Position numbers and translations under genes: made by a program. Source: Desulfococcus multivorans (GTDB lineage: Bacteria > Desulfobacterota > Desulfobacteria > Desulfobacterales > Desulfococcaceae). Taken from it: 64,000 nt of DNA. Of the stretch, positions 1-64,000 are shown piece after piece. Under the pieces are notes generated by a model. The model was not told the origin of the DNA, did no database searches, and was given only the letters and a program-made list of their open reading frames with translations. Each line of letters starts with the position of its first letter. Within the stretch, counting starts at the first letter, position 1. The DNA is taken from assembly GCF_001854245.1 (NCBI RefSeq), contig NZ_CP015381.1:3693001-3757000 (forward strand), given 5' to 3'.

Positions 1-992
1 ACCCGAATGTCTTTCAGGCTCCTGAAATGGTCCTTCAACAATCTGATGATCTGATCGGGCTGGGTCCGGTTGACCGTTACGGCCCCGTCGAGGAGGGTCA
101 TGGGCTGCCCCAGACGGCGGCCGTGAGCGATCAGGGCCTTGACGTCCTTTGGGAAACAGCTCCCGCCGAATCCGCATCCCGCCTCCAGATAGGTGGTGAA
201 CCCGGGAACGACCCGGCTGCCGTCGGGAAGAATCGGGGAAAGCCGCTTGTCAAGGTGGACGCCCCGCATCACATCCACCACGTCGACACCCCCCAATGCA
301 GAACATAAATTTCCGATTTCATTTGAAAAAGATATCATCGTCGCCAGAAGCGAATTGGCGGTGTACTTGATCATCTCCGCGGTTTTACAGGTGGTCCGGA
401 TCTTGTCGACGCCGTCGAACGGGCGATAGAGCAGATCGAGGCATTCAATACTCCGGTCGTCGATACCGCCCATGACGATTCGATCAGGGTTCATGAAGTC
501 GGCCACGGCGTCGCCCTCCCTCAGGAATTCGGGATTCATGCCCAGGCCGAAGGCCTCCCCGGCACGTTTTCCGGAAGCCGCCTCCAGGCCGCGACGGACG
601 GTTTCGTCGGTCGTCCCCGGCACCACCGTACTCTTGACCACCACCACGTGATACCCGGACTTCTCGCGGAGGACCGCACCGATCTCCCTTGCGGCCGCCT
701 TGATTTGAGAGAGGTCGATCTCTTCTCCGTCAAAGGGCGTCCCCACGGCGATGATGGACAGCTCGGATCCGTGTACGGCGTCCGCGAGGTCCGTGGTCGC
801 CCTGAGGTTCCCCCCGATATTGCGCTGCAACAGCGCATCGAGCCCCCGTTCGTAAATCGGCGAAATCCCGGCGTTGATCCGGGCGATCTTGTCGGCATCC
901 ATGTCCACGCAGACGACGCGATGCCCCTTCTCGGCCAGGCATACGCCCGACACAAGGCCGACATACCCCGTACCGATAATGGAAACGTTCAT
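1..992 (-). CDS. ugd: UDP-glucose 6-dehydrogenase, 3' end beyond left edge
   Basis: Oxidises UDP-glucose to UDP-glucuronate with two NAD+, in the cytoplasm, for surface polysaccharide synthesis. About 330 codons are present; the C-terminal part lies outside the window. The N-terminus has the Rossmann motif GTGYVGLVSG. The catalytic segment GFGGSCFPKDV, with its nucleophilic Cys near residue 279, is clear and is preceded by the family's substrate-binding helices. The ATG shares one base with the TGA of the upstream gene (TGATG), so the two are probably translationally coupled. A GDP-mannose dehydrogenase is the main alternative because the family is shared. The neighbouring SDR, which resembles UDP-glucuronate decarboxylase, favours UDP-glucose as substrate. 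Confidence 0.9.
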   Translation of the reverse strand, partial: MNVSIIGTGYVGLVSGVCLAEKGHRVVCVDMDADKIARINAGISPIYERGLDALLQRNIGGNLRATTDLADAVHGSELSIIAVGTPFDGEEIDLSQIKAAAREIGAVLREKSGYHVVVVKSTVVPGTTDETVRRGLEAASGKRAGEAFGLGMNPEFLREGDAVADFMNPDRIVMGGIDDRSIECLDLLYRPFDGVDKIRTTCKTAEMIKYTANSLLATMISFSNEIGNLCSALGGVDVVDVMRGVHLDKRLSPILPDGSRVVPGFTTYLEAGCGFGGSCFPKDVKALIAHGRRLGQPMTLLDGAVTVNRTQPDQIIRLLKDHFRSLKDIR

Positions 993-2122
993 CAGGCATC
1001 CTCCCCGTTCCGGTTGTCGCCGTACCAGATCAACATCCGCCGCAATCCCTCCTCCAGCTCGATTCCCGGAGAATATCCCACCTCCGCGCGGGCCTTTTCA
1101 ATGATGGGGCACCGCCGATTCGGGTTGTCGGTCAGATAACTCTCGTCTCCGCTTTGGCGGCGGACCACCCGACCCGGGTAGCCGAAGAGGTCGCGTCCCA
1201 ACCCGACCACCTTCTCGGCCAACTCCCGCATGGAAATCTCGGGGGTGGAGACACCGATATTATAGGCCTCCCCGGGGCGACCGTGGACCAGTACCCTGAA
1301 ATAACCCATGACGGCGTCCGCCACATAACAGAAGGTCCGGGTGGGGGAACCGTCCGACAGGAGGACGATGTCCTCCCCATTCAAAATGTTCCGCGCAAAA
1401 TCCGGCAGAACACGACGGTCCGTGATCTTGAGGCCCGGTCCGTAATTGTTGAAAGGTCGGACAATCTTGATCGGAAGGCCGTATTGCCGGGCGAAGTTGA
1501 CCGACAACGTCTCTCCGAACCGTTTGGACTCGTCGTAACAGGCTCGCGGCCCGGTGCAGGAGACCTCACCGGGATACGTTTCGTCGGTCGGAATACGATG
1601 GGGCGGGGGATCGCCGTATATCTCGCTGCTGGAGAAAAAGAGGAACCCCTCCACCGCTTTTTCCGCGGGTTGGCGCCGGCAATACTCCAGAAGCCGCCTG
1701 AGGCCGTTGACGTTGGCGTCCATGGTTTCGATGGGATGCTTTCGGTAGTATATCGGCGACGCGATGGACGCGGCGTGAATGATATACTGGAAATCGGGCA
1801 TCGCATCCGGCAGGGGACCCGTAATGTCGTGCCGGACCAGGGTCAGGTCCGGATTTCCCGACAATGCCTTCAACCATTGGGGAACCCCGCGAATGTAATT
1901 GTCATATACCGTGAGCCGGATTCGCCGATCCGCCGGGACGTCGCCGTTCCGGGACAGAATGGCCTGAACCAGATAGTAGCCCAGAAAGCCGGCCCCTCCG
2001 GTGACGAGGACCGCTTTCCCCGCCAGTTTATCGAATGCCGCTTCGGCGCCCGTTCTGATATAGGCGAGATCCCGGGAAACGACGTCGTGAGCGCTATTCA
2101 GGTTTTCCATCGGCGTCACCAT
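992..2122 (-). CDS. NAD-dependent epimerase/dehydratase (UDP-glucuronate decarboxylase-like SDR)
   Basis: An extended short-chain dehydrogenase acting on a nucleotide sugar. The Rossmann motif TGGAGFLG lies near the N-terminus, the catalytic YxxxK is in [11 protein letters not shown], and the substrate-loop segment RPFNNYGPG follows, as in UDP-glucuronate decarboxylases and dTDP-glucose dehydratases. It starts inside the end of the upstream cytidylyltransferase gene (ATGGTGA overlap). A second ATG at 2110, just past that stop, is equally possible; neither has an ideal ribosome-binding site. Next to UDP-glucose dehydrogenase, the simplest role is converting UDP-glucuronate to UDP-xylose or a 4-keto sugar. 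Next to the CDP-glucose synthase, a CDP-sugar role is also possible. The exact substrate cannot be read from sequence. Confidence 0.8.
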
Positions 2123-2889
2123 ACCTTCCACGGCGCACGGCCGGAAGTCCACATTTCCTCCAGGACCATCTTGTCCCGCAGGGTATCCATCGGCTGCCAG
2201 AATCCCTTGTGGCGAAAGGCGGTCAGCTCGCCGTTCTCGGCCAGCCTTTCCATGGGCTGCCGCTCCCAGACGGTGTCGTCTCCCTCGATATACTCTACAG
2301 CCCCGGGCTCCAGCACAAAAAAGCCGCCGTTCACCCAGGCGCCGTCTCCCTGGGGTTTTTCGCGAAACGCCGCGATCCGGTCCTGTCCATGGCTCAGCTT
2401 GAAGGCCCCGAATCGGCCCGGCGGCTGAACCGCGGTCAGGGTGGCCAGCGTCTTGCGGGACTTGTGGAATGCGATCAAAGCGCGGATATCCAGGTCGGTC
2501 AGCCCGTCGCCGTAGGTGAAACAGAAGGTCTCGTCGCCGATATAGTCCTTCACGCGCCTGAGCCGACCGCCCGTCATGGTGTTCTCGCCCGTGTCCACCA
2601 GCGTGACCTGCCAGGGCTCGGCCGCGGTCCTGTGAACATGCATGCGGTTCTGGGACATGTCAAAGGTGACATCGGAGGAATGGAGAAAATAGTTGGCAAA
2701 ATACTCCTTGATGCACAACCCCTTGTAACCGAGGCAGATGATGAATTCATCGATGCCGTAGAAGGAATAGATTTTCATGATGTGCCAGAGAATGGGTTTA
2801 TCCCCGATCTCCACCATAGGCTTGGGTTTGACGCCGGTTTCTTCGGAAAGACGGGTTCCGAAGCCGCCGGCCAGAATGACGACTTTCAT
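2116..2889 (-). CDS. rfbF: Glucose-1-phosphate cytidylyltransferase
   Basis: Makes CDP-glucose from CTP and glucose 1-phosphate, the first step to CDP-dideoxyhexoses of O-antigens. The 257-residue length equals the usual RfbF length. The N-terminus [18 protein letters not shown] is the nucleotidyltransferase signature, followed by [18 protein letters not shown], which binds sugar phosphate, and later by YGDGLTD, the metal-binding aspartate region. The ATG at 2889 has GAGG eight bases upstream; in-frame codons further upstream lack a ribosome-binding site and are not homologous. The usual partner, CDP-glucose 4,6-dehydratase (RfbG), is not recognisable in the window. Either the adjacent SDR serves this role or RfbG lies beyond the left edge. 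Confidence 0.9.
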
Positions 2890-3019
2890 GTAAGATCCTC
2901 TGTCCGTTCTCTTTCTGTTAGGGTCCGTGAAGTCCTTGACTGCGCACATCATGCGGCCGTCGGAACGGCCGCACGATCTTTCACCTGTCGACAGCGGGAA
3001 TCGCCCGCCCTTGCCATTC

Positions 3020-4432
3020 TCACATCGCACCGTTGCCGCGGAGAACGACGGGTATGGTTTTGATCAGAATCTTCAAATCCAGAAACAGGGACCATCTCTC
3101 GATGTAATAGAGATCGAGTTCGAGCCACTTGGAAAACGGCAGCTCACTGCGTCCGCTGATTTGCCACAGACAGGTGAGGCCCGGCTTCACACTGAATCGC
3201 TTGCGTTGAATGCCGCGGTCGAAGAGGTCGACATCCCTTACGGACATGGGTCTCGGTCCCACCAGGCTCATGCTTCCGGCCAGGACGTTGAAGAGCTGGG
3301 GCAGTTCATCCAGGCTCGTTCGGCGGATGAAGCGGCCGACAGGGGTCACCCGCGGATCATCGGCGATCTTGAATATAGGCCCTTCAGCTTCGTTCAAGTG
3401 TTCCAATTCCTTTAGTTTTTCTTCACTGCCCACATACATGGAACGGAACTTGATCATGTTGAAACGCCGTTTTTTGAGACCAATCCGCTCCTGGATGAAA
3501 AACACCGGTCCGGGAGAGTCGAATTTGATCGCCAGGGCGATGCATCCCATAAGGGGCAGGATCACCGGCAGCGACAGAACGACAAGGAAGACGTCGATCA
3601 ATCGTTTCAACGCCAGTTTATACTCGTCCAGGGCAACGGGCTCAAGGGTCAGGAGGGGAATGTTGTCGAGCTTCATGAGGCTCACGCGGGCCACCTCGAG
3701 GTCGTACAGATCGGCCATGATCCTGAGTTTGATGCCCTCTTCCTCGCAGGCATGGGCGATGGATTCGGCATCCCCTATCAAGGTTCGGGGAACGGCCAGG
3801 ATGACCTCGTCGACGACAAACCGCTTCAGAACGGCGCTGATATCCTCTATCGTGCCCAACAGCGGTCCACCCTGCACCTCGGCCCCGTCCCAGTCCGGAC
3901 GGGGATCGAGATATCCGACGATGTCGATGCCCCACTCCGATTTTTCCTGCAGCAGCCGGGACAGCTGGGCCGCTCGAGGTCCGGTCCCGATGATCAGCAC
4001 CTTTTGATAATTTTCGCCGCGCTTCAGGCTTCCGCGGAAATAGGCGACGATAACGAGGCGGTTTACGATGAGCAATACAAAAACGAGTCCCATGAAAATG
4101 ATCACGACCAGGCGGCTGACATACTCGATTTTCATGATAAAGATGATGCCGATCAGAGCCGTTATCGTCGCCGAAACGCTGATAAAAACCGACCACAGCA
4201 ATTTTGCCGCCGTCATTCGCCTCGGTGAGCAGTAGGCGCTGAAATAGGAGAGATGAAAGAGCATCAACGCCAGAATCATCGGCAGCAGCGAAAAGTGGAT
4301 CAACGCGTCCGACGACCCGTCCGTGAACACCTCGAACCGCAGATAATATGCCGTCGTGAAAGCGATGATCGTCGAAATGATGTCGAATATCAACAGGGTT
4401 CGGTCGAATTGTTTGGATTTCTCCTCAAACAT
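3020..4432 (-). CDS. Undecaprenyl-phosphate sugar phosphotransferase (polyprenyl glycosylphosphotransferase)
   Basis: Transfers the first sugar phosphate of a repeat unit to undecaprenyl phosphate at the inner membrane and so starts polysaccharide assembly. At 470 residues it has the WbaP/EpsE layout. Four to five membrane segments lie in roughly the first 140 residues, then a Rossmann-like CoA-binding-type region ([17 protein letters not shown]), a membrane hairpin, and the catalytic sugar-transferase domain from about residue 275. That domain shows [26 protein letters not shown] and VGPRPM, including the conserved catalytic DE pair. It is transcribed leftward into the sugar-nucleotide genes, consistent with one glycan cluster. 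The transferred sugar is unknown. Confidence 0.92.
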
Positions 4433-4464
4433 TTCACTGGGCCTTTTCGATCAAGTAGTTTACG

Positions 4465-4591
4465 CAACTTTCGGCTTTCGTCAGGGTGACCGGATTAAAG
4501 ACTGAAGGCTGAAGACTGAAGGAAGATAAGCGCTCCGTTCGTCACAAGCGCACCCCCTTAGCTTTCAGCCTTCAGTCAACACCGAAAGTTG
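4465..4591. repeat. Composite inverted-repeat element (R2 termini around R1 arms)
   Basis: The outer termini CAACTTTCGG (4465-4474) and CCGAAAGTTG (4582-4591) are perfect inverted repeats. Inside them are 7-bp-period arms: CTGAAGG/CTGAAGA units at about 4498-4524 and their complement (TTCAGCC, TTCAGTC) at about 4563-4577. The roughly 36-bp centre resembles the centre of the element at 48721-48804. There is no coding potential. Downstream, 4592-4835 contains no gene or motif that I can support. Confidence 0.7.
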
Positions 4592-4835
4592 AAGATGCAT
4601 TTATCGACATGAAAACAGGTACCGCCCCATATCTTATGCGCCAAAATCCATAATATTTCAACAAGAAATAGCTCCGCACAGTCGGTTACGACCCGAGGCC
4701 ACCCATAACTTGTTTTATTTAAAGCTTTTTCGTTTCACCTGACAGCGATATCCGCAACCGCATCCAAGCCCCGCGTCGCCGCCCTTCGGGAACCGTTTTG
4801 ACACCTACGCCGATATCCCGGCGAATCCGGAGCGG

Positions 4836-6005
4836 TTACGGCATCATGGATGCCGCCCGTTGATTGCCGAGATACAGTTCTTTCCGGGTCTGCCGGCTTC
4901 GAACACATCCCAGGATCCGATCGCGCCCGATCCGGTCCAGAAGGCTCCTGACGCGCTCGTGGGGAAGGATGCCGTAGTCCAGGACCATCAGGGCGCCGTC
5001 CCCATAGCCGGCCCGGTTTGCCGCTGCCGGGGGCGGAGAATCGTAGAGCACCGTTCGTTCATCGTAAGGCGCGGCCAATTCATCCAGGGTCTGTCCAGGC
5101 TGCCGTGATCGCGACAACCATGCCCGATGGGGACGGGCACGATCATGGGCCTCAGTGGGCATCGACGCGCTTGGAGCATCCCCGGAAGAGTGCTCCCAGA
5201 TATCGGTCAGGCTGCCTGCCCCCATGAGGTTTTTCAGATCCGGCTTGCTCAGATCGCAATCCACCATCATGACCTGTCCCGGAGCGACTCCGGCGCACAA
5301 TATGGATCTCGGCGACGGGGCTGAACCGGCCAGGGAAAGCAGGCTCCGGAACAGTTTGAAACATTCCGCCTCGATGGTATCCGAGCGCAACATCATCACC
5401 AGTTTGGGGCGTATCGCCGTCTCGCCGGACGCGGCTGGAACGCCGTCGGGATCCGGCGATTTCTCCGGCCGAAACGCTTCGGAAGAGATATCGTTCGCGG
5501 CCGCGGGAGGGTCTTTCTCCGTCGGCGAAACGCTCTTTGTCAAGGGATCTTTCTTTTCCGACACATCTTTCTTTTCCAACTTTTCCAAAGACGCCTGCTT
5601 TTTCGGCGGCCGCTTTTCTTCCGGCGGCGCCGCCGTCGATGGGGCTTCGCTCAGACGCTGTGCATCACCGGCGGTTGTTTCACGCCCGCCGATCGTTTCG
5701 GTATCCGCTCCCTCCTCGGCACGGTGGGAAAGCGACTTTTGGCCGTCGGGGATCCGGAGGATTTTCGCTTCTTTCGGTTCCCGAAAAATCGCGGCGTCCC
5801 GCACCACATCGGCGACGGGGCCTTCCACTGCGGCACTGCGTTCCCGCTCTTCCCGCAGAGTTTGGGGTTCGACCGGCACCGACCCGTGAAAACGCGATTT
5901 CCCAAAAGCCGCATCGCCGCGATCGATGACGCCGATCCTGCGCAGGCCCTCGGCAACGCGTCCCCTTACCCATCGAATGCCGTTCGCCGTATGCTTCCAT
6001 TTCAT
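4836..6005 (-). CDS. BY-kinase-like (CpsD/CapB family) protein lacking the Walker A motif
   Basis: The 389-residue protein has a long, charged, low-complexity N-terminal half (to about residue 215) and a C-terminal half that follows the bacterial tyrosine kinase pattern. EAECFKLFRSLL aligns with the family's EAFRxLRTNL segment. RSILCAGVAPG leads directly into VMMVDCDLSKPDL (Walker A'), and LDELAAPYDERTVLYDSPPP matches Walker B. About 20 residues expected between these blocks, including the GKT/S of the P-loop, are missing near residue 242, and the C-terminus has no tyrosine cluster. It therefore should not be an active kinase and may act as a Wzz-interacting scaffold. The ATG at 6005 follows GGGGGAT. 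I am fairly sure of the family and less sure it is functional. Confidence 0.6.
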   Translation of the reverse strand: MKWKHTANGIRWVRGRVAEGLRRIGVIDRGDAAFGKSRFHGSVPVEPQTLREERERSAAVEGPVADVVRDAAIFREPKEAKILRIPDGQKSLSHRAEEGADTETIGGRETTAGDAQRLSEAPSTAAPPEEKRPPKKQASLEKLEKKDVSEKKDPLTKSVSPTEKDPPAAANDISSEAFRPEKSPDPDGVPAASGETAIRPKLVMMLRSDTIEAECFKLFRSLLSLAGSAPSPRSILCAGVAPGQVMMVDCDLSKPDLKNLMGAGSLTDIWEHSSGDAPSASMPTEAHDRARPHRAWLSRSRQPGQTLDELAAPYDERTVLYDSPPPAAANRAGYGDGALMVLDYGILPHERVRSLLDRIGRDRILGCVRSRQTRKELYLGNQRAASMMP

Positions 6006-6181
6006 AGTCGATCCCCCTCGGCGGCGATATCGATTCCCGCAAACAGACACCGCGGCCATGACCGCAGCGATCTGAATTTCCATAGCGTCTCTTCTGGATT
6101 CGCAATGGGATCAGGTTCCGGTTCTTGGGTCATCCCGCCCGGAACCACACCTCAAGCGACACATTGTCCTGCCCTGTCCCG

Positions 6182-6199
6182 GCGGTTCTGCAGAACCGC
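6182..6199. other. Perfect 18-bp palindrome
   Basis: GCGGTTCTGCAGAACCGC is fully self-complementary, with no loop. It lies 22 bp beyond the stop of the PEP-CTERM-like gene and upstream of the BY-kinase-like gene, both read leftward. It may be a dimeric regulator's operator or part of an RNA hairpin. No U-tract follows, so it is not a typical terminator. Confidence 0.4.
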
Positions 6200-6221
6200 T
6201 GATAGCGGCATGACGCGAACG

Positions 6222-6758
6222 TCACCAATTCATCAATCTCCGCCGTACGATTGCAAAGCATCCGATAAGCCCCAGGCCCAGAATCGCCAGGGCACGTGGA
6301 CCGAGTCCGACGTTTTCGCCGACGTCGGGATCGGTTGCATAGGTCCAGATCCAGTCATTCCGGTGCGATCCGCCCGCGGTCGACCGGGATGCCGTCTCCC
6401 TGCCGATCGGACCGCCCTGAAGGCCGGACGAGGCTTCGAACCCGTCTTGTTCGCCCTGGAAGGCGTCTTCATTGTCAAAATCGAACACCTTGAACTCCAG
6501 GGGATTGATGCCGTAAGTCGCGAGACGGTAGCGGTCCCCGATGCCGTCATGGACCCTCTCTTCAACGGGATTTCCGGTGAAAGCCTCCAAGACCGTCGTG
6601 TCGTCGAGGCTCGATCCATCATCCCAACCCAGCGACGCCGTGAAGACGGCAGGGTTTTCCGGCATCACACCCGGATCATCACCATTGTCTGCAACCGCCT
6701 TGATCGTGAAGGTCAAAACCAGAAACGACATCACCCAGACCCGACAAATCCGCTTCAT
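6222..6758 (-). CDS. Secreted protein with PEP-CTERM-like C-terminal sorting tail
   Basis: This 178-residue protein has a signal peptide (MKRICRVWVMSFLVLTFTIK, then a cleavage-like AVA) and an acidic, glycine-rich middle. The C-terminus GPRALAILGLGLIGCFAIV followed by RRR is a hydrophobic span ending in basic residues. This is the layout of PEP-CTERM tails recognised by exosortase, although the canonical Pro-Glu-Pro is replaced by GLGP. The ATG at 6758 follows GGAGGAG. Such proteins are usually encoded near exopolysaccharide genes, as here. No exosortase or archaeosortase is present in the window, so sorting is inferred. The family of the mature domain was not recognised. Confidence 0.55.
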   Translation of the reverse strand: MKRICRVWVMSFLVLTFTIKAVADNGDDPGVMPENPAVFTASLGWDDGSSLDDTTVLEAFTGNPVEERVHDGIGDRYRLATYGINPLEFKVFDFDNEDAFQGEQDGFEASSGLQGGPIGRETASRSTAGGSHRNDWIWTYATDPDVGENVGLGPRALAILGLGLIGCFAIVRRRLMNW

Positions 6759-7289
6759 GACTCCTCCAGCACACCGTGACAATCCATAGTCGTGCCTAAA
6801 TATAAAAGTTAAATGAGACTATAATAACTATCCATTGTCAAGTGTCGAGTTTTGTCTATTCATAACGCGGCGACCGGAAATCCCTGTCGATCGATAACGA
6901 CGGACACCAAAGTCTCCGGTTTATTGACATGTTATGAAATGCCGCTGCCGCCGTCAACCCGGCAGCTCAGGATGCTCCGCCGGATAAAATTATTTACAAG
7001 CAAAATCGATACCAAGGACTCAAATGCTGTGCCGGGGCCTCCGATTTGATCGTTAACACCACAAAATGACGTGATTTTTTCCAGGTGAATACGATTTGTT
7101 ATGCCCTTTTAAAAAGAGCTCTTTTCGCTTTTTTTGGTCAAGGATGACAAAAAACGTCACGACCTTGACGGCCTGTCGGCGGGAAATGGAAAAGGGTCCG
7201 AACGGAGGGATCGCGCCTTCCGATCCCTCGGCAAACCGGAGGAATCGAAAGGCGACGGGATAAATGACGGGGGGATGGGGTTGTCGTGC
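6759..7289. other. Intergenic region without a supported gene
   Basis: About 530 bp, noticeably AT-rich. It contains the palindrome AAAAGAGCTCTTTT at 7112-7125 and a 9-bp hairpin at 7205-7229, listed separately. Upstream of the PEP-CTERM-like gene I looked for a sigma-54 promoter; the partial match has wrong spacing. No open frame here looks coding. Confidence 0.5.
7205..7229 (-). terminator. Hairpin downstream of malectin gene, possible terminator
   Basis: GAGGGATCG (7205-7213) pairs perfectly with CGATCCCTC (7221-7229) around a 7-nt loop. It lies about 60 bp beyond the stop of the leftward malectin gene. The RNA in that direction has only a short U-run some ten bases later, so termination may be weak or Rho-assisted. 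Confidence 0.35.
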
Positions 7290-8120
7290 TCAGATATTGG
7301 CTGAAACGAGGATCACTTCAATGGCCGATATCTTCCCGTTGTCAATCGCAGCGCCGAAGTCGATGTCAAGGCTGCCGTCGACGACCCGGACGTTGTTGAT
7401 GGTTTTGACCACGGCGGTTTTCGACCCCACCTCCCGAACGATGTCAAAATTATCCAGTGCAAACTGACGGTTTTCCACCTCGAGATCAAAAACCCGGGAG
7501 TTCACCGAGGAAAAATAGATCTCGGCAAAATGCAGTTTCACCGTATAGACGCCCGAGCTCACCGGCAGGCTGTACCCGAAGGTTTTCCCGAATCGCTCGG
7601 TCTGATAGAGAAGGTCGGCGGTCGTACCGGCGATGGACGCGGCGTTCCGATACGTCTTTGTCGATCCGCTGTAATAGCGATCGCCGTCCCAATCGACGCC
7701 GCCGGCGGTCACGGCAGGGCCGCCGGCATTGATCCGGTGGACCACGTCCGATGAGGCGGTGCCGCCGGAAACGGGAATGTAGGCGGCCACCTGATTTGAA
7801 AACCCGCTTTCTTTCCCGTCCGTGGTCAGCACGGTGGCTGCAAAATAATAATAGACACCCTCCTTCAGCCCTGAAAGGGTGCAGCTGGTGGTCTTGGCCA
7901 CACTGATGTTAGAGGCATAACTGGTCTTGGACGTACCGTAATATATTTTGTAACCTTTCAGATAAGGGCTCGTGTTCGCCGTCCAGCCAAGGGTTATATC
8001 GCCGGCATGCACCGAACCCGCACCCCAAACGCATCCCATCGCGATCAAAAGCCCGGCACACACACTGCGGGAAAACACCTTTCTCAAATCCGTTACAATC
8101 CACTCATAAAAATTTCTCAT
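7290..8120 (-). CDS. Secreted fibronectin type III-malectin domain protein
   Basis: This 276-residue protein has a signal peptide ending near SVHAGD, followed by a fibronectin type III domain (about residues 43-125, ITLGWTANTSP to SGFSNQVAAY). A malectin-type carbohydrate-binding domain fills about residues 140-275, with HRINAGGPAVTAGGVDW at its start and YTVKLHFAEIYFSS in the core. Malectin domains bind glucose-containing glycans, so a matrix or cell-wall binding role is inferred. The start at 8120 is chosen because AGGAG lies eight bases upstream; the ATG at 8126 is too close to it. It is a shorter paralogue of the next gene, with one malectin copy instead of three and no calcium repeats. 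Confidence 0.85.
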   Translation of the reverse strand: MRNFYEWIVTDLRKVFSRSVCAGLLIAMGCVWGAGSVHAGDITLGWTANTSPYLKGYKIYYGTSKTSYASNISVAKTTSCTLSGLKEGVYYYFAATVLTTDGKESGFSNQVAAYIPVSGGTASSDVVHRINAGGPAVTAGGVDWDGDRYYSGSTKTYRNAASIAGTTADLLYQTERFGKTFGYSLPVSSGVYTVKLHFAEIYFSSVNSRVFDLEVENRQFALDNFDIVREVGSKTAVVKTINNVRVVDGSLDIDFGAAIDNGKISAIEVILVSANI

Positions 8121-8492
8121 CGACATTTCTCCTGAAACTCAACCTTAAGGCAGTCTATTGGATGATGTACTCCTGTTTCGATTTCGGTATCTAACTGCCT
8201 GCAATTTCTGATTCTATATTCGAAGTAGACACAGATCCAATCAAATTTTCGAACGGTTTCCCAAAAATTCGATACGGCGACGACAACACCGTTTCTGTGA
8301 TTATTAAGGAACTCGGGCGCTCCAGGAACCTTTGATCGAGAAAATTCTCTACAATTTCCTAAAACGTGTATATTTAACGTGATTCCAATCTGTTAATTCG
8401 AATCACACTCACAGGTACGATAGCACGTTATAGGTTTCACGCTTCTTTTTCTGTTAACTATTACCATTCACGCAATTCTAAGGGTGAAATAC

Positions 8493-8538
8493 AAAAGCCA
8501 AGCGAATGAACTACAAAAAATTCAAATGCTTGGCTTTT
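8493..8538 (-). terminator. Bidirectional terminator-like hairpin
   Basis: AAAAGCCAAGC (8493-8503) is the perfect complement of GCTTGGCTTTT (8528-8538), with a 24-nt AT-rich loop. U-runs flank it on both strands. It lies about 130 bp after the stop of the leftward gene at 8667 and probably ends that transcript. The remaining space from 8121 to 8492 is AT-rich and shows no gene. Confidence 0.55.
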
Positions 8539-8568
8539 TAACCCTGAAAACGGTTCAGGTTCGTTTCT

Positions 8569-8602
8569 CAACTTTCGACTTTCACAGGCCGGTGCCGGAA
8601 GG
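8569..8602. repeat. Dispersed R2 repeat copy
   Basis: CAACTTTCGACTTTC followed by GGCCGGTGCCGGAAG. The reverse complement of nearly the same sequence occurs at 38406-38437, and partial copies occur at about 49270-49335 and 62302-62338. It is noncoding. Confidence 0.6.
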
Positions 8603-8666
8603 CGACGGCGGCCGACATCTCCCCATCCGCCGCGGAAGCGAGCGTTTTTTCGAAATCCGCGCCGCG

Positions 8667-10760
8667 TTACAATCTGGCAGTGCCGTCAAAGCCGGTCATG
8701 ATCACCTCGATCGCCGATACCTTTCCATTGTCGACAAGGGCCTCGAAATCGATGTCGAGGCTGCCGTCGACGACCTGGATATTCTCGATCGTTTTGACGA
8801 AAGCGGCGTTGGGACCCGCCGCCGAGACGATATCGAGACCGTCGATCCGGCCCTGGCCGTCTTCCAGGTCGATATTGAATACACGCTTCCCGACCGATGA
8901 AAAATAGATCTCGGCAAAATGGAGATTGACGGTATAGGTGCCGGGGTCGACCGGGATAATGTAGCTGAACCGCTTCCCGTACCGTTCGCTCTGATACAGG
9001 CCATCAGCTGTGGTCCCCGCGATGGTTTGGGTCCGGGCATAGGTGCCGGTGGAACCGCTGTAATACCGGTCGGCCTCCCAGTCCGCACCGTCGAGGGTCA
9101 CGGCCTTGCCGCCGGTGTTGATGCGGTGAACCACCGTGTTGACCGGAATATCCGCCGCGTTTTCGGATGAGAGGATTTCGATGGCGGAGATCTTGGCGTT
9201 GTCGGCCAGGGCCGCAAAATCGATGTCGAGGCTGCCGTCGGTGACATTAACGTCCGCGATGGTCCTGACGAGGGCGCAGTCGGGTCCGGCCGCTGAAACA
9301 ATATCCATCTGAAACGAACCGGCTTGAGCGTCTTCCACGGAGACGTCGAAAATCCGTTTGCCGGCTGACGAGAAGTAGATCTCGGCAAAATGGAGTCTCA
9401 CCGTGTAGGTGCCGGCCGCCACCGGGAAATTGTAGCTGAATCGGCTGCCGTACCGCTCACTCTGATACACCGCGTCAGCCTGGGTTGCCCCGATGGCGGT
9501 CGTATTCCGATAGACCTTCGTGGCACCGTTGAAAAACCGGTCGGCTTCCCAGACCAACCCATCGGTCGTTACGGCAGGTCCGCCGGCATTGATGCGGTAA
9601 AGAGCTTCGCCTGCCGGGCTTTGATCTTCACCCGCCGATTCATCTGTTCTGGGATCCGTACCGTAGAGGTGAACCTCGTCCCCGTCGCTCACCCCGTCGC
9701 CGTCGGTGTCGGGGTTCTCGGGGTTGGTGCCGTAAATATGGGTTTCGTCACTGTCGGTAAGGCCGTCGCCGTCGGTATCCGTGACAACGGGAACTATCTT
9801 GAATACCTCGATGGCGGCGATCTTGGCATTGTCGGCCAGCGCTTCAAAGGCGATATCCAGGCTGCCGTCACTGACGTGGATGTCGTTTATCGATTTGACG
9901 CAAGCACGGTCGGCGCCGACCGTCGAGAAAATGTCCAGTTGAACCAATCGTGCCTGGGCGTTCTCCACGTCGACGTCGAAAATCCGTTTGCCGGCCGAGG
10001 AGAAATAGATCTCGGCAAAATGGAGTCTCACCGAATAGACCCCCGGCGTCGCCGGCAGGCTGTAGCTGAACCGCTTGCCGAATCGTTCGCTCTGGTACAG
10101 GGCCTCCGGGGCGGTGGATGCGATGGACTTTGCCTTGACATAGGTGTTGCTCGCACCGCCGTAAAAGCAATCCGCGTCCCAGGTCAGGCCGTCGGCCGTA
10201 ATCGCCGTACCGCCGGCGTTGATGCGGTAAATCGGCTCGGCAACCCAGTCGCCGTTGGGATCTCCGACGACATCGACGCGAGTGGGGTCCGTACCGTTGA
10301 CATGGATCTCATCGCCGTCGCTCACCCCGTCACCGTCCGTGTCGGCGTTGTCGGGATCCGTCCCGTAGATCTCGAGTTCGTCCGTGTCCGACACGCCGTC
10401 GCCGTCGGTGTCGGATACGGGAATCCGATGCTGGACCTCATTGGAGTAGCCGCTTTCAAGGCCGGATCCGTCATAGGCGGTGGCGGCAAAATAATAGGTC
10501 TTTTGTTCCTCGAGTCCGGATATGCTGCAGCTGAGGGTATTCCCGACGTTGAGGGTCTGGCGGTAATCGCCGCTTCCGGTGCCGTAATGGATCCTGTAAC
10601 CCGCCGCCTGGGTATTGGCGGGCGGATCCCAGGCCAGCACGACGTTTCCCGCATGGGCGACCTGGGTCAACATGAAAAAACTGATCAGAATACCGAGGGC
10701 AAAGCAGCCCGCGGATAAGACTTTAGGGTGTGAAGGGGCAGTAAAAACAAAGTATTTCAT
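8667..10760 (-). CDS. Secreted multi-domain protein: fibronectin III, calcium-type repeats, three malectin domains
   Basis: This 697-residue protein has a signal peptide (cleavage near QVAHAGN) and a fibronectin III domain at about residues 38-115. Two blocks of DTDGDGVSD-type calcium-binding repeats (thrombospondin type 3-like) lie at about 116-165 and 330-380. Malectin domains lie at about 175-325, 385-530 and 545-690. Each malectin copy has a YRINAGG or HRINTGG entry, YQSERYG or YQSERFG, and LHFAEIYFSS. It is probably a surface or matrix lectin binding the cell's own glucan-like polysaccharide. Translation starts eight bases after AAAGGAG. A c-di-GMP riboswitch lies in the leader, so expression should follow biofilm signalling. 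There is no C-terminal anchor, which suggests release or non-covalent attachment. Confidence 0.9.
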   Translation of the reverse strand: MKYFVFTAPSHPKVLSAGCFALGILISFFMLTQVAHAGNVVLAWDPPANTQAAGYRIHYGTGSGDYRQTLNVGNTLSCSISGLEEQKTYYFAATAYDGSGLESGYSNEVQHRIPVSDTDGDGVSDTDELEIYGTDPDNADTDGDGVSDGDEIHVNGTDPTRVDVVGDPNGDWVAEPIYRINAGGTAITADGLTWDADCFYGGASNTYVKAKSIASTAPEALYQSERFGKRFSYSLPATPGVYSVRLHFAEIYFSSAGKRIFDVDVENAQARLVQLDIFSTVGADRACVKSINDIHVSDGSLDIAFEALADNAKIAAIEVFKIVPVVTDTDGDGLTDSDETHIYGTNPENPDTDGDGVSDGDEVHLYGTDPRTDESAGEDQSPAGEALYRINAGGPAVTTDGLVWEADRFFNGATKVYRNTTAIGATQADAVYQSERYGSRFSYNFPVAAGTYTVRLHFAEIYFSSAGKRIFDVSVEDAQAGSFQMDIVSAAGPDCALVRTIADVNVTDGSLDIDFAALADNAKISAIEILSSENAADIPVNTVVHRINTGGKAVTLDGADWEADRYYSGSTGTYARTQTIAGTTADGLYQSERYGKRFSYIIPVDPGTYTVNLHFAEIYFSSVGKRVFNIDLEDGQGRIDGLDIVSAAGPNAAFVKTIENIQVVDGSLDIDFEALVDNGKVSAIEVIMTGFDGTARL

Positions 10761-10761
10761 C

Positions 10762-10792
10762 GCAACATCTCCTTTGATTCTGTAGATGTCGC
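10762..10792 (-). promoter_or_regulatory. Hairpin sequestering the ribosome-binding site
   Basis: In the leftward RNA, GCGACAUCU (complement of 10784-10792) pairs with AGAUGUUGC (complement of 10762-10770), a nine-pair stem with one G-U. The Shine-Dalgarno AAAGGAGA runs from the loop into the stem just before the ATG at 10760. This could be the expression platform of the riboswitch at 10831-10915, with translational control. Inferred from base pairing only. Confidence 0.5.
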
Positions 10793-10830
10793 AAGGTTAC
10801 AGCGGAGATGAAGCCGTAGGCGGGCTTTAT

Positions 10831-10915
10831 CAAACCGGCAACCCTGCTACCATATCCCGATGATTCGGGGTTTAGGCCAGTGGCTTTGCGTCCCACCCTT
10901 TCGGATGGTTTGCCT
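10831..10915 (-). promoter_or_regulatory. Cyclic-di-GMP-I (GEMM) riboswitch
   Basis: The leftward RNA has the GEMM-I conserved parts in order: GGCAAACC; a stem closed by a GAAA tetraloop (CCGAAAGG); the invariant GGGACGCAAAGCC; GGCCTAAACC with a later GATATGG that together form the tetraloop receptor; and closing GGTAGC and GGGTTGCCG. Every universally conserved block I know for this class is present. It lies 70 bases upstream of the malectin gene start. c-di-GMP binding should change folding of the downstream hairpin that contains the Shine-Dalgarno site. Whether the switch is ON or OFF is not resolved. Confidence 0.92.
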
Positions 10916-11357
10916 TTTTCGTGTTTGTTGTGCATCCCGGGACGACGGTGTCGCTGCAAAACGTCCGGGAAGGGCTGAAGCGGTGTCGAAATCAGGATCT
11001 TATATTGACCTCCTTGGTGATTCGGGTTTTTTCAAAATGCCGCCGTGACTTGGGCGGGTCTGTTGGCGATCGCCGTCGTTTACCGGACTCTATACCCCTG
11101 GAGGCGCCCGCCATTCAATCGACTATTGAAACCCATAAATGTGGATTATTTCGCAAGCCTCTCCATCAGGGTGAAAAAATCGCTTTTGGGGAGGGCATAA
11201 TCCCGGTCCGGGACGGTCACTGGAAGGGTTGGGGTTGACAAGGATGGGGGAATAAGGTTTTAGGGTGTTAAGGTTTTAAGGTTTATTGAATTCAGTGGGG
11301 GTTCAGGATGGTGAGGGTGGGTGTTCGGAATGCCGGAAACGGCGGGGAGGAGCTGAG
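10916..11357. other. Intergenic region between divergent genes
   Basis: Holds the upstream leader or promoter of the riboswitch transcript (leftward) and of the PHP phosphatase gene (rightward). A TATAAG (-10-like on the minus strand, about 11000-11005) is visible, but no convincing -35. An 8-bp-period array lies at 11248-11284. No gene is supported. Confidence 0.4.
11248..11284. repeat. Short 8-bp-period array (TTTTAGGG/TGTTAAGG/TTTTAAGG)
   Basis: Consecutive octamers read GTTTTAGG, GTGTTAAG, GTTTTAAG, GTTTATTG. On the opposite strand each unit carries TAA at the same phase. This is the first of many arrays with this period in the window. Confidence 0.6.
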
Positions 11358-12200
11358 ATGATGCGGGTTTCCGTCCATGGGGGGCACAGCGGGGAATTCT
11401 GTTGCCATGCAAAGAACACCCTGGAAGCGGTGGTTCTCGCCTACATCGACCGAGGGTTCGCCTGGTTCGGCCTCACGGAGCACATGCCGCCGCCGGACAA
11501 CCGCTTCCGCTATCCCGACGAGATCGCCGCCGGGTTCGACGCCGTAAAACTTTACGACCGCTTTGCCCGCTACATGGCCGCCGCCCGGCACCTGCAGCAG
11601 AAATACGCCGGAACGGCCCGCATCCTGGTGGCTTTCGAGACCGAGGCCTACACGGGCGCACCGGTATTTGCCGCGGCCCTGCGCCGGACCTTCCGTCCGG
11701 ATTATGTCGTAGGGTCGGTCCACCATGTCAACGACATCCCCATCGACGCAACGGCGGATCAGTATCGACAAAGCGCCGCGATCTCCGGCGGCATCGACGG
11801 CCTCTACCGCGACTACTTCGACCGGCAGTACGAAATGCTTTGCGTTCTGAAGCCCGAGGTGGTGGGCCACTTCGACCTGATCCGCATCTTCGATCCGGCA
11901 TACCGCGACCGGCTCGAAAATCCGGAAATCCGGGACCGGATTCGTCGGAATCTGGCCCTGATCCGGGAGGAAAACATGATCCTCGACTACAACGTCCGTG
12001 CCCTTGCAAAGGGCATGACGGAGCCTTACGTCTCGGCGTCCATCCTCCGGGAAGCCCGGCGCATGGGCATCGCCGTGGTGCCGGGGGACGACGCCCACGG
12101 CGTCGACGACGTCGGTTTGAACATCGATGAGGGCATGGCCGCTCTCCGGGCGGCTGGATTCGATACGGCGTGGCGGATGCCGTCCCCGAAGGTGCCCTGA
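11358..12200 (+). CDS. PHP-domain histidinol-phosphatase
   Basis: A metal-dependent phosphoesterase of the PHP family, closest in layout to HisK-type histidinol-phosphate phosphatases (280 residues). Visible metal-binding motifs are HGGHSGEFCCHA at the N-terminus, GLTEHMP with the family's downstream PDE, FETE near residue 95, VGSVHHVND, GHFDLIR, and C-terminal GDDAHGVDD. The ATG at 11358 follows GGAGG by seven bases and is preferred over upstream in-frame codons. No other histidine genes are nearby. A general PHP phosphatase is possible, but the spacing SVHHVND plus GHFDLIR supports the histidinol-phosphatase branch. Confidence 0.8.
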   Translation: MMRVSVHGGHSGEFCCHAKNTLEAVVLAYIDRGFAWFGLTEHMPPPDNRFRYPDEIAAGFDAVKLYDRFARYMAAARHLQQKYAGTARILVAFETEAYTGAPVFAAALRRTFRPDYVVGSVHHVNDIPIDATADQYRQSAAISGGIDGLYRDYFDRQYEMLCVLKPEVVGHFDLIRIFDPAYRDRLENPEIRDRIRRNLALIREENMILDYNVRALAKGMTEPYVSASILREARRMGIAVVPGDDAHGVDDVGLNIDEGMAALRAAGFDTAWRMPSPKVP

Positions 12201-12309
12201 CGGGCGGCGGAAAACAACGGCTCTCAGGGGGACCGTCCGCAGTACGGCATGACAATTTCGACCCGGGTGTCGCGAACACGTCGCCGCCCGACCAGAGAAA
12301 GGAGTTCGA

Positions 12310-12816
12310 ATGGGGGTTGAGGAACACAAAAAAGGGGCATTGAAAAGGGTTCGACTGGGCATCGTCACCCTCTCGACGACCCGCGGGCCGGCCGAGGATG
12401 AAAGCGGCAACTGGATGGCGGCGGCGTCCCGGGAAAAGGGGCACGAGATCCTCTTTCACCGGGTGCTGCCCGACGACGCCGCCGTCATTCGGGAAACACT
12501 GCTCAGCCTCCTGGACGAACACGATCCCGACGCCGTTCTCATGAACGGCGGTACCGGCGCCGACCCCGCGGACGTGACCATCGAAGCGGTCCACCCCCTC
12601 TTCCGGAAGGAATTGACCGCCTTCGGAGCGCTTTTCGCACAGCTCAGCTACGCCGACATCGGGGCCGCGGCCCTGATCTCCAGGGCATCGGCCGGGATCA
12701 TCGGCCGGACGGCCGTGTTCTGCATGCCGGGCAGCATCAAGGCCTGCCGGCTTGCCTGCGACCGCCTCGTCTTTCCCGAACTCGGGCACCTCGTCAAGCA
12801 CATCCGAACGGGATGA
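12310..12816 (+). CDS. moaB: MoaB/Mog-family molybdopterin biosynthesis protein
   Basis: A 168-residue MoCF-binding-domain protein. MoaB/MogA proteins adenylylate or otherwise bind molybdopterin during molybdenum cofactor synthesis. The motif MNGGTGADPADVTIEAV is the family's GGTG site plus following helix, and FGALFAQLSY and MPGSIKACRLA are the conserved later segments. Start codon at 12310 has AAGGAG six bases upstream. It lies 109 bp after the PHP phosphatase gene and may share its transcript. It converges with the Crp/Fnr gene. Confidence 0.88.
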   Translation: MGVEEHKKGALKRVRLGIVTLSTTRGPAEDESGNWMAAASREKGHEILFHRVLPDDAAVIRETLLSLLDEHDPDAVLMNGGTGADPADVTIEAVHPLFRKELTAFGALFAQLSYADIGAAALISRASAGIIGRTAVFCMPGSIKACRLACDRLVFPELGHLVKHIRTG

Positions 12817-12859
12817 GCCGACGCCGCCCATGACGTCCTGAAGCCGGAACGACGCCGTT

Positions 12860-13525
12860 CTACCAGCTGTAGGGCAGGCTCTTGTGGATGGTGATCCGTT
12901 TTCGACGGATGGAGATGTAGCCGTCGCTGGTGAGGTCCTTGATCACCCGGCTGACCATCTCCCGGGAGGCGCCCACCATGCTGGCGATTTCCTGGTGGGT
13001 GAGTTTTTCCCTGATCTGAACGCCGGGCTCCGAGGTGCCGGCCAGTTGAATCAACAGCCGGGCCACGCGACCGTAAACATCCATCAGCGCAAGGCTCTCG
13101 ATCTTCTTGTTGGCTTCCCGAAGCCGCCGCTGGAGTTCCATCAGGAGATTGAGCATGACGTCCGACGACAGGAGCTTCTTGAAATCGCTCTTGGCGATGA
13201 TCATGAGCTTGCAGGGGTCCCGGGTCATGACAAAGGCCGAGCGGGGCTCGCCGTCCATGAGAGCCATCTCGCCGAAATACTCGTTGGGCCCAAGCCGGGA
13301 GAGGATGATCTCCTTTCCGTCTTCGTCGTTGATGCCGACGTTGACGCGCCCTTCGCAGATCACGTAGAAGGAATCGGATTCGTCCCCCTCGCTGAAAAGG
13401 ATCGTGTTCTTGGGATAGGACTTGATCTTGACCACCCGGCCGACCGCCTCGAGCTCCTTGTCACTCAGGCTTTCAAACAGGGGGACCTTCTTGAGCAGTT
13501 CGATGATTTCCGTCGTTTCGGTCAT
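12860..13525 (-). CDS. Crp/Fnr-family transcriptional regulator
   Basis: This 221-residue regulator has a cyclic-nucleotide-binding beta-roll at about residues 14-130. The phosphate-binding cassette GEMALMDGEPRSA has the E and R that in Crp contact cyclic nucleotide. A dimerisation helix follows, then a winged helix (about 150-215) with recognition segment GASREMVSRVIKDL. The four N-terminal cysteines of Fnr are absent, so it is not an oxygen-sensing iron-sulfur type. The GARS-like cassette suggests that a nucleotide ligand is possible. The target genes are unknown; the nearest transcription unit downstream is convergent. Confidence 0.9.
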   Translation of the reverse strand: MTETTEIIELLKKVPLFESLSDKELEAVGRVVKIKSYPKNTILFSEGDESDSFYVICEGRVNVGINDEDGKEIILSRLGPNEYFGEMALMDGEPRSAFVMTRDPCKLMIIAKSDFKKLLSSDVMLNLLMELQRRLREANKKIESLALMDVYGRVARLLIQLAGTSEPGVQIREKLTHQEIASMVGASREMVSRVIKDLTSDGYISIRRKRITIHKSLPYSW

Positions 13526-13893
13526 ATCCGCCGTCCATGGTTCTGTGGGAAGACCACGGACGGCACTGATTCCAGAATGCCGTTATCCGTGATTCCCGTG
13601 TCCCTGCGGCGAATGCTGCTGACGCCGCCGCATGCCGCGACATTCCCAACCCATGATCCCCATCCGCCCGCCGGAACGTCTCGAGTTGCCGCGCGGCGAT
13701 GCATCCGGTTGGAAGGCCCATAACGATATAAATAATATTATACCCCATTGCTTACCATCCCCACCGCACAATGTCAAGAATGCCGCGAAAAAAAATGGGG
13801 TCCCAACCCTCCTGAAAAACTTAACATATTAATAACAAGGTTAATATTCCTCATTTTGCCGAAAGGATTTTACCGAATCGACCACACGGAGGA
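13526..13893. other. Intergenic region upstream of the Crp/Fnr gene
   Basis: About 370 bp, AT-rich at 13720-13860. It should contain the regulator's promoter; the minus strand has TATAAT-like stretches around 13725-13740, but I cannot assign a clear -35. No gene is supported. Confidence 0.35.
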
Positions 13894-16800
13894 TCAACGC
13901 CCGGGAGGATCGACCTCCCGCACCGCCGCGCCGTGGGTTTCGCTCAACACCAGCATCGCGAATCTTTCAACGCGGCCCGGGGCATCCGTGCTCAGGGCGG
14001 CGTAGTCGAACCGGCCGTGGTGGTCGGTGTACCCATCCTTATAGAATTGAACCGTCCCGTCAGGCATCCGGGCGTAAACCTTGACATAGGCACCCACCAG
14101 GGGCCGGCCGGCGGCGTTCGATGCGTCCAGCCGGCCCGAGTGCTCCGTCAACCGGACGCTCAGGGTCCCGCCGTAGACCGCGCGGACCTTTTTGAGGCCC
14201 CGGGCCGCCGCCTCCACCATGAGATCGCGATGCGCGAGATGCCGGGGCAGGGGGAAGCGATGGCGGGTTTCGCCTTCCGGAAGGACGATGGTCTCGGCCA
14301 GGACGGGGCGCGTGATCCCGAGCCGCGTCTCCCGGGATCGGAAAAACGGGTTCTGGGAAAACAGAAATTCGACGTCCATGGGATAGACGCTGACGGTGCA
14401 TGCGGTCAGGTGCCGATAATCCAGTTGAACGATCCCGGAAACGACGTCGACATCGAGCGCGGGGGCTGCATCGGCTGAAACGCCCGCGGAATCGACCCGT
14501 TCATCCTCGGCGCCCGTCCCGGCGATGAGGCGCTCAAAGCGGCGCCGCCATTGGCGGACAGGATAGTCCCGGTACGGCTCCGCCGTCTCTCGGGCGCGGT
14601 CGAGACGCCCCCTGAAGACGTCCAGGTAGGCGTCGAGATAGTCCCGCTGCATCCGGGCGGCCACCGCATCAGGCCCCACCCCTTCGAAGAGGCGGAGGGC
14701 CTCGGCCGTGCGGTCCTGAGCCAGAAGGTAGGCCGCAGCGGCCAGGCGGTCGTCGGGGGTGAGGCGGGGCTGATAGGACAGCGTCCACAGAAATCGCCGG
14801 TACTGCCGCAAGAAGACCGGGTTGGATATGGCGGGCCCAGCCCCCGCAGGATGAACCCGGGGGTTCACCAGGGGGGCGTACTCGAGATATTGATACGTAC
14901 CCCGGATCGTCGGATCGAGGGTCAACAGGGGGCTTTGAATCGACGCGCCGCACTGGTCCGCCAGGGGAGAGGCCGCCAGGTATTCCCGGATGGTCTCCGG
15001 ATCGTCGTGATGGATCCCGTAGGACCAGAGAACGGGGTTGTAGGCGTACCGATCCCTCAGGAGCCCGATCACCCGCCGAAAGAAGTCCCTGTCCCGCATG
15101 CGGAAGGCGACGGCCGACAGATCGAGCCGGTTCAGGTTGTGGGTCCGCAGATATTCGATCACCGCCGCATCCGTTCCGTTTTGGGAAACGCCCTGCCACG
15201 ATTCGGTATCCAGGCGAGGGAGGGCGTCGGTTACGTTGAAGACCGCCCGGGGTCCCCCGGCGACGAAGCGGTCCTCCTCGGTCACCTGGACCGGATAGAT
15301 GCCGAACCGGCCCGTCTCGGGGAAATAGAAGTAATGTTCAAAGGTGGTCGTACCGTAGGGGTCGAGGGTCACCGGGACCTCCCGGGTGAAAAATCCGCCC
15401 AGAACCGGAAGCGCCCCTTCGGGGATCTCCATGCGCACCTTCAAATCCCGCCGGGCTGGAGCGGGATTGCTCACGATCACCCGGGACCCGTAAACCGCGC
15501 GCACCTGAAATTCATCCCGGACAAAGCGCTCCGCGGGCTCGCCGTCCGCCGCCTCAACGGGTTCGTCCCGCCGGAAAAAATGCCGGCTCACCATGACGGG
15601 AATCCCGTCTTCGGCCGGCGGGGCCGGAAGCACCTCCCGCCGAAAGACGATCCCTCGGCCTTCGGCTTCGGCGGCGAATGGCAGATCCAAGACCGAGAGG
15701 GCCGTCATCATTTCGGTGAAATTGCCGACGGCGAGGATGAAATGACCGGAACAGAACGGGGCGCCGGGGTCGCTTTCGGCATATCGGCGCCAGAAGGTAT
15801 TGGCTGAAATCCGGTCGGGCTCCGCCGGCGAGGGCAGGCGATAATAACGGCTCTCCCCCCACTCCCGGGTCAGATCCAGGGGCCTGTGGAACGATTCGTC
15901 GGGGGCCGGGGCTTTCTTTCCGGCAAGGCGCGAGAGCGCCATGGCCCCCCGACCGGAAAACGCTGCCGCCGCATCTTCGGTCGCCTTCGTCTCCGGGGTC
16001 GGCGAGGGCGTGGACGTCACCCCGTTGAGCGCCGCATCGAAAAGCCGGTTGAACCGCTCCGGATCCCGGGGAAGCGCCGCCACCAGGTCCCTAACGTACT
16101 GACCGGCCTGATCGCGGCCGTCCGGTCCCGAGGCCCGCCGCAGCAGCAGGATCCGCTCGAGGATGTTGAGCCGGGAAAACCGGTCGGGGGCCGACCAGGC
16201 GTCGAGGTCCTCCCCGAGCAGCCACTGGTCGAGGAAGGTTTTCTCCCGCTTCTGGCGGAGATGGGGTTGGATCACCGTGTCGAAAAAGGGCCGGTCCTTG
16301 TGGTAGAGGAAGAAATGGAGTTCGTGGCAGGCATGGTCCGAATAGGCCTCCTGCTTCTCCTCCGGGGTCATCTCGTGCCATTCGGAAACAAAGCGGAATT
16401 CCGGAAGGGCCTTGTCGCCGGTAAAAGCCGCCATCCATTCGAAAACGTCCGAGATCGTTTTATAGACGGCCGTCGGCCCGGGGGAATCGGCCCGGGGCAA
16501 GGGATCGCCCGGAAGGACCTCGACAATCCGTCGGCTTTCGACCACGTGCGCATCAGGGTCGTGCCGCCGGACCATTCGACGGTCCGTCCGGTCCGCCGAT
16601 GCGTCGGGAAGGGACATCTCCCGCCATATCGTATCGACGCCGTCGACGGCGATGAATTGAAGATGCACGCGGCTGCCGATGGTCGCCCTCGGAATGACGA
16701 CCCGTCCCTCGCCGTCGGGCCGGAGATTCAGCAGCAGCAGAGCCGGTTCGGCGAGAAAATCGTATCCTGAGGGGCTGGTCCGCGGCGCCGGGCTTGTTGC

Positions 16801-19800
16801 CGGGGCCGGGGCCGCCCTGGACATCAGAGCCTCGGCCGAGACGGGTGCGGGGCCCTGTTCCGCCATCTCCCGAAACCGCGGTTCCGGGGTCTCCGTCGGC
16901 CCCATGTCCCAGGGGTTCAGGAGCAGCCGGGGGCGTTCGAGCATGTTGCCGGGGAATTTCCGGGCGCGGCGCCGATCCAGGATGTACCGGTACTCGTCTC
17001 CGAGAACCTCTCCCGCGGCATACCGGGATGCCGGCGTCGGGACCGTCGTCAGGCCGGGATCGGGGAGTCCGCCGAGGGCCAGATCCTCAAAGGGGTGGAA
17101 GACGGGAACGAAACGGGTCGCCAGGAGATGGAGGCGGGCCGAGGGCGAAGCGTTCCGCAGCGTCACGTAAACAGCCGCGTTGTCGGCCGTGGGAGGGTCG
17201 ACGGCCAGGTCTGCCTTGCCGCCGGACGACAGGATCCGGTGACGGGAGAGGATGAGCCCCCCCGGTGCCCGTCGGTCGCCGATCCGGATCCGAACGGCGT
17301 CCCCCCGGGGCTTGAGGATCAAATCGTAATCCCCGGCCGGAAGCCCGTGAACCGTGAGCCTGCCGCCCTCGGACCGGATTGCGTCGGACCGGTCTGCGAC
17401 CCAGACGTCCCCCCGGGTTTCAAACAGCAGCCACGGCCGGACATAGACCGATCCGCCTTCGGACGACACCCGGGGGATCCCGATGACCTCGCCGGACGTG
17501 CCATGGGCCACCCCGGGCGCGTCGATCCGCGGCGGCGACAGGGAAAAGCGCCGCGCGGGCCCCCGGGGCCTTCGGGCTTCGACCCACGCGATCCCGGGCA
17601 GTCTGCCGAGGGCGATCCGGCCCTGGGCGTCGGTCCTGAGGTTCACCGCGACGGGGTCCCGGAAAAGCGCGTGTTTGAGCGACATCGACACGGCGCGGCC
17701 GGCCACGGCCTCTCCGTTTTTCCCCAGGACCGCCAGAAAGAAACCCTCGGCGGCCCGGCGCAGAAACAGGTCCTCGATCTCCGGGCCGGCGTCGATGCCG
17801 TTGACCGCCAGTCGGGCCTCGGTCTCGAGGGCGACGGCATCTTCCCGGTCGGGGCCTTCGACCCGACCCGTCAGGATGCATCGAAGCGCGGCCAGGTTTT
17901 CCGGCACCGTGAAGTCCACATGGGCCTCCCGGGTTTCAGACGCTTCCAGATCCGTCACCGTACGCCGAAGGGTGACGCCGGCGGCATCGGCGGCCTCCAG
18001 GGTCAGCCGGAGCGACGTCAGGCCGGAGAGGGGCGCGGGATGCCCGTTCAGGGTCAGCAGGGGCCGGATCGCCATCCGGGCCGTGCGGCCGGCCTGAAGC
18101 GACGACGCCGGTACGTGAAACCCTGCGGTCAGGCGATAGTCCGCCGCCAGGTGATTGAACCGCACAAGGGCGGCCGCGCCGCCGTCGTCGATGATCATCG
18201 TCTTCGGGGCGGGCCGGGTGGTAAAGGGGACCGTAACGACACCCTCGGCGTCGGCCGGAAATTCATGGCCGGCCACCCAGACGCGAGCACTGGGACAGGG
18301 GCGGTTCTCCTCGTCCAGGATCGTGAAGGCGTGGCCCTCCGGGACAACGCGCTCCACGGCATGCCGCAGCCCCTTGCGGATCAGGGCCCGGCTGCGCCGT
18401 CCGTTGCCGATGAACTCCACCAGATAGACGCCGGGCTCCCGGAGATCGGGAAAATCGAAGGTGCGCCGGATCCGCCGGAAAGGCGATGCGTCATAATGGA
18501 AGATCTCTTCCCGGGCAGGCAGGAAACCGTCGAGGTCGATATCCGTATCCGGTTCCCGGTCGTATTCCCGGTAATAATTGACCGGGTTGAGGACAAAGAC
18601 CCTCAGGGTGAGGGTGGAAACGTTTTTCACCCAGAGATCGAGGGAGACCGGGGCATTGGCGGGAAACACCTCCCTGCGGTCCGCCGGAAACGCCAGGTCG
18701 ACCCGGGCGTGAAGGGCACGCGCCTCATCGGGCGGGAGCACGGCGGCCCAGCGCGCGGCATCGGGGGCTCCCTCGAGAATCCGGGTCTCGGCGAACACCC
18801 GCCGGACATAGGCCTCCTCGAGCCACCGGCCATAGGGACCGACGTCCCCGGCATCCCGGAAGATGCGGTAAAGGTAGTCCCGCACCAGAGGCTCGTCGTT
18901 TCCCGGGGGCGGCATTCGGGTTACCGCGCCGAAGTCCGCCTGCAAATCCGCCCGGAACGCCGCATCCCGCAGAAGAGCGGGGCGGACGTAGGCGGCTGAA
19001 CGGGGCAACTGAAGATAGGTCCTGAACCGGGCCGCGTCGTATCGCCCCTGTCGGCGGTGAAGGTCCAGGAGATGATACAGCAGGTGAACCTTCAGGCTGT
19101 TGTGGACCGGCGGCAGATCCGCCGCAAAGGCCCACATCGCTTCGAGGGCGGCCAGGCGCGTTTCGACGTCCGCGCCCTCCGGAGGGGCCAGACGGCTGAG
19201 CCGGGTGTCGACGAAGTTCCGGTTTTCGAGAAGCTCGGGCATCATCCGGGCGCAGTCCGCCAGTTGTGACGGCAGCAGACGGCGGTGGATCGGGTGGCTG
19301 CCGAACCCCCCGGAACCGGGATGCCGGAGATCGGCCACAACCCAACGGGCCAGCTCGGGTCGGTCGGGCCAGACCATTCGGTGGAGCAGGTCCCGACGCT
19401 GGTCCGCATCGAGGTCCTCGACCGCCGGGAGATCCAGCCCGCCCACCTCGAATCCGGAAAGGCCGGGGTGCCGGTTCAGGGCCTCCCGGATGAGCCGGGG
19501 GATCGCCGTGGCCTCCGGATCCAGCCGTTCGGGAAGGTCGATCCCGGCCTCGGTCGACGTCCCGGCGTGGTCGAAGCGAAGCCCCAATACCTGTTTGAGG
19601 TGGTCCAGGGCCGCCGAAGGCCGGGTCGGATAGGTCAGCAGGGCCTGGCGGTTTTCGATCTCCCGGACCCGATCGGTGACGCCGTGGCGGTCGATCCAGG
19701 CGTCAAGAAGCGGCGGCACGGCATCGAGGTCTCCGGTGTGCTGGGCGTGCAGGCAGTGGTAGAAATAGTAGTCCTCGGTGCCGGGAACCAATTGGTCCAG

Positions 19801-19920
19801 CACCCGGGATCGCTCCTCTGCCAGCGCGAACGTCTCGACAAACCCGATCTCCCCCGCCCCCGCAGACGCCCCCCACGCCAGCAGCCACCCCACGACCCAA
19901 ACCGTCACAACACGTTTCAT
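13894..19920 (-). CDS. Very large secreted protein of unknown function
   Basis: A 2008-residue protein with a signal peptide (MKRVVTVWVVGWLLAWGASA, cleavage near AGAGE). Residues about 25-420 look mostly helical. From about 420 onward there are repeated beta-sandwich-like segments, some recalling macroglobulin (MG) domains, for example PEGHAFTILDEENRPCPSA. There is no thioester CGEQ motif, so it is not a classical alpha-2-macroglobulin. A helical stretch near residues 1690-1790 resembles TPR-like packing. The C-terminus has DGYTDHHGRFDYAALS in a carboxypeptidase-regulatory-like fold. It has a single intact frame over 6 kb and should be periplasmic or surface located. It is transcribed alone, divergent from the liv operon. 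I do not assign a function. Confidence 0.8.
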   Translation of the reverse strand: MKRVVTVWVVGWLLAWGASAGAGEIGFVETFALAEERSRVLDQLVPGTEDYYFYHCLHAQHTGDLDAVPPLLDAWIDRHGVTDRVREIENRQALLTYPTRPSAALDHLKQVLGLRFDHAGTSTEAGIDLPERLDPEATAIPRLIREALNRHPGLSGFEVGGLDLPAVEDLDADQRRDLLHRMVWPDRPELARWVVADLRHPGSGGFGSHPIHRRLLPSQLADCARMMPELLENRNFVDTRLSRLAPPEGADVETRLAALEAMWAFAADLPPVHNSLKVHLLYHLLDLHRRQGRYDAARFRTYLQLPRSAAYVRPALLRDAAFRADLQADFGAVTRMPPPGNDEPLVRDYLYRIFRDAGDVGPYGRWLEEAYVRRVFAETRILEGAPDAARWAAVLPPDEARALHARVDLAFPADRREVFPANAPVSLDLWVKNVSTLTLRVFVLNPVNYYREYDREPDTDIDLDGFLPAREEIFHYDASPFRRIRRTFDFPDLREPGVYLVEFIGNGRRSRALIRKGLRHAVERVVPEGHAFTILDEENRPCPSARVWVAGHEFPADAEGVVTVPFTTRPAPKTMIIDDGGAAALVRFNHLAADYRLTAGFHVPASSLQAGRTARMAIRPLLTLNGHPAPLSGLTSLRLTLEAADAAGVTLRRTVTDLEASETREAHVDFTVPENLAALRCILTGRVEGPDREDAVALETEARLAVNGIDAGPEIEDLFLRRAAEGFFLAVLGKNGEAVAGRAVSMSLKHALFRDPVAVNLRTDAQGRIALGRLPGIAWVEARRPRGPARRFSLSPPRIDAPGVAHGTSGEVIGIPRVSSEGGSVYVRPWLLFETRGDVWVADRSDAIRSEGGRLTVHGLPAGDYDLILKPRGDAVRIRIGDRRAPGGLILSRHRILSSGGKADLAVDPPTADNAAVYVTLRNASPSARLHLLATRFVPVFHPFEDLALGGLPDPGLTTVPTPASRYAAGEVLGDEYRYILDRRRARKFPGNMLERPRLLLNPWDMGPTETPEPRFREMAEQGPAPVSAEALMSRAAPAPATSPAPRTSPSGYDFLAEPALLLLNLRPDGEGRVVIPRATIGSRVHLQFIAVDGVDTIWREMSLPDASADRTDRRMVRRHDPDAHVVESRRIVEVLPGDPLPRADSPGPTAVYKTISDVFEWMAAFTGDKALPEFRFVSEWHEMTPEEKQEAYSDHACHELHFFLYHKDRPFFDTVIQPHLRQKREKTFLDQWLLGEDLDAWSAPDRFSRLNILERILLLRRASGPDGRDQAGQYVRDLVAALPRDPERFNRLFDAALNGVTSTPSPTPETKATEDAAAAFSGRGAMALSRLAGKKAPAPDESFHRPLDLTREWGESRYYRLPSPAEPDRISANTFWRRYAESDPGAPFCSGHFILAVGNFTEMMTALSVLDLPFAAEAEGRGIVFRREVLPAPPAEDGIPVMVSRHFFRRDEPVEAADGEPAERFVRDEFQVRAVYGSRVIVSNPAPARRDLKVRMEIPEGALPVLGGFFTREVPVTLDPYGTTTFEHYFYFPETGRFGIYPVQVTEEDRFVAGGPRAVFNVTDALPRLDTESWQGVSQNGTDAAVIEYLRTHNLNRLDLSAVAFRMRDRDFFRRVIGLLRDRYAYNPVLWSYGIHHDDPETIREYLAASPLADQCGASIQSPLLTLDPTIRGTYQYLEYAPLVNPRVHPAGAGPAISNPVFLRQYRRFLWTLSYQPRLTPDDRLAAAAYLLAQDRTAEALRLFEGVGPDAVAARMQRDYLDAYLDVFRGRLDRARETAEPYRDYPVRQWRRRFERLIAGTGAEDERVDSAGVSADAAPALDVDVVSGIVQLDYRHLTACTVSVYPMDVEFLFSQNPFFRSRETRLGITRPVLAETIVLPEGETRHRFPLPRHLAHRDLMVEAAARGLKKVRAVYGGTLSVRLTEHSGRLDASNAAGRPLVGAYVKVYARMPDGTVQFYKDGYTDHHGRFDYAALSTDAPGRVERFAMLVLSETHGAAVREVDPPGR

Positions 19921-19950
19921 GTCTCCCCTCCCTTTTTTCAGAAGCCTTTC

Positions 19951-19995
19951 GGTTTTAGAGTTTTATAGTTTTAGAGTTTTAGAGTTTTAAGGTGT
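19951..19995. repeat. 8-bp-period array (TTTTAGAG units)
   Basis: TTTTAGAG, TTTTATAG, TTTTAGAG, TTTTAGAG, TTTTAAGG, TGTTATTC in register, just upstream of the large secreted protein gene. The reverse strand carries TAA in nearly every unit. Confidence 0.65.
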
Positions 19996-20057
19996 TATTC
20001 GGCCCGTTTTCGGGGATTTTCAGCCTGAACCCGCCGCATGCCTTTCGAAATATTGTC

Positions 20058-20086
20058 TTGACGCTCATGCCCGCATCGTTTACAAG
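20058..20086 (+). promoter_or_regulatory. Probable sigma-70 promoter for the liv operon
   Basis: TTGACG (20058-20063), a 17-base spacer, and TACAAG (20081-20086). It lies 56 bp before the livK start, which has its own AGGAG. The -10 is a four-of-six match. Confidence 0.5.
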
Positions 20087-20141
20087 TGAATCTTCGGAAG
20101 CGTCTTATTATTTTGAATTATAACAGAAAAAGGAGCGGAAG

Positions 20142-21281
20142 ATGAAAAATAATCGCAGCAGATGGGTGGGTATTGTTCTGATTTCCCTGACTCTGGCCTT
20201 TGGATGGGTCGGCCCGGGCGCGGCCGAGGAGCCCATCAAACTGGGCGTGGGCGGGGCCCACAGCGGGGATCTCGCCTCCTACGGCATCCCGTCCGTTCGG
20301 GCGGCCGAACTGGTGGTCGAGCACGTCAACGCCGTGAACGGCATCAACGGCAGGAAGGTGGAACTCCTGGTGGAAGACGACGTCTGCAAACCCGAGATCG
20401 CCACCAATACCGCCACCAAGCTGGTTTCCGAGGGGGCGAACGTCGTGATGGGACACATCTGCAGCGGGGCCACCAAGGCGGCTCTGGGCATTTACAAAGA
20501 CAAGAAGATCGTCACCATGTCGCCGTCCGCCACCAATCCGGATCTGACCCAGAGCGGGGATTATCCCAACTTCTTCCGAACCATCGCCTCCGACGACGCC
20601 CAGGCCCGCCTGGAGGTCGACTATGCCCTCAACGTCCTGAACCTGAAAAAACTGGCCGTGCTCCATGACAAGGGGGACTACGGCAAGGGACTGGCGGAAT
20701 TCGCCAGGCAGTTCATCGAATCCGGCGGCAAGGCTCAGGTCGTCCTTTACGAGGGCATCACCCCCGGCGCCGTGGACTATTCCGCGGTGGTCCAGAAGAT
20801 CAAGCGCTCGGATGCGGACGGCGTGATCTTCGGGGGATATCATCCCGAGGCTTCCAAGATCGTCATGCAGATGCGCAAGAAAAAGATAGACATCCCCTTC
20901 ATCTCCGATGACGGCGTCAAGGACGACACCTTCATCAAGGTTGCCGGCGAGTTTGCCGAGGGCGTCTATGCCACCGGCCCCCAGGATACCTCCAAGAACC
21001 CCATCGCCAAGGCCGCCGTGGCCGCCCACAAGGAGAAATACAACGGCGAGGACCCCGGCGCATTCTTCCTCAATGCCTACGCCGCTACCCTGGCCCTCCT
21101 GAACGCCGTCGAGAAGGCCGGCACCACGGACTACGACGCGGTGGTGAAGGCCCTTCGGACCGAGTTCGTGGCAACGCCTCTGGGCATCATCCGGTTCGAT
21201 GAAAAGGGCGACGCCATCGGCATCGGCTTCTCCATGTATCAGGTTCAGAACGGAAACTACGTCGAGGTGCCTCTGGATTGA
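20142..21281 (+). CDS. livK: Branched-chain amino acid ABC transporter substrate-binding protein
   Basis: The 379-residue periplasmic receptor has a signal peptide cleaved near GAAEEP and a mature domain starting IKLGVGGAHSGDLASYG. Two Rossmann-like lobes follow, with the LivJ/LivK features VVMGHICSGATKAA and MSPSATNPDLT. AGGAG lies nine bases before the ATG. It heads livKHMGF in the standard order. Leu, Ile and Val are the usual ligands; related receptors bind amides or urea, and specificity cannot be read here. Confidence 0.92.
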   Translation: MKNNRSRWVGIVLISLTLAFGWVGPGAAEEPIKLGVGGAHSGDLASYGIPSVRAAELVVEHVNAVNGINGRKVELLVEDDVCKPEIATNTATKLVSEGANVVMGHICSGATKAALGIYKDKKIVTMSPSATNPDLTQSGDYPNFFRTIASDDAQARLEVDYALNVLNLKKLAVLHDKGDYGKGLAEFARQFIESGGKAQVVLYEGITPGAVDYSAVVQKIKRSDADGVIFGGYHPEASKIVMQMRKKKIDIPFISDDGVKDDTFIKVAGEFAEGVYATGPQDTSKNPIAKAAVAAHKEKYNGEDPGAFFLNAYAATLALLNAVEKAGTTDYDAVVKALRTEFVATPLGIIRFDEKGDAIGIGFSMYQVQNGNYVEVPLD

Positions 21282-21445
21282 TCCGGAGCGGCGCCGGCAA
21301 TGGCGCCCATCGGCCGTCGGGGTCATATCCGGCGGCGTGAAAACCGACATCCGCCGGGAGGGCGGGGCATCCCGCCCTCCCGATACCCAACACCAACGCT
21401 CCGACGCGCCCATGGCCCGTCGGATGGAAACGGCGGCATTCCGTT

Positions 21446-22354
21446 ATGGACTGGGAATACTTTTTTGAACTCTTGCTGGGGGGCCTGACCCGGGGAAGCA
21501 TCTACGCGCTCATCGCGCTGGGCTACACCATGGTCTACGGCATCATCGAACTCATCAATTTCGCCCACGGGGAAATTTACATGATCGGCGGCTTCACCGC
21601 CCTGATCATCGCCAACGTCCTGACCCTTCTGGGGCTGAACCAGGTGGCCATCCTCGTTCTGGCGGGCCTTACGGCCGTCATCTATTCGGCGGCCTACGGC
21701 TTCACGGTGGAGAAGGTCGCATACAAACCCCTTCGCCACGCCCCGCGCCTCTCCCCCCTCATCAGCGCCATCGGCATGTCTATTTTTCTGCAGAACTACG
21801 TGCTCCTGGCCCAGACCTCGGATTTTCTGCCCTTTCCGAGCCTCATCCCCACCTTCGGCTTCATGGAGCCCGTCTCCCACATCATCAGCTCCGCCGAGTT
21901 GATGATCATCGTCACCACGGCCGTGGTCATGATCCTGCTCACCCTGCTCATCAAGTTCACCCGGATGGGCAAGGCCATGCGGGCCACGGCCCAGGACCGG
22001 AACATGGCCATGCTGGTGGGCGTCAACGTCAACCGCGTCATCTCAACGACCTTCATCATCGGGTCGTCCCTGGCGGCCATCGGCGGCGTCATGATCGCCT
22101 CCCACATCGGCATGATCAACTTTTACGTCGGGTTCATCGCCGGGATCAAGGCGTTTACCGCCGCGGTCCTGGGAGGCATCGGCAGCATCCCCGGCGCCGT
22201 CCTGGGGGGTCTGGTCCTGGGATGGACCGAAAGCTTCGCCACCGGCTATGTTTCAAGCGATTACGAGGACGTCTTCGCCTTCGCCCTCCTGGTGCTGATT
22301 CTCATCTTCCGCCCCGCCGGAATCCTGGGACGCGCCACATCGCAGAAGGTATAG
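21446..22354 (+). CDS. livH: Branched-chain amino acid ABC transporter permease LivH
   Basis: The 302-residue inner-membrane permease has about eight transmembrane helices. The start LLGGLTRGSIYALIALGYTM and the segment INFAHGEIYMIGG are LivH signatures, and the cytoplasmic EAA-like loop is at KAFTAAVLGGIGSIPGAVLGG. It follows livK by 164 bp, a gap that holds no recognisable gene. The ribosome-binding site is poor, so translation may depend on coupling or an unusual initiation context. Confidence 0.92.
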   Translation: MDWEYFFELLLGGLTRGSIYALIALGYTMVYGIIELINFAHGEIYMIGGFTALIIANVLTLLGLNQVAILVLAGLTAVIYSAAYGFTVEKVAYKPLRHAPRLSPLISAIGMSIFLQNYVLLAQTSDFLPFPSLIPTFGFMEPVSHIISSAELMIIVTTAVVMILLTLLIKFTRMGKAMRATAQDRNMAMLVGVNVNRVISTTFIIGSSLAAIGGVMIASHIGMINFYVGFIAGIKAFTAAVLGGIGSIPGAVLGGLVLGWTESFATGYVSSDYEDVFAFALLVLILIFRPAGILGRATSQKV

Positions 22355-22408
22355 CCCCGAAGGGGCGGTGGTACTGGATCAACGCACCAACTCAACACAC
22401 TATAACCT

Positions 22409-23617
22409 ATGACAAACAAACTCCAGGAAATCAAACAATCCATCGTCGTGGCCGTCTGGTTCATGTTTCTGACGTTTCCCATCATGGTCATCCGGGTCAA
22501 CCCCATCCAGGGCGTGATCCAGTGGCGGTGGGAGAACATGGCGGCCGTGGGTGCCGGCAGCTTCGGCCTCTCTTTTCTGTGGCGCTACCTGATGCGGAAA
22601 CGGGAGCAGGGACAAAAGGCGGCCGAGGAAGGACGCGAGACCCGGTCTTTCAGCCGCCGCCTCATGGAGGACCGACGGATCTACCTTCCGGCCCTCGCCG
22701 CGGTCGCCCTGGGCGCCATGGTATTTCCCTTCGCCTTTTCCAGCTACCAGGTCAACATCATGACCACGGCCCTTATCTACGTCGTGCTGGGACTGGGGCT
22801 CAACATCGTCGTGGGTCTGGCCGGCCTTCTCGACCTGGGGTACGTGGCCTTCTACGCCGTGGGCGCCTATACCTACGCCCTCCTGAACCACCACTTCGGC
22901 CTCGGCTTCTGGACCGTTCTGCCCATCGGGGCCCTTATGGGGGCGATCTTCGGGATCCTTCTGGGCTTCCCGGTACTCCGGCTTCGGGGCGACTACCTGG
23001 CCATCGTCACCCTCGGCTTCGGAGAGATCATCCGCCTGATCCTGGAGAACTGGAACGAATTCTCCTTCGGTCCCAGCGGCATCGCCAACATCCCGCGGCC
23101 GGGCTTCTTCGGCGTCGACATGTCTCTGGAGGCCGCCACCATCTACATCTATTTCCTGATGATCGCCATGACGATCTTCACGATCTTCGTCGTCAACCGG
23201 CTCCAGAACTCCCGTATCGGCAGGGCCTGGATCGCGCTTCGGGAGGACGAGATCGCCTGCCAGGCCATGGGGATCGACAAGACCCGGACCAAGCTCACCG
23301 CCTTTGCCCTGGGGGCCACCTGGGCGGGAATGGTGGGCGTGATCTTCGCGGCCAAGACCACCTTCATCAACCCGGCCAGCTTCACCTTCCTCGAATCGGC
23401 GATCATCCTCTCCATCGTCGTTCTGGGGGGCATGGGATCCATCATCGGGGTCATCATCGGCGCCTTCATCCTGATTCTTCTGCCGGAATACCTGAGGGCC
23501 TTTTCAGACTACCGGATGCTGATGTTCGGGGCCATCATGGTGATCATGATGGTGTTCAGGCCCCAGGGCATCATCAGCGGCATCCGGCGGACCTACCAAT
23601 TCAAGGCCCGCGAATAG
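22409..23617 (+). CDS. livM: Branched-chain amino acid ABC transporter permease LivM
   Basis: The 402-residue second permease is longer than the usual 300-odd residues because of an N-terminal extension with one or two extra membrane spans and a charged loop (about residues 1-110). The core starts at YVVLGLGLNIVVGLAGLLDLGY, followed by the LivM pattern GDYLAIVTLGFGEIIRL and, in the EAA loop, VVLGGMGSIIGVIIGA. It is 54 bp after livH. Extended LivM proteins occur in Proteobacteria, including E. coli, so this is normal rather than a fusion. Confidence 0.92.
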   Translation: MTNKLQEIKQSIVVAVWFMFLTFPIMVIRVNPIQGVIQWRWENMAAVGAGSFGLSFLWRYLMRKREQGQKAAEEGRETRSFSRRLMEDRRIYLPALAAVALGAMVFPFAFSSYQVNIMTTALIYVVLGLGLNIVVGLAGLLDLGYVAFYAVGAYTYALLNHHFGLGFWTVLPIGALMGAIFGILLGFPVLRLRGDYLAIVTLGFGEIIRLILENWNEFSFGPSGIANIPRPGFFGVDMSLEAATIYIYFLMIAMTIFTIFVVNRLQNSRIGRAWIALREDEIACQAMGIDKTRTKLTAFALGATWAGMVGVIFAAKTTFINPASFTFLESAIILSIVVLGGMGSIIGVIIGAFILILLPEYLRAFSDYRMLMFGAIMVIMMVFRPQGIISGIRRTYQFKARE

Positions 23618-23642
23618 CGGGCACGGAAACCGATATCGCACC

Positions 23643-24426
<784 letters not shown>

Positions 24427-24434
<8 letters not shown>

Positions 24435-25134
24435 ACTCTCGAACGTCAAAACCTACTACGGCAACATCCAGGCGCTCAAGGGGGTCAGCCTCGACATCGC
24501 CGAGGGAGAGATCATCACCCTCATCGGCGCCAACGGCGCGGGCAAGACCACGACCCTCATGTCCATCTCGGGCATCGTTCCGCCCCGGACCGGAGAGATT
24601 CGTTTCATGGGCGAGCCCATCCACGCCGTAACCCCCGATGAGATCGTCCAGCGGGGCATATGCCAGGTGCCCGAGGGCCGCCGGATCTTTCCGTACCTCA
24701 CCGTGGCCGAAAACCTCGACATGGGCGCCTTTCTCCGGAACGACAAGACGGGCATCAAAGCGGACATGGAGCATATCTTCGAGCTCTTTCCCATCCTGGC
24801 CCAGCGGCGTTACCAGGCAGGGGGCACCCTGAGCGGCGGCGAGCAGCAGATGCTGGCCATCTCCCGGGCCCTCATGGCCCGCCCCAGGCTCCTGCTCCTG
24901 GACGAGCCCTCACTGGGGCTCGCCCCCCTCGTGATCCGCCAGATCTTCGACATCATCCGGAAGATCAACCAGGAGCAAAACACCACCATCTTCCTGGTGG
25001 AGCAGAACGCCAACCTGGCCCTCCAGATCGCCCACCGCGGCTACGTCATGGAAAACGGCCGAATCACCCTGACCGACAACGCCGCCGCCCTCCTGACCAA
25101 CGCGGAGGTCAAGAAGGCGTATTTGGGGATATAG
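24427..25134 (+). CDS. livF: Branched-chain amino acid ABC transporter ATP-binding protein LivF
   Basis: The 235-residue ATPase has Walker A GANGAGKTT, signature LSGGEQQMLAISRAL, Walker B LLLLDEPSLGLAP, and His switch LVEQNANLALQIAHR. The start at 24427 (MLKLSNVKTYYG) is the one that aligns with the family and overlaps livG, indicating translational coupling. The tail EVKKAYLGI is typical. This closes the operon and is followed by repeat arrays. Confidence 0.93.
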
Positions 25135-25140
25135 GAGAAC

Positions 25141-25186
25141 AGGCTGAAGACTGAAGGCTGAAGGCTGAAGACTGAAGGCTGAAGGG
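25141..25186. repeat. R1 7-bp-period array (CTGAAGA/CTGAAGG)
   Basis: Consecutive heptamers GGCTGAA, GACTGAA, GGCTGAA and so on, immediately after livF. Only one arm of the inverted form is present. Confidence 0.65.
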
Positions 25187-25194
25187 GGGGGGAG

Positions 25195-25365
25195 TTATGT
25201 GATTATGTGATTATGTGATTATGTGATTATGTGATTATGTGATTATGTGATTATGTGATTATGTGATTATGTGATTATGTGATTATGTGATTATGTGATT
25301 ATGTGATTATGTGATTATGTGATTATGTGATTATGTGATTATGTGATTATGTGATTATGTGATTA
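25195..25365. repeat. Homogeneous tandem octamer array, about 21 copies
   Basis: The unit GATTATGT (complement ACATAATC) repeats with no sequence variation across about 171 bp, ending in GATTAAGG. It lies between livF and the YihY gene, which are convergent. The uniformity suggests recent expansion by slippage. Confidence 0.9.
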
Positions 25366-25393
25366 AGGGCCTTCGGCCCATAAAACCATAAAA

Positions 25394-25493
25394 CCTTAAC
25401 CACTTAACCACTTAACCACTTAACCACTTAAACACTTAAACACTTAAACACTTAACCACTTAAACACTTAAACACTTAAACACTTAAACACTT
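25394..25493. repeat. Octamer array CACTTAAC/CACTTAAA, about 12 copies
   Basis: Two unit variants (CCACTTAA and ACACTTAA) alternate in blocks in the same 8-bp register. The preceding stretch reads CCATAAAA, CCTTAA, linking this array to the CCNTAAAA type. It ends close to the stop of the YihY gene. Confidence 0.85.
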
Positions 25494-25510
25494 TCGACCA
25501 CTTCCCCCCT

Positions 25511-26887
25511 TTATCCCCGCTCCTTCGCCGCTATATCCCTCAACACCCGTTTTTCCGATGATGCTGCGACCGATGCTTCCATTTCCGAAATGGCTGTGAC
25601 GAGTTCTTCCGGGAGGGGGGTCGGGGTTGGGAGGTCGGGGTCGCAGCCGTGGTGTTCCACGGCGTCCACCACGGCTTTCACCGTCAGGCGGTCGACGGCG
25701 CAGCCGGGTTGAAAAGCCGGTTCACTCTCCCTGGATCGGTTTCCCGCATCCGCGTCATGCACAACCCTGGAAAGGATCCCCGAGGCCGTCAGCATATCCG
25801 TCAACTCACGGACCACGGCCATGGGAAGCCCGAGGGCCGCGGCGATCTCCCGTCGGGTGGACGGCGGCCGACCGTCGCAGAAGTCGCGGACGAGGCGGTG
25901 GACGATGCCGAGGGCGGCCTGCCGCTTGAAGGCGACGCTCACCTCCCGGCACTCGAGGTGGACCGCGTGATCCGCAACCTGCTGCCAGGCCGACGAGACG
26001 GCCGCGCCGAAAAGGACGATGAGCCAGCTGAGCTGGAGCCACGCCAGGAAGAGGGGCAGCGCGGCGAAGGAGCCGTATATGGCGTTGTTCCGGGCCACCC
26101 CCACCTGAAAGGCGATGTATCCCCACTGGGCCGCCTGGTAGAGGGTGCCGGCGATGATCCCCGCCGTCACGGCGGCGGAAAGCCGGACCCGGGTGTTGGG
26201 CATGACCCGGTAGATCACGGAGAAGAGGATCCACGCCAGAAGGTAGGGGAGCAGCTTGAGGGCCATGAAAATCATGGGGCTCACAGCCCCCAGGGCCGAG
26301 ATGTCCCGCGTCATCATCGTCACCTGGCTCTTGATGAAGACAGTGGCGCTGCCCGAGACGATCACCAGGACCGGCGCCAGGATCACCATGCCGAGATAGT
26401 CGCCGACCTTCCGGCCCAGGGACCGCCCTTTTCGGACCTCCCAGACGGCGTTGAGGGAGCTCTCGATATTGCCGAGCACCTTGATGACCGTCCAGAACAG
26501 GACCGCCGTACCGATGCCGGCGATCAGGCCGCCCTGGGTGTCGGCCAGAAGCCTGTGGGCGAATTGGATGATCTGCGACACCACCGCCTCCTGGCCGGAA
26601 AAGTTCCGGAGCAGCTCCCGCTCCAGCCGCTCCTCGAAGCCGAAACCCGCCGCGATGCCGAAGGCCATGGCCGCCACCGGTACAATGGAGAGGAGGGTGT
26701 AGAGGGTGAGGGCCGAGGCCCTGAGGGTGCACTGATGCCCCCGGAACCCCCGAACGCTCAACAGGAGCACCCTGGCGAGCCTCACGCCGACCTTCCGGGG
26801 AAACGGGGCCTCGGTGATCGGGATGGTCCACACGTCCGTTTTGAAAAAGCGTGAGGCCTTGCCGATGATGGTGCGGAGTTTCTCCAT
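25511..26887 (-). CDS. YihY/BrkB-family inner-membrane protein
   Basis: A 458-residue integral membrane protein with six transmembrane helices (about residues 45-315) in the YihY/UPF0761 family. Family segments include ASALTLYTLLSIVP, WTVIKVLGNIESSLNAVW, YRVMPNTRVRLSAAVTAG and GSFAALPLFLAWLQLSW. The C-terminal 130 residues form a soluble region with a winged-helix look (STRREIAAALGLPMAVVRELTDML), an extension common in longer members. The family was once called ribonuclease BN, which is no longer accepted; its role is uncertain. The ATG at 26887 follows AGGAGG by eight bases. Confidence 0.88.
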   Translation of the reverse strand: MEKLRTIIGKASRFFKTDVWTIPITEAPFPRKVGVRLARVLLLSVRGFRGHQCTLRASALTLYTLLSIVPVAAMAFGIAAGFGFEERLERELLRNFSGQEAVVSQIIQFAHRLLADTQGGLIAGIGTAVLFWTVIKVLGNIESSLNAVWEVRKGRSLGRKVGDYLGMVILAPVLVIVSGSATVFIKSQVTMMTRDISALGAVSPMIFMALKLLPYLLAWILFSVIYRVMPNTRVRLSAAVTAGIIAGTLYQAAQWGYIAFQVGVARNNAIYGSFAALPLFLAWLQLSWLIVLFGAAVSSAWQQVADHAVHLECREVSVAFKRQAALGIVHRLVRDFCDGRPPSTRREIAAALGLPMAVVRELTDMLTASGILSRVVHDADAGNRSRESEPAFQPGCAVDRLTVKAVVDAVEHHGCDPDLPTPTPLPEELVTAISEMEASVAASSEKRVLRDIAAKERG

Positions 26888-27120
26888 ACCGAATCCTCCT
26901 TTCGGGGTCCAGGCCGCCCTCGGGGGCCGTTTTTCTCGATCGTTGCCCCGACGGTACCACGGAAACGCCGCCGCCAAAAGAGCCAAAAGAGAAAAATAAC
27001 GGGATCAAGGCGTGCGGACCGGCCAGGGTTTCCGACAGGAGGGCGGCGGGCGTCCCTGCGCCGCCGTGACGCGGGAGGCGCGCTGCGCGGATATCGGACA
27101 TTCCGGAGCACCGTACCCAC

Positions 27121-27149
27121 TTGATTCGGCGTGCGGATTGGGGTATATC
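27121..27149 (+). promoter_or_regulatory. Probable sigma-70 promoter upstream of the phosphoribosyltransferase pair
   Basis: TTGATT (27121-27126), a 17-base spacer and TATATC (27144-27149). The predicted transcript would begin near 27156 and immediately enter the terminator-like hairpin at 27160. Confidence 0.5.
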
Positions 27150-27159
27150 CGTTGGGCGC

Positions 27160-27187
27160 GGCCCGCCACGGGGGCGGGCCTTTTTTT
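27160..27187 (+). terminator. Intrinsic terminator-like hairpin in the leader
   Basis: GGCCCGCC (27160-27167) pairs with GGCGGGCC (27173-27180) and is followed by seven T residues. It is a textbook Rho-independent terminator shape but sits between a good promoter and the first gene of the module, 46 bp before its start codon. It may attenuate transcription or end an upstream transcript. Confidence 0.65.
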
Positions 27188-27232
27188 CCGGCCGCGACAC
27201 CGGCCCTTCTAAGGAGACGACGCAATCGCCAT

Positions 27233-28336
27233 ATGACCCAGGACCTGATTCTCGACGACCCGACGCAACGGCCTCAGCCCCTTGCAGACGGCTTTCCGGA
27301 CGCGCCGCCGCCGAGCCGGCCCATCTATCATCTGAAGCGGGAAAACAACGCCCGACGCCGAAACGCCATGACCTTTTCATGCCTCGGCAAGATCGCGGGG
27401 ACCGGCGCCGCGACACTGGGGCTCTGGAAAGCCGGCCTCGGAAAGCTCTTCCGATCGGCCTGCCGCGTCCGTCCCGTGACCCAGGCGCCTCTGGTGATCG
27501 GACTTGCGGAATCGGGCATCATCCCCTCCGCCCTCTTCCATCAGGTCGTTCGGGAGGCCTGCCCGGCCGCGGCGTGGATCTGCTCCACCCGGCGCCCCTC
27601 CCCGGGAATCGCCTTTTCGGAGCACCACTCCCATGCCCCGGACCACAGTCTCCCGGATCCGGAAATCCGTCCCACGGAGCTCTGGTTCGTGGAGGACGAA
27701 ATCACCACGGGCCGGACCCTTCTGGGCCTCTCCCTCAACCTCTGCCGCCGGCTGGATCAGCGGCGCGTCCGCTATGTCGCGTTCACCGATGCCCGGAGCC
27801 CCGAGGCCAGGCGCCGCTTCGACGCCATCCTGTCGGCCGACGGCATCCGCTCCAGCCTTCACGTCCTGTTCCCCGAGCCGCCCCCGGGCACGGACACGGT
27901 ACGGGAAGAGATCCGGCTGAGTGCGGACCCGGCGATCCACGACGCACCCCAACAATCGGTGTCGTCCACGGTCTCGGATTGGCTGTTCCCGGCCTCCCGT
28001 CCGGCCCTTGGACGCCAGGTTTGCCCGGACATCCCCCTGCCGACGGGACTCACCGGCTCCCTTCTGGCCGTCGGGGAGGCCGTCGACCTGGGGGTGCGGA
28101 TCGTTCTGGCCAACCCGGGGCTTCAGCTGCGCCACGTCACCCTCAGCCCCTGGGAGGTGGACGATGTCCACATCCACAACCGTCTCGACATTCCAGGGGA
28201 CTACTACCTTTACAATCCTCACACCCTGCGGCCGCCCCTTTACATCCTGAACGATCCCGTGGACGCCGCCGTGGGCCTGGCCGCAAGGGAACGCCTGGAA
28301 GCAATGGGATTTTCCCCCCGTCTCCTCGCGCTCTGA
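27233..28336 (+). CDS. Phosphoribosyltransferase of the TRSP-associated type
   Basis: The 367-residue protein has a type I phosphoribosyltransferase fold. PLVIGLAESGIIPSALF is the first loop and LWFVEDEITTGRTLLGLSL is the PRPP-binding site (acidic pair plus TGRT). The C-terminal 150 residues, with DIPLPTGLTGSLLAVGEA and VHNRLDIPGDYYLYNPH-like text, match the domain that accompanies PRTases in tellurium-resistance (Ter) loci, named TRSP. In those loci this enzyme is thought to build a nucleoside-like metabolite. No Ter genes are here. The start at 27233 has its nearest AAGGAG 16 bases away, so the initiation site is less certain. Confidence 0.7.
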   Translation: MTQDLILDDPTQRPQPLADGFPDAPPPSRPIYHLKRENNARRRNAMTFSCLGKIAGTGAATLGLWKAGLGKLFRSACRVRPVTQAPLVIGLAESGIIPSALFHQVVREACPAAAWICSTRRPSPGIAFSEHHSHAPDHSLPDPEIRPTELWFVEDEITTGRTLLGLSLNLCRRLDQRRVRYVAFTDARSPEARRRFDAILSADGIRSSLHVLFPEPPPGTDTVREEIRLSADPAIHDAPQQSVSSTVSDWLFPASRPALGRQVCPDIPLPTGLTGSLLAVGEAVDLGVRIVLANPGLQLRHVTLSPWEVDDVHIHNRLDIPGDYYLYNPHTLRPPLYILNDPVDAAVGLAARERLEAMGFSPRLLAL

Positions 28337-28350
28337 TCAAAGGAGAGACC

Positions 28351-29349
28351 ATGCCGACCGAATCCGCCGAGGCCCTGTCGCCGCCCGATCTCTGGGGGCA
28401 GCCCGTCTTCGCTCGAATCCACGGGGAAATCGACCCCTTCGAGGACCTGTCCTGCTTCCGCCCCCTGGATCGGGCCTATACCGGGGACAACACCTTCTGG
28501 ACCGTTCCCTCCCCTGAACCCCGGCTCTCCGACGACTTCTGGCGGGATGTGGCAGGGCATCTGGATGACGAACGGATTCAGGCGGCGGCTCAAACGCTGG
28601 CGGCTGCCGTGACCCGATGGGAGCCCAGAGGAGACCGCCTCGTGTTCGCGGCGATCCTGAGGGCGGGGGTCCCCGTCGCCGACTGGCTGTGCCGCCTGAT
28701 TCCCGGGGCCCGGGCGGCGGCCCTTTCCCTCTTCGTGGGTTTGGGCATCGACGGCGTCGCCCTCGGCGCCCTTCGCCGGCGCTACCCGGAGCGCAAGGTC
28801 GTCTTCGTGGACGGATGGACCGGCCGGGGGGGCGTGGCCCGGACCATCGCGGCGCTGAACCAGGGGCCCCTGGCCGTCCTCGTGGACCCCTGGGGATGGG
28901 CCGATTTTTCCGGCGCCGGGGAGGACATCTTCTGCCCCACGGCCTGTTTCACGGGGGTGGCCACCCTGGGATTTTCCCGCACTTTCTTCGTGGACGAGAC
29001 GCGCCTCTTCGGAGCCTTTCGCTTTCCCGCCCGGTACCGCCGGGAGGCGCTGGTGGCGGCGTGGCAGGCCTGCTGCCCGGCGCCCGGACGAGCGGATGCC
29101 GCCCGCCCCGAGCCCCCCAGCCGCTTCTTCCGGGAAACCCCCCTGAGAATCCATGCCAACGAGGTCTGCCGGGCCCTGATCAACGCCGCGCCCCGGAAGC
29201 TGCTGTTCCGGGATGGCGCCCCTCGGGTCGCGCGGCGCTATCCCCTCCTCCTCCGCCTGGCGGAACACCGAGAAGTGCCGGTTCAATGCGGGGTGGACAG
29301 CCTCGGAGAGCTTCGGACCCGGGTCGCCTGCACCCTGGCCGCCGGCTGA
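28351..29349 (+). CDS. StiP-like phosphoribosyltransferase-fold protein
   Basis: A 332-residue protein starting after AAAGGAGAGACC, 14 bp downstream of its partner. LVFAAILRAGVPVADWLCR and KVVFVDGWTGRGGVARTI are the first loop and the PRPP-like loop (VDGWTG) of the family annotated as cysteine protease StiP, whose core is a PRTase-like fold. The last 80 residues (IHANEVCRALINAAPRKLLF onward) match the small Pelota-type RNA-binding domain expected there. In Ter-linked operons StiP sits beside the TRSP-type PRTase, as here. Proteolytic activity is doubtful; a base-exchange or nucleotide-modifying role is an inference from the fold. Confidence 0.7.
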   Translation: MPTESAEALSPPDLWGQPVFARIHGEIDPFEDLSCFRPLDRAYTGDNTFWTVPSPEPRLSDDFWRDVAGHLDDERIQAAAQTLAAAVTRWEPRGDRLVFAAILRAGVPVADWLCRLIPGARAAALSLFVGLGIDGVALGALRRRYPERKVVFVDGWTGRGGVARTIAALNQGPLAVLVDPWGWADFSGAGEDIFCPTACFTGVATLGFSRTFFVDETRLFGAFRFPARYRREALVAAWQACCPAPGRADAARPEPPSRFFRETPLRIHANEVCRALINAAPRKLLFRDGAPRVARRYPLLLRLAEHREVPVQCGVDSLGELRTRVACTLAAG

Positions 29350-29469
29350 CGGGAGACCCGCGCCGGGATTCGGGCTTTTCATTTCAGTGGGATTATTATA
29401 TGGAAAGATTCATGGGATAGACGTTACGTGGACGTCCACAACCTTTTTTGCACCGACGGAGACGCATTC

Positions 29470-30294
29470 ATGCACCGGAATTCCGCCGCCCTTCTTATGG
29501 CCGCCCTGCTCCTCGCGGGATGTCAGACCGCTTTTCAGCAGCTCCCCTACCAGCAGCTTCTGGACAGACCCGTGATCACGTTCCAGGGCAAGGAACAGCG
29601 ATTCATCTCCTACTTCGAGGCGGAGCCGATCTTCCGTTTCAAGGTCGACAACCCCAACCCCAAGGCGCTGACAGTCAAGAACATGACCTTCAACCTGACC
29701 ATCCTCGACCAGAAATTCATCACCGGGGTTTCGGATCAGGAAATCCTCGTGCAGCCGAATTCATCGGAAATGGTGGAACTGGCCCTGCCGTTCAATTTCA
29801 TGGACGTATTCGCCACCGCCGAAGAGTTTCAAAGGACCGACCATGCCCGCTTCGACCTGACCGGCCAGGCGACCGTCGGCCCCTTTTTCATCCCCTACGA
29901 CATCTCCGGGGAGCTGACCATTCCCCGGGTGCCCACCGTCGACATGGAAGTCTTCGACGCAGCGGATCCCGCCCGCATCAGGATGACCCTGGTCATCACC
30001 AACCCCAACCCCTTTCCCACGCCGCCGGGATTCCTCGAATACACGACGACCCTGGGGGGCCGTATTCTCGGAGAAAAACGGCTCACGCCCATCGGCGCCC
30101 TCGCGGCCCGGAGCGCACGCCGAATGATCCTGCCCGTCAATACCCCGGCAGCCCGGATGAGCGGCCCCATGAACGATCTCATGACAGGATCCGGCGCCTG
30201 TGTCCTTTCGGGGGTCATCCGGTATGCCGTTCCGGGGCGGGGGCATCGCAACTTCCCCTTCAGGACCGCAATGGAGGTCTTGCCGGCACCCTGA
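29470..30294 (+). CDS. LEA type 2 family lipoprotein
   Basis: A 274-residue protein with a lipoprotein signal peptide (LLMAALLLAGC, lipobox Cys at residue 18). The mature part has two WHy/LEA14-like beta-sandwich units: FRFKVDNPNPKALTVKNMTF in the first and MTLVITNPNPFPTPPGF in the second. This family binds or buffers at membranes and is often stress-associated; no enzymatic residues are known. It converges with nrdG. Confidence 0.8.
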   Translation: MHRNSAALLMAALLLAGCQTAFQQLPYQQLLDRPVITFQGKEQRFISYFEAEPIFRFKVDNPNPKALTVKNMTFNLTILDQKFITGVSDQEILVQPNSSEMVELALPFNFMDVFATAEEFQRTDHARFDLTGQATVGPFFIPYDISGELTIPRVPTVDMEVFDAADPARIRMTLVITNPNPFPTPPGFLEYTTTLGGRILGEKRLTPIGALAARSARRMILPVNTPAARMSGPMNDLMTGSGACVLSGVIRYAVPGRGHRNFPFRTAMEVLPAP

Positions 30295-30317
30295 AAAGCC
30301 CCCTTTGACCCGCCCCG

Positions 30318-31013
30318 TCACCGCACTTCGCAGCAGCGCACCCAAAGGGCGCAGGCCTTCCGCAGGTCCGAAAGCGCCTCGTCGGAAAACCGACGGTTCG
30401 GCCCGTTCTGGAAAAACCCGGGATCGAGCACCTCCTCCTCCCGGCACTGCTGAAGAACGTACAGGTCCGCCCCGTGGATCAGGCGGCAGATCGTCTCGAG
30501 GATTTCCGGGTCCACCAGGGGCTTGACGCAGGTGGTCCGGAACTCGTAAGGGAGGCCGGCATCCATGATGGTCCGGATGCTCGACAGAAGATCCCGGGGA
30601 TCGGGATCCGGATGGATGAGAGGGGCGTACCCCCGGGGATCGGTCTTGACGTCCATGGCCACGTAATCCACCAGACCCCGCCGGATGAGGTCCGCCAGGA
30701 CTTCGGGCCGGCTGCCGTTGGTGTCCAGCTTGACCGGATATCCCATGGCCTTGATCCGGGCGCACAGCACCGGAAGATCGGCCTGGAGGGTGGGCTCCCC
30801 GCCGGAGACGACCACGCCGTCCAGAAAACCGGCCCGGTCCGCGAGAAGCTCGAAAAACGCCTCGGACGAAACAGCCGCCCCGGCATCCCCCCGGGCCATG
30901 GCCGGATTGTGGCAGTAGGGGCATCTGAAATTGCACCCGGAAAGGAAGACCACGCAGGCCACCTTCCCGGGGTAGTCGATCAACGAGGTCTTCCGCAGTC
31001 CGCCGATGCGCAT
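30318..31013 (-). CDS. nrdG: Anaerobic ribonucleotide reductase activating protein
   Basis: The 231-residue radical SAM enzyme installs the glycyl radical on NrdD. It has the cluster motif CNFRCPYC, the SAM-binding GGEPT, and the short NrdG-like length. KTSLIDYPGKVACVVFLSGC is the typical N-terminal segment. The start at 31013 lies 13 bp after the nrdD stop and follows GGGGGAT. It is co-transcribed with nrdD, so it shares the NrdR-box control. Confidence 0.92.
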   Translation of the reverse strand: MRIGGLRKTSLIDYPGKVACVVFLSGCNFRCPYCHNPAMARGDAGAAVSSEAFFELLADRAGFLDGVVVSGGEPTLQADLPVLCARIKAMGYPVKLDTNGSRPEVLADLIRRGLVDYVAMDVKTDPRGYAPLIHPDPDPRDLLSSIRTIMDAGLPYEFRTTCVKPLVDPEILETICRLIHGADLYVLQQCREEEVLDPGFFQNGPNRRFSDEALSDLRKACALWVRCCEVR

Positions 31014-31026
31014 CGAAACGATCCCC

Positions 31027-33120
31027 CTATCCCGCGACCTTGAAGGTCTTTCGACGGGAGAACTCCACACGCTTGCCGTCGTTCCACTGCTTGACGGGCC
31101 GCAGGTACCCCACCACCCGCGAATAGATCTCCGTCTCCCGGGCGCAGGTGGGGCATGCCGCCTGCTCGCCCGAGAGATAGCCGTGGACCGGGCAGATGCT
31201 GAAGGTCGGCGTCAGGGTGAAATAGGGAAGCCGGTAATTGGCGGCGATCTTGCGGATCACGTTCTTGACGGTCCGGATCTGGCCGACCCGCTCCCCCAGG
31301 AAGATGTGAAGAACGGTGCCGCCGGTGTACCGGGACTGGAGTTCGTCCTGGAGCATCAGGGTCTCGAAGACGTCGTCGGTGTAGTTGACCGGGAGCTGGG
31401 TGGAGTTGGTGTAGTAGACCTCCCCGGTGTCGGCGTCAGGTCCCCCGCCGGCGCAGATGATGTCCGGATACCGTTTCCGGTCAAGCATGGCCAGGCGGTA
31501 TGAGGTCCCCTCGGCCGGCGTGGCCTCGAGGTTGAAGAGATCCCCCGTCTCCTCCTGGATCCGGGAGATGGTCTCCCGGATGAAATCCATGACCCTGAGG
31601 GCAAAGGCCTGCCCCGAGGCGGTGCCGATGTCCTCCCCCAGGAAGTTGATGCACGCCTCGTTCATACCGATGATGCCGATGGTGGAGAAATGGTTCTTCC
31701 AGTAAGTCCCGGAAGCGTTTTTGATCTCCCGGAGGTAGAAGCTCGAATAGGGATAGAGATTCTTGTCCGTGAAGGTTTCGAGCACCTTCCGCTTGATCAC
31801 CAGGCTCTCCTTGGCCGCATGGATCAGCTCGGAAAGGCGTCGGTAGAATTCAGCCTCGGTCCGGGCGGTATAGCCGATGCGGGGAAGATTGAGGGTCACG
31901 ACCCCGATGGAGCCGGTGAGGGGGTTGGCGCCGAAGAGCCCCCCGCCCCGCTTGAGGAGTTCCCGGTTGTCGAGGCGCAGCCGGCAGCACATGGAGCGGG
32001 CGTCCTCCGGGGACATGTCCGAATTGACGAAATTGGAAAAATAGGGAATGCCGTACTTCCCGGTCATCTCCCAGATGAGGTCGAGATTGGGGTTGTCCCA
32101 GTCGAAATCCGGGGTGATATTGTAGGTGGGGATCGGAAAGGTGAAGACCCGGCCCCGGGCGTCCCCCGCCATCATGACCTCGGCGAAGGCGCGGTTGAGG
32201 ACGTCCATCTCCGCCTGGAAGTCGCCGTAGGTCTCGGCCCCCTCGACGCCGCCGACGATGACCGGATGGTCCTTCAGGATGCCGGGCACCGAGAGGTCCA
32301 TGGTGATGTTCGTGAAGGGCGTCTGGAAACCGACCCGCGTGGGAATGTTGATGTTGAAGACGAACTCCTGGATCGCCTGTTTCACCTCGCCGTAGTCGAG
32401 CTCGTCATACCGGATGAAGGGCGCCAGCAGGGTGTCGAAATTGGAGATGGCCTGGGCGCCGGCCGCCTCTCCCTGCAGAGTGTAGAAGAAATTGACGATC
32501 TGGCCCAGCGCGGAACGGAGATGGCGGGGCGGCGCGCTCTCCACCTTCCCGGCAACGCCCCGGAAACCCTGTTTGAGCAGGTCCTTGAGGTCCCACCCCA
32601 CGCAGTAGACCGACAGGAGGCTCAGGTCGTGGATGTGAAAATCGCCCCGTTTGTGCAGGTCCCGGATGGCGGGGGGATAGATCCGATTGAGCCAGTACTC
32701 GGCCGTGATGTCCGAGGAGATGTAGTTGTTGAGGCCCTGGAGGGAGTAGCACATGTTGCTGTTCTCCTTGATGCGCCAGTCGAGCCGCTCCAGATAGTGA
32801 TCCACCAGATCCACCCGGGCCTTGGTGGCGATGTTCCGGATCTGGCTGTGCTGCTCCCGGTAGAGGATGTAGGCCTTGGCGGTAATGGAATAAGGGGAAT
32901 CGAGGAGAACCCGCTCCACCACGTCCTGGACCTCCTCCACCTCGGGCACCGGCCCGAAACGCATCTCGTGGGTCAGGGTCAGAACCCGCAGGGTGAGTTT
33001 CCGGGCCTCCCGCTCGCCAAACTCGCCGGTGGCCTTTCCCGCCTTGAGAATGGCCGCGGTGATCTTGGATGAATCAAACTCCACAATTCTGCCGTCGCGC
33101 TTTTTGATCTTTTCGAACAC
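31027..33120 (-). CDS. nrdD: Anaerobic ribonucleoside-triphosphate reductase
   Basis: The 697-residue class III reductase converts ribonucleoside to deoxyribonucleoside triphosphates without oxygen. An N-terminal ATP-cone (about residues 3-90) gives allosteric control. The barrel carries MCCRLRLDNRELLKRGGGLF and SIGVVTLNLPRIGYTARTEAEF. Near the end are the zinc-site cysteines (CPVHG and CPTCA) and the glycyl-radical region RVVGYLRP. I choose the GTG at 33120 because GAGGA lies six bases upstream; the in-frame TTG at 33156 has no ribosome-binding site. Two NrdR-type boxes lie about 95-140 bp upstream. Confidence 0.93.
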   Translation of the reverse strand: MFEKIKKRDGRIVEFDSSKITAAILKAGKATGEFGEREARKLTLRVLTLTHEMRFGPVPEVEEVQDVVERVLLDSPYSITAKAYILYREQHSQIRNIATKARVDLVDHYLERLDWRIKENSNMCYSLQGLNNYISSDITAEYWLNRIYPPAIRDLHKRGDFHIHDLSLLSVYCVGWDLKDLLKQGFRGVAGKVESAPPRHLRSALGQIVNFFYTLQGEAAGAQAISNFDTLLAPFIRYDELDYGEVKQAIQEFVFNINIPTRVGFQTPFTNITMDLSVPGILKDHPVIVGGVEGAETYGDFQAEMDVLNRAFAEVMMAGDARGRVFTFPIPTYNITPDFDWDNPNLDLIWEMTGKYGIPYFSNFVNSDMSPEDARSMCCRLRLDNRELLKRGGGLFGANPLTGSIGVVTLNLPRIGYTARTEAEFYRRLSELIHAAKESLVIKRKVLETFTDKNLYPYSSFYLREIKNASGTYWKNHFSTIGIIGMNEACINFLGEDIGTASGQAFALRVMDFIRETISRIQEETGDLFNLEATPAEGTSYRLAMLDRKRYPDIICAGGGPDADTGEVYYTNSTQLPVNYTDDVFETLMLQDELQSRYTGGTVLHIFLGERVGQIRTVKNVIRKIAANYRLPYFTLTPTFSICPVHGYLSGEQAACPTCARETEIYSRVVGYLRPVKQWNDGKRVEFSRRKTFKVAG

Positions 33121-33213
33121 AGGGATTCCTCTTTTGCTGATGTCGTCAGGTTTCAAGATGAGGGGATTCGGCTGCCCGGTCCCTTGCGGACCGCAGCAGC
33201 AAGCGGGTTGATA

Positions 33214-33260
33214 TCACCACATATGGTGCATGTCAAGGCATTTGGCGCAACATATAGTGC
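33214..33260 (-). promoter_or_regulatory. Pair of NrdR boxes upstream of nrdD
   Basis: TCACCACATATGGTGC (33214-33229) and GCGCAACATATAGTGC (33245-33260) each match the NrdR consensus ACACWATATATWGTGT at 11-12 of 16 positions. Their starts are 31 bp apart, three helical turns, the spacing known for paired NrdR operators. NrdR represses ribonucleotide reductase genes when dATP is plentiful; the nrdR gene itself is not in the window. Confidence 0.75.
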
Positions 33261-33351
33261 GTTTTCCCATCACACACCGTAGCTATCGAAAAAGACAGGA
33301 GAAAAAAAGTTATCTGCTTTTCTGGGGGAAGGGAGGGGGGAAATGTGGTAT

Positions 33352-33451
33352 AGGGGATAAAGGTTTTATGGTTTTAAGGTTTTATGGTTTTAAGGCTTTA
33401 AGGTTTTAAGGCTTTAAGGTTTTATGGTTTTATGGTTTTATGGTGTTAAGG
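33352..33451. repeat. 8-bp-period array (TTTTATGG/TTTTAAGG/CTTTAAGG)
   Basis: About 12 consecutive octamers in one register, with unit types mixed: TTTTATGG, TTTTAAGG, CTTTAAGG, TGTTAAGG. It is followed by R1 heptamers at 33487-33523. Confidence 0.8.
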
Positions 33452-33486
33452 GACGGTTTATGGGATTCGTTAGGCGGTTTTGGCGG

Positions 33487-33523
33487 ATGTACCCTTCAGT
33501 CTTCAGCCTTCAGCCTTCAGTCT
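33487..33523. repeat. R1 7-bp-period array, opposite orientation
   Basis: TTCAGTC, TTCAGCC, TTCAGCC, TTCAGTC in tandem, the complement of the CTGAAGG arm. Confidence 0.6.
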
Positions 33524-33557
33524 ATCTATTGACCATGGCCGTGCCGGAATGCTAAAA

Positions 33558-33617
33558 CCCTAACACCCTAACACCCTAACACCCTAACACCCTAACACCC
33601 TAACACCCTAACACCCT
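33558..33617. repeat. Octamer array CCCTAACA, 7.5 copies
   Basis: Nearly perfect tandem CCCTAACA, ending CCCTGAC eight bases before the next start codon. It looks like a telomere repeat but the period is eight. Confidence 0.85.
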
Positions 33618-33625
33618 GACTTCCT

Positions 33626-33928
33626 ATGCCCCTCTACGAAAATCCCCTTTTCCGGGAAACCGTGGTTCCCTGGTATGATTCCACGCTCGCCTGTATCGTG
33701 ACGATGGCGGTCATGGCGGGGGGCTTCATCTTTGGGGTCATCGGGTACCTGACGGCCCTGGAGACGCCGGAATCCCACCGGTATGCCTGGGTGCCGGTCC
33801 TGTTGGCGGGCATGAGCCTCGCTGTCATCCTCTCCATTGCCGTACGCTTGTTCCTGCGCTGCGCCCGTCGACGGAAACAGCGGCGGGAGCGGCGATCATC
33901 GACGTCGACACTCGCCGACCGGCTCTGA
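33626..33928 (+). CDS. Small two-helix membrane protein, unknown function
   Basis: 100 residues with two clear transmembrane helices (about 22-44 and 56-76) separated by ALETPESHRYAW and followed by a strongly basic tail (RCARRRKQRRERR). This predicts a cytoplasmic C-terminus. No family is recognised. The ribosome-binding site is weak because an octamer array ends directly upstream. It converges with a thioredoxin-like gene. Confidence 0.55.
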   Translation: MPLYENPLFRETVVPWYDSTLACIVTMAVMAGGFIFGVIGYLTALETPESHRYAWVPVLLAGMSLAVILSIAVRLFLRCARRRKQRRERRSSTSTLADRL

Positions 33929-33943
33929 ACAGCCCGCGTCTAT

Positions 33944-33991
33944 CCGGCTGTCAGGCCGGCTGTCAGGCCGGCTGTCAGGCCGGCTGTCAGG
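33944..33991. repeat. 12-bp minisatellite, four perfect copies
   Basis: CCGGCTGTCAGG repeated four times. The stop codon of the leftward thioredoxin-like gene lies in the last copy. Because 12 is a multiple of three, each copy supplies a TGA in the same frame. Confidence 0.85.
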
Positions 33992-34487
33992 GGCGTTCCC
34001 GGAAGGTCTCGAAATCCATCTTTCGGTAGCTGTCCGTGTGGATGAACCTGAGCAGGGGCAGCATGACCTCCGGGGGAATATAGCCCGGCTGGGATCCGAT
34101 GCTCGTCCCGTCAGACGCGATAAAGAAGGTGGCGGGAAGCCCCTCGACCCGATACTGCTCAGCGATCTTCGGCTGCCGGTCCGAATCGACCTGAATGGGA
34201 ATGTAATGGTCGTTGAGATATGCCGCCACGGCGTTGTCCCGGAAGGTCTTCTCTTCCATCACCTGGCAATATTGGCACCAGTCCGCGTAGAAATTCAGGA
34301 AGATCTTCTTGCCTTCACGCTGCCCCCGGCTGAAGCCCTCCTCGAAGGTATACCATCGGACCCCGGCCGCTGCCGTGCCTTTGCCCCCGGCCGCGGCAAC
34401 ACCCTCTTCCCGAGCCTCCCCCGCCCCAACAACGGCAGGTGCCCCCACGAGCAAAGCCATGACCATCACAATCCACAAATATTTCAA
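33987..34487 (-). CDS. Periplasmic thioredoxin-like protein
   Basis: 166 residues with a signal peptide (KYLWIVMVMALLVGAPAVVG) and a thioredoxin fold. The active site is ADWCQYCQVMEEKTF and the cis-proline region is EGLPATFFIASDG. The layout matches single-domain DsbD-gamma-like or SoxW-type thiol reductases. The TTG at 34487 is preferred because GGGGGAGG is five bases upstream. It lies beside dsbD in the same orientation and could receive electrons from it. The 3' end runs into a 12-bp minisatellite. Confidence 0.82.
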   Translation of the reverse strand: MKYLWIVMVMALLVGAPAVVGAGEAREEGVAAAGGKGTAAAGVRWYTFEEGFSRGQREGKKIFLNFYADWCQYCQVMEEKTFRDNAVAAYLNDHYIPIQVDSDRQPKIAEQYRVEGLPATFFIASDGTSIGSQPGYIPPEVMLPLLRFIHTDSYRKMDFETFRERP

Positions 34488-34598
34488 TACGACCTCCCCC
34501 ATAACCCCATAAACTCTAAATCCTGAATCCTTCTTCTAAGAAAACGTCATTTTCTCATAAATTCTGGGACCGACCCTCGAATCGCTTGAAACCCAACC

Positions 34599-34680
34599 AC
34601 ATAACCACATAACCACATAAAACCTTAACACTCTAACACTCTAAAACCCTAACACTCTAAAACCTTAACACCCTACCCCC
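34599..34680. repeat. Mixed 8-bp-period array
   Basis: Starts as AACCACAT (x3) then changes to AAAACCTT, AACACTCT, AACACTCT, AAAACCCT and similar, all in one register. It ends exactly at the stop of dsbD. Confidence 0.8.
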
Positions 34681-36525
34681 CTAGAACCTCCCCATCCTCT
34701 CCAACAACCCCTCAGGCCCAATGAACCGGGTGACGGTTTCGGTCTTCGCGATCCGTCCCGTCCTGTCGATGAAGACGAGGGTGGGGAGTCCCACGACGCC
34801 GTACTTCCGGTGCAGGGCCTTCGCTTCGGGGTCCGACGGGTCGGAGCCGTCGACCCTGAGGGCCACGAACCGGTCGGCGGCGGCGACGACCCGGGGATCC
34901 GAGAAGGTCTTTCGGTCCAGGTCCTTGCAGGCCGCGCACCAGTCTGCATAAAAGTCGATCAGGACCGGTCGCTTTTCCCGATGGGCCGCCGCAAGGGCCG
35001 CGGCCTCATCGGTCATCCAGGCGATGCCGGCGGGCGCTGCCGCGGGTGAACCTGTCGCGCCCCCGACCCCGGCCCCGGCCAGGGCGAAGCGGGCGGCGTA
35101 GGCAATGCCCAGGGTGAGGCAGAGGATGCCCGCGGCTTTTCGGAGCCGGTCATACCCGCCGGCTGCAGCCGACAGGCCGTCAAGACCCCCGATGAAGACG
35201 CCGACGCCGATCAAAAGGGCGCCCATGGAGAGCCAGAGGATTCTCTCGGGCATGAGGGGCGCGGCATAATAGAGGGCCGCCGCCAGCATCAGCACTCCGA
35301 AGGACCGTTTGAGCCGCTCCATCCATGGGCCGGACCTGGGCAGCGCCGCCGCGGCGCCGGAGAATGTGCCGATCACGACGAAAAGGGTCCCCATGCCGAG
35401 GGCGAAGCTCCACATGATCAAAAAACCCTGGAGTCGATCCCCCAGGGTGGCGATATAGACCAGAAGCGCCACCAGAAGCGGCCCCACGCAGGGGCCCACC
35501 ACGGCGCCGGCCGCCGCGCCGGTCAGAAATACGCCCACCCCGCCCCCGCCGAACTTCATGCCGATCCGGGAGGCCGCCCACGCAGGCATCCGGATGTGGA
35601 AGAGATCGAAGAGGCTCAGGGCCATACCCGTGAAAATCACCGCCACCCCGATACGGACGGCCGGGTGGCCCGCGAACCCGCCGAACAGTCCTCCCGACCA
35701 CGCGGCCGCGACCCCGAAGGCGGCATAGACCAGGGACATGCCCCCCACATATATCAGGGAGAGACCGAACCCCCTGCGGGTGCTCCCCGCGCCGGCGGCG
35801 CCGATAACGGTCATGGTGATGGGAATCATGGGATAGATGCACGGGGTCAGGCTGGCCAGGAGGCCCCAGGCAAAGGCCGCGGCCAGGACCCCCACCAGCC
35901 CGAAACGGCGGTGGGCGCGCCAATAGGGGTTTTCAGAAGGCGGCGGTTCCAATGCGTCCGCTGCGTCCGCAACCGGCGCCGGAGAAACGTTCTGTTCCGC
36001 AACGGACCCGACCACATCGACAGTGACGGTTAACCGTTTTTCCCGGGGAAAGAAGCACCGGTCTCCGGCGCAGCCCTGGTACCGGATCGTCAGGGGGACG
36101 ACAATGGCGGACCCGACCGGCGCCGAAGCATCCACCGACACCGGCAGGCGGAAGGTCGCGTCCTCTACATGGAAGCGGGCCGTATTCCCGTCCGGCTCGG
36201 TCCTTTCGACGCTCTTGGGAACGTCGAGGGGCCCGAAGGCGATGCCGGATACCGGGACCGGCTCGATGAACGTCCGGTCCGCATAGAGTTTGTGGCCGGG
36301 GGGAATCCCGGCGGAAACCGTGATGACGCCGCCCTGTCCCGGAGCGATGCGCTCGGGGGCGACAGCTATGATAAAGGTAAAGGGATCGGCAGGCGCCGCT
36401 GGTGAAGCCTCCCCCAGGATCCCGCCCGATTGCGCCGTCGCGGACGTTGATCCGGCCAGGAGCAGAAGGACGCAGACAAGCACCCGCCCCATCGACGGTA
36501 TCAATCCGTTATTCACAGGATTCAA
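34681..36525 (-). CDS. dsbD: Thiol:disulfide interchange protein DsbD
   Basis: The 614-residue protein carries electrons from cytoplasmic thioredoxin across the inner membrane to periplasmic partners. A signal peptide is followed by the alpha domain (about 45-170, RYQGCAGDRCFFPREKR with its Cys pair). The eight-helix beta domain (about 205-460) has Cys in LTPCIYPMIPIT and VGPCVGPLL. The C-terminal thioredoxin domain has DWCAACKDLDRKTF. All six redox cysteines are visible. Translation probably begins at the TTG at 36525 after GAGGGGG, or at the ATG at 36492, which has no ribosome-binding site. It starts 40 bp after proC ends and may be co-transcribed. Confidence 0.92.
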   Translation of the reverse strand: MNPVNNGLIPSMGRVLVCVLLLLAGSTSATAQSGGILGEASPAAPADPFTFIIAVAPERIAPGQGGVITVSAGIPPGHKLYADRTFIEPVPVSGIAFGPLDVPKSVERTEPDGNTARFHVEDATFRLPVSVDASAPVGSAIVVPLTIRYQGCAGDRCFFPREKRLTVTVDVVGSVAEQNVSPAPVADAADALEPPPSENPYWRAHRRFGLVGVLAAAFAWGLLASLTPCIYPMIPITMTVIGAAGAGSTRRGFGLSLIYVGGMSLVYAAFGVAAAWSGGLFGGFAGHPAVRIGVAVIFTGMALSLFDLFHIRMPAWAASRIGMKFGGGGVGVFLTGAAAGAVVGPCVGPLLVALLVYIATLGDRLQGFLIMWSFALGMGTLFVVIGTFSGAAAALPRSGPWMERLKRSFGVLMLAAALYYAAPLMPERILWLSMGALLIGVGVFIGGLDGLSAAAGGYDRLRKAAGILCLTLGIAYAARFALAGAGVGGATGSPAAAPAGIAWMTDEAAALAAAHREKRPVLIDFYADWCAACKDLDRKTFSDPRVVAAADRFVALRVDGSDPSDPEAKALHRKYGVVGLPTLVFIDRTGRIAKTETVTRFIGPEGLLERMGRF

Positions 36526-36564
36526 GAATTCCCCCTCGCCGTCACCGCCGCGGACCGGCAGGGC

Positions 36565-37416
36565 CTATCGGCTCAGCTCTTCGGCCCGTCGCGCCGCCGC
36601 AAGGATCGCATCGACGATATGCCGGCGGACGTTGTTCCTTTCCAGGACATTGACGGCGGCCTCGGTGGTGCCGCCCGGCGACGTGACCTTTCGACGCAGG
36701 ACCTCGGGGGGTTCCCCCCTGGCCTGAATCAGCCGCACCGCGCCGTCCAGGGTTCCCAGGGTCAGTTCGGCGGCATCCGAGGGGTCGAGCCCCGCAGCGA
36801 CACCCGCATGGGTCATGGCCTCGATGAGGTAGAAGACATAGGCCGGCCCCGACCCGGAAAGCGCGGTGACTGCATCCAGCTTTTCCTCCTCGAAGACGAT
36901 GACTTTTCCCATGGCGCCCAGGATCTCCATGGCCGCCTCGATGTCTTGCGCATCGGCGTGGCGGTTGGGGCTCATGCCCGACATTCCGGCCAGCACCAGC
37001 GCAGGCGTGTTGGGCATCACCCGGATGATGGGCATCCTTCGGGCCCGGTCCTCGTCCAGGGGACCGTAGAGCAGGGCTTCGATCTTGCGAATGGGAAACC
37101 CCGCGGCGATGGAGATCACCAGGGTGCGTCCGCCGACGCCGTATTCGGGGCCGCTGCTGATCTCCCCCAGCACATCGGTCATCTGCTGGGGCTTGACGGC
37201 CAGGACAACGGTGTCGCATTCCGCGAAGAGCCGCGCGTTGTCCCGGACCGGAGCCACGCCGTAAGTCTTGTGCATGTAGCTGAGCCGCTCCGCGTTGACG
37301 TCGTTGATGCAGATATGTTCTCCGGGAAGGATGCCGGAGCCGAGCAGAGCGCCGATGATCGCCTCGCCCATGTTGCCCGCGCCCAGAAAGCCGATTTTTC
37401 GATCCTGAATGGCCAT
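36565..37416 (-). CDS. proC: Pyrroline-5-carboxylate reductase
   Basis: The 283-residue enzyme makes the last step of proline synthesis, reducing pyrroline-5-carboxylate with NAD(P)H. The N-terminus IGFLGAGNMGEAIIGALL is the dinucleotide-binding motif. VKPQQMTDVL, RVMPNTPALVLAGMSG and ALSGSGPAYVFYLIEAM are the ProC signatures, and the C-terminal SPGGTTEAAVNVLE is the PROSITE-type motif. AGGAG lies seven bases before the ATG. Confidence 0.94.
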   Translation of the reverse strand: MAIQDRKIGFLGAGNMGEAIIGALLGSGILPGEHICINDVNAERLSYMHKTYGVAPVRDNARLFAECDTVVLAVKPQQMTDVLGEISSGPEYGVGGRTLVISIAAGFPIRKIEALLYGPLDEDRARRMPIIRVMPNTPALVLAGMSGMSPNRHADAQDIEAAMEILGAMGKVIVFEEEKLDAVTALSGSGPAYVFYLIEAMTHAGVAAGLDPSDAAELTLGTLDGAVRLIQARGEPPEVLRRKVTSPGGTTEAAVNVLERNNVRRHIVDAILAAARRAEELSR

Positions 37417-37555
37417 GAATACTCCTGTTGTTAATTCGAGGGTTGAAGGCCCCCAAACCGTCGATGCCGTTTTTTGAATATAGCGTCTCCCGCGCCCCTG
37501 TCAACGGTTTTGAGGGAAAATAACTTGACTTATAGGGATTTAAGGGGGTAGGGTT

Positions 37556-37722
37556 TGAGAGTTTTAAGGTTTTAGGGTTTTAGAGTTTTAGAGTGATCAG
37601 GGGGTTAACTCAGCTTTCGGCTTTCATCATGGTGACCGGACAGAGACTGACGGGCATACACGCCCCAGACGCACCCCTTCAGTCTTCAGTCTTCAGCCTT
37701 CAGCCTTCAGTCTTCAGCCTTT
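37556..37722. repeat. Composite of 8-bp array, R2 segment and R1 heptamers
   Basis: TTTTAAGG/TTTTAGGG/TTTTAGAG octamers (to about 37594), then an R2-like CAGCTTTCGGCTTTCATCATG with GGTGACCGGA, then CTTCAGT/CTTCAGC heptamers to about 37722. The centre CATACACGCCCCAGACGCACC resembles the R1 core at 4465-4591. Confidence 0.6.
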
Positions 37723-37770
37723 TTCAAACTCCTGACCACCTGAAAAAAGCTTGTGCCATCCATCTTATTG

Positions 37771-37800
37771 ATGCATATTTATATGGACAGTTTATGCATA
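37771..37800 (+). promoter_or_regulatory. Possible VapBC operator
   Basis: ATGCATA occurs at 37771-37777 and 37794-37800, flanking an AT-rich TTTATATGG core, 19 bases before the antitoxin start. VapBC operons are normally autoregulated through such repeats. Binding is inferred. Confidence 0.35.
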
Positions 37801-37818
37801 CTTCAGAAGGAGGCAGAC

Positions 37819-38013
37819 GTGAGAACAACATTGAACATCGAGGACGACCTCATCGAAAGAGCGTCGGACCTTACCGGAATAAAAGAAAAAACAGCTCTTG
37901 TCCGCAAAGGACTCGAAGCCCTGATCAGTTTGGAGAGCAGCAGGCGCCTGGCTGCACTGGGTGGAACCGAGAAAGATCTCCGGATGCCAAGGCGAAGACG
38001 ACCGGAGCAATAA
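37819..38013 (+). CDS. vapB: VapB-type antitoxin
   Basis: 64 residues. The N-terminus RTTLNIEDDLIERASDLTG is the ribbon-helix-helix (DUF2191) DNA-binding motif of VapB. The tail LGGTEKDLRMPRRRRPEQ is the segment that normally blocks the toxin's active site. It begins with GTG after GGAGG (spacing six). The upstream ATG frame is not supported. It is two bases from the toxin gene. The locus is visibly AT-richer than its neighbours, which suggests acquisition. Confidence 0.88.
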   Translation: MRTTLNIEDDLIERASDLTGIKEKTALVRKGLEALISLESSRRLAALGGTEKDLRMPRRRRPEQ

Positions 38014-38015
38014 TA

Positions 38016-38381
38016 ATGATTCTTGCCGATACCAACGTTTGGATCAAACATTTCAGAGAGTCCGATGCTGAACTCATTGAGCATTTGAACATGGGTTTTG
38101 TGGCATGCCACCCGTTTATTATCGGTGAATTGGCCTGCGGCAATATAGGGAATCGGGCGGAAATTCTGACGCTCCTCAAGGCGCTGCCCGCCGCACCCAT
38201 TGTTGAACCGAGAGAACTTTTGAATTTTATAGAAAATAACATGCTGATGGGGCGCGGTCTCGGCTACGTGGATATTCAGATACTGGCTTCCGCGATTATC
38301 GGTAACGTCGTACTATGGACTTTTGATCGTCGTCTGAATGCGGCGGCAACGGAGTTGGGCGTTTCATATTTGAAAAGCTGA
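38016..38381 (+). CDS. vapC: VapC-type PIN-domain toxin
   Basis: 121 residues; a ribonuclease toxin that usually cleaves tRNA or rRNA. The PIN acidic residues are visible: D in LADTNVWIKHF, E in IIGELACGNIG, D in GLGYVDIQILASA and D in LWTFDRRLNAAA. The start is the ATG two bases after the vapB stop, consistent with a coupled pair. It appears intact. Confidence 0.9.
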   Translation: MILADTNVWIKHFRESDAELIEHLNMGFVACHPFIIGELACGNIGNRAEILTLLKALPAAPIVEPRELLNFIENNMLMGRGLGYVDIQILASAIIGNVVLWTFDRRLNAAATELGVSYLKS

Positions 38382-38405
38382 CAGGGACTGTCGGCGAACG
38401 CACGC

Positions 38406-38437
38406 TTCCGGCACCGGCCTATAAAAGTCGAAAGTTG
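38406..38437. repeat. Dispersed R2 repeat copy
   Basis: CTTCCGGCACCGGCC then AAGTCGAAAGTTG, the reverse complement of the copy at 8569-8602. It lies between vapC and the YiiX-like gene. Confidence 0.6.
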
Positions 38438-38485
38438 AAGTGAAACCTGAAACCGGCCCAGAGGGCCTGAGAGGGGAGGATAGCG

Positions 38486-39319
38486 ATGCGCATCGACACA
38501 CCTGTTCGCCAAATGGATATGAGTGAAGTGAAAGCCGGTGATGTATTGCTCTCCTACGGCGACGGATGGATTTCGGATGTTATCCGTCTCGTAGACGGTG
38601 GGGATTACAGTCACGCAGCATTCTTTGACGGCAACAATATCGTGGAAGCCGGTTTGCGGGGCGTCGTTGTAACACCTCTGGAGAGTGAGGTGGCCGCCCA
38701 GAAATATGTCGATGTCTATCGATTCAAATCAGATTCCGGAAGTCCTTTTTCTCTTCCGGATTGGCCCGTTGAACCGGTGATCGAACGCGCACACTACTAC
38801 TTTGACAAGGGAACCAAATATGCAGACAACCAACTTTATCTGGTAGGGGTGTTGATCGTCGTCAGGAAATTGCCTTACGGCCGTGTGGAAAAAGCGGTGT
38901 TACGGGCGGTTCTGGATATGATTTTCAAACTGTTTAAAAGGATTGCGGAAGGTCGGGAGACAAAGTCGGTCGTCTGTTCCGAACTGGTTTATCGAAGCTT
39001 TTACGAAGCTGTTCCGGAGAAAAAATACGGGTTGTCGATAAAGGGAGCGCTGGCGCCTTTCAAAGGGCGTCTGGACAGCCTGGTTGAAAATGAATCCGGT
39101 GAAGATGACCTGCATGATGCGGAAATAGAAGAAACGATACGGCGGATTGAGCGGACGTACTGGGAAATCAGACCCGAATTAGCGGCTTCAAAAGACGAAA
39201 TCCATACGCTTCTCAAGGCCGGCAATCCGCTTGTAGCCGCTGAAATGGTCAGTCCGCATGATCTTCAGATCAGTCCCAATCTGGAAAAGATCGGACGTGT
39301 GAGAAAACCGGCCAGGTGA
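38486..39319 (+). CDS. YiiX-like permuted papain-fold hydrolase
   Basis: A 277-residue protein of the NlpC/P60-related circularly permuted papain group (YiiX/YebB-like). Catalytic His lies in YSHAAFFDGNNIVEA near residue 43, and catalytic Cys in SVVCSELVYRSFYEA near residue 164, in the order expected for the permuted fold. Members are predicted peptidases, amidases or acyltransferases; the substrate is unknown. There is no signal peptide, so it is likely cytoplasmic. GGGAGG precedes the ATG. Base composition resembles the adjacent VapBC, so the three genes may have arrived together. Confidence 0.72.
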   Translation: MRIDTPVRQMDMSEVKAGDVLLSYGDGWISDVIRLVDGGDYSHAAFFDGNNIVEAGLRGVVVTPLESEVAAQKYVDVYRFKSDSGSPFSLPDWPVEPVIERAHYYFDKGTKYADNQLYLVGVLIVVRKLPYGRVEKAVLRAVLDMIFKLFKRIAEGRETKSVVCSELVYRSFYEAVPEKKYGLSIKGALAPFKGRLDSLVENESGEDDLHDAEIEETIRRIERTYWEIRPELAASKDEIHTLLKAGNPLVAAEMVSPHDLQISPNLEKIGRVRKPAR

Positions 39320-39641
39320 TGGATGATGCACAAGCTCGAGGTTCGGGGGTGTCGGCACCGACCGTTCCGGCCAACGGTTCCGACGGCCGGCCCATACTGC
39401 GGAACGAGGCCCTGAAACAAAGAAAACCCGCGCATCAAAGGCTTGACAACATGGCATTGGATGAGGTCTATTCCCATATCCGGCCCCGGAAAGGCGTTTC
39501 GCGGACACGGCCCGCTCTTGCAGCCAAAAGGCCCCTGTTCGCGACGCCCCTGTCCCGAAGGGAAACAGCCGCACCCAGCGCCGCGCTTAACCCCTGGGAC
39601 CTGGGCGCTTAACACTTAAAACCTTATCAAACGGAAATCCC
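39320..39641. other. Intergenic region without a supported gene
   Basis: Open frames exist on both strands, but none has a ribosome-binding site or recognisable domain. A short 8-bp array (CGCTTAAC, ACTTAAAA, CCTTATC) lies at about 39608-39630. Confidence 0.4.
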
Positions 39642-39941
39642 ATGTTCATTTTAGGCAATTTCATCATCGCTCTGGCAACGGTCGTCGATTACATCCTGGT
39701 GCTCTACATGTGGATCGTGATCGCGCGGGCGGTGTTGTCGTGGGTCAACCCCGATCCTTACAACGCCATCGTCCGCATCATCTACAATCTCACGGAGCCG
39801 GTGCTCTACCAGATCCGGAACCGGCTTCCCGTCACCTTCGGCGGCATCGATCTCTCCCCCATCGTCATTTTTCTCGTCATCATCTTTCTTCAGAAATTCG
39901 TGGTCACCAGCCTGTTCGTGCTGGGCAAGTCCTTGATGTAA
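39642..39941 (+). CDS. YggT family membrane protein
   Basis: 99 residues, two to three transmembrane segments. IVIARAVLSWVNPDPYN and the NLTEPVLYQIRNRLP segment with PIVIFLVIIFL are the YggT family pattern. The family is linked to membrane-protein or septum-related functions and osmotic-stress compensation. It is next to proC in many genomes; here it precedes pilT. Confidence 0.9.
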   Translation: MFILGNFIIALATVVDYILVLYMWIVIARAVLSWVNPDPYNAIVRIIYNLTEPVLYQIRNRLPVTFGGIDLSPIVIFLVIIFLQKFVVTSLFVLGKSLM

Positions 39942-39997
39942 AACGGGTCCCGCCGTGATCAGCGCCCGTGTAATCCTTCAATCGCCGGAGAACGTCC

Positions 39998-41080
39998 ATG
40001 GCCAGGATCGACGCATTTTTTAAACTGATGAACGACCAGGGGGCCTCGGACCTCCACCTCGTATCGGGCCAGCCCCCGGCGCTCCGACTCCGCGGGGATA
40101 TCGAGCGGGTCAAGTACAAGATCCTCGACAACGACGAGCTCAAGGCCATGCTTTACGAGATCGCCCCCGAGGACAAGATCAAGGTGTTCGAGGAGACCGG
40201 GGACGTGGATTTCGGGTACGAGATCCCGGGGCTCGCCCGTTACCGCGCCAACTTCTTCATGCAGAAGAACGGGTGCGGCGCCGTCTTCCGGGAAATCCCC
40301 AGCACGATCCTCACTGTCGAGAAGCTGGGGCTTCCGCCCGTGATCGCCAAGCTGGCCAACCTGCCCCGGGGGCTCGTCCTCGTCACCGGGCCCACGGGTT
40401 CGGGCAAATCGACCACCCTGGCGGCCATCATCGACGAGGCCAACCGAACCCGCAAGGACCACATCATCACCATCGAGGATCCCATCGAGTTCGTTCACGC
40501 CAGCCAGAAATGCATCGTCAACCACCGGGAGGTGGGCAACCACACCCGAAGCTTCAGCGCGGCCCTCCGGGGGGCCCTCCGGGAGGACCCCGACATCATC
40601 CTCGTGGGCGAGCTTCGGGACCTGGAAACCATCTCCCTGGCCATCGAGGCCGCCTCCACCGGCCACCTCGTCTTCGGGACCCTCCACACCAGCAGCGCGG
40701 CCAAGACCGTCGACCGCGCCATCGAGGTGTTCCCCGCCGCCCAGCAGGCCCAGATCCGGTCGACCCTGGCCGACGGCATCCGGGCCGTCGTGGCCCAGAC
40801 GCTCTTCAAGCGCATCGACATCAAGGGCCGGGTGGCCGCCCTGGAGATTCTCATCGCCACCCCGGCCGTCCGCAACCTGGTGCGGGAAAACAAGACCTAC
40901 CAGATCAACTCCATGATCCAGACCGGGAAGAAATACGGCATGCGGCTTCTGGACGACGCCATCATGGAGCTGCTCGAAAAAGGCTGGATCAGCCCCGACG
41001 ACGCCTACAACAAAGCCAACGACAAGTCGCGGTTCCGGCCCTTCATCAAGAACCCGCCCTCGGATTTCACCGACGTCTGA
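39998..41080 (+). CDS. pilT: Type IV pilus retraction ATPase PilT
   Basis: The 360-residue hexameric ATPase disassembles pilin for twitching. It has Walker A GPTGSGKST, the Asp-box region IITIEDPIEFVH, Walker B PDIILVGELRD, and the His box GHLVFGTLHTSSAAKT. The AIRNLIRE signature near the C-terminus is present as AVRNLVRE, which marks true PilT. GGAG is eight bases before the ATG. It is followed by a PilU-like paralogue. Pilus assembly genes are not in the window. Confidence 0.93.
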   Translation: MARIDAFFKLMNDQGASDLHLVSGQPPALRLRGDIERVKYKILDNDELKAMLYEIAPEDKIKVFEETGDVDFGYEIPGLARYRANFFMQKNGCGAVFREIPSTILTVEKLGLPPVIAKLANLPRGLVLVTGPTGSGKSTTLAAIIDEANRTRKDHIITIEDPIEFVHASQKCIVNHREVGNHTRSFSAALRGALREDPDIILVGELRDLETISLAIEAASTGHLVFGTLHTSSAAKTVDRAIEVFPAAQQAQIRSTLADGIRAVVAQTLFKRIDIKGRVAALEILIATPAVRNLVRENKTYQINSMIQTGKKYGMRLLDDAIMELLEKGWISPDDAYNKANDKSRFRPFIKNPPSDFTDV

Positions 41081-41103
41081 CACCCTTTCAGGAGCGCTAC
41101 GGC

Positions 41104-42258
41104 ATGAGAAAACAGGAAGTCGACTACATCATCACCCGGATGCTGGATGCCTACGGCAACGTATCGGACCTCAACGTCACGGTGGGCAAGCCCTTCCAGG
41201 TGGAAACCGCGGGGCAGCTGGTCCCCGTGGAGATGGAGCCCCCCTTCAGGGAGCTCACCCCCTTCCAGACCGAGATCTTCGCCCTCAACCTGATCAACAG
41301 GAACCGGCGGCTGACGGAGAACCTCATCCGCGAGGGGTCGTGCGACCTCTCCTACATCCTGCCGGGAAAGGCCCGCTTCAGGGTCAACGTCTTTTCCCAG
41401 CGGGGCATGTATTCCAGCGTCCTCCGGAAGCTCGAGACCAAGATCCCCACCATCGAGGACCTGAAGCTGCCCGACGCCTTCGGGAAGATCGCCCGGGAGC
41501 GCAACGGGATCGTCTTCGTCACCGGCGCCACGGGCAGCGGCAAGACCACCTCCCTGGCCGCGGTCCTGAACGCCGTCAACGAGACCCGGAACGTGCACGT
41601 CATCACCCTGGAGGATCCGGTGGAATACTCCCATCCCCACAAGAAGTGCACCTTCAATCAGCGGGAGCTGGGAAAGGACTTCGACACCTTCGCCCACGGC
41701 CTCAGGGCCGCCCTTCGCCAGGCCCCCAAGATCATCCTGGTGGGGGAAATGCGGGACCGGGAAACCGTGGAGATCGGCCTTTCCGCGGCGGAAACCGGCC
41801 ACCTCGTCCTGAGCACCCTCCACACCGTCACGGCGGGCCAGAGCATCGAACGGCTCCTGGGGTTCTTCAACATCGAGGAGGAAAAGCAGATCCGCATGCG
41901 TCTTTCTTCCACCATCCGCTGGATCGTCTGCCAACGCCTCCTGCCCAGGGTGGGCGGGGGACGCGTCGCCGCCTTCGACATTATCGGGAACAACCTGCGG
42001 GTCCAGGAATCGATCCTCCACGGCGAGTCCGAGGGCAAGACCTTCTATGAGATCCAGGAGGCCGGTCGGGCCTTCGGCATGACGACCTTTGACGAATACA
42101 TCATCGAGCTCTTCCGGAAGGGCGCCGTCACCGAAGAGACCGCCCTCTCCTACTGCAGCCGCCGGGCGGTGGTGGGGCGGGGCATCGACAGCATCAAAAG
42201 CCGCCGCGGCGAGTCGACCACCGACATCACCGGGCTTGAACTGGAGGGCCGGGTATGA
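41104..42258 (+). CDS. PilU-like type IV pilus ATPase
   Basis: A 384-residue paralogue of PilT: Walker A GATGSGKTT, Asp box ITLEDPVEYSH, Walker B PKIILVGEMRDRETVEIG, His box TGHLVLSTLHTVTAGQ. The AIRNLIRE segment is replaced by NNLRVQESILHGES, as in accessory retraction ATPases. It begins 23 bp after pilT. The C-terminal extension (about residues 340-384) is polar and ends at the overlapping start of the next gene (ATGA). Confidence 0.85.
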   Translation: MRKQEVDYIITRMLDAYGNVSDLNVTVGKPFQVETAGQLVPVEMEPPFRELTPFQTEIFALNLINRNRRLTENLIREGSCDLSYILPGKARFRVNVFSQRGMYSSVLRKLETKIPTIEDLKLPDAFGKIARERNGIVFVTGATGSGKTTSLAAVLNAVNETRNVHVITLEDPVEYSHPHKKCTFNQRELGKDFDTFAHGLRAALRQAPKIILVGEMRDRETVEIGLSAAETGHLVLSTLHTVTAGQSIERLLGFFNIEEEKQIRMRLSSTIRWIVCQRLLPRVGGGRVAAFDIIGNNLRVQESILHGESEGKTFYEIQEAGRAFGMTTFDEYIIELFRKGAVTEETALSYCSRRAVVGRGIDSIKSRRGESTTDITGLELEGRV

Positions 42259-42932
42259 ACATCAGCTGCACCCACTGCCGCAAGACACTGCGCGTTCCCG
42301 ACGACAGAATCCCCCTCGACAAGGCCTTTTCTCTTGTCTGCCCCGGTTGCGGCCGCCGGTTTGCCGTCGACCCCGTCATGCCCGAGGACTTCGAGGCGGA
42401 CGAAACTATCCCGTTGCCGGAGGGTGCCGCGGCAGCCGCGACGAACGACGCCCCGGACGGCGGGGTGCCGGACAATTCCTTCCAGTTTCTGGCGCAGGGC
42501 GCCAGAACCGCCATGCTGTGCACCCATACGCCCCCCCTGCTCTCCCATGTCCGGAAGACGGTGGAAGCGGCGGGATATCACGCCCTCGAAACAGGCACCC
42601 CCCGGGACGCCCTCCGACAGATGCGGTCCCATGATTTCGATCTGGTGATCATCGACGAACTCTTCGGCACCCGGGATCCGGAGATGAACAACGTTCTCAA
42701 ATACGTGTCCCAGCTCACCATGGACAGCCGGCGCGGCATGTTCGTCGTCCTCGTCTCCAGCCGCTTTTCAACGGGGGACCCCATGCAGGCCTTCCACAAA
42801 AGCGTCAACCTCATCGTCAATACGGCGGACGTCGACCGGATGGCCCCGCTCCTGAAGCGGGGCCTCGACGAACACGAAGCCTTTTATCGGGTCTTCAACC
42901 AGGAATACGAGCGCATCAACGGGACCCTGTAG
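42255..42932 (+). CDS. Zinc-ribbon plus pseudo-receiver domain protein
   Basis: 225 residues. The N-terminus is an MJ0042-type zinc ribbon (CTHC and CPGC, residues 5-33). After a flexible linker, residues about 85-215 follow the CheY-like fold: AMLCTHTPPLLSHVRKTVE, DFDLVIIDELFG and MFVVLVSSRFSTG. The phosphoacceptor-position Asp may be present (VIID), but the acidic pocket and conserved Lys are not, so phosphorylation is doubtful. It overlaps the PilU-like gene by four bases, suggesting translational coupling and a role with the pilus motors. No family name is known to me. Confidence 0.65.
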   Translation: MNISCTHCRKTLRVPDDRIPLDKAFSLVCPGCGRRFAVDPVMPEDFEADETIPLPEGAAAAATNDAPDGGVPDNSFQFLAQGARTAMLCTHTPPLLSHVRKTVEAAGYHALETGTPRDALRQMRSHDFDLVIIDELFGTRDPEMNNVLKYVSQLTMDSRRGMFVVLVSSRFSTGDPMQAFHKSVNLIVNTADVDRMAPLLKRGLDEHEAFYRVFNQEYERINGTL

Positions 42933-44193
42933 CGGCGGGTCCGACCTTCAACAGAAGGCCCATCCCGACGGCGGTCACGACGGCGGCGGCCATGAAAGCC
43001 GCCTGGTAGGCCGACACCTCGGGGACGCCCAGGGCCATGCAGCCGTCGATGACGGGCCCCGATATGAAGGTGCCGGCCAGTCCCCAGCTGAGAAAAAAGG
43101 TGGCATTGAACAGACCGAAGCCCCGACCCCGCCGCTCCGGGGGAATCAGCACCGAGGCCAGGGCGTAGGCGCTCGCCGTGATCAGGGCCTCGGAAACGCC
43201 CCGGATGAAGTTGGCCGCAAACATCCAGGCCAGCCCCTCCACGCCGGCCAATATCACCAGCGAGGCCGCCGCCCCCCACGTGCCCCAGATCAGGACCCGG
43301 CGGTGGCCGTACTTGCCCGCCAGGCGCCCCACCATGAGCCCCGCCCCGATGACGGCCACGGACTGCATGTTGACGACGTGGCTGATCATGCCGCCGGCGA
43401 GGGCCAGCCCCGAGTCGAGGGCGAGATACTGGGACATGATGACGGCGATGGAATTCCGGCCGAAATTGATGAAGACCATGGCCCAGAGAAAGAGGATGAA
43501 TGCGGCGCGGGTTCCGGCCTCGGCCTCGGGCGGCGGTGCCTCCGGGGCCCCGCCGCCTTTCCCGATGCCGCCTTCGGGCACCAGGAGCATGGGCAGCACC
43601 GAGACGACCATGGCCCCCGAAGCGATGAAAAAGAGGACGCCCTCCTGGAACCCCCACCCCTCATACCGGAGCCCCATGCCGTCATAAAGGAGCCCCCCGA
43701 TCCAAATCCCCAGGATCCGCCCGAGCCCTCCGACGCTGGTGAGCCGCCCCTGCACCGCGCCCCGGTCCTCGATCCCGTAGATGTCGGAGATGAGGGCGCT
43801 CCACCCCACGTTGGACATGGACCAGAAGATCTCCACAACGGCGAGCCCCAGGATGATGACGTAGCCGGCGGCCTGACCGACCCCGGCGAGGGTGTGGAGA
43901 TACCAGACCAGGATGGTGCCGATCCCGGCCAGGAGTTCGCCCCATACGATCAGGGTGCGGCGGAGCTGACGTCGATCCGACACCCCGCCCCACACATAGG
44001 TCTGACAGATGACGTTGAAGAGCATGGGGAGGGTCGCGAAAAGGGTCGTCTCGGTAACGCTCAACCCCAGGTAAAACCGCAGGTAGATGGAGAGAAAGCT
44101 GTAAAACAGCCCCCTCCGGAACATGGCCATGACCTGGAACGAGGCGATGCCCCAGAAGATCCGGGACGGCACGTGACGCGCCTCGGGGGTCAC
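42916..44193 (-). CDS. MFS transporter
   Basis: 425 residues, about 12 transmembrane helices, with an MFS-like loop (YVWGGVSDRRQLRR) after helix 2 and a related copy in the second half (GRLAGKYGHRRVL). The start GTG overlaps the coaX stop by four bases. Its 3' end overlaps the convergent zinc-ribbon gene by 17 bp. The substrate is unknown; it could export a small molecule. Confidence 0.85.
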   Translation of the reverse strand: MTPEARHVPSRIFWGIASFQVMAMFRRGLFYSFLSIYLRFYLGLSVTETTLFATLPMLFNVICQTYVWGGVSDRRQLRRTLIVWGELLAGIGTILVWYLHTLAGVGQAAGYVIILGLAVVEIFWSMSNVGWSALISDIYGIEDRGAVQGRLTSVGGLGRILGIWIGGLLYDGMGLRYEGWGFQEGVLFFIASGAMVVSVLPMLLVPEGGIGKGGGAPEAPPPEAEAGTRAAFILFLWAMVFINFGRNSIAVIMSQYLALDSGLALAGGMISHVVNMQSVAVIGAGLMVGRLAGKYGHRRVLIWGTWGAAASLVILAGVEGLAWMFAANFIRGVSEALITASAYALASVLIPPERRGRGFGLFNATFFLSWGLAGTFISGPVIDGCMALGVPEVSAYQAAFMAAAVVTAVGMGLLLKVGPAATGSR

Positions 44194-44975
44194 CGTCCGG
44201 TCGCGGCCTGCAGCTGCCGTTCGTGAATGATCCGCAGGCCCTCCAGGGTCAGGTTGCCGTCCACCACGTCGATGGTCTCGCTGACACCGGCCATGAGGGG
44301 CGCCAGCCCACCGGTGGCGACGACCCTGGGCGCGGTGCCCATCTCCTCGGCCATGCGACGGACCATCCCGTCCACCAGCCCGGCATAGCCGAAGATGATG
44401 CCCGCCTGGATGCTGCCGACGGTGTTCTTGCCGATCACCCGGTCCGGCGGGCTGAAGATCTCCACCCGGGGCAGCTTGGAGGCCCTCATGAACAGGGCCT
44501 CCGACGCGATCCGGATACCGGGGCTGATGGCGCCGCCGAGATACTCGCCCTTTTCGGACACGGCGTCGAAGGTGGTTGCCGTGCCGAAGTCGATAATGAT
44601 GAGGCTTTCAGGATATCTGGCATAGGCGCCCACGGCGTTGACGATCCGATCGGCCCCGACCTCGCTGGGGTCGCCGTAGAGGATGGGCATCCCGGCCGCC
44701 GTCCTGGCATCCACCCATACGGGGGCGTGTTTCATGTACTTCCGGCAGAAGGCATCCAGGATGTTCACCATGGGCGGCACCACACTGGAGATGATGGTCC
44801 CCTTCACCTGGCCCGCGTCGATGCCGTCCCTGGCGAAAAGCCCCGATACGAGAAAGTTGAACTCGTCCTCGGTGGTGTTCCGCTCCGTCCGGATCCGCCA
44901 GTCCCGAACCAGGGTCTTCCCATGATAAATTCCCATCACCGTATTCGTGTTCCCCACATCGATGACCAACAGCAT
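44190..44975 (-). CDS. coaX: Type III pantothenate kinase
   Basis: The 261-residue enzyme phosphorylates pantothenate in the first step of coenzyme A synthesis. MLLVIDVGNTNTVMGIY is the CoaX phosphate loop. SSVVPP, YGDPSEVGADRIVNAVGA and IDFGTATTFDAV are the family motifs, and VVATGGLAPLM is the second nucleotide motif. AGGAG lies ten bases before the ATG. Translationally coupled to an MFS gene. Confidence 0.94.
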   Translation of the reverse strand: MLLVIDVGNTNTVMGIYHGKTLVRDWRIRTERNTTEDEFNFLVSGLFARDGIDAGQVKGTIISSVVPPMVNILDAFCRKYMKHAPVWVDARTAAGMPILYGDPSEVGADRIVNAVGAYARYPESLIIIDFGTATTFDAVSEKGEYLGGAISPGIRIASEALFMRASKLPRVEIFSPPDRVIGKNTVGSIQAGIIFGYAGLVDGMVRRMAEEMGTAPRVVATGGLAPLMAGVSETIDVVDGNLTLEGLRIIHERQLQAATGR

Positions 44976-45012
44976 ATCGCTCGATCTCCTGTTTCGGCCC
45001 TGGGGGGCCGGA

Positions 45013-45162
45013 GTTTTGAATGTTGAATGTTGAATTTTGAATGTTGGGTTTAAGGTTTTAGGGTGTTAGGGTTTTATAGTTTTATGTGACTATGTGATTA
45101 CTATTGCTTCCTATAGCCTTCAGCCTTCAGCCTTCAGTCTCCTTCACACCCTAACACCCTTA
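45013..45162. repeat. Stacked repeat region
   Basis: In order: TTGAATGT-type units (complement of the AACATTCAAAATTC family), 8-bp units (TTTTAGGG, TGTTAGGG, TTTTATAG), a short TTATGTGA-like piece, R1 heptamers (TTCAGCC, TTCAGTC), and CCCTAACA units ending at the next gene. All repeat types of the window occur here within 150 bp. Confidence 0.7.
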
Positions 45163-46800
45163 TCACTTCAATCTCTCAAACAAGCGCGCTATTTCGTCCG
45201 CTTCGAAGCGGGGCCAGGGGGTGGGGCGGCCTTCGTGGAAGGCGGCGATGTCGCGGCCGGGGTCGCCCACCTCGCCGATTACGGTCACGGGGATTTCGGC
45301 GTCGTGGAGGGCCCGGATGAGGGGGGCGCACCGGTCCTTCCGACAGGTGATGAGGAGACTGCCCGAACCGATGAGGCCCAACGGCGCGATATCGAGCAGC
45401 TCGCAGATCTTGCGGGTCTGGGGAAAGATCGGAATGTTTTCCACGAAAACCCGGATCTCGTGCCCTCCTGCCGCGGCGAGCTCCTCCAGGGCCGTGGAGA
45501 GCCCTCCCTCGGTCACGTCGTGCATGGCGCTGACGCCGCCCGAGGCCGCTGCGATCCGCGCCTCCCCGAGGATGCTGATCCGGGAGAGGAACCCCCGGCA
45601 GGTCTCGAGCTCCGCCTCGGTCATGCCCCGCTCCCGAAGCGCGGCCCCGAACTCCCGGGCGATGATGCTCGTCCCCTCCACCGCCACCGCCTTGGTCAGC
45701 AGCACCACGTCCCCGGGCCGCATCCGCCCCTTGTCCACCAGGTCCCTTCTCGCCACGGTGCCCGCCAGCATGCCGCTCACCACCGGCCGGGTCACCGCGT
45801 CGGTGATCTCCGTGTGCCCGCCGCAGAGGGTGATCCCCCAGTTCCGGCAGGTGGTCTCCAGATCCCCCAGCACCTCGAAGATCCCGGCGGGGGTGGTCCC
45901 CGTGGGAAACATCAGCGTGGTCAGGAGCCACCGGGGTGCCGCGCCGGAGGTGGCGATGTCGTTGGCATTGACCAGGACCGCGTACTGCCCGATGGCGTCC
46001 GTGGCAAAGGTGATGGGATCGGACTTGAGGATGAGGACCTCCTCGTCCGCGACATCCACGGCGGCGATGTCCTCGCCGATGCCGGGATGGATAATGACGG
46101 AAGGATCCTTGAAATCGAATGCGTCGAGATATTTCTTGAGAAGATCGTTGGGGAACTTGCCGCCGGGCAGGGGCAGGTAGAGGCGCAGCAGATCCCGCAC
46201 CTCTGCCAGCCCGGTGACCCGATGATCGCTCTCATCCTGAAACCGGTGACCGGCCGGTCCCGCCGCCGACACGCCGTGATCGAGCCACACCGTGGTGGCG
46301 CCGGCGCCGTTCCCCGCCTGGATGTCGAACACGAAATCCCCCACCACCGCCACCTCCCGGGACGCCACCCCCAGGCGGGCCGCCGCGGCGGCCACCCCTT
46401 CGGGATGGGGCTTGGGTGCGTGGGGGTCTTCCCGGGATATGATTACCGCGAAGTCGTCGGGACCCACCGTCTTGAAATTCTCCAGTGCCCGCATCACCGC
46501 CGCGCGGAGATTCCGGGTCAGGATGCCCAGACGAAGCCCCCGTTTGCGGCACCACCGGATCAGCTCCTCGGCCCCGGGGTTGGGTTGCGAGGCCTCGGCC
46601 GCCGAGAGCTCGAAGTCCGCCAGCATCCGGTGTGCCCGGTCCCGTTCCGCCGGGTCGGCCATCGCCTCGATGTGCTCCAGCACCGGCTGGTCGGGAGGGC
46701 AGCCCACCGCCGCCTTGATCTCGGAAAAATTCAGGGCCCCGGGGTGCGTGAGGGTCCCATCGAAATCGAACACTACGGCCTTGACAATCCTGTTTTTCAT
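45163..46800 (-). CDS. HAD phosphatase fused to AIR-synthase-like domain
   Basis: 545 residues. The first 215 form a HAD hydrolase with FDFDGTLTHPG (nucleophile Asp), GILTRNL and VVGDFVFDIQAGNGAG, as in phosphoglycolate phosphatase. The remainder is a PurM/HypE/SelD-type ATP-binding enzyme: IHPGIGEDIAA, VNANDIATSGAAPRW, GGHTEITDAVTRPV and MHDVTEGGLSTALEE. There is no selenocysteine/cysteine of SelD at the N-terminus of that domain and no Cys tail of HypE, so its substrate is unknown. The frame is continuous with no internal start or ribosome-binding site at the junction, so it is a true fusion. The start overlaps the upstream MFS gene (ATGA). Confidence 0.78.
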   Translation of the reverse strand: MKNRIVKAVVFDFDGTLTHPGALNFSEIKAAVGCPPDQPVLEHIEAMADPAERDRAHRMLADFELSAAEASQPNPGAEELIRWCRKRGLRLGILTRNLRAAVMRALENFKTVGPDDFAVIISREDPHAPKPHPEGVAAAAARLGVASREVAVVGDFVFDIQAGNGAGATTVWLDHGVSAAGPAGHRFQDESDHRVTGLAEVRDLLRLYLPLPGGKFPNDLLKKYLDAFDFKDPSVIIHPGIGEDIAAVDVADEEVLILKSDPITFATDAIGQYAVLVNANDIATSGAAPRWLLTTLMFPTGTTPAGIFEVLGDLETTCRNWGITLCGGHTEITDAVTRPVVSGMLAGTVARRDLVDKGRMRPGDVVLLTKAVAVEGTSIIAREFGAALRERGMTEAELETCRGFLSRISILGEARIAAASGGVSAMHDVTEGGLSTALEELAAAGGHEIRVFVENIPIFPQTRKICELLDIAPLGLIGSGSLLITCRKDRCAPLIRALHDAEIPVTVIGEVGDPGRDIAAFHEGRPTPWPRFEADEIARLFERLK

Positions 46801-48254
46801 TTCTCATCCCTTCCCCGTAAAAAGGCGACAACGATGCCGATGGCCCCGAGGGCGATGCCCGAGGACATGGCGTGCCGGAAAGCTTCCATGAAGACGGGCT
46901 CCAGATCGGGGGTGTAGACCTTGAGGAGCCGCCCCCCGCTCGAGGCGTGAAAGGCGCTGTTGAAAAGGGTTCCGGCCAGGGCGATCCCCAGCACCATGCC
47001 GAGGTTGCGGACCGTGGCCACGGTCCCGGCGGCCACCCCCATGAATTTCCGGGGAACGGCGCTCATGGCGGCGGCGTTGTTGGGGGCGATGAACAATCCC
47101 GTGCCGATGCCGCTCACGGCCAGACGCCACGCGATCTCGATTTTGGACGCCTCGGGCGTCAGGCGGGAGAGAAGGACGAAGGAGGCTGTCAGGACGGCCA
47201 TGCCCAGGGTGCAGAGCCAGCGGGATCCCAGCCGGTCCGAAAGGGCGCCCGAGAGCGGCGCGAACAGGAACAGAAAGATGAACGGGGTCACCATGATCAG
47301 GCCGGTATCTCCCGGGGAGAGGCCGCGGGGATGCATCAGGAAAAACGGCATGAGAAAGATGATGGTGAAGAGCCCCGCAAAAAGGATCATCCCCGCCAGA
47401 ACCGGCAGAACGAAGAGGCGGATCCGCAGCAGAGACGGCGAAATCAGGGGATGGGGGGTTCGGATTTCCCGACGGACGAACCCCAGGGACGACGCCAGAA
47501 AGAGCCCCGAAAGGGAAAGAAACGGGATACTGCCGTAGCCCCAGTCGTAGCCGTGGGTCAGGGCCGCGAGCATCGCCCCCATGCCGAGGGCCAGGAAAAG
47601 CGCGCCCCAGCCGTCGAAGGATTCCCGCCGCGTCACATCCACCTGCCGATGCCTCAGGAGACGGTTGGCCCACAGCGCCGCCCCCACCCCGATGGGGATG
47701 TTGATCCAGAAGATAAAAGGCCAGGAGGCGACATGCAGAATCCATCCCCCCAGGGCCGGTCCCACCGTGAGGCCGGAGGCCACCACCGCCCCCAGGACGC
47801 CCAGGGCCCGCCCCCGCTCCGAGGCCGGAAAGGCGTCGACCACAATGGCCTGGGTGCAGGACATGACCATGGCGGCTCCAACCCCCTGGAAGGCCCGGGC
47901 CCCGATGAGCCACAACGCACTGTCGGCCATGGCGCAGCAGAGGGATCCCGCCGAGAAGACCCCCAGCCCCCGGGTGTAGACCCAGCGGCGGCCCCGGATG
48001 TCGCCCAGCCGCCCGAAGGAGAGCAGCAGGGAGGAGACGGTGAGCAGATAGATCATCATCACCCACTCCACCGTGGGCATGGGCACCCCCAGGTCCTGCA
48101 TGACGGCGGGCAGGGCGACGTTGACGATGCTGCCGTCCAGGGTCGACATGAACACCCCGACGGCCGTCACCGTGAAAATCGCCCACTTGCCCGATCGATC
48201 CCGCATCCGCATCTCCCATCCATATCGAAGAAACCAGTCCAGAAACCGCTGCAC
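46797..48254 (-). CDS. DHA2-family (EmrB/QacA) multidrug-type MFS transporter
   Basis: About 485 residues with 14 predicted helices. It contains the signatures MSTLDGSIVNVALPAV (motif of the DHA2 family), GRLGDIRGRRWVY (motif A) and LGAVVASGLTVGPALGGWI (motif C of drug:proton antiporters). The GTG at 48254 has a weak site; an ATG at 48206 preceded by GGGAG (six-base spacing) is a good alternative, giving 469 residues. It is translationally coupled to the HAD/AIR fusion downstream, so transport may connect to that enzyme's product. Confidence 0.85.
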   Translation of the reverse strand: MQRFLDWFLRYGWEMRMRDRSGKWAIFTVTAVGVFMSTLDGSIVNVALPAVMQDLGVPMPTVEWVMMIYLLTVSSLLLSFGRLGDIRGRRWVYTRGLGVFSAGSLCCAMADSALWLIGARAFQGVGAAMVMSCTQAIVVDAFPASERGRALGVLGAVVASGLTVGPALGGWILHVASWPFIFWINIPIGVGAALWANRLLRHRQVDVTRRESFDGWGALFLALGMGAMLAALTHGYDWGYGSIPFLSLSGLFLASSLGFVRREIRTPHPLISPSLLRIRLFVLPVLAGMILFAGLFTIIFLMPFFLMHPRGLSPGDTGLIMVTPFIFLFLFAPLSGALSDRLGSRWLCTLGMAVLTASFVLLSRLTPEASKIEIAWRLAVSGIGTGLFIAPNNAAAMSAVPRKFMGVAAGTVATVRNLGMVLGIALAGTLFNSAFHASSGGRLLKVYTPDLEPVFMEAFRHAMSSGIALGAIGIVVAFLRGRDEK

Positions 48255-48277
48255 CCTGCAAACATAGCTGAACTATT

Positions 48278-48336
48278 CAACTTTCGACTTTCATGATGGT
48301 GACCGGATAGATACGGCCTATGGAAGTCGACAGTTG
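48278..48336. repeat. Short R2 element with inverted termini
   Basis: CAACTTTCGACTT (48278-48290) and AAGTCGACAGTTG (48324-48336) are inverted repeats with one mismatch. The 33-bp centre carries GATGGTGACCGGATAG, also seen near 4480 and 37630. Confidence 0.65.
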
Positions 48337-48428
48337 AACGGACTATAAAAGATGGCGGCATAAAGATCAATCAGCGTTTTGGATTTTAAGGAAATTGCCG
48401 GGTGTTGTGATGGTCCGCCGGAAACAAT

Positions 48429-48466
48429 TTGACACATCGACCTCTTTGTATTACATATCGTAATAC
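48429..48466 (+). promoter_or_regulatory. Toxin-antitoxin promoter and operator
   Basis: TTGACA (48429-48434) is followed after a 17-base spacer by the -10 region TACATA. Across it lies a perfect inverted repeat, GTATTAC (48448-48454) and GTAATAC (48460-48466) with a 5-bp centre. Ribbon-helix-helix antitoxins normally bind such operators to repress their own operon. Confidence 0.6.
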
Positions 48467-48478
48467 GGAGGTGACGAC

Positions 48479-48742
48479 ATGATCACATTGAGACTCGATC
48501 CGGACCTGGAAAACGATGTTCGTGTCGCTGCCAGAAATCTGGGTCTGACAAAATCCGAATTGATTCGCAAAAGTATAATTGAATATATCGGAAAGTTGGA
48601 AAGCCTCGATGCCTGGGAATCGGGCAAGGATTTGTTTGGCAGATATTCAAGCGGCCGGGAAAAATCTGTCTGTCGATCGAAAAGCCATTTTAAAAGAGAA
48701 GATTCGGGGAAAAAGAAAATGAGGCTGAAGACTGAAGGCTGA
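48479..48742 (+). pseudogene. Ribbon-helix-helix antitoxin with a frameshifted C-terminus
   Basis: The N-terminal 60 residues are an intact RHH antitoxin (MITLRLDPDLENDVRVAARN, then DLFGRYSSGRE). From the A5 run at 48660-48664 the frame changes. With four A residues the sequence would continue NLSVDRKAILKEKIRGKRK and stop at 48720-48722, which is the usual basic toxin-binding tail of these antitoxins. As written, the frame instead runs into an R1 repeat and stops at 48742. Either a one-base insertion (real or assembly error) inactivated the tail, or slippage on the A-run restores it. GGAGGTGACGAC precedes the ATG. Confidence 0.7.
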
Positions 48743-48804
48743 AGGGGCATAAACGTTCCGTCCATCGCAGACCACCCCTTTAGCCTTCAGCCTTCAGTCT
48801 TCAG
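48721..48804. repeat. R1 inverted-repeat element between antitoxin and toxin
   Basis: Arms GGCTGAAGACTGAAGGCTG (48723 onward) and their complement CCTTCAGCCTTCAGTCTTCAG (48784-48804) flank a 35-bp core, ATAAACGTTCCGTCC then CACCCC, homologous to the core at about 4525-4560. It begins at the ancestral antitoxin stop and ends eight bases before the toxin ATG. Confidence 0.75.
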
Positions 48805-48811
48805 AGTCGAG

Positions 48812-49225
48812 ATGATGAAAAAAGTCCTGATAGACTCCGGCCCATTGATTGCGCTGTTCGATGCGTCCGATAGATACCATCATGAATCGCTTGAATTCAT
48901 CAAAACAAATAAGCACCCTCTTGTCACGACCATAGCCTCCATAACGGAGACACTTCACTTGCTGGATTTCAACCGAAATGCCCAGATCGACTTTTTAGAA
49001 TGGATCGGCAGAGGCGGCGTTGAAATTTATGATATCCAGAATAAGGATTTTCATCGACTGAAAGCGTTGACGGAAAAATACCGGGACTTGCCAATGGATT
49101 TTGCCGATTCATGTCTGGTATATATCGCCGAACAGCTCAACATCGATACCATTGCAACGATCGATCGCGATTTCTCGGTCTACAGGATCAAAGGCAGAAA
49201 AAAGTTTAAAACCCTGCTTTCCTGA
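48812..49225 (+). CDS. PIN-domain toxin
   Basis: 137 residues with PIN motifs: D in VLIDSGPLIALFDASD, E in ASITETLHLLD, D in PMDFADSCLVYIAE and D in IATIDRDFSVYR. It is the expected nuclease partner of the RHH antitoxin 70 bp upstream, from which it is now separated by an R1 element. No strong ribosome-binding site remains; GTCGAG is the only candidate before ATGATG, so translation may be reduced. It looks intact. Confidence 0.85.
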   Translation: MMKKVLIDSGPLIALFDASDRYHHESLEFIKTNKHPLVTTIASITETLHLLDFNRNAQIDFLEWIGRGGVEIYDIQNKDFHRLKALTEKYRDLPMDFADSCLVYIAEQLNIDTIATIDRDFSVYRIKGRKKFKTLLS

Positions 49226-49374
49226 AACCGCCCCGAAGAACCACCCGCCTATAGACAAACCCGTCTGCATGTACTAAACTCCAGTTTCCGACTTTCATGA
49301 CAATGACTGGATAGCGGTGCCGGAAGGATGCGGCCCGGCATGATACGCCCCCCAAAGGAAGGGATCCTAAAGCG

Positions 49375-49908
49375 ATGATCAGCCTGAACGACAACGAAAA
49401 GCAATTCCTGCTGACCCTGTACGACCGCCTCGACGGCAGCCTGTCGGGCCAGATCTCCATGTACGACGTGGGCGCGGCGATGGGCTGCGAAAAGCCCGAG
49501 TCCCTCAAGATCGCCGAATCCCTCATGGGGATGGACGCCGTGGCGGTGCGGACCCTTTCAGGCGGCGTGGGGCTGACGGAGACCGGCATCGCGACGGCCC
49601 GGGATCTGGGCGCCGGGGGCGGCGACGCCGCGCCGCGCCTGGGAGACGGACCGGTCGTGGACGATGCCGGACGGACGGCCGCAGAGGCCCTCGCAACCGG
49701 CATCAAGGCCGATGCCGGCGGCATGAACCTCGAATTCGACGCCCTGGCGGAGCTTGTGGCCGATCTCAGAACCATCGACGCCCAGATGACCTCCCCCCGC
49801 CCCAAAACCGCCGTCCTGCGCGCAGCCTTCACCTCCCTGCAGAAAACCCTGGCCGCCGCAAATCAGAAAGACGGCGCCGCGCGAATCGCGGCATTTATAA
49901 AAGGGTAG
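49375..49908 (+). CDS. Small winged-helix-like protein, unknown function
   Basis: 177 residues. Residues 1-65 (SLNDNEKQFLLTLYDRLDGS to GGVGLTETGIATA) look like a winged helix. The middle is a glycine- and alanine-rich linker, and residues about 105-177 form an amphipathic helical region (LAELVADLRTIDAQM, AAFTSLQKTLAAANQ). No enzyme motif. An R2 fragment and AAGGAAGGGATCC precede the start. Possibly a DNA-binding or adaptor protein; no family recognised. Confidence 0.6.
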   Translation: MISLNDNEKQFLLTLYDRLDGSLSGQISMYDVGAAMGCEKPESLKIAESLMGMDAVAVRTLSGGVGLTETGIATARDLGAGGGDAAPRLGDGPVVDDAGRTAAEALATGIKADAGGMNLEFDALAELVADLRTIDAQMTSPRPKTAVLRAAFTSLQKTLAAANQKDGAARIAAFIKG

Positions 49909-49915
49909 GGTGGGT

Positions 49916-50226
49916 AGGGTGATTAGGGTTTTAGGGTTTTAAGGTTTTAAGGTTTTAAGGTTTTATGGTTTTATGGTTTTATGTGGTTACCGGCACACGC
50001 TTATAGTCTTCAGCCTTCAGTCTTCAGCCTTCCTTCAGCCTTTCCCCCCACCAGCCCCTGAAAATCGAAGTCAACACCGAAAGATGTCCTGAAACGCAAC
50101 ACCAACATCCCACAGGCACAAGATCATCCTCTCCCCCCAACCACCCTAAAACTCTACCACCTTAATCACCCTAAAACCCTAAAACTCTAACACCCTAAAA
50201 CCCTAATCACCCTAAAACCCTTCTTC
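49916..50226. repeat. Two 8-bp-period arrays flanking R1 heptamers
   Basis: 49916-49985 holds TTAGGG/TTAAGG/TTATGG-type octamers; 50008-50040 holds R1 heptamers; 50142-50226 holds AAAACTCT, ACCACCTT, AATCACCC, TAAAACCC and similar octamers. They fill most of the gap between 49908 and the EPS promoter. There is no gene. Confidence 0.7.
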
Positions 50227-50287
50227 ACCTAACCACCCCTCCCCCCTTAATCAGCTATAACTTTTTTTAACTTTTTTCAAATTCGGG

Positions 50288-50316
50288 TTGACATCGGGCA
50301 ATCCGGAATCTATAGA
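50288..50316 (+). promoter_or_regulatory. Strong sigma-70 promoter of the EPS operon
   Basis: TTGACA (50288-50293), spacer of 17, TATAGA (50311-50316). Transcription should begin near 50322, giving a leader of about 215 nt before the first start codon. The leader contains GC-rich potential stems between 50350 and 50470 but matches no riboswitch class I know. Confidence 0.7.
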
Positions 50317-50537
50317 GAGAAAACGATATATCAAAAGTTCTTATTTTATGCATCGTGAGCCGTTGCAGACGCTCCTGGGCGACGCCGTGGTTTCGCATGC
50401 CGCGAGACGCGGACGCTTCCGGAGAAACGCCCGGACAGCGGTTGTACAATTGCAGCTGTTGGGTGGAAACTGATTGCAGCGCGCTCGTTTCAATAATATA
50501 TGCTCCACTACGCCCTATTCTGAAAGAGGATGTTCTG

Positions 50538-51872
50538 ATGAAAAAACAATGTTTCAAGGTTGCAGTGGTTCTCGGTTTTCTCTGTGTGCTTCCAGTGACG
50601 GTCGTTGCGGAAAATCAGGTGGTGATCGAACCGGAAAACCGGGTGGTGATCGAACCCCTGATCTACGCGGACGAAATCGACGTCGCGAACGCCAACCTCA
50701 ACCTGACGGCCAAGGCGACCAATCGGCTGGAGCCGACCCTCTCCTTCGCCTATCGGACGGACAGCAACTTCTACCGGGTGGACGACGATTTCGAGAAGCT
50801 TCGGGTGGACACCTATCTGGTGCAGCCGGGTCTCCGCTTCGGCTATCGGACCGGGAAAACCCTGGTGGACCTGGGCTATTCCCTCAACATCTACTCCTAT
50901 GACGACCGGGACGACCGGCCGGCCGGACATCGGAACGCCGACGACCTCGATTACACCGGGCACACCCTCCGGCTGAACGCCGAAACCCGGCCCACGGCCA
51001 AGATCAATCTCGGCCTCAAGGAATATTTCGTCCGCACCCGGGACCAGTCCGAGGCCGACCACACCACCGGACTCGTCGGGATCCAGGAGAAATACAACTA
51101 CAACCAGATAGAGCCCTGGCTCGCCTACCGTTTCAGCGAACGCTTTTCATCCCGCCTCGCCTACCGGCACACCGCCGTCAATTACGATAAGGTCAACCCC
51201 GAAGACGCAACGGAAAACCGGGGCCTTTTCGATTTCCGCTACCACCTGTCGCCCCGGGACTCCATCGCCGTCGATTACAGCATCTGGAATCGGGATCACG
51301 ACGAAGGCATTGCCGACTACACCTCCAACGTGATCGGGCTGGTGTACCGGCGCAACGCCAAGTTCCTCTACGGTGAGCTGGGCGTCGGCTACCATCATCG
51401 GGACTTCGAGGAGAGCGGCCGCGACAGCGAAAGCACCCCGGCCTTCCGCCTGGCCGTCACGGCCCAGAGCTCGGGCCTGGACGAATCCGGCCGCCCCAAA
51501 ACCTACGCCACCCTGGCCTTGAACAAGGATTTCAACAGCTCGGGTACGTCCAGCAACTTCCTCGAAACGCGGGAGGTCTCCCTCCGGGCCGGCCACACGT
51601 TCATGGACCGGATCCTCCTGGACATGGAAGGCTATTACCGCATGAACGAGTATGAGGACGCTGCCGGCCTCACCCCCGACGGATCCGTCGAGGATCGGGA
51701 CGACGACCGGATGGGCGTAGTGGGCAGCCTGGGATACCGCCTCGGCCGCTGGTTCGTGCTGAGCGTCCGGGGCGGATACGAGAGCCGCGATTCCAACCTG
51801 GCCGCCTACGACTATGACAACACCTATGTCATGGCCCGTCTGGATTCGTCCTATGATTTCAACCTGAAGTAA
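50538..51872 (+). CDS. Outer-membrane beta-barrel protein of the EPS cluster
   Basis: 444 residues with a signal peptide (MKKQCFKVAVVLGFLCVLPV, cleavage near VVAEN). Many alternating hydrophobic/polar strands ending with aromatic residues follow, as in SFAYRTDSNFYRV, LVDLGYSLNIYSY, FLYGELGVGYHHRDF and the terminal ARLDSSYDFNLK. This is the pattern of the barrel proteins found at the head of exopolysaccharide clusters, thought to assist export across the outer membrane. NQVVIEPE and NRVVIEP are a small duplication near the N-terminus. AGAGGA lies before the ATG at 50538. Confidence 0.78.
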   Translation: MKKQCFKVAVVLGFLCVLPVTVVAENQVVIEPENRVVIEPLIYADEIDVANANLNLTAKATNRLEPTLSFAYRTDSNFYRVDDDFEKLRVDTYLVQPGLRFGYRTGKTLVDLGYSLNIYSYDDRDDRPAGHRNADDLDYTGHTLRLNAETRPTAKINLGLKEYFVRTRDQSEADHTTGLVGIQEKYNYNQIEPWLAYRFSERFSSRLAYRHTAVNYDKVNPEDATENRGLFDFRYHLSPRDSIAVDYSIWNRDHDEGIADYTSNVIGLVYRRNAKFLYGELGVGYHHRDFEESGRDSESTPAFRLAVTAQSSGLDESGRPKTYATLALNKDFNSSGTSSNFLETREVSLRAGHTFMDRILLDMEGYYRMNEYEDAAGLTPDGSVEDRDDDRMGVVGSLGYRLGRWFVLSVRGGYESRDSNLAAYDYDNTYVMARLDSSYDFNLK

Positions 51873-51884
51873 GCTTCCCAAACC

Positions 51885-51931
51885 GCAAGCCGCCGACGAC
51901 AACGGGCCCGGCGCCCGCGTTTGCGGCTTGC
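51885..51931. other. Intergenic hairpin within the EPS operon
   Basis: GCAAGCCGC (51885-51893) pairs with GCGGCTTGC (51923-51931), with a GC-rich inner segment (GGGCCCGGCGCCC). It ends 14 bases before the start of the Wza-like gene and may stabilise or process the mRNA. No U-run, so it is not a terminator. Confidence 0.5.
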
Positions 51932-51945
51932 CTTGTGTGACGATC

Positions 51946-52854
51946 ATGCCATACCTGAAAAATCGAATCTTCGGAAATATTGTGTTCCTCTGGCTTGCCG
52001 CCGCCCTGCTTTTCCCTTCGGGAGGCCTCTGCCTCGCCCGGGAGGAGGGCTATCGCATCGGCGCCAGGGATGTTCTGGCCCTCACCATTTATGCCGGCGG
52101 CGAGGAGCAGCAGTCGGTCCAGCTGACGGTGAGCCCCCAGGGCACCATCAACGTCCCCTTCATCGGGCCGGTCAAGGCGGCGGGCCTCACCGTCAGCCAA
52201 CTCCGGGAACAGATCGTGGCGCCCCTGGCCCAGGATTATTTCGTCGATCCCGAGGTCAACCTCTATATCAAGGAATACCAGAGCCTTCAGTATTACATCA
52301 CCGGCGCCGTCACCACCCCCGGCCTCTACACCACCGATTCCCGGCAAACCCTGTTGACCCTCATCGCCAAGGCCGGCGGCGTCATGAACGACCGCGGGAA
52401 CGTGGCCTACATCATGCGGGACTCCACCGGAAAGCTGCGGGAGGGGGAGACGCCGGAGGAGCTGATATCCAAGAACAAGAGCCAGAAGGCGGATCTGGAT
52501 CGACTCCTCGACAAGGGCGATATGGGCCAGAACGTGCCCCTCCATTCCGGGGACGTCGTCTACATCCCCCTCAAGCGGGACCTGGACGTGGCCCAGTCGA
52601 GCATCTATATGGAAGGCGAAATCAACCGCCCGGGCATCTATCCCTATCAGCAGGGGCTCACCGCCCTGAACGCCTGCCTCATGGCCGGCGGATTCAAGAC
52701 CTATGCCGCCCCCAGCCGGACCCGTATCATCCGGGAGGTGGGGAACCGGAAAGAGGTGATCCGGATCGATCTGAACGCCGTCAAGGCCGGCAAGATCGCC
52801 GACATTCCCCTGAAGCCCGGGGATCTGATCAATGTTCCCGAAAGCTGGTTTTAA
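51946..52854 (+). CDS. Polysaccharide export protein (Wza-like)
   Basis: 303 residues with a signal peptide (LKNRIFGNIVFLWLAAALLF, cleavage near CLARE). It contains a Poly_export domain (GYRIGARDVLALTIYAGGEE through INVPFIGPVKAAGLT) and two SLBB beta-grasp domains (YITGAVTTPGLYTT and YMEGEINRPGIYPY). It forms the outer-membrane or periplasmic conduit for polymer. A Cys in the signal region (GLCLA) may be a lipobox. The C-terminal helix of E. coli Wza is absent, so the barrel protein upstream may supply the outer-membrane pore. Confidence 0.9.
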   Translation: MPYLKNRIFGNIVFLWLAAALLFPSGGLCLAREEGYRIGARDVLALTIYAGGEEQQSVQLTVSPQGTINVPFIGPVKAAGLTVSQLREQIVAPLAQDYFVDPEVNLYIKEYQSLQYYITGAVTTPGLYTTDSRQTLLTLIAKAGGVMNDRGNVAYIMRDSTGKLREGETPEELISKNKSQKADLDRLLDKGDMGQNVPLHSGDVVYIPLKRDLDVAQSSIYMEGEINRPGIYPYQQGLTALNACLMAGGFKTYAAPSRTRIIREVGNRKEVIRIDLNAVKAGKIADIPLKPGDLINVPESWF

Positions 52855-52901
52855 CCCGGCATGACCCTTCATGCCGCCCCCCCGCGAGGCAAAGACGCAC
52901 C

Positions 52902-54386
52902 ATGACTGAAAGCCCCCATTTGTCCCAGGAAACCGAAGAGACCGTCGACCTGACGGAGTACCTGAACGTCCTCAAGAAGTACCGCGGCCTGATCCTCCTT
53001 GTGATGATCCTGGTCGCGGCCGCGACCACCCTTTTCACGCTCCGGATGCGCCCGGTCTACGAGGCGGCCGCCACCATCGTCATCGACAACGAAAAGACGC
53101 CCCTGCCCTTTGGCAACGACATGGGCGGTTACGGGAGCTATATCTCCCAGGAGGTCATGTTCAAGACCCACAAGCAGCTTCTCACCTCTCGGCCGGTCAT
53201 CGAGAAGGTGATCCAGGATCTCCGGCTCGACCAGGTTCAGGAGGACCTCGAGATCGGCTCCATCAGGGCACTGTTATCCCGCTACAAAAAAAACCTGATG
53301 CTGCTCTTCCGGGAGGAGCGGATCCCCACCCCCGAGGAGACCCGTCTGGCCCTCATCAAAACGGTCCTCGACAAGATCACCGTGACCGAGATCCGGGACA
53401 CCCGCCTCCTCCGAATCGGAGTGCGGGACTACGATCCCGAAGCAGCGGCGCGGATGGCCAACGCCCTGGCCCAGGCCTACATCACCTTCAACCTGGCCAA
53501 CCGCCTCGAATACTCCCAGAACACCATGGCGTGGATGACGGAACAGCTTTACGACGTCCAGAAGAAGCTGGAGGACGCCGAGGCCGAGTTCCTGGCCTAC
53601 AAACAGAAGACCAGGCTCTTCTCCGTGGAAGGACGCCAGGGCATGATCACCAACAAGATGAACGAGTTCAACGACGCCTATCTCCAGACGCGCAACCAGC
53701 GGCTGGAGCTGGAAGCCAAGCTGGGCGAGCTGCGGCGCATCGGCGGCACCTCCAACCGGCGGAACATCGTCCACATCCGCTCCCTCATTGAAAACGCGGT
53801 GATCGACAACCTCTACAACCAGCTCATCGAGGCCGAGGTGGCCTATTCCCGGGCCGCCAAGATCTACAAGGGCAAGCATCCCAAGCTGACCCAGATCCAG
53901 ACCCAGATCGACAACACCCGGGCCAAGCTCAACGGCGAGATCCAGAAGGAGCTGCAGAGCATGAAGGCCCAGCAGGCCGTGCTGGCCGCCCGGGAGGAGG
54001 TCATCCAGAAGACCATCGGGGACTTCGAGAGCGAGGCCATGGAAACCAACAAGAAGGAGCTGGAGTACACCATGCTGGAACGGAGCGTCGAAACCCAGCA
54101 GCAGATGCACGACATCCTCCTGGCCAAGCTGAAGGAGACCAACATCAGCAGCAACGTGGACGTCTCCAACATCCGGATCACCGAGTCGGCCGTGGCCGTC
54201 AACAGCCCGGTCAAGCCCCAAAAGGCCCGGAACATCCTCCTCGGCGTCATCGTCGGCCTGATGGCGGGTATCGGTCTCGCCTTCCTCCGGGAATACCTCG
54301 ACCAGTCCCTGAGAACGGAGGAGGACGTCCAACGCTACCTCGGCCTCCCCGTCCTCTCCATCGTCCCCCTCGCGGGAAAGAAGTAA
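52902..54386 (+). CDS. Chain-length determinant (Wzz/GNVR) protein
   Basis: The 494-residue inner-membrane polysaccharide co-polymerase has an N-terminal cytoplasmic segment with LTEYLNVLKKYRGLILLVMI as the first membrane helix and a long periplasmic coiled coil (about residues 190-420). The second helix, PQKARNILLGVIVGLMAGIG, follows. The end, EYLDQSLRTEEDVQRYLGLP, is the classical partner site for a BY-kinase. The kinase domain is encoded separately downstream. There is a 47-bp gap to the Wza-like gene. Confidence 0.92.
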   Translation: MTESPHLSQETEETVDLTEYLNVLKKYRGLILLVMILVAAATTLFTLRMRPVYEAAATIVIDNEKTPLPFGNDMGGYGSYISQEVMFKTHKQLLTSRPVIEKVIQDLRLDQVQEDLEIGSIRALLSRYKKNLMLLFREERIPTPEETRLALIKTVLDKITVTEIRDTRLLRIGVRDYDPEAAARMANALAQAYITFNLANRLEYSQNTMAWMTEQLYDVQKKLEDAEAEFLAYKQKTRLFSVEGRQGMITNKMNEFNDAYLQTRNQRLELEAKLGELRRIGGTSNRRNIVHIRSLIENAVIDNLYNQLIEAEVAYSRAAKIYKGKHPKLTQIQTQIDNTRAKLNGEIQKELQSMKAQQAVLAAREEVIQKTIGDFESEAMETNKKELEYTMLERSVETQQQMHDILLAKLKETNISSNVDVSNIRITESAVAVNSPVKPQKARNILLGVIVGLMAGIGLAFLREYLDQSLRTEEDVQRYLGLPVLSIVPLAGKK

Positions 54387-54407
54387 TCCGGGCCAAGGCC
54401 CGGATTA
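54384..54407. other. Perfect hairpin at the stop of the Wzz-like gene
   Basis: TAATCCGGGCC (54384-54394) and GGCCCGGATTA (54397-54407) form an 11-bp perfect inverted repeat with a 2-base centre, starting with the stop codon itself. There is no U-run. It could block exonucleases or reduce read-through into the kinase gene. Confidence 0.6.
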
Positions 54408-54410
54408 CGA

Positions 54411-54545
54411 GGCTGAAGACTGAAGACTGAAGGCTGAAGGAAAAGCGGGCCCGAAAACCGGCCCCACAATCACATAAAACCCTAAAACCTTAAAACCCTA
54501 AAACCCTAAAACCTTAAAACCCTAAAACCCTAAAACCTTAACCAC
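54411..54545. repeat. R1 heptamers plus CCCTAAAA octamer array inside the EPS operon
   Basis: CTGAAGA/CTGAAGG units at 54411-54441, then about nine CCCTAAAA/CCTTAAAA octamers to 54545. It separates the Wzz-like gene from its kinase, which are expected to be cotranscribed. Confidence 0.8.
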
Positions 54546-54567
54546 TTTCAAAACAACCGATTCCCCT

Positions 54568-55821
54568 ATGCCCAAAAAAAATAACGCCAAAGACAAAAAA
54601 GAGAGATCCTACGGCCGCGTCCTTCTCAACGGCGACAACCAGAAATCCCGGTTTGCCGAGGCCTATCGGACCCTGCGGACGAACCTCCATTTCTCCTTCA
54701 TGGACCGGAACTTCAAGGCCCTGGTGGTGACCAGCGCCGGCGAGTCGGAGGGCAAGACCGTCACCGCCTACAACCTGGGGCATGCCCTGTCCCAGACCGG
54801 AAAATCGGTCCTCCTGGTGGACGCGGACCTCCGGAAGCCCCTGTTGAGCCGAATCACCCCCCTCAACGGTGACGGGCCCGCGGCCAATCCCTCGGGATTC
54901 ACCGGGCTTCTGGCCAACGCCTTCAACACACCGGTGGCCGAAGGCCGGCTGGAGGAGATCGGCATCCACGATCTCTTCAAGATCCTGGCGGTCCAACGCC
55001 GGACCGGCGTCCTCCGCGCGGAGACCCCGGAGAATACTGTCGAGGTCATCTTCTCCCAGGGCTTGCCTTCAGCCGTCACCTGGGAAAACCGCCCGGAGGA
55101 GAAGAAGCTGGCGAACGTTCTGGTCAAAAACGGCGTGCTCTCGGAGGAAAACGCCCGGATCGCTTTCCGCCAAAAGGCGGACACGGGACATAAGCTGGGG
55201 TTCATCCTCTCCCGCATGGGATTGTGCCGGGAGACCGATCTCAAGGGCACCCTCTTCATCCACCTCACCGAATCCCTGAGGGTGCTGATGGGGATGCAAT
55301 CCGGGGCCTTCACCTTCACCGACCGCCCCGCCGGCTTTTTTCAGCGGGCCCAGTTCGATATCGTCGACCTGAAGGAGGTGCTGGACCAGATGAAAAACGA
55401 CGACGAACAATACCCGTACCTCAACGGCCTCATCGACGCGAACATCCAGGCCACGCACCAACCGGGTCTTTTTCTGCTGTCGTCGGGCGTCATTCCGCCC
55501 AACCCCTCCGAGCTCCTCTCGTCGCCCCAGGTCGATTTCCTCATGACGCTCCTGACCCGAAAATTCGACACGATCATCATCGACACCCCCCCCATACTGC
55601 CGGCCACCGACGCCCTCCTCCTCGCTCCCCGGACCGACGGGGTCGTCCTGATCGTCAAGGCCGGGCACATGCGGCGCAACCTGGTTCAGAAGTGCGTGGA
55701 CCAGATCCGCCTCAGCCAGGCCAACCTCGTGGGCGTGGTGCTCAACCAGGTGGACGTCCGCAAGGAGGGCTACTACAACTACTACAACAAATACTACACC
55801 GGCTACTACGGAAAATCGTGA
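54568..55821 (+). CDS. BY-kinase with an inserted DUF4388/PATAN-like domain
   Basis: 417 residues. The kinase parts are complete: EAYRTLRTNLHF, Walker A SAGESEGKT (Lys 63), Walker A' LLVDADLRKPLL, Walker B FDTIIIDTPPILPATDA (about residue 333), and the C-terminal tyrosine cluster GYYNYYNKYYTGYYGKS (eight Tyr) for autophosphorylation. Between Walker A' and B, about residues 130-255, lies an inserted domain (IGIHDLFKILAVQRRTGVLR, then the GxV-type repeats and LFIHLTESLRVLMGMQSGAF). It matches the PATAN/DUF4388 pattern known from response-regulator-linked proteins. This placement is, to my knowledge, unusual. Partner of the Wzz-like protein upstream; overlaps the TPR gene by four bases. Confidence 0.85.
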   Translation: MPKKNNAKDKKERSYGRVLLNGDNQKSRFAEAYRTLRTNLHFSFMDRNFKALVVTSAGESEGKTVTAYNLGHALSQTGKSVLLVDADLRKPLLSRITPLNGDGPAANPSGFTGLLANAFNTPVAEGRLEEIGIHDLFKILAVQRRTGVLRAETPENTVEVIFSQGLPSAVTWENRPEEKKLANVLVKNGVLSEENARIAFRQKADTGHKLGFILSRMGLCRETDLKGTLFIHLTESLRVLMGMQSGAFTFTDRPAGFFQRAQFDIVDLKEVLDQMKNDDEQYPYLNGLIDANIQATHQPGLFLLSSGVIPPNPSELLSSPQVDFLMTLLTRKFDTIIIDTPPILPATDALLLAPRTDGVVLIVKAGHMRRNLVQKCVDQIRLSQANLVGVVLNQVDVRKEGYYNYYNKYYTGYYGKS

Positions 55822-57128
55822 ACTCAGCGGCGACACCCCCCCAACAGGGCACCCGGCTTGCCGCGGTCGCTCTCGTCATCTGCCTGGCCGTCGGCGGAAC
55901 GGCTGTTCTGGCCGCCCGCCTGACAGCCCAGTTGCACCGGCTCCGGGGGGAGCGCTTCCTGCTTTCCGAGGCCCACCCCGAGGCGGCCGCCGCCTTTGCC
56001 GCCGCGCTCGGACGCCTTTCCAGGGACGCCGATCTCCACCGGCTCCTGGGCAGGGCCCGGTTCCGGCAGGCCACCGCACCGCCGGAGGACCCCCAGGCCT
56101 CACCCGACCCCGGCCCCCTGCTGATCAAGGCCAGGGACGCCTTCCTCGAAGCGGCCCGGCTCAACCCCCTCGACGCCCAGAGCTTCTTCGGGGCCGCCGA
56201 ATGCGAAGCCCTGCTGGCCCAGGCCTTCCGCGCCGAACACCCCTACGCCCCCGACATCCCATACGACCCCCGCCCCTATTTCGAGGCGGCGGTCCGGCTT
56301 CGGCCCAACGGCATCACCTATGCCTACGCCCTGATCCGATACCTGGCCTGGCTCCCGGACCCCGAGGCCCTGAGCAGGGCAGTCCGAGACCTGGCCGCGG
56401 TCTATCCCCCCATCCACGCGCGCCTGAAAAAAGAGGCCTTCTGGTCGCAGTCTCTCCGGGAGGCGTGTTTACAGGGGCTCACGACGGCCGCGAAAAACCG
56501 GGTCCTGCCCCGGGAAACCCACGCGGCCCTGTCGACGTTCATGGCCGAAGAAGGGCGCTGGTCCGAAGCCGTGACCCACTACCAAGCAGCCATGGCCGTA
56601 GGACCGTCCCAGAACACCTCCACCCACCAGTATCATCTGGGATCCCTCCATCTCGGCGCCGGGGAGCCCGGAGCAGCCCGGGACGCCTTTCTGGAGGGGC
56701 TCCGCCAGAGCCGGGACCGGGAGCGCGATCTGAACCGGATCCTCGGGTATTACCGCCGGGAAAAGAATCCGGCCGGGTTCGTCGCGTTCTTTCGCACGGC
56801 CGCGGCCCAAACCGCCCTTCCCCCGGAGGCCGACATGATCCTCGCCCAGGCCCTGATTTCCACGGAGCGATATGACGCGGCCCGGGAGGTCCTGTCGACC
56901 CTGATCCGGCAGAAGCCCATGGCCCGGGCCTATTACTGGCTGGCCAGGACGGCCGAGGCCCAACAGGACTGGGACGCCATGGAACTGGCGGCCCAGAAAG
57001 CCACCATCCTTGAGCCCGAAAACAGCCGCTACCACGCCCTCTTCGCCCAGGTGCTGACCCGCCTCAAAAAATACGACCGCGCCAAACAGGCCCGCGCCCT
57101 GGCCAAGCACTACAGCCACCGCCCCTGA
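55818..57128 (+). CDS. Membrane-anchored TPR protein of the EPS operon
   Basis: 436 residues from the GTG at 55818, overlapping the kinase stop (GTGA). One N-terminal transmembrane helix (LAAVALVICLAVGGTAVLA) is followed by at least eight TPR-like helix pairs across the rest, for example YHLGSLHLGAGEPGAARDAF and AYYWLARTAEAQQDWDAMEL. The domain should face the periplasm. TPR proteins in polymer export systems (PelB, AlgK, PgaA-type) organise the secretion complex. No known family assignment beyond TPR. Confidence 0.78.
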   Translation: MNSAATPPQQGTRLAAVALVICLAVGGTAVLAARLTAQLHRLRGERFLLSEAHPEAAAAFAAALGRLSRDADLHRLLGRARFRQATAPPEDPQASPDPGPLLIKARDAFLEAARLNPLDAQSFFGAAECEALLAQAFRAEHPYAPDIPYDPRPYFEAAVRLRPNGITYAYALIRYLAWLPDPEALSRAVRDLAAVYPPIHARLKKEAFWSQSLREACLQGLTTAAKNRVLPRETHAALSTFMAEEGRWSEAVTHYQAAMAVGPSQNTSTHQYHLGSLHLGAGEPGAARDAFLEGLRQSRDRERDLNRILGYYRREKNPAGFVAFFRTAAAQTALPPEADMILAQALISTERYDAAREVLSTLIRQKPMARAYYWLARTAEAQQDWDAMELAAQKATILEPENSRYHALFAQVLTRLKKYDRAKQARALAKHYSHRP

Positions 57129-57175
57129 CACGGAGGACGGAGGTCGGAGGGCAGAGGTCGGAGGTCCCAACATTC

Positions 57176-57275
57176 AAAATTCAACATTCAAAATTCAACA
57201 TTCAAAATTCAACATTCTTACCCCCTGCCCGACAACCAGCCCCTTCAGCCTTCAGCCTTCAGTCTTCAGCCTTTA
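57176..57275. repeat. AACATTCAAAATTC tandem array followed by R1 heptamers
   Basis: Three and a half copies of the 14-bp unit AACATTCAAAATTC (57176-57219), then TTCAGCC/TTCAGTC heptamers (57243-57275). A mirrored copy of the 14-bp family lies at about 45013. Confidence 0.75.
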
Positions 57276-57337
57276 ATCTAAAAAATCCTCGAAATCCCCT
57301 CCTCTTTCAGTGTATGAACAACGAGAGAGGATCGCCC

Positions 57338-59380
57338 ATGAAAACCTATCGGATTTCCGACTTGCTGGATCTGTCCGCCGTTCAAAAGATGGCGGAAGCC
57401 CATTATCGCGCTACAGGCATGCCGGTCGGCATTGTGGATGCCCTTGACGACGCGATTCTGGTCAGTACGGCCTGGCAGGATATCTGCAGCAAATTTCACC
57501 GGGTCCACCCGGAGGCGCTGAAAAAATGTCAGGCCAGCGAAAAATACATCAAAGAACATCTTGTCGAAAGCGGGGCCTGTCGGTATAAATGCCAAAACGG
57601 CCTCTGGAATATCGCTTTACCGATCTCAGTTGCGGAACGGCATCTGGCCACGCTGTTTCTGGGACAATTTTTTTACGAAGGGGAAATCGCCGAGCGGGAG
57701 ATCTTTATCCGCCAGGCTCGGGAATTCGGGTTCGACCTCGACGACTATCTTGCGGCCCTCGATCGGGTCCGGATTCTCACGAACCAGGAGGTCGACAATA
57801 TCATCGAATACAACAAGGGGCTGGTGGCCTTTATCACGGACATCGCGGAGCGGTCGCTCGCGAAGCTGGAAGCGGACGAAGCTGTTTTAAAACAGCAGTA
57901 TTTTCTTCAGAAGGCACAGGAGATCGGACAGATCGCCACCTTTGAGCTGGACCTGAAAACCTGTGAAATGACCTGGACGGACGAGCTCTACAGGATTTTC
58001 GGGCTTCCCGTGGACATGCCGATCACCTATGAGAAGATTTTAAACTGCGTCCATCCCGACGACCGGAAATATGTCGAAATCTGTCCGGATGCGCCGTTCG
58101 CGGCGGAAATTCTGAATATTGAATATCGGATAGTGGTCGACGGCAGTTTAAAATGGATCAAAAGAAAAGCCGAATTCAAGCTGGATGAAAAAGATGAGAT
58201 CACGGGCGTGATCGGCGTGGTTCAGGACATAACGGAGCGCAAGCTGACCGAGGAGGCCCTGGCGGAGAGCGGCAAGCGGCTGCGCCTGTCACTGGCCGGT
58301 TCCGGCGCGAGCTTCTGGGAATGGCGGCCTGAAAACAACTATATCTATTTTGACGATTACTGGTGGAAAATGATGGGGTATGCTCCCGGCAATCGGATTT
58401 TTAATTTCGAGGTCTTGAAAAAAAGCGTTCATCCCGACAGCAAACCGCTTTTTAAAAAAACGCTCCAGAAGTATATCGAAGGCAGCATCCCGCGATATGA
58501 AATGGAATACCGGATCAAAACCCCGGCCGGTGAATGGAAATGGATCTGGGTTGCCGGTGAATGCATGGAATGGGATAAAAACAAAAGGCCGCTTCGGTTT
58601 ATCGGCATCCAAAGGGACATCACGCCAAAAAAGCAGGCCGAGGAAGAAATCCGCAGCCTGAATGAAACACTCGAAGAGCGCGTCGCCAGACGTACGGCGG
58701 AGCTCGAGGAACGCCGGCGCCAGATCCAGCGGCTTGCGCTGGAACTGAGCGAGGTTGAAAATCGGGAACGGCAGCACATCGCAACCATTCTGCACGACGA
58801 TTTCCAGCAGGAGTTGGCCTACATCAAGATTGAAGTCAGCCTCATGGCCAGAGACAACGCCGACAGAAAAGTGGGCCAAAAGCTGAGCTACCTGGAAAGC
58901 CTCATCGGGGAATGCATTGAAAAGTCGCGCAATCTCTCCTATGAACTCAACCCGCCGGGCCTGAGGCGCGGGGGATTGCCGATGGCCCTGGAAATTCTCG
59001 GCCAGGATATGGAGGATAATTACGGCCTCAAGGTCAGGGTCCGAACCCGGGACGGCCTCGAACCCATTTCACTGACCCATGCCTCTGTCCTGCACCGCTC
59101 CGCCAGAGAGCTGCTTTTCAATGTGGTCAAACATGCCGGGACAACGTCGGCGTTCATGGATGTCGGATGCCGGAACGGAATGATTTATATCCGGGTAAAG
59201 GATTTCGGCAGGGGATTTGACTATGATGCCGTCAGATCCAGAGAGGGGCGGGGCGTGGGTTTCGGTCTGTATCAACTTACGGAGCGCATCACTTTTCTGG
59301 GAGGAACCGTGAATATCCGGACCGGTCCGGGAAAAGGGTGCTGCGTTGTGCTGAAGGTACCCAGAGATGGAAATGTTTAA
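57338..59380 (+). CDS. PocR-PAS-PAS histidine kinase (NarL-type)
   Basis: 680 residues, no membrane span. Residues about 5-165 are a PocR sensory domain (SAVQKMAEAHYRATGMPVGI, CRYKCQNGLWNIALPI), known for ligand or metal sensing. Two PAS domains lie at about 205-300 and 315-430. A coiled coil follows, then a HisKA_3 dimerisation domain with phospho-accepting His 486 (IATILHDDFQQEL) and an HATPase domain (FNVVKHAGTTSAFM, FGLYQLTERITFLGG). Start chosen at 57338 after GAGAGGA; an ATG at 57314 has no site. No response regulator is adjacent. The gene is AT-richer than its neighbours and overlaps the next by 14 bp. Confidence 0.88.
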   Translation: MKTYRISDLLDLSAVQKMAEAHYRATGMPVGIVDALDDAILVSTAWQDICSKFHRVHPEALKKCQASEKYIKEHLVESGACRYKCQNGLWNIALPISVAERHLATLFLGQFFYEGEIAEREIFIRQAREFGFDLDDYLAALDRVRILTNQEVDNIIEYNKGLVAFITDIAERSLAKLEADEAVLKQQYFLQKAQEIGQIATFELDLKTCEMTWTDELYRIFGLPVDMPITYEKILNCVHPDDRKYVEICPDAPFAAEILNIEYRIVVDGSLKWIKRKAEFKLDEKDEITGVIGVVQDITERKLTEEALAESGKRLRLSLAGSGASFWEWRPENNYIYFDDYWWKMMGYAPGNRIFNFEVLKKSVHPDSKPLFKKTLQKYIEGSIPRYEMEYRIKTPAGEWKWIWVAGECMEWDKNKRPLRFIGIQRDITPKKQAEEEIRSLNETLEERVARRTAELEERRRQIQRLALELSEVENRERQHIATILHDDFQQELAYIKIEVSLMARDNADRKVGQKLSYLESLIGECIEKSRNLSYELNPPGLRRGGLPMALEILGQDMEDNYGLKVRVRTRDGLEPISLTHASVLHRSARELLFNVVKHAGTTSAFMDVGCRNGMIYIRVKDFGRGFDYDAVRSREGRGVGFGLYQLTERITFLGGTVNIRTGPGKGCCVVLKVPRDGNV

Positions 59381-60731
59381 ATTCGACAGGCCGGTGATCC
59401 GCGCCCTCCTCTTCGTCCTGCTCGTCTTCACCCCCCTGGCCCGCGCCGGCGTGAAGCCCTGGGCCGTGACGGTGATGGAGATGATCGTTCTCGTTGCCGC
59501 GGCGCTGTGGGTGTCGGGCCGGATCCTGGATCCGATCCTGAATCCAATCATGGATCCAATCATAGATCCAATCATAGATCCAATCATAGATCCGGCCGGG
59601 GGCCGATTCAAAACCCCCCTGGACCGCCCCCTGGCCGCGGCCGTCGCCCTGGCCTTCATCTCCGCCCTCTTCTCGGAGAACCCCATTGCCGGTCTCTGGG
59701 CCGTGGCCGAGTTCATCACCTATATCGCCGTCTTCCACCTGACGGTCCACACCCTCCGCACCCGGGCCCAGGTCAAGGCCCTCGTGGGGCTCCTTGCGGG
59801 CATGGGCGCCCTGCTCTGTGTGTTCGGCCTGTTCAAACACTGGGGAATGAACCCCTTTCCCTGGTGGGACTACGCCGATATCGGCCGATACAACGTGCGG
59901 CTCTCCGCCACCTTCGGCAGCCCGGACCATTTCGCGGGCTACCTGGAGATGGTCGCGGCCCTGACCCTGGGGTATCTTTTCACCGGGGTCGGCATGGAGA
60001 GGCGGATGCTCCTGACGTCGCTCCTGGTGCTCTTCCTCGCGGCCCTCATCCTCACCCTCTCCCGGGGCGGGTGGATCGGGCTGGGCGCCGGTCTCTTTTT
60101 CATGATGGGAGTCCTGCTCACCCAGGAGCGGTTCGGAAAATACCGGTGGAGCGCCGCCGTAGGCCTGGGCGTCCTGGTCCTCATGCTCATCCTCCTCTCC
60201 TCCACCCCGGCGGTGGAGCGGGTGCTGACCCTCCGGGACGGCGAGGCGGCCCTCGGGGGCCGGCTGACGGCCTGGCAGGGCGTTCTGGCCATGATCGCCC
60301 AGAATCCGCTTCTGGGCACCGGCCCCGGCACCTTTGCCGACGCCTTCACCCAGTACCAGCCGCCGGGGCTCAGTCGTCAGTTCACCATGGCCCACAACGA
60401 CTACCTCCACTTCATCGCCGAGACGGGCCTGCCCATGGCCCTGGTCATGGCGTGGATCCTGGTCGCGGTCTACCGGACCGGCCTCGAAAAGATGCGCCAC
60501 CCCAGCCGGCTGGTCCGGGGGACCACCCTGGGGGCCCTGGCCGGCATCACCGCCATGGCGGTCCACAGCGCCGGGGACTTCAACCTCCACATCCCGGCCA
60601 ACGCCCTCCTCTTCACGGTCCTGGGGGCCGTGGTCTGCTCCCGCACCCCCTCGGCCCTGCCCGAAAGCCCGGGCTTCAGGAGCGGGGATTCGGTGTCGTC
60701 TTCCACGCCCATCCCCCTGAATCGCACATGA
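59367..60731 (+). CDS. O-antigen ligase/polymerase-like membrane protein
   Basis: 454 residues, about 11-12 transmembrane helices, a Wzy_C domain (LTLSRGGWIGLGAGLFF, ENPLLGTGPGTF-like IAQNPLLGTGPGTF, MAHNDYLHFIAETG). It polymerises or ligates lipid-linked sugar chains at the periplasmic face. The large loop and HNDYL motif fit the family. A 12-bp in-frame repeat inserts DPII units after the second helix (residues about 59-75). It starts inside the kinase gene. Confidence 0.88.
   Translation: MEMFKFDRPVIRALLFVLLVFTPLARAGVKPWAVTVMEMIVLVAAALWVSGRILDPILNPIMDPIIDPIIDPIIDPAGGRFKTPLDRPLAAAVALAFISALFSENPIAGLWAVAEFITYIAVFHLTVHTLRTRAQVKALVGLLAGMGALLCVFGLFKHWGMNPFPWWDYADIGRYNVRLSATFGSPDHFAGYLEMVAALTLGYLFTGVGMERRMLLTSLLVLFLAALILTLSRGGWIGLGAGLFFMMGVLLTQERFGKYRWSAAVGLGVLVLMLILLSSTPAVERVLTLRDGEAALGGRLTAWQGVLAMIAQNPLLGTGPGTFADAFTQYQPPGLSRQFTMAHNDYLHFIAETGLPMALVMAWILVAVYRTGLEKMRHPSRLVRGTTLGALAGITAMAVHSAGDFNLHIPANALLFTVLGAVVCSRTPSALPESPGFRSGDSVSSSTPIPLNRT
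59541..59588. repeat. In-frame 12-bp tandem repeat in the ligase gene
   Basis: Four copies of GATCCAATCATA (first copy AATCCAATCATG), plus a degenerate copy upstream. It encodes (N/D)PI(I/M) repeats. Copy number changes would add or remove four residues without frameshift. Confidence 0.85.
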
Positions 60732-60857
60732 CCGGGAGTGACATCCCCCATGGACGGATGGAACGGATTGCCGTTGATTCGCGTTCGCAATCCGTGTAAT
60801 CTGTATCATCCGCGCCGTCCGCATCGTCCGCGGATCAACCGAGAGGAAGCCATAGCC

Positions 60858-61976
60858 ATGCAATTCATCGATTTGAAAGCCCAGCAGTCCCGCATCCGCG
60901 ACCGGATCGAAGCCAACATCCGAACGGTCCTCGACCACGGGCAGTACGTTATGGGGCCGGAGATCGCCGAGCTGGAGCGGCGCCTGGCCGCGGCCGCGGG
61001 GGTCCGGCACGCCACGGCCTGCGCCTCGGGCACCGACGCCCTCCTGATGATCCTGATGGCCCGGGGCATCGGCCCGGGGGACGCCGTCTTCACCACCCCC
61101 TTCACCTTCATCGCCACCGCCGAGGTCATCCGGCTGCTGGGGGCGACCCCGGTCTTTGTGGACATCGACCCCGCCACCTTCAACATCGACCCGGACAGGC
61201 TCGACGCGGCCATATCAGGCTTCGATGCGAAGGCCGCCGGCCTCACGCCCCGGGCCGTCATCCCCGTCGATCTCTTCGGCCTGCCCGCCGACTACGACGC
61301 CGTGAACGCCGTGGCCCGAAAGCACAAGCTCTTCGTCCTGGAGGACGCGGCCCAGTCCTTCGGCGCGACCTACCGGGGCCGGAAAGCCTGCGCCCTGGGG
61401 GACGCGGCCGCCACCTCCTTCTTCCCGGCCAAGCCCCTGGGGGGATACGGCGACGGCGGCATGTGCTTCACCGACGACGACGATATGGCCGAGGCCCTGG
61501 TCTCCATCCGGGTCCACGGCATGGGCGCCGACAAGTACGACAACATCCGGATCGGCATCAACGGCCGCATGGACACCCTCCAGGCCGCCGTGCTCCTGGC
61601 CAAGTTCGAGATCTTCCCCGAGGAGCTGACCCGCCGCCGGGCCGTGGCCGACCGCTACACCGAAGCCCTCGAGGGCGTCGGGGTCCCGCGCGTGCCGGAG
61701 GACTGCCGATCAGCCTGGGCCCAGTACTCGATCCTGGCCGAAAACGCCGGGCACCGCGAGGCGATCCAGGACCGCCTCGCCGCCGCCGGCATCCCCTTCG
61801 CCGTCTACTACCCCATCCCCCTCCACCGCCAGACCGCCTTCAGAACCCTGGGCTACCGGGAGGGGGATTTCCCCGTAACCGAAGACTGCGCCGCCCGCAT
61901 CCTGAGCCTCCCCATGCATCCGTATCTGGAGCCGGGGGATCAGGAGCGGGTTATAGGGGGGGTGAATGGGGGTTAG
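60858..61976 (+). CDS. DegT/DnrJ/EryC1-family sugar aminotransferase
   Basis: The 372-residue PLP-dependent enzyme makes amino sugars from 4-keto or 3-keto nucleotide sugars. It has IDLKAQQSRIRDRIEANI (typical start), CASGTDALLMILMA, the PLP-contact VLEDAAQSFGATYRG, and the active-site lysine in FFPAKPLGGYGDGG. The ATG at 60858 is preferred because it aligns with the family. The likely substrate is UDP-linked 3-keto-glucuronic acid derivatives (WbpE-type) or similar; not determined. Confidence 0.9.
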   Translation: MQFIDLKAQQSRIRDRIEANIRTVLDHGQYVMGPEIAELERRLAAAAGVRHATACASGTDALLMILMARGIGPGDAVFTTPFTFIATAEVIRLLGATPVFVDIDPATFNIDPDRLDAAISGFDAKAAGLTPRAVIPVDLFGLPADYDAVNAVARKHKLFVLEDAAQSFGATYRGRKACALGDAAATSFFPAKPLGGYGDGGMCFTDDDDMAEALVSIRVHGMGADKYDNIRIGINGRMDTLQAAVLLAKFEIFPEELTRRRAVADRYTEALEGVGVPRVPEDCRSAWAQYSILAENAGHREAIQDRLAAAGIPFAVYYPIPLHRQTAFRTLGYREGDFPVTEDCAARILSLPMHPYLEPGDQERVIGGVNGG

Positions 61977-62005
61977 GGTGTTAAGGTGTTATGGTTTTAG
62001 GTGAT
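61972..62005. repeat. 8-bp-period array at the break-point of a truncated gene
   Basis: TTAGGGTG, TTAAGGTG, TTATGGTT, TTAGGTGA, TTATGGGG in one register, beginning at the DegT stop and ending at the truncated MntA-like fragment. Confidence 0.7.
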
Positions 62006-62020
62006 TATGGGGTCATCGGC

Positions 62021-62239
62021 ATGCTGACCGACGCTTTGAAAAGCGACCGCGTCGACCTGGTGATCCTGAACACGGCTCCGCTGCCGCTGCAAATTCGCGT
62101 CCTGAAAAAGAACCGGCTCCTTGTCGACAACGCACCATACATCCGGCATGCATTTGAATCCAGGACCATTGCCGTGTATATCGACTTCGCGCGATTCGAA
62201 GCCCGGCTTCTCGAAAGACGATTTTCCCTGAACCCTTGA
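62021..62239 (+). pseudogene. C-terminal fragment of an MntA-type nucleotidyltransferase antitoxin
   Basis: About 72 residues. SDRVDLVILNTAPLPLQIRV and FESRTIAVYIDFARFEARLL match the C-terminal half of MNT-domain antitoxins of the MntA/HepT system. The N-terminal catalytic half (GS...D-x-D) is missing and replaced upstream by an octamer array. It is likely nonfunctional. Confidence 0.6.
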
Positions 62240-62266
62240 ACCGACGACTCTCAAACAGGTGAACTT

Positions 62267-62300
62267 ATGTTTGACAAGACATTGATTCGGAATGAAGCAT
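62267..62300 (+). pseudogene. 5' remnant of a HepT-like toxin gene
   Basis: AGGTGA then ATG, encoding MFDKTLIRNEAF, which resembles HepT N-termini, 27 bp after the MntA-like fragment, the expected position of the toxin. The frame is then broken by an R2 repeat. Short, so tentative. Confidence 0.35.
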
Positions 62301-62301
62301 T

Positions 62302-62422
62302 CAACTTCCGGCATTCACATGCCGGTGCCGGAGGACGGAAGCCAGCGGTCGGAACGTCCGATGCCATAACACCATAACACCCTAAAGCCCTAACACCCTA
62401 AAACCATAATCACTTAACCACT
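62302..62422. repeat. R2 copy followed by a mixed octamer array
   Basis: CAACTTCCGGC...GCCGGTGCCGGAGG (62302-62338), then ACCATAAC, ACCATAAC, ACCCTAAA, GCCCTAAC, ACCCTAAA, ACCATAAT, CACTTAAC in strict 8-bp register (about 62360-62422). This one array joins all the unit types that form separate arrays elsewhere. Confidence 0.8.
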
Positions 62423-62494
62423 CTTTTTATGATATATATTTATTGTTGGATCAACAATGAAACCGGAAGCACCAAACCGATCTGGGGGTGAACG

Positions 62495-63352
62495 ATGAGA
62501 TGGAAATCCGTTCTTTTGGCATTATGCTGCCTGGCGCTGGTTGTCTCGGAGGTGTTCGCGGAGACGCCTTCGGCCGGGACGATGGAGTTGAATGTCCTGA
62601 AAACCATCCAGTTGGAGGCGACGCCCGTTGACGTGGCCATCACCCCTGACGGGCGGCGGCTGTTCGTGCTGACCGACCAGGGGGAGATTCACGTCTATGC
62701 GTCGGCCACGGAAATCGAGAGCAGGATCCCCGTGGGGAAACACATCAACCGGATGAAGGCGGGCCCCGGGGGATCCACCCTCATCCTCGGCAGCAGCGAC
62801 AGAAAGACGGTGGAGATCGTCGGCGTCGACTTCATCCGGAACATCGACATTTCCGGGGCGCCGTTCAAGGGGCCTGAGAATGCCCCGGTGGTGATCACTG
62901 TTTTCGACGAGTTCCAGTGCCCCCACTGCGCCGCCCTGGTACCGGTGCTCGACCAGGTGGTCGAAAAAAACCCCAAGACCGTCAAAGTCGCCTTCAAGCA
63001 CTTCCCCATCACCGGCCACAAATTCGCCCGAAAAGCGGCTATTGCCGCAATTGCCGCGGGCGAACAGGGTAAATTCTGGGAGCTCCACGACCTGCTGTTC
63101 AAGAATTACAACCGGCTCGACGACAAACTCATCGATGAGCTCGCCCTCGGACTCGACCTGGACCGGGAAGCCTATGAGAAGAAGCTGAAGGACCCCGCCC
63201 TCGAGCAGCGGATCGACCAGGACATCCGGGACGGGCAAAAGGCCGGGGTCAGGGGAACGCCCACCATCTTCGTCAACGGCCGCCTCCTGAGGGACCGCCG
63301 CATCGAGGGATTCCAGGCCGCCATCGACAAGGAATTGAAAAGCAGGGAATAA
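62495..63352 (+). CDS. DsbA-family thiol oxidoreductase with an N-terminal beta-propeller-like segment
   Basis: 285 residues with a signal peptide (cleavage near VFAET). Residues about 30-110 read like one or two YVTN/NHL beta-propeller blades (VDVAITPDGRRLFVLTDQGE). The DsbA-like thioredoxin domain with an alpha-helical insertion follows: DISGAPFKGPENAPVVITVF, active site QCPHCAALV, and cis-proline site VRGTPTIFVNGR. It is a periplasmic thiol:disulfide enzyme, possibly fed by DsbD. GGGGGTGAACG precedes the ATG. Confidence 0.85.
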   Translation: MRWKSVLLALCCLALVVSEVFAETPSAGTMELNVLKTIQLEATPVDVAITPDGRRLFVLTDQGEIHVYASATEIESRIPVGKHINRMKAGPGGSTLILGSSDRKTVEIVGVDFIRNIDISGAPFKGPENAPVVITVFDEFQCPHCAALVPVLDQVVEKNPKTVKVAFKHFPITGHKFARKAAIAAIAAGEQGKFWELHDLLFKNYNRLDDKLIDELALGLDLDREAYEKKLKDPALEQRIDQDIRDGQKAGVRGTPTIFVNGRLLRDRRIEGFQAAIDKELKSRE

Positions 63353-63391
63353 AGGCTGAAGACTGAAGACTAAAGGCTGAAGGCTGAAGGA
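63353..63391. repeat. R1 heptamer array
   Basis: GGCTGAA, GACTGAA, GACTAAA, GGCTGAA, GGCTGAA directly after the DsbA-like gene. Confidence 0.65.
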
Positions 63392-63413
63392 AAACAGGGC
63401 CCTTAATTATAAG

Positions 63414-63661
63414 TGGGGTCGGGCCAAGAGAATCTACCGGAATCACATGAAATACATGCCATAACAAGCCCGAATATCGCCTTAGACGGTTATTTTGAGG
63501 GTCAAAAATGCCCGTCTAAGGAAAAACCCGTCGACGCCGATGCCGACCGGATGGCTTAAACGCGCATTTTTGCACCCAAAACCAGCCGTTTAAGCCCTGA
63601 AAACGCCTGTTTTTGGATCAATAATTTATGAATTTCGGATACTTGTCTTGGCCCGACCCCA
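63414..63661. mobile_element. 248-bp inverted-repeat (MITE-like) element
   Basis: The termini TGGGGTCGGGCCAAG (63414-63428) and CTTGGCCCGACCCCA (63647-63661) are perfect 15-bp inverted repeats. Inside are two 10-bp hairpins: CCTTAGACGG/CCGTCTAAGG (63480-63489, 63512-63521) and GGCTTAAACG/CGTTTAAGCC (63553-63562, 63587-63596). Their loops are near mirror images (CAAAAATGC and GCATTTTTG). It has no coding capacity and no clear target duplication. Its right end is 3 bp from the stop of the VOC gene. It is probably mobilised by an unlinked transposase. Confidence 0.75.
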
Positions 63662-63664
63662 GTT

Positions 63665-64000
63665 TTAAGCATAGGCCCGTTCCAGTCCGGCGAGGTCAAA
63701 CTTCTTCATCTTGAGAAATGCCTGGGTGACGCGGGCCTTTTGCGCCGCCGTGCCGTTTCGCAACATTTCATCCAGGGCGGCGGGCACGATCTGCCACGAA
63801 ATGCCGTATCTGTCCTTGAGCCACCCGCACTGTTCGGCTTCGGGCACTGCGGAGAGTCGTTCCCAGTAGTAATCAATTTCTTCCTGGTCCCGGCAGGACA
63901 CCATGAAAGAGACGGCTTCGTTGAAACCAAAACGATGCTCGCGGGCGCTGTCCATTGCCGCAAACCAGGAGCCCTCGAGCATGAAGTCGGCAAACATGAT
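63665..64000 (-). CDS. VOC-family PhnB-like protein, 5' end beyond right edge
   Basis: The last 111 residues of a vicinal-oxygen-chelate protein of the PhnB/3-demethylubiquinone-methyltransferase-like group. [17 protein letters not shown] and [20 protein letters not shown], then [16 protein letters not shown], are the family pattern. The tail, with [17 protein letters not shown], is typical. The function of these proteins is usually unknown. A MITE-like element ends just after its stop codon. Confidence 0.85.

Follow-up and report, generated by a model that had tools for sequence, protein, structure and literature searches.

The Vc2 riboswitch of Vibrio cholerae is described as a translational OFF switch (PMC9262584), and the cGAMP-responsive pilM leader of Geobacter metallireducens has, according to the same source, a layout in which a terminator uses the 3' strand of the aptamer, and is an ON switch (PMC9262584). 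The aptamer fold of Cd1 of Clostridioides difficile (OFF) and of pilM (cGAMP, ON) is common with that of the aptamer analyzed here, but Cd1 and pilM act on transcription, whereas our leader has no terminator; the use of the aptamer 3' strand by the pilM terminator recurs in four other leaders of the genome studied here. In Geobacter, GEMM control has been reported for fn3 surface proteins of G. bemidjiensis (Gbem_1796, Gbem_1798 and Gbem_1799; PMC2996986) and for the fn3 protein KN400_1971 (PMC13194489). These resemble our locus in having a GEMM riboswitch before the gene of a predicted surface protein with fn3, a likeness drawn from the description of the targets, and differ in that the available parts of those reports mention no malectin for the proteins. 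CbpA of Bacillus thuringiensis, a collagen-binding adhesin under a c-di-GMP-I riboswitch (PMC7423583), is likewise a surface binding protein with the same class of riboswitch, but as described there its switch is a transcriptional ON switch, and the protein is a cell-wall-anchored one of a Gram-positive whose domains are unrelated to those of ours. The initial annotation of this DNA had remarked that malectin proteins are rarely described as riboswitch targets, and our searches of the open-licence literature agree with it, having found no relevant paper on malectin as a riboswitch or c-di-GMP target and none that joins malectin domain, bacteria, biofilm and secreted. GEMM-I control of fn3 surface proteins is a wider and partly known habit; the malectin target type was not found described.

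The stretch of DNA analyzed here, which we call the window, is 64 kb of the Desulfococcus multivorans genome. It contains what is probably a c-di-GMP-I riboswitch controlling the translation of a secreted fn3-TSP3-malectin protein, in which competition by a helix that we call Z would set an OFF direction, in an arrangement that recurs in related bacteria. The features of the locus, in the direction of transcription and in window coordinates, are as follows:

10834-10924, minus: c-di-GMP-I (GEMM-I) aptamer (Rfam RF01051); 10914 and 10838 are the positions that we take to be the equivalents of Vc2 G20 and C92, respectively
10840-10847, minus: aptamer 3' strand GCAGGGUU, which can pair with 10791-10798 (helix Z)
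10811-10827, minus: small platform hairpin AAGCC/GGCUU, 5 pairs kept in three of three leaders
10804-10810, minus: anti-Shine-Dalgarno strand CAUCUCC (helix X), exact complement of 10766-10772, invariant in three of three leaders
10791-10798, minus: switching strand AACCUUGC, helix Z partner of 10840-10847
10784-10794, minus: second closing strand UUGCGACAUCU (helix Y), which can pair with AGAUGUUGCGA over the Shine-Dalgarno region and the start codon
10766-10772, minus: Shine-Dalgarno region GGAGAUG, 5 nt before the ATG, conserved in three of three leaders
8667-10760, minus: 697-aa gene with ATG start (ORF, Pfam): signal peptide, fn3, four TSP3 repeats, three malectins
7290-8126, minus: 278-aa fn3-malectin gene, downstream of the 697-aa gene after a gap of 540 nt, with no aptamer of its own found

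The aptamer matches the Rfam covariance model over its full length (1-87 of 87) with 84.8 bits and an E of 2.7e-15 (the gathering score of RF01051 is 35 bits), and it scores 82.9 bits against our own model R2, whose 35 sequences include that of the window itself. By sequence and structure it is a certain member of this known riboswitch class. It lies in the 5' leader of the 697-aa gene, 73 nt from the ATG and on the same strand; no further Rfam element reached its gathering score in the 64 kb window, and no second aptamer was found in or near the leader. The initial annotation had seen the GEMM-I core blocks in the leader of the malectin gene and proposed a covariance-model search, with the above outcome; its interval, 10831-10915, covers most of the aptamer and misses the nine 5' bases (10916-10924), and it named no strand, which is the minus strand, that of the malectin gene. 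In the alignment the G20 equivalent is G and the C92 equivalent is C, the letters of the c-di-GMP type, and for this reason we expect the ligand to be c-di-GMP. That the gene encodes three malectins, as had also been said, is borne out by Pfam: Malectin (PF11721) matches three stretches of the 697-aa protein with 309.7 bits, above the cut-off, besides one fn3 and four TSP3 repeats. The signal peptide was read by eye, and carbohydrate binding and a role as a "matrix protein" are suggested by the domains. Used as the sole query against our contig collection, the 697-aa protein found no match. The two glycan clusters reported for the window were looked at in part, with genes for a sugar transferase, an epimerase and a nucleotidyltransferase at 992-4432.

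The sister species (G001) carries the window-type leader twice, at loci C343 and C142, and all 20 pairs of the model are kept in the window leader and in these two. Helix Z would compete with the aptamer and with helix Y, the second closing helix, alike; it has eight pairs kept in all three leaders of the genus with one U-A to C-G double change, a comparison of three related sequences in which most pairs are invariant. The closing pair of the small platform hairpin varies among the three (C-G, A-U or G-U). In the window leader the best pairing of spacer and Shine-Dalgarno region (-16.3) was matched in 9 of 1000 shuffles, and the six central pairs of helix Y have pair probabilities of 0.72-0.97 when this leader is free. 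Neither a terminator-like nor a sigma-70-like site was found in 10600-11250. Because leaders of the fn3 type are without terminators (below) and an anti-Shine-Dalgarno strand lies 3' of the aptamer, the platform most likely acts on translation by sequestering the Shine-Dalgarno region. A search for the platform sequence outside the genus, with model R1 over 291 genomes of the order, returned the model's own three leaders and, weakly, one site in G185 (24 bits, E 0.0053), so the platform sequence is genus-level and only its layout is wider; the G185 site pointed to another GEMM-I leader, again ahead of a gene for an fn3-type protein.

When ligand is absent, helix Z would take up the aptamer 3' strand and so shorten or block the helices that close the Shine-Dalgarno region. 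When c-di-GMP is bound, the 3' strand would be kept in the aptamer, the full closing helix could form, and translation would drop (OFF, like Vc2). In these terms the window element resembles Vc2 and RF01051 in matching the whole model and in its predicted translational platform and modelled OFF direction, and differs in its target, a secreted fn3-malectin protein, and in a platform sequence that is confined to the genus. The direction is the weakest step of this reading, and we lean towards OFF from a computation, with shuffled spacers as the control, of how much energy it takes to open the ribosome binding site, once with the RNA free and once with the aptamer pairs imposed. In the window leader this cost is 6.6 kcal/mol free and 11.6 kcal/mol with the aptamer, and the difference of 5.0 was matched by 7 of 300 shuffles. 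The bound-free differences in the other leaders modelled are 5.0 kcal/mol for G034 (6/300 shuffles as high; 0.2 when 30 extra coding bases are included), 4.7 for G185 (0/300), 7.9 for G215 (0/200), 2.3 for G306 (30/200), 1.0 for C142 (121/300) and 0.1 for C343 (140/300). The sign is the same in seven of seven leaders and the size unexceptional in three of them (C343, C142 and G306), and forcing the aptamer pairs pushes the difference upward in some shuffle sets. The opening cost with the aptamer formed was reached by 13/300, 2/300, 0/300, 1/300 and 0/300 shuffles in five leaders and by 1/200 in G215; that of G306 is unexceptional (81/200).

The whole genome (G000; 4.46 Mb, one contig) contains six GEMM-I aptamers and encodes nine GGDEF domains. 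In two of them the base equivalent to G20 is A, so some of the six may respond to cGAMP:

G000:C1:4075502-4075596 (L019): A at the G20 equivalent; before a phosphoribosyltransferase-like gene
G000:C1:503524-503598 (L021): A at the G20 equivalent; GCC/ACGG type

Four leaders (L018, L020, L021 and L022) have terminator-like hairpins built from the aptamer's own 3' strand and look like ON switches.

These other leaders bear on how the window element is to be read. If the same riboswitch had ON polarity, c-di-GMP would open the Shine-Dalgarno region and raise translation of the lectin, as expected of a biofilm protein; the four ON-type terminator leaders would then be in company with it, as would CbpA, which is described as turned on by its c-di-GMP-I riboswitch (PMC7423583), and the two states of C343 and C142 barely differ in the model. 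We nevertheless think this polarity unlikely, given that with the aptamer formed the site is at least as closed in all seven modelled leaders, and that the closure goes beyond nearly all shuffles in four of the seven (7/300, 6/300, 0/300 and 0/200). A preference of the aptamer for another cyclic dinucleotide, 3',3'-cGAMP, over c-di-GMP has a precedent in the GEMM-Ib members of Geobacter that are reported to bind cGAMP (PMC8835794, PMC6456294) and is in keeping with the A at the G20 position in two of the six leaders of the genome. It is improbable for the window aptamer, which has G there and scores near the c-di-GMP-I consensus, even if this base is described as a selectivity factor among cyclic dinucleotides and no hard filter (PMC9262584).

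Least probable of all is that we are looking at a relic, in which the aptamer, though conserved, no longer functions and the gene behind it is translated constitutively. In a related MAG the aptamer ahead of a malectin gene is degenerate, which indicates that such decay occurs, but the near-consensus score of the window aptamer, the conservation of aptamer and platform in three copies with compensatory changes, and a closing helix beyond that of shuffles all argue against it here. We retain, as a probable reading, translational control by c-di-GMP in the OFF direction, with the direction held less firmly than the rest.

Among relatives, an fn3 of the window type lies near the protein start behind 7 of 100 GEMM-I leaders (95 with an ORF), a census taken from at least about 150 matches listed, with most of G005, tandem copies and one leader at a contig end left out. 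In ten genomes GEMM-I stands just upstream of 9 of 27 fn3-type matches (37 GEMM-I matches there in all), a biased rate in that these genomes were partly picked for having fn3 leaders. The seven census leaders and four found through malectin or R1 make up a set of 11 (alignment A3 excludes L040), and our own scan placed terminator-like sites in none of these 11 against 63 of 93 other GEMM-I leaders (Fisher p 1.4e-5, with leaders that are not independent). In seven of the 11, no more than 9 of 1000 shuffles gave an equally good duplex of spacer and Shine-Dalgarno region; in the other four the duplex is unexceptional (65, 142, 147 and 99 of 1000), and a p value combined over the 11 is to be read with reserve, as they are not independent. 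Other families of the order also have this arrangement ahead of genes for signal peptide-fn3 proteins, whose fn3 is followed by malectin or by other domains of a binding type. That a probably translational platform marks the fn3 leaders is a new point.

The loci of the sister species show what may happen behind such a leader. The C343 leader is 85.8% identical to that of the window over 176 nt, and the PHP-domain gene upstream of it has 67% identity to its counterpart in the window; on these grounds C343 is taken as the locus orthologous to ours, though another reading frame intervenes. The proteins have a signal peptide and fn3 in common, with about 40% identity over 123 aa, and that of C343 combines an fn3 match slightly under the cut-off with a MopE-type metal-binding motif. 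The C142 protein has an fn3, a sub-cut-off TSP3 repeat and two Golvesin-C domains. Malectin found no match in the G001 draft assembly (550 contigs); the C343 protein is cut at a contig end with 353 aa seen, so that a distal malectin is excluded within the remaining assembly only. Since the sister species keeps leader and fn3 with no malectin match, the riboswitch appears to be linked to the fn3 module, and binding domains would be exchangeable; this apparent exchange of distal domains behind a conserved leader is a second new point. The tie between lectin and biofilm messenger proposed by the initial annotation thus stands as far as a c-di-GMP-I riboswitch before a malectin gene is concerned, with the linked unit being signal peptide-fn3, and if the switch is OFF, this tie could amount to repression. 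We put forward only tentatively the broader idea that in this order a translational GEMM-I leader, signal peptide and fn3 form a cassette in which the distal domain, be it malectin, Golvesin-C, H-type lectin, PKD or another, is swapped without loss of the c-di-GMP control, even at a single locus that is orthologous between sister species, and that the lectin leaders are OFF where the other GEMM-I leaders of the genome are ON. If this were true, a rise in c-di-GMP would replace one set of surface proteins by another.

Malectin is encoded by 5 of 389 genomes of the class, in 11 genes, and G000 has ten malectin domains in four genes. Six of the 11 have an N-terminal fn3 of the window type. A directly adjacent GEMM-I above the Rfam cut-off is present in G000 (the window), G215 (65.7 bits) and G306 (61.4 bits), which belong to three families, and G044 has a degenerate one upstream of a malectin gene (22 bits with Rfam, cut-off 35; 26.6 bits with R2). 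All four of these genes, the one with the degenerate aptamer included, encode signal peptide-fn3-malectin proteins. The recurrence of the malectin pairing in three families, or four with the degenerate case, is another of the new points. No GEMM-I was found at the 278-aa window neighbour or at the 574-aa gene of G215, both fn3-malectin genes, and for the second malectin gene of G044 the stretch examined does not reach the 5' end. Malectin in general was considered as a GEMM-I target and rejected: none of 77 malectin loci of other bacteria matches R2 (one of them, L070, is presumably from the same contig as G044:C5 and stops short of the degenerate aptamer stretch).

These findings extend the targets of c-di-GMP riboswitches to malectin-type proteins, and recurrence in several families makes an accident of one genome unlikely; it points to a repeated use of this riboswitch to link surface lectins with the biofilm signal. 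A leader that is conserved while the protein behind it changes, together with two predicted polarities of one aptamer class in a single genome, offers a simple test system, and if OFF holds it would run counter to the usual assumption that surface adhesins go up with c-di-GMP.

Several further observations concern these genomes. The G044 leader (L055:4943-5015, minus), which precedes a three-malectin gene, contains a perfect anti-Shine-Dalgarno helix of 12 bp, and its aptamer may be decayed or, alternatively, altered in ligand. Among the five malectin genes without an N-terminal fn3, GEMM-I is upstream only of the ~1267-aa three-malectin gene of G000; this aptamer, L018 (G000:C1:3883388-3883468, minus), is a riboswitch of the c-di-GMP-I-GGC type (RF03167), which belongs to the same clan as the plain c-di-GMP-I type of the window but differs from it. 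In the roughly 300 nt that follow L018, and still ahead of the gene, there are a reading frame of 13 codons, with a Shine-Dalgarno-like site of its own, and a second, strong terminator-like hairpin (-28.2 kcal/mol), so direct GEMM-I control of the gene was not counted; this stretch might encode a leader peptide or yield a short free RNA. A gene for a 2285-aa secreted-looking protein with three malectins (L017:5991-12848, minus; G000:C1:3682991-3689848) lies some 14 kb from the 697-aa gene and is without a GEMM-I leader. Within the window, a 186-aa protein (6222-6782, minus) with no Pfam match has, by eye, a sorting-signal-like C terminus, a hydrophobic stretch followed by arginines. Finally, tandem arrays of at least four GEMM-I aptamers are present in related genomes, at G043:C102:7438-7794, G014:C109:690-1206, G021:C75:11273-11672 and G130:C78:127168-127512.

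Follow-up and report, generated by a model that had tools for sequence, protein, structure and literature searches.

The tyrosine kinase of an exopolysaccharide (EPS) locus in Desulfococcus multivorans is, by domain homology, interrupted by a PATAN domain, which is itself interrupted by an MshEN-like block, i.e., the order of nesting is kinase, PATAN, MshEN-like, two levels deep within a P-loop kinase. The gene lies in a stretch of 64,000 nucleotides, which is called the window in what follows. The PATAN/MshEN insertion is a variation on a known type of BY-kinase, and its arrangement has been kept in dozens of bacteria, both sulfate reducers and related ones. The interpretation that we prefer, and to which we give somewhat better than even credence, is that the protein is a PCP-2b kinase, predicted to be active, with a built-in regulatory module that descends from a c-di-GMP sensor and whose ligand site has been eroded in this lineage. 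The MshEN-type core and its erosion are the most informative feature of the protein, and they are absent from an earlier, sequence-only reading of the same DNA.

The kinase and its locus

The catalytic motifs can be read directly from the sequence of the window kinase. ExxRxxR is E31-R34-R37, Walker A is SAGESEGKT (residues 56-64), Walker A' is LLVDADLR (82-89), Walker B is IIIDTPP (336-342), and the C-terminal tail, YYNYYNKYYTGYY, has 8 Tyr among its final 20 residues. The NCBIfam BY-kinase model TIGR01007 matches in two separate stretches, with a total of 156.9 bits against a cut-off of 108.05, and the sequence-only reading was therefore right in regarding P-loop, Walker A', Walker B and the eight-tyrosine tail as intact. 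When compared with PDB sequences, the protein is aligned with the solved CapB, VpsO, Wzc and BceF kinases on both flanks of the insert. In the main clade of relatives, none of the 37 members has lost Walker A, Walker B or the Tyr tail, while strict Walker A' occurs in 29/37, the remainder having mostly ECDLR. In an AlphaFold model of the full-length protein, based on an alignment of four rows, the kinase part is fair and resembles CapB/Wzc chains (structure match E about 1e-12). By these motifs and matches, the open reading frame is a stand-alone BY-kinase of PCP-2b type.

Features of the kinase gene and its neighbourhood, with positions in the window
Feature	Position	Strand	Basis
Outer-membrane beta-barrel (BBP2_2)	50541..51872	+	domain match; conserved neighbour
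Wza-like polysaccharide export protein (Poly_export + SLBB)	51928..52854	+	domain match; conserved neighbour
Wzz/GNVR chain-length protein without kinase domain (PCP-2b partner)	52899..54386	+	Pfam Wzz E 3.9e-12, GNVR 2.4e-16; adjoins kinase in most relatives
BY-kinase with nested PATAN/MshEN-like insert	54568..55821	+	ORF; 417 aa (stop included); TIGR01007 and DUF4388 matches; 50 co-linear relatives
Kinase N-terminal half (ExxRxxR, Walker A, Walker A', GLTGLL/GFTGLL helix)	54568..54918	+	sequence; PDB BY-kinase alignment; motifs conserved
Inserted segment, about residues 118-286 (about 169 aa)	54919..55425	+	A'-B spacing
DUF4388/PATAN domain, residues 125-262	54940..55353	+	Pfam PF14332 E 8.9e-15
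MshEN-like motif I, KLANVLVKNGVLSEENARIAFRQK, residues 180-203	55105..55176	+	NF053729 below cut-off; profile against PilF/PilB/MshE; ungapped in 50 relatives
MshEN-like motif II, KLGFILSRMGLCRETDLKGTLFIH, residues 209-232	55192..55263	+	as motif I; 5-residue spacer from motif I
Kinase C-terminal half (PPNPSELL, Walker B, Tyr-rich tail with 8 Tyr)	55426..55818	+	TIGR01007; PDB BY-kinase alignment; motif conservation
TPR protein	55818..57128	+	start overlaps kinase stop; conserved neighbour
Wzy_C O-antigen ligase/polymerase-type membrane protein	59367..60731	+	domain match; conserved neighbour

By its gene content, the locus is a PCP-2b-type, Wzx/Wzy-type exopolysaccharide locus. The pairing that characterizes PCP-2b, a separate Wzz/GNVR membrane protein directly upstream of a stand-alone kinase, is present here and conserved in relatives, and the Wzz/GNVR protein has a cytoplasmic C-terminus that extends about 32 residues past its last hydrophobic helix. 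The set of barrel, Wza, Wzz, kinase, TPR and Wzy genes recurs at most main-clade relatives whose contig is long enough. A PocR-PAS-PAS histidine kinase gene (57314-59380), situated between the TPR and Wzy genes, did not turn up among the matches when other loci were compared.

Several repeats occur in and around the locus. Telomere-like octamer arrays (CCCTAAAA/CCTTAAAA) occupy intergenic positions at 54475-54541, right upstream of the kinase gene, and at 50143-50221, 49923-49981 and 62364-62409. The sequence CCCTAAAACC has 13 copies in the window against 0.13 expected, and for an 18-mer of the octamer array the genome-wide count is 16, with 14 forward and 2 reverse copies, against 0 for a control pattern. 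Intergenic regions with octamer arrays also contain 7-mer spacer repeats (AGGCTGA/AGACTGA, or CCTTCAG on the other strand), which are found at 54410-54440, 48722-48804, 50005-50032, 57242-57273 and 63350-63390. A perfect 14-base tandem repeat, CAACATTCAAAATT, is present in 3.6 copies at 57168-57217 between the TPR and histidine kinase genes, and an in-frame 12/24-base tandem repeat at 59523-59593 encodes a DPIIDPIIDPIIDP stretch of the Wzy_C protein, probably within an extramembrane loop.

The insert and its MshEN-like core

The distance from the start of Walker A' to the start of Walker B is 254 residues in the window kinase, compared with 75-83 in ordinary BY-kinases and mostly 246-257 in the fused relatives. 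From this follows that the insert comprises about 169 residues. According to the alignment, it takes the place of a short turn, a few residues long, that lies between the GLTGLL/GFTGLL helix and the strand that precedes PPNPSELL, and this turn is a site where length varies also among ordinary BY-kinases. The Pfam model PF14332 (DUF4388) matches 138 of the inserted residues with 55.2 bits against a gathering cut-off of 25. The claim of a PATAN/DUF4388 domain within the BY-kinase of an EPS gene cluster, next to a Wzz-like protein, thus agrees with the DUF4388 match and with the Wzz/GNVR gene directly upstream. Its placement between Walker A' and Walker B also stands, while the length of about 125 residues that had been assigned to it was too small, and the assertion that BY-kinases normally have a short loop between these motifs is contradicted by the 75-83 residues found there.

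When the insert-bearing relatives are aligned, the insert residues G126, L128, D135, L136, L149, F162, G165, L185, L214, G246 and F250 are invariant, and the insert is conserved among the stand-alone relatives of the first sample, which have whole-protein identities of 34-51%.

The PATAN domain encloses a tandem of 53 residues, organized as 24+5+24, that is homologous to the MshEN c-di-GMP receptor. MshEN consists of two 24-residue motifs with exactly 5 residues between them (PMC5013675). The NCBIfam model NF053729, which describes an MshE-related c-di-GMP motif and has a curated cut-off of 38 bits, matches residues 181-228 of the window protein with 29.2-31.3 bits, i.e., below the cut-off, which is exceeded by nine relatives tested (39-52 bits). 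A profile of 15 relatives matches solved MshEN/GSPII domains at equal positions (PilF 1.5e-20, PilB 1e-8, MshE 6e-8), and the 24+5+24 register is ungapped in all 50 proteins aligned. Predicted helices at 176-187, 193-201, 206-216 and 229-240 would fit the four-helix MshEN_N fold, but their pLDDT is only about 36-63; the insert as a whole is poorly modelled, with an unreliable pLDDT of about 30-60 in the full-length model and of 35 when modelled alone.

The nesting is also visible in another PATAN protein of the same genome (L001), which in alignment has the PATAN shell but lacks exactly the MshEN block. The PATAN domain has been described, in the title of Makarova et al. 2006 (ref. 53 in PMC7690835), as having an alpha-helical insertion, and by the alignment it is the MshEN-like block that constitutes this insertion in the window protein. 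Free-standing PATAN proteins of the same phylum bear this PATAN+MshEN unit too, in some cases with 12/12 canonical c-di-GMP contacts. Since the unit exists free-standing in related genomes, the module was probably captured ready-made. L001 (G000:C1:2439676-2439975) is the only other DUF4388 protein of its genome, and domains of cyclic-nucleotide-binding type apparently follow it, as judged by eye. Some free-standing proteins (L021, L024, L022, L023 and L027-L030) combine an N-terminal Lar-type CPFCG zinc ribbon with PATAN and have a strong MshE-type motif (56 bits in L021).

To assess the ligand site, consider positions 1, 2, 3, 17, 21 and 24 of both motifs, i.e., 12 contacts in total, where the MshEN consensus is (R/K/L)LG...L...L..Q in each motif. 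The window copy keeps 7/12, and neither of its motifs fits the consensus. The median number of contacts is 7 (3-10) in the main clade, 10 (5-12) in other fused proteins and 9 in free-standing PATANs. In motif I of the window copy, Gly3 and Leu17 are both replaced by Ala, and Gln24 is lost from both motifs (K and H). The position that corresponds to Leu17 is Leu25 of MshE, which stacks on guanine, and changing just one of the conserved hydrophobic contacts lowers the affinity more than 10-fold (PMC5013675). The same replacements recur in the short proteins: in motif I, 21/37 have Ala for Gly3 and 30/37 have Ala for Leu17, and in motif II, 18/37 have His for Gln24. A pattern as consistent as this suggests that the insert has changed its role rather than decayed at random.

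Several known systems share parts of this architecture. Kinases of CapB/Wzc type (PCP-2b/PCP-2a; 3bfv, 3la6, 7nhr) have the same Walker A, A' and B, ExxRxxR, Tyr-rich tail and adjacent Wzz-like partner, but the insert of about 170 residues is absent from the matched solved and the sampled ordinary BY-kinases. MshEN/GSPII domains (MshE, PilB, PilF) have the tandem helical 24-residue motifs with a 5-residue spacer and profile homology, but these are N-terminal in a traffic ATPase, whereas those of the window protein lie inside PATAN in a tyrosine kinase and have degraded contacts. PATAN proteins (PatA, PixE and the free-standing ones of this order) share Pfam DUF4388 with its helical insertion, while the window PATAN lies inside a P-loop kinase without receiver-domain fusion. 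EpsG (TIGR03029, Methylobacillus-type EPS) is likewise the BY-kinase of a PCP-2b pair, and the first positions of its model align weakly with the helical tandem of the window protein (E 0.022). A Methylobacillus EPS protein is named among MshEN proteins (PMC5013675), and we infer that this protein is EpsG; there, the MshEN-like block would be N-terminal, while in the window kinase it is inside the catalytic domain, within PATAN. The pseudokinases EcpK and HfsB are stand-alone partners of a Wzz-like protein with BY-kinase fold and resemble a long branch of relatives without A' Arg and Tyr tail, but EcpK lacks the Walker motifs and the Tyr tail (PMC12004946), all of which are present in the window protein.

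Distribution and descent of the fusion

A profile spanning kinase, insert and kinase was used to search 291 genomes of the order at E <= 1e-25 and a class sample of 389 genomes at E <= 1e-40. The fusion was found in 40/291 genomes of the order (about 14%), in one of them split across two contigs, and in 62/389 genomes of the class sample. Full-length fusions (E 1e-106 to 3e-56) are also present in eight genomes of the phylum sample that do not belong to the order, and the remaining phylum matches concern the PATAN part only, in proteins of about 300-480 aa. The fusion was not found in one genome of the same genus, nor in any of 199 genomes from the phylum of a Parablautia genome (0/199), where matches were to the Walker-B region only; a scan of genome contigs with a single protein as query gave only a Parablautia kinase, which lacks the insert. 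Searches of plasmid and viral contigs gave insert-less BY-kinases and no fusion, and a viral scan with the free PATAN proteins gave Lar zinc-ribbon matches only. The profile search that the sequence-only reading had proposed as its own test thus confirms the insert as DUF4388 and finds the arrangement to be common in the order. A description of a DUF4388/MshEN-BY-kinase fusion was not found in the literature searched, which omits most subscription journals, and to that extent the statement that no such system is described holds.

Of the 50 proteins studied, 37 have short open frames of 403-564 aa and the other 13 have long ones of 862-962 aa, and the long proteins tested are fused to Wzz/GNVR, as is Wzc. 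In all 50, the insert has one position, one register and the same length, and is co-linear. A chimera that arose in sequencing or assembly, or a gene fusion by frameshift, has the unusual architecture and nothing else to recommend it, and its probability is negligible: the gene is a single open frame in a complete genome. An assembly chimera is rejected, since the same fusion occurs in more than 40 other, independent genomes.

In a tree of the kinase part, the main clade contains the window copy, grouped with genomes of the same family (G002, G004 and G005), and is separate from L104, L106-L109 and eight long proteins; the ordinary kinases form one or two groups. The deep branching is weak, and the tree is compatible with one origin of the insert as well as with two. 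The eight long proteins form one clade, have lost the strict DxDxR of Walker A', have 0-4 Tyr in their last 40 residues and keep 9-10/12 contacts of the c-di-GMP site, while L104, L106 and L107 keep both kinase motifs and a near-canonical site. An inverse trend between the integrity of the kinase and that of the c-di-GMP site is visible in these sequences and is suggestive, but it may reflect a single evolutionary event, since the eight long proteins are one clade. Insert-bearing Wzc-like proteins in which both the A' Arg and the Tyr tail are gone (L097-L100, L131, L132 and L137) are candidate BY pseudokinases with a near-canonical site. The window genome has a second BY-kinase-like match outside the window, with an in-frame TGA (G000:C1:3643214-3643822).

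Possible functions of the insert

If the window copy were still a c-di-GMP receptor, the ligand would bind to the two degenerate MshEN motifs and gate tail phosphorylation and polymer length. The 24+5+24 register is intact, motif II retains K1, L2, G3, L17 and L21, and Lys at position 1 does not preclude very tight binding, as PilF GSPII-B shows (PMC11731258). The genome has 9 GGDEF domains, from which follows that the host probably makes c-di-GMP. On the other hand, the lost contacts of motif I, the missing Gln24 of both motifs and a score of 31 bits against the curated cut-off of 38 weigh against this, and in PilF GSPII-A a similar combination, with the two Gln replaced by His and Arg and Gly3 by Ala, goes with no binding and required reversion for rescue (PMC12002112). 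With this precedent, the lost contacts lead us to expect poor binding or none, and the window copy probably no longer binds c-di-GMP tightly. The loss is less than certain, since Bd1509 and Bd1596 have less conserved MshEN sites and were yet recovered in a c-di-GMP binding screen (PMC5013675), but a receptor function in this copy is, on balance, unlikely.

An adaptor function, where the insert would tether the EPS kinase to a polar or a pilus/gliding machine in the manner of cyanobacterial PATAN-REC and PilB1, draws on the well conserved PATAN layer that surrounds the insert and on the ties of PATAN response regulators to type IV pili, with PixE thought to act on PilB1 (PMC7690835). The gene context gives it no support: no pilus or gliding gene lies beside the kinase, EPS genes adjoin it in most of the 50 loci, and the neighbourhood in the window is purely exopolysaccharide, which gives no support to the link to gliding or pilus systems suggested by the sequence-only reading either. 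The PATAN partners considered here are, in addition, cyanobacterial, and we hold such tethering to be quite improbable. A tolerated, functionally near-neutral passenger would be at home in a surface turn that varies in length among ordinary BY-kinases, between flanks with intact kinase motifs. It would, however, be expected to shrink or vanish, while length and register are kept in 50 proteins from many families with invariant insert residues, and we give the passenger explanation very little credence.

Returning to the preferred interpretation, an active kinase with an eroded sensor module, the kinase would dock on its neighbour, the Wzz-like co-polymerase, at the cytoplasmic tail of the latter, as do CapB and Wzc. 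By analogy with the trans-phosphorylation of Wzc/CapB tails (PMC8285477; PMC12004946), it would form a ring, an octamer with the Wzz partner, where every subunit phosphorylates the Tyr-rich tail of the next, and by homology, cycles of phosphorylation and ring disassembly would set polymerization and export. By sequence, a surface turn of the catalytic part holds the regulatory module, a PATAN domain that encloses a helical bundle of two MshEN-type motifs. The module would have arrived pre-assembled and would originally have been a c-di-GMP sensor that fed into the kinase; this ancestral sensing is suggested by near-canonical relatives, on a tree with weak deep branches. In the window clade, the ligand contacts have been replaced consistently. 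The window copy has probably lost tight c-di-GMP binding, and its module may now serve a partner protein or another ligand as a fixed platform, of docking or allosteric kind, that sets where or when the kinase ring forms. The best reading of the insert is that it would provide a second regulatory input to the polymer-length machinery.

A wider and more tentative proposal, which we regard as possible but doubtful, is that c-di-GMP directly gates a branch of capsule/EPS kinases by way of an MshEN receptor that is nested in PATAN within the catalytic domain. L104, L106 and L107 would then sense c-di-GMP, the eight Wzc-like proteins with a nearly canonical site but neither A' Arg nor Tyr tail would have exchanged phosphorylation for c-di-GMP as the switch, and the window clade would be the reverse case, with phosphorylation kept and the site eroded.

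Biofilm polysaccharides are under c-di-GMP control in many bacteria, mostly by PilZ-type or MshEN-type control of the synthase (e.g., NfrB), while a direct link from c-di-GMP to a BY-kinase/Wzz polymer-length switch was not described in the literature searched. The family consists of testable proteins with natural variants that range from a canonical to an eroded site within one fixed architecture, and it presents a two-level nesting of domains in a P-loop kinase that is conserved over an order of importance to marine sulfur and carbon cycling.
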